Assembly (NCBI GenBank): GCA_002503845.1
Contig: DASO01000011.1
Span: 37,418 to 55,513 of the forward strand
Direction: 5' to 3'
DNA length: 18,096 nucleotides
Source of the DNA: Euryarchaeota archaeon UBA24
GTDB taxonomy: Archaea; Halobacteriota; Halobacteria; Halobacteriales; Hikarchaeaceae
Shown: positions 1 to 18,096 of the stretch, in pieces
How the letters are laid out: each line of letters opens with the position of its first letter
Numbering within the stretch: the first letter of the stretch is position 1
Program-made: the position numbers and the translations under genes
The notes under the pieces: generated by a model
What the model was told of the DNA's origin: nothing
The model's database searches: none
Seen by the model: only the letters and a program-made list of their open reading frames with translations

Positions 1-2514
1 AGGAGATTCTACATCTTCGTCAGGGGAAGGTTCCATTTCGAAGTCGCCTACGCCGGAACTAGGTATTATATCAACACTAGCTAGTCGGTCGCCTTTGTCC
101 ACATCCATAATTGTAACCCCCATAGTATTTCTTCCAATTAGAGAAATTCCATCGACGATGGTCCTCATTATTTGTCCTTTTTCAGTGATGGCAATCAGAT
201 GATCCCCCTCTCTAACAGTTTTTATTGCGCAAACACCTCCATTTCTTTTGACAGTTTTGATATCGATGACACCTTTTCCATTTCTCGATTGGATGCGATA
301 TGCATCAAGTAGGGATCGCTTCCCATATCCATGTTCAGTTAGAGTTAAAATCCAACTTGAAGATTCTCCGACAGCTGCCACACCCGCGACAGAATCTCCA
401 CTATTTAGTCGGATTGCGCGTACTCCGCGGGCAGAACGTCCCATGGACCTAACCTGCGTGTCGGCGAATCTAATGCTTTTTCCATTATTAGTGGAGATGA
501 CTAGTTCCTGAGTACCATTTGTAAGAACCACATCTACTAATTCGTCTCCGTCCTCTAATTTGGTTGCCACGATACCAACAGTACGGATGTTTTGGAAAGA
601 TTCAACAGAGGTTCTTTTTATGTATCCATCTCGGGTTATCATTGTAAAATATTCGCCCGGTTCAAAGTCAGTGGTGGCTACAACTGCAGCTATTTCTTCG
701 CCATCGCCTAGCTTCAAAACATTTACGGCGGATACACCCCGGGCCGTTCTACTTTTAGTAGGTACATCGTATACTTTTAATCGATATACACGCCCTAAAT
801 TGGTGAAACAAAGGAGATAATCGTGGGTGTTGGCAAAGAATACAGTTGCGACTTGGTCTTTATCCCTAAGTGCAGTTCCAATGATGCCTTTCCCGCCGCG
901 GTGTTGGGCTTTGAAAGTGGAGATGGGCATTCTTTTAATATAGTCGGATTCGGTGACCACTATAACCACATTTTCTTGAGGTATGAGGTCATCCCTACTG
1001 ACCTTTCCAGTGTCTGGTACTATTTCAGTTCGCCTCTCGCTAGAATATTTTTCACGGATTTTAAGGAGCTCTTCTTTGATTACTTTTAAGAGTTCAGATT
1101 CATCTGAAAGAATAGTTTCTAGCCGTTTAATTTGGTCGAGTAAATTGGCATGTTCTGACTGAATTTCAACAGATTCCATCTGAGTGAGGCTACCAAGTTG
1201 CATTCGGACTATATGTTCTGATTGAACTTCGGATAATCCAAAAAGATCACGTAATGCTTGTTTTGCGTCGGTTCGGTTCGATGCTCCACGGATTGTATTA
1301 ACGACGTCATCGATCCTTTCGAGTGCGATTAATCTGCCTTCGAGGATATGTGCCCGCTCCTCGGATTCATAGAGATCAAATTCAGATCGTCTAGTGACGA
1401 CTTCCTTTCTGTGGTCAATGAAATAGCATAGAGATTCTTTCAGATTCAAGATTTGGGGTTGGCCATCGACCAAAGCTAGATTGATCACTCCAAATGATGT
1501 TTCAAAAACCCTGCCAAGAAGTTGGTTTTGGACGACATCAGTATTTGCTGACCTAGATAATTCAACTACGACTCGTATACCATCTCTATTGGATTCATCA
1601 CGCAGATCGGTAATGCCTTCGATGACACCATCATTGGCTAGATTGGCTATGTGAGTTACCATTCTAGATTTGTTTACTTGATAGGGAATCTCAGTTATAA
1701 CTATTTTATCGCCGCTGTCAGATGGCTCGACTTCATAACTAGCTCGGATTCTGATGCGTCCACGGCCAGTGGTATAGGCATCGTGAATCCCTTCCCTACC
1801 AACTATTGCACCTCCAGTTGGAAAATCAGGTCCAACAACAGGTCCAGGGTTATCGGGTAAATCTATAAGATCGGTGACATCGCAATCGGGTTGGTCAATT
1901 ATGTGAACGGTTGCGTCAATTAATTCTCCGAGATTATGTGGAGGAATGTTAGTACTCATCCCGACAGCAATTCCAGAAGACCCATTTAATAATAATCCAG
2001 GAATTTGAGTGGGCAGAACAGTGGGCTCTGATAGGCGATCGTCATAGTTTGGTTGGAAATCGACAGTGTCGCGGTCAATATCTGAAAGATATTCTTCAGT
2101 TATTTTTTCCATTCGGGCTTCGGTATACCGCATTGCTGCAGCGTGATCACCGTCAACAGATCCAAAATTCCCTTGGCCTTCTATGAGAGGATATCGCATG
2201 GAGAATGGTTGCGCCATGCGGACGAGAGCATCGTAAATTGCAGAATCGCCATGGGGATGGAAATCCCCCATGGTTTGGCCAACGATGGAAGATGCTTTTC
2301 GAGGACTAGAGCTGCTTGTGACTCCTATTTGATGCATGGCATATAGAATTCGCCTGTGGACAGGTTTGAGTCCATCCCGAACATCGGGAAGTGCCCTTCC
2401 AGCGATAACACTCATGGCATAATCAATATAAGATTGCTCCATTTCTTCTTCGATCCGAACACGGAGAATTCTATCTTCGTTTGTCGGATTTGTAGGTTGG
2501 TTTTCAGAACTCAT
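1..2514 (-). CDS. gyrA: DNA gyrase subunit A (C-terminal end cut by window edge)
   Basis: Breakage-reunion subunit of gyrase, which with GyrB (encoded just upstream) introduces negative supercoils using ATP. 838 codons are open from the ATG at 2512-2514 to the window edge. The N-terminal winged-helix part has the [10 protein letters not shown] segment (residues about 86-95) and the catalytic tyrosine Y130 in [10 protein letters not shown] coiled-coil region follows. The C-terminal beta-pinwheel opens with a GyrA box, QHRGGKG at residues 537-543, which separates gyrase from topoisomerase IV. Repeats of the type [23 protein letters not shown] and [11 protein letters not shown] are the pinwheel blades. 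The last visible residues are acidic ([13 protein letters not shown]), so the protein is probably nearly complete. It lies 38 bp downstream of gyrB with no clear Shine-Dalgarno, consistent with co-transcription. Confidence 0.96.
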
Positions 2515-2552
2515 GATGTAATTAGAGATAAAGTATTATTGTTAATTTAGTA

Positions 2553-4661
<2,109 letters not shown>

Positions 4662-7043
4662 ATGGATTCATCCCAGTTGAAACTAGGGGAAAATGACATA
4701 GCAGAGAAATTGGCAGCGAGCCAGCGGCAGATTTCAATAGCCGAATTTTTTGAAAAAAATAAACATATGCTGGGATTTGATTCCAGATCCAGGGCATTGG
4801 TAACTGCGATTAAAGAAGCAGTTGACAATGCGCTAGATGCTACGGAAGAGGCAGGATATTTACCAGACATATATGTTGAGATTCAGGAATCTGGAAAGTA
4901 CTATACGGTCATCGTTGAAGATAATGGACCGGGGATTACAGAAAAGCAAATTCCAAAGGTGTTTGCCAAGTTACTCTATGGGTCTAGATTCCATAGAAGA
5001 GAACAGTCTAGAGGACAGCAGGGCATAGGTATTTCATCAGTAGTACTTTATTCCCAATTGACTTCGGGAGAGCCAGTTAAAATAACTAGTAGGACATCTA
5101 GTAAGAGCGAGGCCCATTATTTTGAATTGTTCATAAATACTGAAAAAAATGAACCAGAAATACGCACTCATAAGACGAAAGATTGGGATCGCCCCCATGG
5201 AACGAGAATTTCCTTTACACTAGAGGCAGATATGAGATCCAGAGTTCAATTGCATGAATACATTAGATATACTGCTATAGCAAACCCCCATGCTCGCGTG
5301 GAGTTAGTTGAGCCAAGAGAGCATTTTAAATTTGAAAGAAGTACAGAAGAAAAACCGGCGGTGACTGAATCAATTCGTCCGCATCCCCATGGTATTGAGG
5401 TGGGGTATTTAATCAAAATGTGCGGAGATTCAGAGACAGAAGCCATGTTGAAGTTTTTACAGGAAAAATTTTCTAGTGTTGGGCAGAAAACTGCCAAGGA
5501 GATAATAGGTAAATTTAGAGATATGCACTACGGTAGAGAAATGAAATGGGAAATTCCAGAATTAAAGGGGATAAAAAATGAACTTGAATTGGGATTTTCT
5601 TCGAAAGGGTTGTCTAATCTAGAAATACCAACAAAAGCCATTAATCGGATGAAAAATAGATTGGAAGAAAAAGACCAAATCACATATATAGAATTTGAAG
5701 AGGCAATAGCAGAAAGTCTGAATTCGGTTGAAGATTCTCCAAGAGATAGACTAGATGGGAAATCCCAAAAAGTAGTTAGGGATATTATTTGGAATAGATT
5801 TAAAGAGACTCAGATTTTGTATCTCATGGGATTGATAAACACTGTGACAGATTCTAGAAAAGAAGAAGAATTGGTGCGAAGAGTTTCAAGTAAAATTGTA
5901 CGTATTTTACAGAGAAAAACATATAGAGGTAGAATAACAAAAAATGAATTAGAGCAATGTATTTTAGAAACAAATAATAGAAATGATGGGCGGGTTGGCG
6001 GATCTATTGGAGAGGTCTCAAGAGAGAAAATAGTTAACGGTATTTGGGATGAATTGAAAATAATTGAGGACCCAATTCCGAAAATTTCTGTACTTAAGAA
6101 GAACAAAAATGCTATGTCGAATTTAGTTACTGCAATGCAATTGACAGATGTGAGAGCACCTCCAACTAATTGTCTTTCTCCCATTGGAATAGACAATATA
6201 GAATCGGGAATGCGTAAAGAAGTGGATGCAGAATTCTTTTCATCAAATAGTCGCGAGGCGATAGCGTATGGAGGAGATCCAATCGTGATTGAAGCGGGTT
6301 TGGCCTACGGGGGGAATTTAGAAAAAGAAAGTTCAATTGAGCTAGTTCGATTTGCGAATAGAGTGCCACTAGTTTACCAACAAGGGGGGTGTGCAATCAC
6401 AGAGGTAGTAAGGAATATTGATTGGAGAAATTATGGGTTGGATCAATCAAAGGGGAAAGGGATTCCAAGGGGACCCATGAGCCTAGTAGTCCATATCGCT
6501 TCGACAAATGTTCCGTTTACAAGTGAATCAAAAGATGCAATAGCAAGAATTCCGGTGATGGAAGTTGAAATTGAAAAGGCGATAAGGGATGTATCTAGAA
6601 AGCTCAAGAAATATTTACAGAAAAGGGATGCATTCCAGAAACAAAAACTGAAACAGGATGCACTTTCACAAATTCTTCCTAAAATTGCAGAAAGAGTGGC
6701 AAAAATAACAGAAAGGGAAATGCCACCAGTTGATCTAGTTCTTGCCAAAATAATAGGGAATGTGACTATTTCCCGGGTTCGGAAAGGTGACAAAATGGAA
6801 TTGACTATTACCAACTATACTGGTGGGAATTTGGAATTGGAGATAACAGAAATCACATCTAGAACACCAACTAAAATTTCAGAAGGATTGGTGGTAGATA
6901 TAGGGGAAGAATGGTTTATAAAATGGTCCCCTAAAATTAAGAAAAATGAATCCAAGATGTTGTCATATAGTGTAGATGAAGATGCAAAATTTGATATAGA
7001 TATTAAAGGGATTGAAAAGGAGAAAATGGTGCTAGATATATGA
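4662..7043 (+). CDS. top6B: DNA topoisomerase VI subunit B
   Basis: ATPase subunit of the type IIB topoisomerase (A2B2) that relaxes supercoils and decatenates DNA. The GHKL domain has E52 and N56 ([10 protein letters not shown]), D87 (VEDNGPGI) and the glycine loop RGQQGIG at 117-123. An H2TH-like helical segment follows around 255-285. The transducer has the typical [10 protein letters not shown] motif (500-509) and the switch lysine K624 in [12 protein letters not shown]. At 793 residues it is far longer than crenarchaeal Top6B (about 530). The extra length is a helical, charged insertion at about 310-480 and a beta-rich, Ig-like C-terminus (about 695-793), a layout I associate with haloarchaeal and methanosarcinal proteins. 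The start at 4662 gives the expected N-terminus. The stop overlaps the top6A start (ATGA). Confidence 0.97.
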
Positions 7044-8119
7044 ATTCCAAAGGGCACAAAAAGCTTATTGAAATTGCGGAGAAATTTTATGACCAATTTA
7101 TGGAAGGAAATGTTCCTTCAATGCAATTGCCAACTAGAAATAAATCAAATATTGTATATGATGAAGACTTAAAAGTGTGGGTCTATGGAGAAAAAAATAC
7201 AACTAGAATTGCAAATAATATAGGAGGTGCAACGAAATTATTAAAGGCTTCATTTACGATTGAATTTTTAACTAAACAACTTAATGAAAATAGATCTTCA
7301 ACGCTGAGAGAGTTATACTATATATCAGAAAGTTGGAGAGAAAAAGAGGCAAAATTTACCGCTCAGGAAGAATCTAATCAGCTAATTGAAGATCTAGAAA
7401 TAGTATCAGGGGTGAGACGGGAAGATTTTCATATGCGTCCTGAAGAATCGGGTGCTACGGTGATCGGCCCTCTTAAAATTGAAGAAAAAACACGAAGAGG
7501 GGAGCGTGAAATTCACTGTCAAGAGGATGTTGGAGAAGGGGGTTATCAAATTCCAGCAAACACAGATAGGATTAAATTTATTGATCACTCTGCAGATTTT
7601 GTCATGGCGGTTGAGACAGGGGGTATGCGGGATCGCCTAGTTGAAAATGGATTTGACGAAGATTATAATTCCATTATTGTTCATTTGAAGGGACAACCTG
7701 CTCGGGCGACTAGGAGGTTGATAAAGAGGTTAAATGAAGAGCTTGGCCTTCCAGTGTTAGTTTTCACAGACGGGGATCCATGGAGTTACAGAATTTTTGG
7801 ATCTGTGGCATATGGATCTGTTAAAAGTGCACATTTGAGTCCAGAGCTTGCCACCCCTGCTGCACAATTTGTGGGGATTCAACCAGTAGACATCATAGAA
7901 TATGACCTCCCCTCAGATCAATTGGCTGATGCAGACATAAACGCTTTAAAAAGTGAACTTCAAGATCCAAGGTTTCAGGGCGAATATTGGACCAAACAAA
8001 TAGAACTGCAACTCGAATTGGGTAAAAAGGCAGAACAACAAGCACTAGCTTCTAGGGGTTTGGACTTCGTTACTGAAGAGTACTTACCAAAGAGGCTTTC
8101 GGAAATGGGAATTATATAA
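7040..8119 (+). CDS. top6A: DNA topoisomerase VI subunit A (Spo11-like)
   Basis: DNA-cleaving subunit of topoisomerase VI and homologue of the meiotic protein Spo11; it forms transient double-strand breaks with a covalent tyrosine link. Its 359 residues are normal for the family. The winged-helix (5Y-CAP) domain carries [13 protein letters not shown], with a Tyr pair at 93/94; by analogy with Spo11 the second is the likely nucleophile. The Toprim domain has E192 (MAVETGGM) and D244/D246 ([19 protein letters not shown]), which bind Mg. The ATG at 7040 overlaps the top6B stop as ATGA, so translation is probably coupled and gives equal subunits. The gene ends only 4 bp from the convergent stop of the small zinc-ribbon gene. 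Confidence 0.97.
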
Positions 8120-8123
8120 ATAA

Positions 8124-8240
8124 TTAATTATAGGCAAATAAAGAGGTGTTCACACCAGATGTACCGCAATAAGTACATCCAAAGGTCCCTATGATATATC
8201 CTTGTTTACAGTTGGGGCAAGTTGATTTTCTTGAGATCAT
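8124..8240 (-). CDS. Small zinc-ribbon protein (38 aa), function unknown
   Basis: A 38-residue reading frame, MISRKSTCPNCKQGYIIG followed by TFGCTYCGTSG and a short tail. C8/C11 (CPNC) and C22/C25 (CTYC) form two CxxC knuckles 10 residues apart, the signature of a single zinc ribbon. Many archaeal one-domain zinc ribbons are this short. An in-frame TAA lies three codons upstream of the ATG at 8240, so no longer version exists. A strong TATA stretch (8271-8280) sits about 35 bp upstream. The gene faces top6A, with 4 bp between the two stops, and is divergent from the ligase gene. Such ribbons usually bind nucleic acid or protein, but no specific role can be assigned. The Cys pattern and promoter make chance unlikely. 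Confidence 0.72.
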   Translation of the reverse strand: MISRKSTCPNCKQGYIIGTFGCTYCGTSGVNTSLFAYN

Positions 8241-8270
8241 GATCTTTTATGAATATTCTTCTGCTCAAGA

Positions 8271-8280
8271 TTATATATAT
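8271..8280 (-). promoter_or_regulatory. TATA box for the 38-aa zinc-ribbon gene
   Basis: A run of alternating T and A (ttatatatat on the plus strand) is centred about 35 bp upstream of the zinc-ribbon ATG at 8240. The spacing suits an archaeal TATA box with a very short or absent leader. The sequence is nearly symmetric, so it could also fire rightward, but the ligase start at 8410 has a closer candidate. Confidence 0.5.
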
Positions 8281-8379
8281 CTCAGCCTAGAGCGTGGTGA
8301 AAGTGAAAATGGACATACAGAGATGTGATGATAGTATGACTCAATCCCTTGAATGGGCGGATCGTTTTCTCCCGGTGCG

Positions 8380-8389
8380 TTTATCCATA
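8380..8389 (+). promoter_or_regulatory. Candidate TATA box for DNA ligase
   Basis: TTTATCCATA is centred about 26 bp upstream of the ATG at 8410, the spacing expected if transcription starts at the first codon. It supports choosing 8410 over the upstream in-frame ATG at 8353, which would place this element inside the coding region. Confidence 0.42.
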
Positions 8390-8409
8390 TCCACTGGGTA
8401 CACGATCCA

Positions 8410-10071
8410 ATGGAACTCATACAGTTTGCAAATCGTCTGAGAGAAATCGAAGACGAACCATCAGATCTCTCGATTCGCGAACTGATAGTAGACCTGTTCA
8501 ACGACGAGAATTCCGACGTGAAAATTGTTGTCAGATTTCTCTTGGGACGTGTTTTTCCTGCATGGGATGATCAAAAAATGGATATCGGACCTAGTCTTTG
8601 TTATAATGCGATAGCTTCTGCGGCGGGTTCGGATGTTACAATCGAAGATATTGAAAATGATTTAGCAAGTCTTGGCGAAATAGGAGTTGTTGCTGAAAAA
8701 TATAATTCTGGTTCTCAGCGGGGGTTGTTTTCATTTGGATCGGAAGAAACAGCCGCCATGACCATATCTGAATTATATTCAGATCTATATACCATAGCTT
8801 CTATTCAGGGAACGGGGAGTTTGGAAAAAAAGCGCCGTGTTCTCTCAAATTTATTCAATTTATGTGGACCTATAGAAGCTAGATATCTCGCGAGATTGGT
8901 TTTATCAGAAATGCGTATTGGCGTGGGTGAAGGGGCAATTAGAGATGCCATATCAGCAGCTTTTGACATACCAATAGCAGATGTTGAAAGGGCCCTTCAA
9001 GTTTCAAACGATTTTGGTTTTGTAGCAGAAGTAGCCCGGGATGAAGGACTTGAAGGGGTGCACAAAATTAAATTAAAAATTGGAAGGCCCATTAGCTCAA
9101 TGTTGGCTCAATCTAGTACTATTGAAGACGCACTTTCTACCTGGAAACGAATATCGGTAGAACCAAAATATGATGGTGCTCGAATTCAAGCGCACTATAA
9201 TGGAGATTCAATTCGTCTTTATTCTAGGAATATGGAAGATGTAACTAATCCACTTCCAGAAGTAGTTGAATTCCTCCAAGAAAATCTTTCTAAGCCTGCT
9301 ATTCTTGATGGAGAAGTCGTTGCTGCAGATTCTGATGGAAATTCACTACCATTCCAAGAAGTTCTTCGGAGATTTAGACGCAAACATAATATTGAAAAAG
9401 CCCGAAAGGAAGTTCGACTCAGACCTTATTTTTTTGATTGCATTCATGCGGATGGGATTGACCTGTTAGATTCCCCATTGTCCTTGCGCAGGGGGCACCT
9501 TGATTCTATTTTAAAAAAGGGGAGTTCCCCCCTTGTTCTCACCGATGATTCAGAGCAAATAAAGAAAATGGAATTAGAATTTTTGGAAAGTGGGTTTGAA
9601 GGGATTATGTTGAAAAATCCAGATTCATTATATGCACCGGGGAAGAGAGGGAAAAATTGGTTAAAATGCAAACCGAGTGTTGATACCCTTGATTGTGTAA
9701 TCACGGGAGCAGAGTGGGGGAAGGGTCGTCGGGCGAATTTTTTGGGAGCGTTTGAACTCGCGGTTATTTCGTCGGCGGATGATTCAGGTATAGTGTATAA
9801 AAATGTTGGTAGAGTGGGGACGGGGATTACAGATGCAGAGTTAGAATCGATGACCGAATTGTTACGTCCATATATAGAAAACCAAACTGGAAAAATGGTA
9901 ACATTAACACCAAGAATTGTCCTGGAAGTGGGATACGAAGAAATCCAGCGTTCTTCTAATTATTCTTCGGGATATGCACTTAGATTTCCGCGAGTAGTCG
10001 CAGTCCGTGGCGATAAAAAATCAAGTGAAGCAGATACCTTAAAGAAAATTGAACAGTTATTTAAGTCATAG
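8410..10071 (+). CDS. lig: ATP-dependent DNA ligase
   Basis: Seals nicks, including joins between Okazaki fragments, through a lysyl-AMP intermediate. Its 553 residues from the ATG at 8410 fit archaeal replicative ligases (about 550-600). Order: an N-terminal helical DNA-binding domain (about 1-225), then the nucleotidyltransferase domain with motif I KYDGAR (adenylated K253), motif III FFDCIHADG (about 341-349), motif IV EGIML (397-401) and motif V WLKCK (417-421). The OB-fold domain ends with motif VI in ALRFPRVV (about 523-530). The reading frame extends upstream to an ATG at 8353, but MELIQFANRLREIE at 8410 matches the usual family N-terminus and the upstream 19 residues look non-coding. 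No NAD-type ligase motifs are present. It converges with the HTH/CBS gene across 55 bp. Confidence 0.96.
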   Translation: MELIQFANRLREIEDEPSDLSIRELIVDLFNDENSDVKIVVRFLLGRVFPAWDDQKMDIGPSLCYNAIASAAGSDVTIEDIENDLASLGEIGVVAEKYNSGSQRGLFSFGSEETAAMTISELYSDLYTIASIQGTGSLEKKRRVLSNLFNLCGPIEARYLARLVLSEMRIGVGEGAIRDAISAAFDIPIADVERALQVSNDFGFVAEVARDEGLEGVHKIKLKIGRPISSMLAQSSTIEDALSTWKRISVEPKYDGARIQAHYNGDSIRLYSRNMEDVTNPLPEVVEFLQENLSKPAILDGEVVAADSDGNSLPFQEVLRRFRRKHNIEKARKEVRLRPYFFDCIHADGIDLLDSPLSLRRGHLDSILKKGSSPLVLTDDSEQIKKMELEFLESGFEGIMLKNPDSLYAPGKRGKNWLKCKPSVDTLDCVITGAEWGKGRRANFLGAFELAVISSADDSGIVYKNVGRVGTGITDAELESMTELLRPYIENQTGKMVTLTPRIVLEVGYEEIQRSSNYSSGYALRFPRVVAVRGDKKSSEADTLKKIEQLFKS

Positions 10072-10126
10072 GCAGGGGCTATACTGGATGGCAGGTGTTG
10101 GAGAAACTATCAGAGAAAAGGTTTGA

Positions 10127-10690
10127 TTAAACAGAAGTATCAGTGCCGAGGTATGCAGCTACATCTGCTTGGGTTATGATTCCAACAGTAGTCCCAGAGT
10201 CCATAACAACAATGGCTTTGTAATGGTACAATAAACTAGAAATTTCATCTAGGGTGGAATTTTTACTGACAGTTGGGAAACTCTCCCCCATGATTTCGCT
10301 CACAGATAAATCACCTATTTCTGCATATTTTGCATGGGACTGAATGACGTCAGAATCGCTAATAGAACCGACAGAAGATCCATCCTGAATTACAGGTAAT
10401 TGAGAATAGCCAGTGTCCTGCATGCGCTTAACGGTGGCCTGTACTGTGTCTGCAGGAGATACGCTGATAACATCCTGGTGCATTAAAACCTCTGCACGAA
10501 CCAGAGATCCAGATTTCTCATCCATAGCGTTCACGATCCTACGGAGTGTTGATAATCGGGGGTCGACATCCCCTCCTTCTATTCTGGCTATCAAGGGTTG
10601 AGACACTCCTGCTCGCATCCCAAGTTCATTTTGAGTTAATCCAAGCTCGATTCTTCGATTTTTGAGAGATTGGGGGGTAGGCAACTCCAT
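10127..10690 (-). CDS. HTH (XRE-type) regulator with tandem CBS domains
   Basis: A 187-residue protein. Residues about 7-58 form an XRE/Cro-type helix-turn-helix (LKNRRIELGLTQNELGMRAG, then SQPLIARIEGG). Two CBS domains follow, about 69-117 (VLMHQDVISVSPADTVQATV) and about 130-182 (VSEIMGESFPTVSKNSTLDE). Paired CBS domains form a Bateman module that often binds adenine nucleotides or S-adenosylmethionine, so this is probably a ligand-responsive DNA-binding protein. HTH plus CBS fusions are common in archaea, but I do not know a proven target for this one. It is divergent from psmB across 116 bp and both promoters carry the same 8-base TATA core, which makes psmB and itself plausible targets. 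It converges with lig at its 3' end. Confidence 0.88.
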   Translation of the reverse strand: MELPTPQSLKNRRIELGLTQNELGMRAGVSQPLIARIEGGDVDPRLSTLRRIVNAMDEKSGSLVRAEVLMHQDVISVSPADTVQATVKRMQDTGYSQLPVIQDGSSVGSISDSDVIQSHAKYAEIGDLSVSEIMGESFPTVSKNSTLDEISSLLYHYKAIVVMDSGTTVGIITQADVAAYLGTDTSV

Positions 10691-10710
10691 AAAAATAATA
10701 ACCAGGAGTA

Positions 10711-10718
10711 ATACATAA
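10711..10718 (-). promoter_or_regulatory. TATA box of the HTH/CBS regulator
   Basis: Read on the minus strand this is TTATGTAT, centred about 24 bp upstream of the ATG at 10690. The same 8 bases occur in the psmB promoter at about the same distance. No Shine-Dalgarno is visible, so a leaderless transcript is likely. Confidence 0.5.
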
Positions 10719-10779
10719 GTGTTTCTTGAGGAGATTAGGAGGATGGCATAGCAATACTCTGTGTCCGAAGCGTTGAGGC

Positions 10780-10789
10780 TTTATGTATA
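10780..10789 (+). promoter_or_regulatory. TATA box of psmB
   Basis: TTTATGTATA is centred about 23-26 bp upstream of the paired ATG codons at 10807 and 10810. This fits an archaeal TATA box with transcription starting at or next to the start codon. An AGGAGG-like stretch near 10738-10743 is too far upstream to be the psmB ribosome-binding site. Confidence 0.55.
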
Positions 10790-10806
10790 GAGGCAAGTAA
10801 CATGGG

Positions 10807-11538
10807 ATGATGACTACTACCTCTGATACGGATTCTCGAATAAGTACAAGAAGAAAATTATTTTCAAATCCATATGGACCCGAGTTGGGGAACGTGCCTC
10901 AGCAAAAAATGGGTCGAGAGGAAATGGAAGAAATTGTAAAGACGGGGACGACAACAATTGGGTTGTCTACCGCAGAAGGTGTGGTATTGGCAACGGACAT
11001 GAGAGCTAGTTTGGGAGGCAGATTTATTGCAAGTAAAGATGTTCAAAAAGTAGAACAAGTACATCCAAATGCTGCAGTGACCATGTGTGGATCGGTAGGG
11101 GGAGCTCAGGCTTTTATTCGTTCGCTAAAGGCAGAAACCAATCTATATGGAATGAGGAGAGGCAAGGAAATGAGTATCAAAGCACTTGCTACATTGGCTG
11201 GAAATTTCCTTAGAAGCAACTGGACTGTATTTTTAATATCTCCAATATTGGGAGGAGTGGATAAAGAAGGGAATCAAGTATACAGTTTGGACATAGGGGG
11301 AGCAGTTATGCTAGATAATTATGTTGCTACAGGTAGTGGAATGCAGTTGGCGTATGGGGTACTTGAAGACAAGTATGAAGAGGGAATGACCAACAAAGAG
11401 GCTTCTTCTGTTGCAGCACAAGCGATTAAAAGTGCTAGCCAAAGAGATGCGGCTAGTGGGGATGGAATTTATTTATCAGTGATTACAGAAGAAGGTGTAG
11501 ATATCCAAGGTTTCAAAGACTTTAAAGGATTGATATAA
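10807..11538 (+). CDS. psmB: Proteasome beta subunit (20S core, N-terminal nucleophile hydrolase)
   Basis: Catalytic subunit of the cytoplasmic archaeal 20S proteasome, which degrades unfolded or tagged proteins together with alpha rings and a PAN/Cdc48 ATPase. Its 243 residues include a propeptide of about 47. Autocleavage should fall between G47 and T48 in KTGTTTIG, exposing T48 as the catalytic N-terminal threonine. D64 (ATDMRAS) and K81 match the active-site Asp17 and Lys33 of the Thermoplasma enzyme. TGSGMQLAYGVLE and SQRDAASGDG are further family motifs. The long propeptide containing GPELG resembles haloarchaeal PsmB. The start may be 10807 or 10810 (Met-Met). It is divergent from the HTH/CBS regulator, and its last 17 bp overlap the convergent TraB-family gene. 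Confidence 0.97.
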   Translation: MMTTTSDTDSRISTRRKLFSNPYGPELGNVPQQKMGREEMEEIVKTGTTTIGLSTAEGVVLATDMRASLGGRFIASKDVQKVEQVHPNAAVTMCGSVGGAQAFIRSLKAETNLYGMRRGKEMSIKALATLAGNFLRSNWTVFLISPILGGVDKEGNQVYSLDIGGAVMLDNYVATGSGMQLAYGVLEDKYEEGMTNKEASSVAAQAIKSASQRDAASGDGIYLSVITEEGVDIQGFKDFKGLI

Positions 11539-12802
11539 GGATATCAAGAATATTCTCCACCCCTTGTAAAAGTGCGTCGAACAGGGCGGATATGCCGCCA
11601 ATATCAGGGGCGATGAGGGGGATAATTATAAAGGGAAATAGAAAACTAGCGATAATACTTCCTATATTAGTCATTGCGACTATCATAATCAATTTGAATA
11701 AGGGTACATCATATAAACTAGACAAAAGAGATGAAGTTGATGCGTCTTTATTGTCAAATAGGTCATTTAGTTTTTCAAGGTCTGATGTTGAAATTGAAAG
11801 GTATTTTAGTTCAATATATCCCGCGAACCACCCAGGGGCCAATAAAGGGTTGAGACTAGTTGCCCAAGCGACTAGTCCACCAACGGCTGCACTAGACCAG
11901 TGCGCACCAGCAAGTTTGGCGAAGGTGAAAGCGAAAATGGCATTAAACAAAACCCAGGAAAAGAAGAGTCGGAGTAGAAACATATTTTGTACCCCTGCCA
12001 TGACCAGTAAAATGAAAAAGGAAATGAATGCCAACGCTATGAGATATCCGATGAGTTTGAAAATGGGAAAACGGGTTTTATGTGAAAGTTGAGTTAAAGA
12101 ATCAAGAGGCGGGAGATTCTCAGGATGCGAAAGATACTGTTCAATTCCAGAAACATGACCAGCCCCCACTACTGCCACTATATTCGTCTCTACAGAGGCT
12201 ATTTTTAGTAGTTGATGGGCAATATATGCATCTCGTTCGTCGATGAGTGCCTGTGCTCCGCGGGGGGAAAATTTACGGAATTCAGCTATCATGGCAGTTA
12301 CTATATCAGTATCTTCCGCAGTAGAGGGGTCATACTCATTTGAAGTAAGGAAAGAATTGAAACTCGTGATGCTAAATATGAGTTCCCAAACTAATTTTAT
12401 TTTTTGTAATGGAGAAATGCTATTCCAGAATCGATTTATCGTTATTTGGATATCTCGATCCACCAGGGCCAAATTAATTTGATTCTCTCTCGCCACATCT
12501 ATTGCCGCCTTCATGTCCGCACCGGGGGTAACGCCGAAATGTTTTGCTATTTTTTTCTGGATTGTGGAGAGTAACCAATATGCTAAAAATTGGAAAACTG
12601 CTTTGTTATTTAGGAATTTGTTTGGGGCTAATTCATCGGGGAAATCATCGCAAAGTTGCTTGTATCTAAGAGTATCTAATTCAACTGCGACTACATCGGG
12701 GAGATCAGTTTCAATCGTGTGAGTAACTAGATCCACACTATCTTTTGAAACATGAGAAGTTCCAAGAAGTTTAATAGAACCTATAGGGGTTCCAGAAGTC
12801 AT
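11522..12802 (-). CDS. TraB/PrgY-family membrane protein
   Basis: A 426-residue protein. Its soluble N-terminal domain has the family's two conserved histidine motifs, GTSHVS (14-19, H17) and GAGHVSGI (213-220, H217), plus VAVELD (E41) and DERDAYIA (188-195). The C-terminus has about four to five membrane segments (roughly 248-270, 274-298, 303-325 and 369-400). The TraB/PrgY/TIKI/GumN superfamily includes enterococcal PrgY, which blocks pheromone activity, and animal TIKI metalloproteases. Euryarchaeal members are common but uncharacterised, so a membrane-anchored metal-dependent peptidase is only an inference. The gene overlaps the 3' end of psmB by 17 bp in convergent orientation. That closeness to the proteasome may be chance. 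Confidence 0.85.
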   Translation of the reverse strand: MTSGTPIGSIKLLGTSHVSKDSVDLVTHTIETDLPDVVAVELDTLRYKQLCDDFPDELAPNKFLNNKAVFQFLAYWLLSTIQKKIAKHFGVTPGADMKAAIDVARENQINLALVDRDIQITINRFWNSISPLQKIKLVWELIFSITSFNSFLTSNEYDPSTAEDTDIVTAMIAEFRKFSPRGAQALIDERDAYIAHQLLKIASVETNIVAVVGAGHVSGIEQYLSHPENLPPLDSLTQLSHKTRFPIFKLIGYLIALAFISFFILLVMAGVQNMFLLRLFFSWVLFNAIFAFTFAKLAGAHWSSAAVGGLVAWATSLNPLLAPGWFAGYIELKYLSISTSDLEKLNDLFDNKDASTSSLLSSLYDVPLFKLIMIVAMTNIGSIIASFLFPFIIIPLIAPDIGGISALFDALLQGVENILDILISIL

Positions 12803-12850
12803 AGGGTTGATTGTACGTTCGCTGGGTTACATGTATCGAATTTGTAGATC

Positions 12851-12860
12851 TATTTAAATA
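12851..12860 (+). promoter_or_regulatory. TATA box of the Cys/His protein-cutA operon
   Basis: TATTTAAATA, a perfect palindrome, is centred 29-30 bp upstream of the ATG at 12885, the expected place for a leaderless or near-leaderless transcript. Being symmetric it could also serve the leftward TraB-family gene, though it lies about 53 bp from that start. Confidence 0.6.
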
Positions 12861-12884
12861 CTACAGAGATCAACGTGAAAGAGT

Positions 12885-13079
12885 ATGTCCGAGGAGGTTC
12901 GTTTATGTCCACCAACAGATCGCAAATGTATTTTATGCGAGAGGGTGGAGGAATGGGATGGGGAGACTAGTAATTGGGAAATTAGAGAGATAAATGGCAA
13001 AGAGATGGTAGGCGAGAAGTTCTGTATGCATGAATGGGACATAACAGGAACTCACAAATCAATCATAGAAGTAGTATAA
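12885..13079 (+). CDS. Small Cys/His-rich (possible zinc-finger) protein, 64 aa
   Basis: A 64-residue protein with C8, C15, C18, C47 and H49, in the pattern C-x6-C-x2-C-x28-C-x-H. Four of these could bind one zinc ion. The end FCMHEWDITGTH is distinctive, and I faintly associate similar endings with small haloarchaeal proteins, but I cannot name a family. It is charged, with no membrane segment. It has its own strong TATA box, and its stop TAA shares one base with the cutA start (TAATG), so both are probably made from one transcript with coupled translation. The coupling, promoter and metal-ligand pattern argue that it is real. Its role is unknown; a metal-related link with CutA is only an inference. 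Confidence 0.72.
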   Translation: MSEEVRLCPPTDRKCILCERVEEWDGETSNWEIREINGKEMVGEKFCMHEWDITGTHKSIIEVV

Positions 13080-13399
13080 TGCCGACGGGGTATGTAACAG
13101 TTCCAAGAGGATTATCTGAAGAAATAGCATATAAAATTGTTGAGTTGCGCCTCGCTGCTTGTGTGAATATAATAGAATGCAGTTCGATATATGAGTGGGA
13201 TGGCGAAATTCAAAATGAAGAGGAATCCATACTTATAATTAAAACTTCAGATGAAATGTTTGAAGAAATGATTTCAAGAATAAAGAGCCTGATTCCTTAT
13301 GAAATTCCATGTATTGAGAGATTTGAAGAAGATTGGACCGATGAAATGTTTAAAAAGTGGAGAGATGAGTTTGTGAACGAAAGAGAAAAAGAAATTTAA
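13079..13399 (+). CDS. cutA: CutA1-family divalent-ion tolerance protein
   Basis: CutA1 proteins are small, very stable trimers with a ferredoxin-like (PII-like) fold. They were first linked to copper tolerance in E. coli, but their cellular role is unsettled. These 106 residues start at MPTGYVTVP and contain the family motifs LAACVNII (25-32), YEWDGEI (38-44) and IPYEIPCIERF (72-82). The reading frame extends back to 13034, but the ATG at 13079 gives the standard N-terminus and couples to the upstream gene through TAATG. The usual His before PYE is Ile (residue 72) here, so one possible metal ligand is missing. The gene overlaps the convergent HAD phosphatase gene by 4 bp. Confidence 0.95.
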   Translation: MPTGYVTVPRGLSEEIAYKIVELRLAACVNIIECSSIYEWDGEIQNEEESILIIKTSDEMFEEMISRIKSLIPYEIPCIERFEEDWTDEMFKKWRDEFVNEREKEI

Positions 13400-14067
13400 T
13401 CGTTTGTTAAAGAAGAGAGAACTTCTAACAATCCCGATGCAGATGGTAAAGTGGTCACATTATTTGCCATCTTTTGGACAGATAGAGGAGCATTTGAAAC
13501 TGCATATGAATTTCCGGTTGCAAGGAATAAAGGGATGTCATTTTCAGAATCTCCGATGGAAACGAAATCCATTGGATCAAGTCCAATTCGTTTGGAAATG
13601 GCGCGTAACCCTGCCCCTTTATCCACACCAGATGGGCTAATGTGATAGGCGTAATTGCTATCTACTACATTCAGGTCGAATTGGCTAGCATATCTTTTGA
13701 GAAGGTCTAAAGAGACGCTGTGTGAGGCTGCTATTTCTGTTTGTCTCCATCGATTTACCAGATCAGATCCTGGCCAACCATAGTCGTGTCCATCCCCACG
13801 GAAAGCTTTATCAAACTTATGGAGTGCGGAGAGATCATAAGTAGGAATGAGATCATCGTTGTGAACTATGATTCCTCCATTCTCTGCAACAACCAATATA
13901 TCTATGCCTATGTAGTCACAGAGTGCGATTGGGTAGGGTACTGCTTTTCCTGTTGCGACTACAATAGTTCCATTCCAACTTCTCAGAGCGTCAAAAATAC
14001 GGCCCTCAATGGAACGGTCTTCTCGAGACATTGTGCCATCTATATCGATGGCAAGAGGGGGGTTCAT
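13396..14067 (-). CDS. pgp: Phosphoglycolate phosphatase-like HAD hydrolase
   Basis: A 223-residue HAD-superfamily phosphatase with a C2-type cap, of the archaeal TA0175/phosphoglycolate phosphatase group, which removes phosphate from 2-phosphoglycolate. Motif I is DIDGT (nucleophile D8, acid D10), motif II is VATGK (T39), motif III is K150 in GVDKG and motif IV is GDSENDIPLF (D173, D177). ATGKAVPYPIALC and VAENGG resemble haloarchaeal members. The related sucrose-phosphate and sugar-phosphatase families share this fold, so the substrate is not certain. The ATG at 14067 is preferred over an upstream in-frame TTG at 14088, which overlaps a TATA-like box and adds residues unlike the family. It is the third gene of the aglB-side leftward run, 63 bp after the DUF368 gene, and overlaps cutA by 4 bp. 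Confidence 0.9.
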   Translation of the reverse strand: MNPPLAIDIDGTMSREDRSIEGRIFDALRSWNGTIVVATGKAVPYPIALCDYIGIDILVVAENGGIIVHNDDLIPTYDLSALHKFDKAFRGDGHDYGWPGSDLVNRWRQTEIAASHSVSLDLLKRYASQFDLNVVDSNYAYHISPSGVDKGAGLRAISKRIGLDPMDFVSIGDSENDIPLFLATGNSYAVSNAPLSVQKMANNVTTLPSASGLLEVLSSLTND

Positions 14068-14083
14068 TGATTGAGACTGACAA

Positions 14084-14093
14084 TACAAAAAAA
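14084..14093 (-). promoter_or_regulatory. Candidate TATA box for the HAD phosphatase
   Basis: Read on the minus strand this is TTTTTTTGTA, centred about 22 bp upstream of the ATG at 14067. It suggests the phosphatase has its own promoter even though it follows the DUF368 gene. Confidence 0.38.
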
Positions 14094-14130
14094 TGAGCCT
14101 ATCGATTGGAAAGTCTCGAGAAAAATCTAA

Positions 14131-15066
14131 TCAAGTAGAAGAATTATATACTCGGGATAATGTATAAGGTACAAATATCCCCACTAAAAAAGAAAATAAA
14201 ATCAGGAGAATTGAGCTGAAGTTTGAGGATGGAATGTTGTTGACTATTTCAGAAATTGGAAATCTAAAAGAGCCCACCATTAATGCAATTAGAACAGACA
14301 TGGTCGTTGCTCGATCTCGAGTTAAGGCAAGTTTTACAAATTTTGCAGAGTTGATCAGTCCGATAAAGAATCCAAAACCAAACACAAAAAGAATCAATGA
14401 TGATTTTAAGATAGTGTGATAATCTCCATCAAATAATGCGGGTAAGGAAAATAAGAACTCATTTAGAGTTGTAAGCAAGAACTCATAAAATCCGATAATG
14501 TAAAGTAGAGCCGCTCCGGAAATTCCAGGTAGTAGCATGGCGAGACTGACCAACACACCAGAGATAAAAATATAAAAAAGTCCAGGGGAAGTTTGGATGG
14601 CAGAAATGTTTCCAGATAAGAAAAAGGAAATAGAAAATGCAAGTATTGTTGATACAATCCTAAAAATGGAATCCAATCTAACTTCATTATAAAGTAGGAT
14701 TAGTGACATGACCAAAATGCCTATGAAAAATGAATTTGCAGAAGCACGAAAATGTACAAATACAAATGAAATGAGATTGGAAAGGATCACTATAGCAGTT
14801 ACTATCCCAATTGATAAAGGTGCTAAAAAGAATAGGTCCAGTTCGCGGATGGAGTTCTGAAAATTGGATTTTGAAGAAGGATTTCTTGAATGGATTAAGT
14901 TAGATAAAAGGGATAGGTTGAATGCAGAGATACTAGATAAAAGACGATCGTATATACCGATTATAAGTGCAATTGTCCCTCCAGATAGTCCGGGGACTAT
15001 ATTTGCAGTTCCCATGAAAATTCCTTTCACGTAGATATGAAGTGCTTCTTTTAGTGATTCTTTCAT
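14131..15066 (-). CDS. DUF368 / PopT-family polyprenyl-phosphate transporter
   Basis: A 311-residue integral membrane protein with about eight or nine hydrophobic segments. It carries the DUF368 signature twice: PGLSGGTIALIIGIYDRLL (25-43) and PGISGAALLYIIGFYEFLL (180-198). These are internal repeats that probably form re-entrant hairpins. Bacterial DUF368 proteins (PopT) were reported in 2023 to return undecaprenyl-phosphate across the membrane. By inference this archaeal member recycles dolichol-phosphate set free by AglB. Support is strong locally: its ATG overlaps the aglB stop (ATGA, 15063-15066), and an AAGGA lies 9 bp upstream, so the two are translationally coupled. Other substrates are possible, since archaeal DUF368 proteins have not to my knowledge been assayed. 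Confidence 0.9.
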   Translation of the reverse strand: MKESLKEALHIYVKGIFMGTANIVPGLSGGTIALIIGIYDRLLSSISAFNLSLLSNLIHSRNPSSKSNFQNSIRELDLFFLAPLSIGIVTAIVILSNLISFVFVHFRASANSFFIGILVMSLILLYNEVRLDSIFRIVSTILAFSISFFLSGNISAIQTSPGLFYIFISGVLVSLAMLLPGISGAALLYIIGFYEFLLTTLNEFLFSLPALFDGDYHTILKSSLILFVFGFGFFIGLINSAKFVKLALTRDRATTMSVLIALMVGSFRFPISEIVNNIPSSNFSSILLILFSFLVGIFVPYTLSRVYNSST

Positions 15067-17936
15067 GGTGTATTTTCCTTAGGCTTGATTATACCAATAG
15101 AATCGTCCCAGACGCAATTGCATAGTTCCCAGAAATTTTCTTTCAAATCGATAGTGAGTTCGGGCCCGAGGCCATTTACAGAGGAATCGGGTACATGAAT
15201 AGTGCCTTCATGGGTTTGGAATTCAGTGGTGATATAATAAGGGCCCGCAGCGCGTACATCGACATTGGTATAACCATTTTCGGGCCCAAGTTCATCATAT
15301 CCTATCGTGGAATATGGAACGGTCATCGTGAATTTTCCAGAAGAATCAGAGGTAGTATGTTGGGCATAATGAAACGTGGAATTTGTTGTAGGAACGTGCA
15401 TGGCCACTATTGCAGAAATGGAAGTGTTAGGTGGCGCGGTCCCAGTAATGGTTGCACCAGGAACGCGCTCGAAAATTTTAACCCAGGAAGAGGGAGTATG
15501 CACATAATAAGGTGAAATCTGAACCACATTTGGTGTGGCATAAACTAGCCTGTAGTGCTCAAGTGCGGGGACAGATTCTGTTGAAAATGTTCCAATTCCA
15601 CCTAGCTGGGAAGTGGGATTTTCTTGAGTGAAACTCTGAGCCTCTTCGATTGTTTCGAAAACTAGGAACATATCAGGATCCCCAGGCCGGGTTTGGGACA
15701 GTTTATAGTATTCAGGGTCAAGTCCGGGTACGATATCCCAATCAATGACAAGAGGTGTTGGAGCTATGGAACTTCCATGGTAGTGGTAAAGCCGAACCAT
15801 TTGGGAGTTGTAATAAGAAGAGGGGTGAAGAATATGACGTAGCTGATACCCACCTCCAGAACTTACAGGGACCTCTTCAAATAGATAGTTTTGGTAATCT
15901 CGAACGGAGACTCCTTCTTTGAAGGTAGCGGGTCCATGCAGTTTTACTCCAGAAGATACCATTTGCCAATCTAAAGCGATATAGCGAACTCCAGATCCCT
16001 CATCAAGGTCGGAAAGGACATCCTCAGATTCGGATTCGCTTTGGGAGAGTAGATAGTTTGCTGAAACTACCGCACCCTCTTGGAAGGGGTTGGAAACAGG
16101 AATCCGCTCGGCCCTTAAGGTTATCCAATGTCCATAGTCCCACCAGGACATTACACCATAGGTTCCATCGGGATATGCAAAATCGCCTGCGGCATTGTCC
16201 CCCAGACGATTAGATTCCACAGTTCCATAATAGTCAAGGGGATTGTTTGAACCACCATAGTTTCCCACAATTGGTGTTTCAGTTCTCATCCATTGAAGTG
16301 CAGGGTCCCAATTTGATACTTCATTGAGAGGGATGGTCTCAGTGATGTCGAAAACCGTGTAAGTATTGATTGGCGTGGTGCCATCAGTTCCTACTTGAAT
16401 GGGGATTGCCAAGGGGAAAAGTACCACAAGAAAAACTACGAGAATGACTCCAAATTGATACGGCCTTATGGACCGAAGTTTGCCTATATTGAATTGTTGG
16501 AAGATGCATTTCAATACATATGCGTTTAACACTACAACAGGGATTGCTAGATAATAATTGAACCTACCTTGAGTGAAAGCTGCAGCCCCAATCAGAATGG
16601 ACCAAATGATCAAAAGTAAAATGCCGGATTCGTATTTTTTCTCACTTAAATAATTCTTCACGATGAAGAATGGAGCAAGAAATGCCATGAAAAAGGCATA
16701 ACCATATTCTTGACGGATTACGTCGATCCAACTAATACCGAGAGTGGCATCGGCGAGTGATAAAAACGACATGGCTTCGGAGATCGTTCTGGTTCCTGCA
16801 GAAATATTAAACCCGAAAGTTCGGATTAGATTTCTTCTTAAGATTCCAAATACATCGGGGAAAATTAGATAGAGAATAAGAGTTGTAAATGACAATATGA
16901 CAAGAAGGAGAATCGGATATCCCCATCGAGGGAGGTTATTGTTGGAGAAAAATCTAGATAACCATGCAAGAAATGCACACCCTATCGCTATGGAGAGGGC
17001 AATTAGAGGGTGTAAAAGGGAGATGCTAGTGACTCGGAAATTTAATCCCGAACTAAGTTCTGCAGGGTAGGGTACATCTACAAAAAGGAGGAGTAATAAA
17101 CCTACAAAAGCCATACTAATCACGCCGAGGAATGCTATATACTCTGGACTATTTCCAGAGAGGTGGTCTATATTTGATCTGATGAAGAAAAATATGGCGA
17201 AAATTCCCAGTAAAAGTAATCCAGGAGGCCATACCAAAAGATAAAGTAAAGTTGTCAGTCCAACCAATCCGCCCCAGGTTAAAGATTTCTTTAAGTTGGG
17301 AAAGTCTTTTGCCCCCACCAATTCCCACACGGGTTTTTCTTCGAGAAAAATGGTGATTGCAAATAACAAAGTCAATATTGCAATAGTTTGGAAAAATACC
17401 TCTGCGATGTGGTGGTCTGAAAAGCCTGCTATTCCTCGTTGGAAAAATACTCCAGGTAATAACGCCAATAACAGCGCGGCGAAAATTCCCCCACTTTTTC
17501 CTCCAAAATGTTTGGCTATAAAGTAGGTAGGGAATATGGTCAAAGAGCCAATAAGTGCAGGAGTGACAATGAGTATTTTCATGATTAGCTCGGCAGATGG
17601 GCTTCCCGCTCCAATAATTAATGCAAATGTTGCCACAATTTGGTCATATAAAGTTCCAAATTGGCCGACTTGAGTTCCATAAGGGAAATTTGTCCAAGGG
17701 TCGAAGGGCATGGTAAATGGCCAATGGTGGATAGTGTAGGTTACCGTTCGAAGGTGATACCAGGGGTCGTTTCCAGCTAGATATATCTGATCATTGAAAA
17801 AATAAGAAGGGTATGCCCTCATTCGAGTCCAAAACATAAATAGAAATATGAGAATAAGGGAGATTTCGGCACACCATTTTTCAATGAAATGTGTAAATGG
17901 AGTTTGGGAGAGGCTAGATGCGAGGTTATTTTTCAT
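15063..17936 (-). CDS. aglB: Oligosaccharyltransferase AglB (STT3 family)
   Basis: Membrane enzyme that transfers a glycan from dolichol-(pyro)phosphate to Asn in N-x-S/T sites of proteins on the outer face of the membrane, such as S-layer proteins. The 957 residues have an N-terminal multi-spanning part (about 23-510, roughly 13 helices) and a large external domain. D57 in GNDPWYHLR is the first acidic motif. GFSDHHIAE (171-179) supplies the second. The external-loop motif TISE (384-387) is the archaeal form of SVSE/TIXE. WWDYG (598-602) binds the sequon. The C-terminus has a beta-rich Ig-like region (about 826-935), as in long haloarchaeal AglB. The ATG at 17936 gives a short cytoplasmic tail. 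It leads a leftward operon with the coupled DUF368 gene. Confidence 0.97.
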   Translation of the reverse strand: MKNNLASSLSQTPFTHFIEKWCAEISLILIFLFMFWTRMRAYPSYFFNDQIYLAGNDPWYHLRTVTYTIHHWPFTMPFDPWTNFPYGTQVGQFGTLYDQIVATFALIIGAGSPSAELIMKILIVTPALIGSLTIFPTYFIAKHFGGKSGGIFAALLLALLPGVFFQRGIAGFSDHHIAEVFFQTIAILTLLFAITIFLEEKPVWELVGAKDFPNLKKSLTWGGLVGLTTLLYLLVWPPGLLLLGIFAIFFFIRSNIDHLSGNSPEYIAFLGVISMAFVGLLLLLFVDVPYPAELSSGLNFRVTSISLLHPLIALSIAIGCAFLAWLSRFFSNNNLPRWGYPILLLVILSFTTLILYLIFPDVFGILRRNLIRTFGFNISAGTRTISEAMSFLSLADATLGISWIDVIRQEYGYAFFMAFLAPFFIVKNYLSEKKYESGILLLIIWSILIGAAAFTQGRFNYYLAIPVVVLNAYVLKCIFQQFNIGKLRSIRPYQFGVILVVFLVVLFPLAIPIQVGTDGTTPINTYTVFDITETIPLNEVSNWDPALQWMRTETPIVGNYGGSNNPLDYYGTVESNRLGDNAAGDFAYPDGTYGVMSWWDYGHWITLRAERIPVSNPFQEGAVVSANYLLSQSESESEDVLSDLDEGSGVRYIALDWQMVSSGVKLHGPATFKEGVSVRDYQNYLFEEVPVSSGGGYQLRHILHPSSYYNSQMVRLYHYHGSSIAPTPLVIDWDIVPGLDPEYYKLSQTRPGDPDMFLVFETIEEAQSFTQENPTSQLGGIGTFSTESVPALEHYRLVYATPNVVQISPYYVHTPSSWVKIFERVPGATITGTAPPNTSISAIVAMHVPTTNSTFHYAQHTTSDSSGKFTMTVPYSTIGYDELGPENGYTNVDVRAAGPYYITTEFQTHEGTIHVPDSSVNGLGPELTIDLKENFWELCNCVWDDSIGIIKPKENTP
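15076..15080 (-). promoter_or_regulatory. Shine-Dalgarno-like site for the DUF368 gene
   Basis: AAGGA on the minus strand, inside the last codons of aglB, ends 9 bp before the DUF368 ATG at 15066. It would help reinitiation at the ATGA overlap. It is one of the few ribosome-binding-site-like sequences in a window where most starts have none. Confidence 0.4.
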
Positions 17937-17998
17937 TAGTCTAGAAATTTGATTACGTCGGAAGAGCTTTGGCGGATAGGTAAAAAGTTATTACGATT
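17937..17998. promoter_or_regulatory. Divergent gap upstream of aglB
   Basis: This 62-bp gap separates aglB from the possible right-edge gene. It is moderately AT-rich; TAAAAAGTTATTA (17981-17993) is the best AT element but matches neither start at the usual distance well. No clear TATA box or Shine-Dalgarno can be assigned. If the right-edge gene is false, the aglB promoter may lie further right. Confidence 0.3.
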
Positions 17999-18096
17999 AT
18001 GTGGCGAGTGTGCATGGTTTATCAGGGAGAAATGCCCCACTACGCTCATAAGGTGTTTGGAGACTCCGTAAATTGCGAGTATGAGCACTTTGAAGG
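17999..18096 (+). CDS. Possible N-terminus of a gene cut by the right edge
   Basis: An ATG at 17999 opens a frame of 32 codons without a stop to the window end: MWRVCMVYQGEMPHYAHKVF and onward to EYEHFEG. The hydrophobic first strand followed by a small-residue turn looks like the first beta strand of a Rossmann-type domain. A GT4-type glycosyltransferase is conceivable beside aglB. With 32 residues no family can be claimed. It would be divergent from aglB across 62 bp. An open frame of this length can also occur by chance. Confidence 0.42.
   Translation, partial: MWRVCMVYQGEMPHYAHKVFGDSVNCEYEHFE

Follow-up and report, generated by a model that had tools for sequence, protein, structure and literature searches.

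A DUF368 membrane protein gene paired with aglB in haloarchaea, a candidate for dolichol phosphate return

The bacterial undecaprenyl-phosphate translocases PopT, VCA0040 and SAOUHSC_00846 belong to the same Pfam family (PF04018) as the archaeal DUF368 protein described here, whereas the undecaprenyl-phosphate flippases UptA/DedA, for which the same job has been proposed in bacteria, belong to a different one (PF09335). In the part of a review available to us, bacterial PopT is described as having two re-entrant loops and two-fold inverted symmetry (PMC10216114). According to the accessible portion of Sit et al., DUF368 is enriched in Halobacteria, which these authors tie to high-salt adaptation, and the DUF368 protein of Haloferax volcanii at least partly rescues a Vibrio cholerae DUF368 mutant (PMC9876793).

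On the archaeal side, the excerpt of PMC4476749 consulted states that the N-glycans characterised to 2015 use dolichol monophosphate, with a single exception; therefore, the lipid that AglB leaves behind would be a monophosphate from the start. A closely comparable locus is the H. volcanii agl cluster, which includes AglB and AglR and whose oligosaccharyltransferase is of the same family as that in our window. The published cluster spans aglJ to aglM (PMC5867893), and the available main text of that paper contains no mention of DUF368, nor do those of PMC7921747, PMC10384203 and PMC4973528, as far as they were accessible. In the literature searched, part of it available as excerpts, no protein was found to be assigned to the return of archaeal dolichol phosphate to the cytoplasmic face. 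The abstract of a 2023 study by Roney and Rudner reportedly mentions syntenic analyses. Since the available part of a review also applies this phrase to the two transporter families (PMC10216114), the archaeal aglB–DUF368 link may already be in print in that study; among the papers listed in the searches made here, none joining AglB to DUF368 was found.

The window, a stretch of 18,096 nucleotides, carries aglB and a DUF368 gene as overlapping neighbours (Table 1). Its source resembles Marine Group IV archaea, a group related to Halobacteria. The sequence-only reading had reported an ATGA overlap with an AAGGA upstream and had named the two genes as those of an AglB oligosaccharyltransferase and a DUF368 protein; the former was confirmed by direct reading of the letters and the latter by profile scores of 801.6 bits for TIGR04154 (archaeal STT3; cut-off 450) and 173.1 bits for PF04018 (gathering cut-off 26, residues 18-271). 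The window AglB contains the motifs DPWYH at 57, DHH at 174, TISE at 384 and WWDYG at 598, and matches the STT3 (70.2 bits), AglB_core-like (75.5) and AglB_L1 (61.5) profiles, the Pfam accessions being PF02516, PF22627 and PF18079. It is placed in the AglB subfamily by its TIGR04154 score, by WWDYG, and by having an STT3 domain, a core domain and a long peripheral domain. Its top PDB sequence matches are the oligosaccharyl transferases 5gmy and 3waj, which we take to be Archaeoglobus AglB, and no AglB relatives were found in the viral contigs searched. A scan with a bacterial promoter consensus, which is unsuited to archaea, gave no more matches than in shuffles. The HAD-type phosphatase gene that follows is not thought to be part of the aglB–DUF368 unit, and was treated as a neighbour and control.

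Table 1. Coordinates of the aglB–DUF368 pair and adjoining features in the window
Feature	Position	Strand	Remarks
aglB, archaeal oligosaccharyltransferase	15063..17936	-	957 aa; ORF and profile matches
DUF368 / PF04018 polyprenyl-phosphate-transporter-like membrane protein	14131..15066	-	311 aa; ORF and Pfam match
ATGA overlap of the aglB stop (TGA) and the DUF368 start (ATG)	15063..15066	-	direct reading
AAGGA, Shine-Dalgarno-like, within the aglB coding sequence	15076..15080	-	9 nt 5' of the DUF368 ATG
HAD-type phosphatase (phosphoglycolate phosphatase family)	13396..14088	-	starts 42 nt past DUF368

For the DUF368 protein, the scores against the NCBIfam PopT equivalogs NF052563 and NF052564 (92.7 and 143.1 bits) fall well short of their cut-off (400), and the protein is therefore filed under PF04018 and not as a PopT equivalog; the H. 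volcanii-named DUF368 protein P0076 likewise falls below this cut-off (89.1 and 188.6 bits). Like PopT, the window protein has twin PGxSG hairpins and an internal duplication. The motifs lie at residues 25 and 180, both form breaks between helices in the structure model (pLDDT 87.3), and the two halves align to each other with a score of 105, compared to 73 for the best of 500 shuffles. Both motifs are kept in 69/69 aligned relatives, the alignment comprising 69 of 121 proteins (the window protein and 120 listed of 1,045 matches). Nanohaloarchaeal DUF368 proteins are present among the matches listed. A fold comparison with solved structures returned no informative relative. These results indicate that the window protein is internally duplicated, with one PGxSG helix break per half, as in the PopT type. 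Unlike the PopT genes, its gene sits behind that of an oligosaccharyltransferase. The archaeal host lacks peptidoglycan, and the lipid handled would for this reason be dolichol phosphate. P0076 shows 94% identity to the aglB-adjacent DUF368 of Haloferax gibbonsii and 34% identity to the window protein; the complementation of the V. cholerae mutant by H. volcanii DUF368 makes inward transport of dolichol phosphate by archaeal DUF368 more likely.

Of the 80 AglB loci closest to that of the window, 58 have a DUF368 gene following aglB in the same orientation; these 80 are the best of 455 matches and are tilted to near relatives. These counts rest on a stop-to-stop ORF search, because gene callers missed many DUF368 genes in the GC-rich loci. 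Two of the 22 other loci (L106 and L117) end at a contig break, 1 nt and 1,007 nt past aglB, and are not part of the tally of linked and unlinked loci. The gap, measured with script-chosen start codons in 57 of the 58 pairs, is an overlap in 10 (exactly -4 in seven), 0-20 nt in 16, 21-200 nt in 23 and over 200 nt in eight, and the exact -4 overlap is thus a detail of the pairing. All 21 genomes searched whose AglB locus shows no DUF368, two of them being the contig breaks, retain the gene, indicating that DUF368 does not need the link.

In a phylum sample of 148 genomes, STT3 was found in 139, whereas DUF368 was missing from 104; 95 genomes have STT3 without DUF368, indicating that AglB does not need DUF368. 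Among the 44 DUF368-bearing genomes, the gene lies within 5 kb of STT3 in 20, always 3' of it on the same strand; in the remaining 24, it lies at 14-21 kb in four, further away in four, and on another contig in 16. The four loci at 14-21 kb (G116, G126, G135 and G145) were considered as linked clusters and dropped, since their neighbours show no glycosylation theme; those named are a nucleobase permease, a UPRTase, a CAAX-protease-like protein, a histidine-kinase-type ATPase domain and a phosphoglycerate mutase. The pairing in related loci exceeds chance. The sequence-only reading had taken the pair for a likely archaeal carrier-recycling unit and had named, as one check, whether DUF368 tends to sit near aglB in related genomes. 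The tendency is strong within Halobacteria and Marine Group IV and was not seen in the rest of the 148-genome sample, and the proposal is partly supported. With STT3 so widespread and DUF368 so often missing, DUF368 cannot be how archaea in general bring the carrier back.

The surroundings of the pair were tallied for 44 of the 58 linked loci, L100, L104 and L108, in which DUF368 was uncalled, being among those absent. The gene directly before aglB, present in 42 loci (two have no upstream gene), matches Glycos_transf_2 in 18 and Polysacc_synt in eight, whereas among the 41 genes 3' of DUF368 (two loci without a called gene and the cut HAD fragment of L002 left out) no family occurs in more than five. 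A Wzx-type flippase ORF is present in 30/58 linked loci and in 15/22 AglB loci without DUF368 and, being equally common in the latter, is no sign of DUF368. Ten linked loci have it immediately before aglB and in the same orientation, seven of these flippases having been checked with Pfam. A UDP-glucose dehydrogenase gene (AglM family) stands between aglB and DUF368 in one Haloquadratum locus and in four Haloferax relatives, giving the order aglB, UDP-glucose dehydrogenase, DUF368.

From these observations, we consider it probable that DUF368 returns the dolichol phosphate freed by AglB, the two genes being co-transcribed and translationally coupled and serving successive steps of the carrier cycle. 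At the outer face, AglB would move the glycan from dolichol monophosphate onto protein, leaving free dolichol phosphate outside; DUF368, acting as a transporter built of two repeats that each carry a PGxSG hairpin, would bring this lipid to the inner face, where glycosyltransferases would recharge it.

The adjacency might instead be an inherited accident of one ancestral block without functional meaning. The block from gyrA to aglB in the window is ancestral and partly kept, gyrA lying within 40 kb of aglB in 3/23 haloarchaeal-type genomes and within 60 kb in 7/23; of the 80 loci, 15 have TraB, 16 CutA, 16 HAD and 6 psmB in the vicinity of aglB. In favour of a functional pairing, the DUF368 tree, whose root is uncertain, shows the link to aglB both in the window clade and in the haloarchaeal branches that split off early; on the other side, about four changes between the linked and unlinked states are all that the tree needs, and because halobacterial genomes are related, the linked genomes are not independent events. 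However, aglB and DUF368 remain within 5 kb in 20/23 of these genomes, whereas the other window pairs are mostly lost (DUF368–HAD, the next pair, 3/23; HAD–CutA 3/10; CutA–TraB 1/10; TraB–psmB 4/23), and the positive control gyrA–gyrB is kept in 23/23. The retention differs from that of DUF368–HAD with a Fisher p of 8e-7, related genomes being taken as independent. The 23 genomes comprise the 20 linked ones and three unlinked ones inside the haloarchaeal clade, and were thus partly picked by linkage; the 20/23 could be an overestimate, since five of the 44 DUF368 genomes (G030, G035, G058, G121 and G157) were left unplaced in the tree. Distances were taken from one hit per gene per genome, with the second TraB hit used for G071 and second DUF368 copies set aside for G071, G011 and G004. 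The original adjacency may have been an accident that was later kept, but a meaningless adjacency appears improbable.

Placing DUF368 upstream of the AglB step, as a flippase that carries dolichol phosphate outward with its glycan attached, would call for the same membrane and the same gene pair as return of the bare lipid. In the available part of a review, the main Haloferax glycan is said to be flipped, and no protein is named for this step (PMC3871713); 28 linked loci show no Wzx-type ORF in the stretch covered, and there DUF368 might act in this way. Nevertheless, the other 30 already have such a flippase, and the known bacterial DUF368 activity concerns the bare monophosphate, for which, judging from the accessible portion of PMC9876793, the H. 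volcanii protein can substitute at least partly, so that outward flipping is very unlikely. A more serious contender, which we rate as falling just short of an even chance, is that DUF368 is a general polyprenyl-phosphate recycler serving N-glycans, exopolysaccharide and dolichol-phosphate-mannose users, its position next to aglB setting only dosage; the transport chemistry would be the same as for return of the AglB product, and only the user would differ. The presence of DUF368 in all 21 searched genomes without it at the AglB locus agrees with such a role, as does the lack of any neighbour family above 4 of 103 genes around DUF368 in 18 unlinked loci (L106:3-290 and L117:3-917 taken out of 105). 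H. volcanii also has separate dolichol-phosphate carriers for its main glycan and for the last mannose, according to the part of PMC3871713 available. In contrast, the link to aglB is kept in the majority of loci while other neighbours scatter, and five Halobellus genomes without the link have a UDP-glucose dehydrogenase gene (AglM family) divergent beside DUF368; these two observations argue for N-glycosylation as a main user. DedA, found in 77/148 genomes of the phylum sample, was also considered as a substitute for DUF368 and rejected: outside the haloarchaeal set, it occurs in 6/21 genomes with and 48/104 without DUF368, which is not a significant trade-off (p 0.16), and over all 148 genomes the association is positive (29/44 with vs 48/104 without, p 0.03).

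Since ten linked loci have a Wzx-type flippase before aglB, the out-flip, transfer and return could come from one transcript. The further proposal that Wzx-type flippase, AglB and DUF368 form one membrane-bound carrier-cycle machine, in which dolichol phosphate is possibly handed over without release into the bilayer, is doubtful; if true, no return step for dolichol phosphate would have been identified in archaea before it. The aglB–DUF368 pair also occurs in genetically tractable Haloferax relatives, which makes archaeal carrier return directly testable; in H. volcanii, the DUF368 gene is HVO_RS12060. Besides high-salt adaptation, the link offers another possible explanation of why DUF368 is enriched in Halobacteria. 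If DUF368 does return the carrier, what is known of PopT in bacteria would carry over to N-glycosylation in archaea, and a missing step of surface building would be filled in.

Both gene assignments in the pair studied here are secure, namely that of the oligosaccharyltransferase gene aglB (957 aa) and the PF04018 membership of the product of its partner, a DUF368 membrane protein of 311 aa. The two genes lie at the window's end. Their shared ATGA overlap and an AAGGA 9 bases 5' of the DUF368 start had been noted in the sequence-only reading, and both are present in the window sequence. The DUF368 protein scored far below the cut-offs of two NCBIfam equivalog models for PopT, the bacterial undecaprenyl-phosphate transporters (NF052563 and NF052564), as did three more DUF368 proteins tried, including that of Haloferax volcanii. 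Among the best 80 of 455 matches, the closest AglB loci were from Marine Group IV HikBin4, at 85%, and from a pair of Halobacteriales MAGs, at 82%. The window, whose group goes by the name 'Hikarchaeia', has a GC content of 41%, and its proteins are less acidic than those in most haloarchaeal loci examined.

Positions and family scores of the two genes in the window
Gene	Positions	Strand	Model and score
aglB	15063-17936	minus	TIGR04154, 801.6 bits (cut-off 450)
DUF368 gene	14131-15066	minus	PF04018, 173.1 bits

The suggestion that DUF368 genes tend to sit near aglB in related genomes was borne out: a DUF368 ORF was found downstream of aglB, on the same strand, in 58 of the best 80 of 455 matching AglB loci on genome contigs, a sample tilted to near relatives. 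The gaps, measured for 57 of the 58, comprised 10 overlaps, 16 gaps of 0-20 nt, 23 of 21-200 nt, and 8 longer ones. Among the 22 loci without DUF368, one contig ends 1 nt after aglB and another 1,007 nt after it. In a phylum sample of 148 genomes, STT3, the AglB family domain, was present in 139 and DUF368 in 44, and all 44 of the latter carry STT3. DUF368 lies within 5 kb of STT3, 3' and on the same strand, in 20 of the 44; in the others, it lies at 14-21 kb (4), far off (4), or on a different contig (16, among which contig ends may conceal linkage).

Whether this linkage is more than inherited gene order was also considered. The window is an old gene block, further members of which are likewise found close to aglB in some haloarchaea, with gyrA no more than 60 kb away in 7 of 23 haloarchaeal-type genomes and no more than 40 kb away in 3; neighbouring pairs were therefore compared across the 23 genomes. 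aglB and DUF368 were within 5 kb in 20/23, which is an upper figure, because 20 of the genomes were chosen for linkage (the other 3 are unlinked but group with haloarchaea in the DUF368 tree) and five DUF368 genomes were left unplaced in that tree; 58/80 is the less selected figure. At the same distance, the comparison pairs gave 3/23 (DUF368-HAD), 3/10 (HAD-CutA), 1/10 (CutA-TraB), and 4/23 (TraB-psmB), and the control pair gyrA-gyrB, whose products form a known complex, gave 23/23.

Window positions 1-17936 resemble an ancestral haloarchaeal block (gyrA, gyrB, top6B, top6A, ligA, CBS-HTH, psmB, TraB, CutA, HAD, DUF368, aglB). Six Haloarcula-type AglB loci (L028, L031, L034, L047, L051, and L061) are without DUF368, yet have TraB, CBS-HTH, and psmB downstream of aglB, indicating that part of the block remained once DUF368 was gone.

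In the DUF368 tree, built by a quick method (LG+G4) with the root and long branches uncertain, the linked state spans the window's clade and early haloarchaeal branches, with about four switches between the linked and unlinked states, suggesting an old aglB-DUF368 link that was lost several times. Sixteen unlinked loci, given the analysis's own label 'methanogen', fall outside the haloarchaeal clade, 15 of them together and the long branch L095 unsure. At L081-L096, also outside this clade, the 90 DUF368-neighbour proteins of 16 loci often included apgM-type phosphoglycerate mutases (10 matches) and NAD-dependent sugar epimerases (7 matches). Four DUF368 proteins annotated as Nanohaloarchaea (P0025, P0031, P0036, and P0068) share 35-38% identity with that of the window.

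In H. volcanii, the main glycan is described as being assembled on dolichol phosphate and flipped before transfer by AglB (PMC3871713), and the archaeal N-glycans known in 2015 are described as coming, with one exception, from a monophosphate (PMC4476749). Since the glycan is carried on dolichol monophosphate, the carrier remaining outside after transfer would be dolichol phosphate, which in archaea corresponds to undecaprenyl phosphate, and we infer that the DUF368 protein transports this substrate back to the inner face. Sit et al. report that the H. volcanii DUF368 protein HVO_RS12060 makes up, at least in part, for the loss of vca0040 in V. cholerae (PMC9876793). The H. volcanii database protein P0076, presumably HVO_RS12060, shares 94% identity with the protein directly behind aglB in Haloferax gibbonsii and 34% with the window protein. 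The latter contains twin PGxSG motifs and an internal duplication (score 105; the highest score among 500 shuffles was 73), and its structure model is confident (pLDDT 87.3). These features fit a published description of PopT as having two re-entrant loops (PMC10216114).

The 42 genes that precede aglB in linked loci gave matches to Glycos_transf_2 (18), Polysacc_synt (8), and Glycos_transf_1 (4), multiple matches per protein being possible, whereas no family exceeded 5 matches among the 41 genes 3' of DUF368. Thus, with glycosyltransferases on one side and no recurrent family on the other, DUF368 tends to lie where the glycosylation cluster ends. A Wzx-type flippase ORF, detected with a profile built from eight flippase proteins, occurred in 30/58 linked and 15/22 unlinked AglB loci, and in ten of the linked loci it immediately precedes aglB in the same orientation; its presence in both classes alike indicates that the flippase marks aglB, not DUF368. 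Because it was no commoner in linked loci, our confidence in carrier return by DUF368 was lowered very slightly, and this explanation is still considered probable. The Halospeciosus flavus locus has another Wzx-type flippase ORF (L012:14135-15574), located directly 3' of DUF368 on the same strand.

An AglM-family UDP-glucose dehydrogenase gene, identified by Pfam in two loci and by tblastn in the others, separates aglB from DUF368 in four Haloferax loci and one Haloquadratum locus; in the genome of Haloferax profundi, of which the aglB contig breaks off, one lies about 1 kb from DUF368. Five Halobellus genomes (L104, L105, L107, L118, and L120) lack the aglB link, and their DUF368 adjoins such a dehydrogenase gene in divergent orientation. 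In the other unlinked genomes, no recurrent family was seen near DUF368 among the 25 of 91 families listed (top count 4 of 103 neighbours), and individual glycosylation neighbours may occur there. At L105:8121-9395, a TnpB-like gene with a Cas12f1-like TNB domain adjoins the relocated DUF368 of one Halobellus genome, a possible trace of its move.

In the literature searched, no publication joining AglB and DUF368 was found; Roney and Rudner 2023 may contain the link. In the part of PMC5867893 that describes it, the Haloferax agl cluster ends at aglM. The window protein is a member of a known family, in a setting behind aglB that seems unreported.

STT3 occurs without DUF368 in 95 of the 148 phylum-sample genomes, indicating that AglB does not need DUF368, and all 21 of the searched genomes with no DUF368 at their AglB locus (two being contig breaks) still carry the gene, indicating that DUF368 can do without linkage to aglB. 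These results favour a broad recycling role for DUF368, a main user of which in Halobacteria would be N-glycosylation, and the aglB-DUF368 pair makes the carrier-return step testable.
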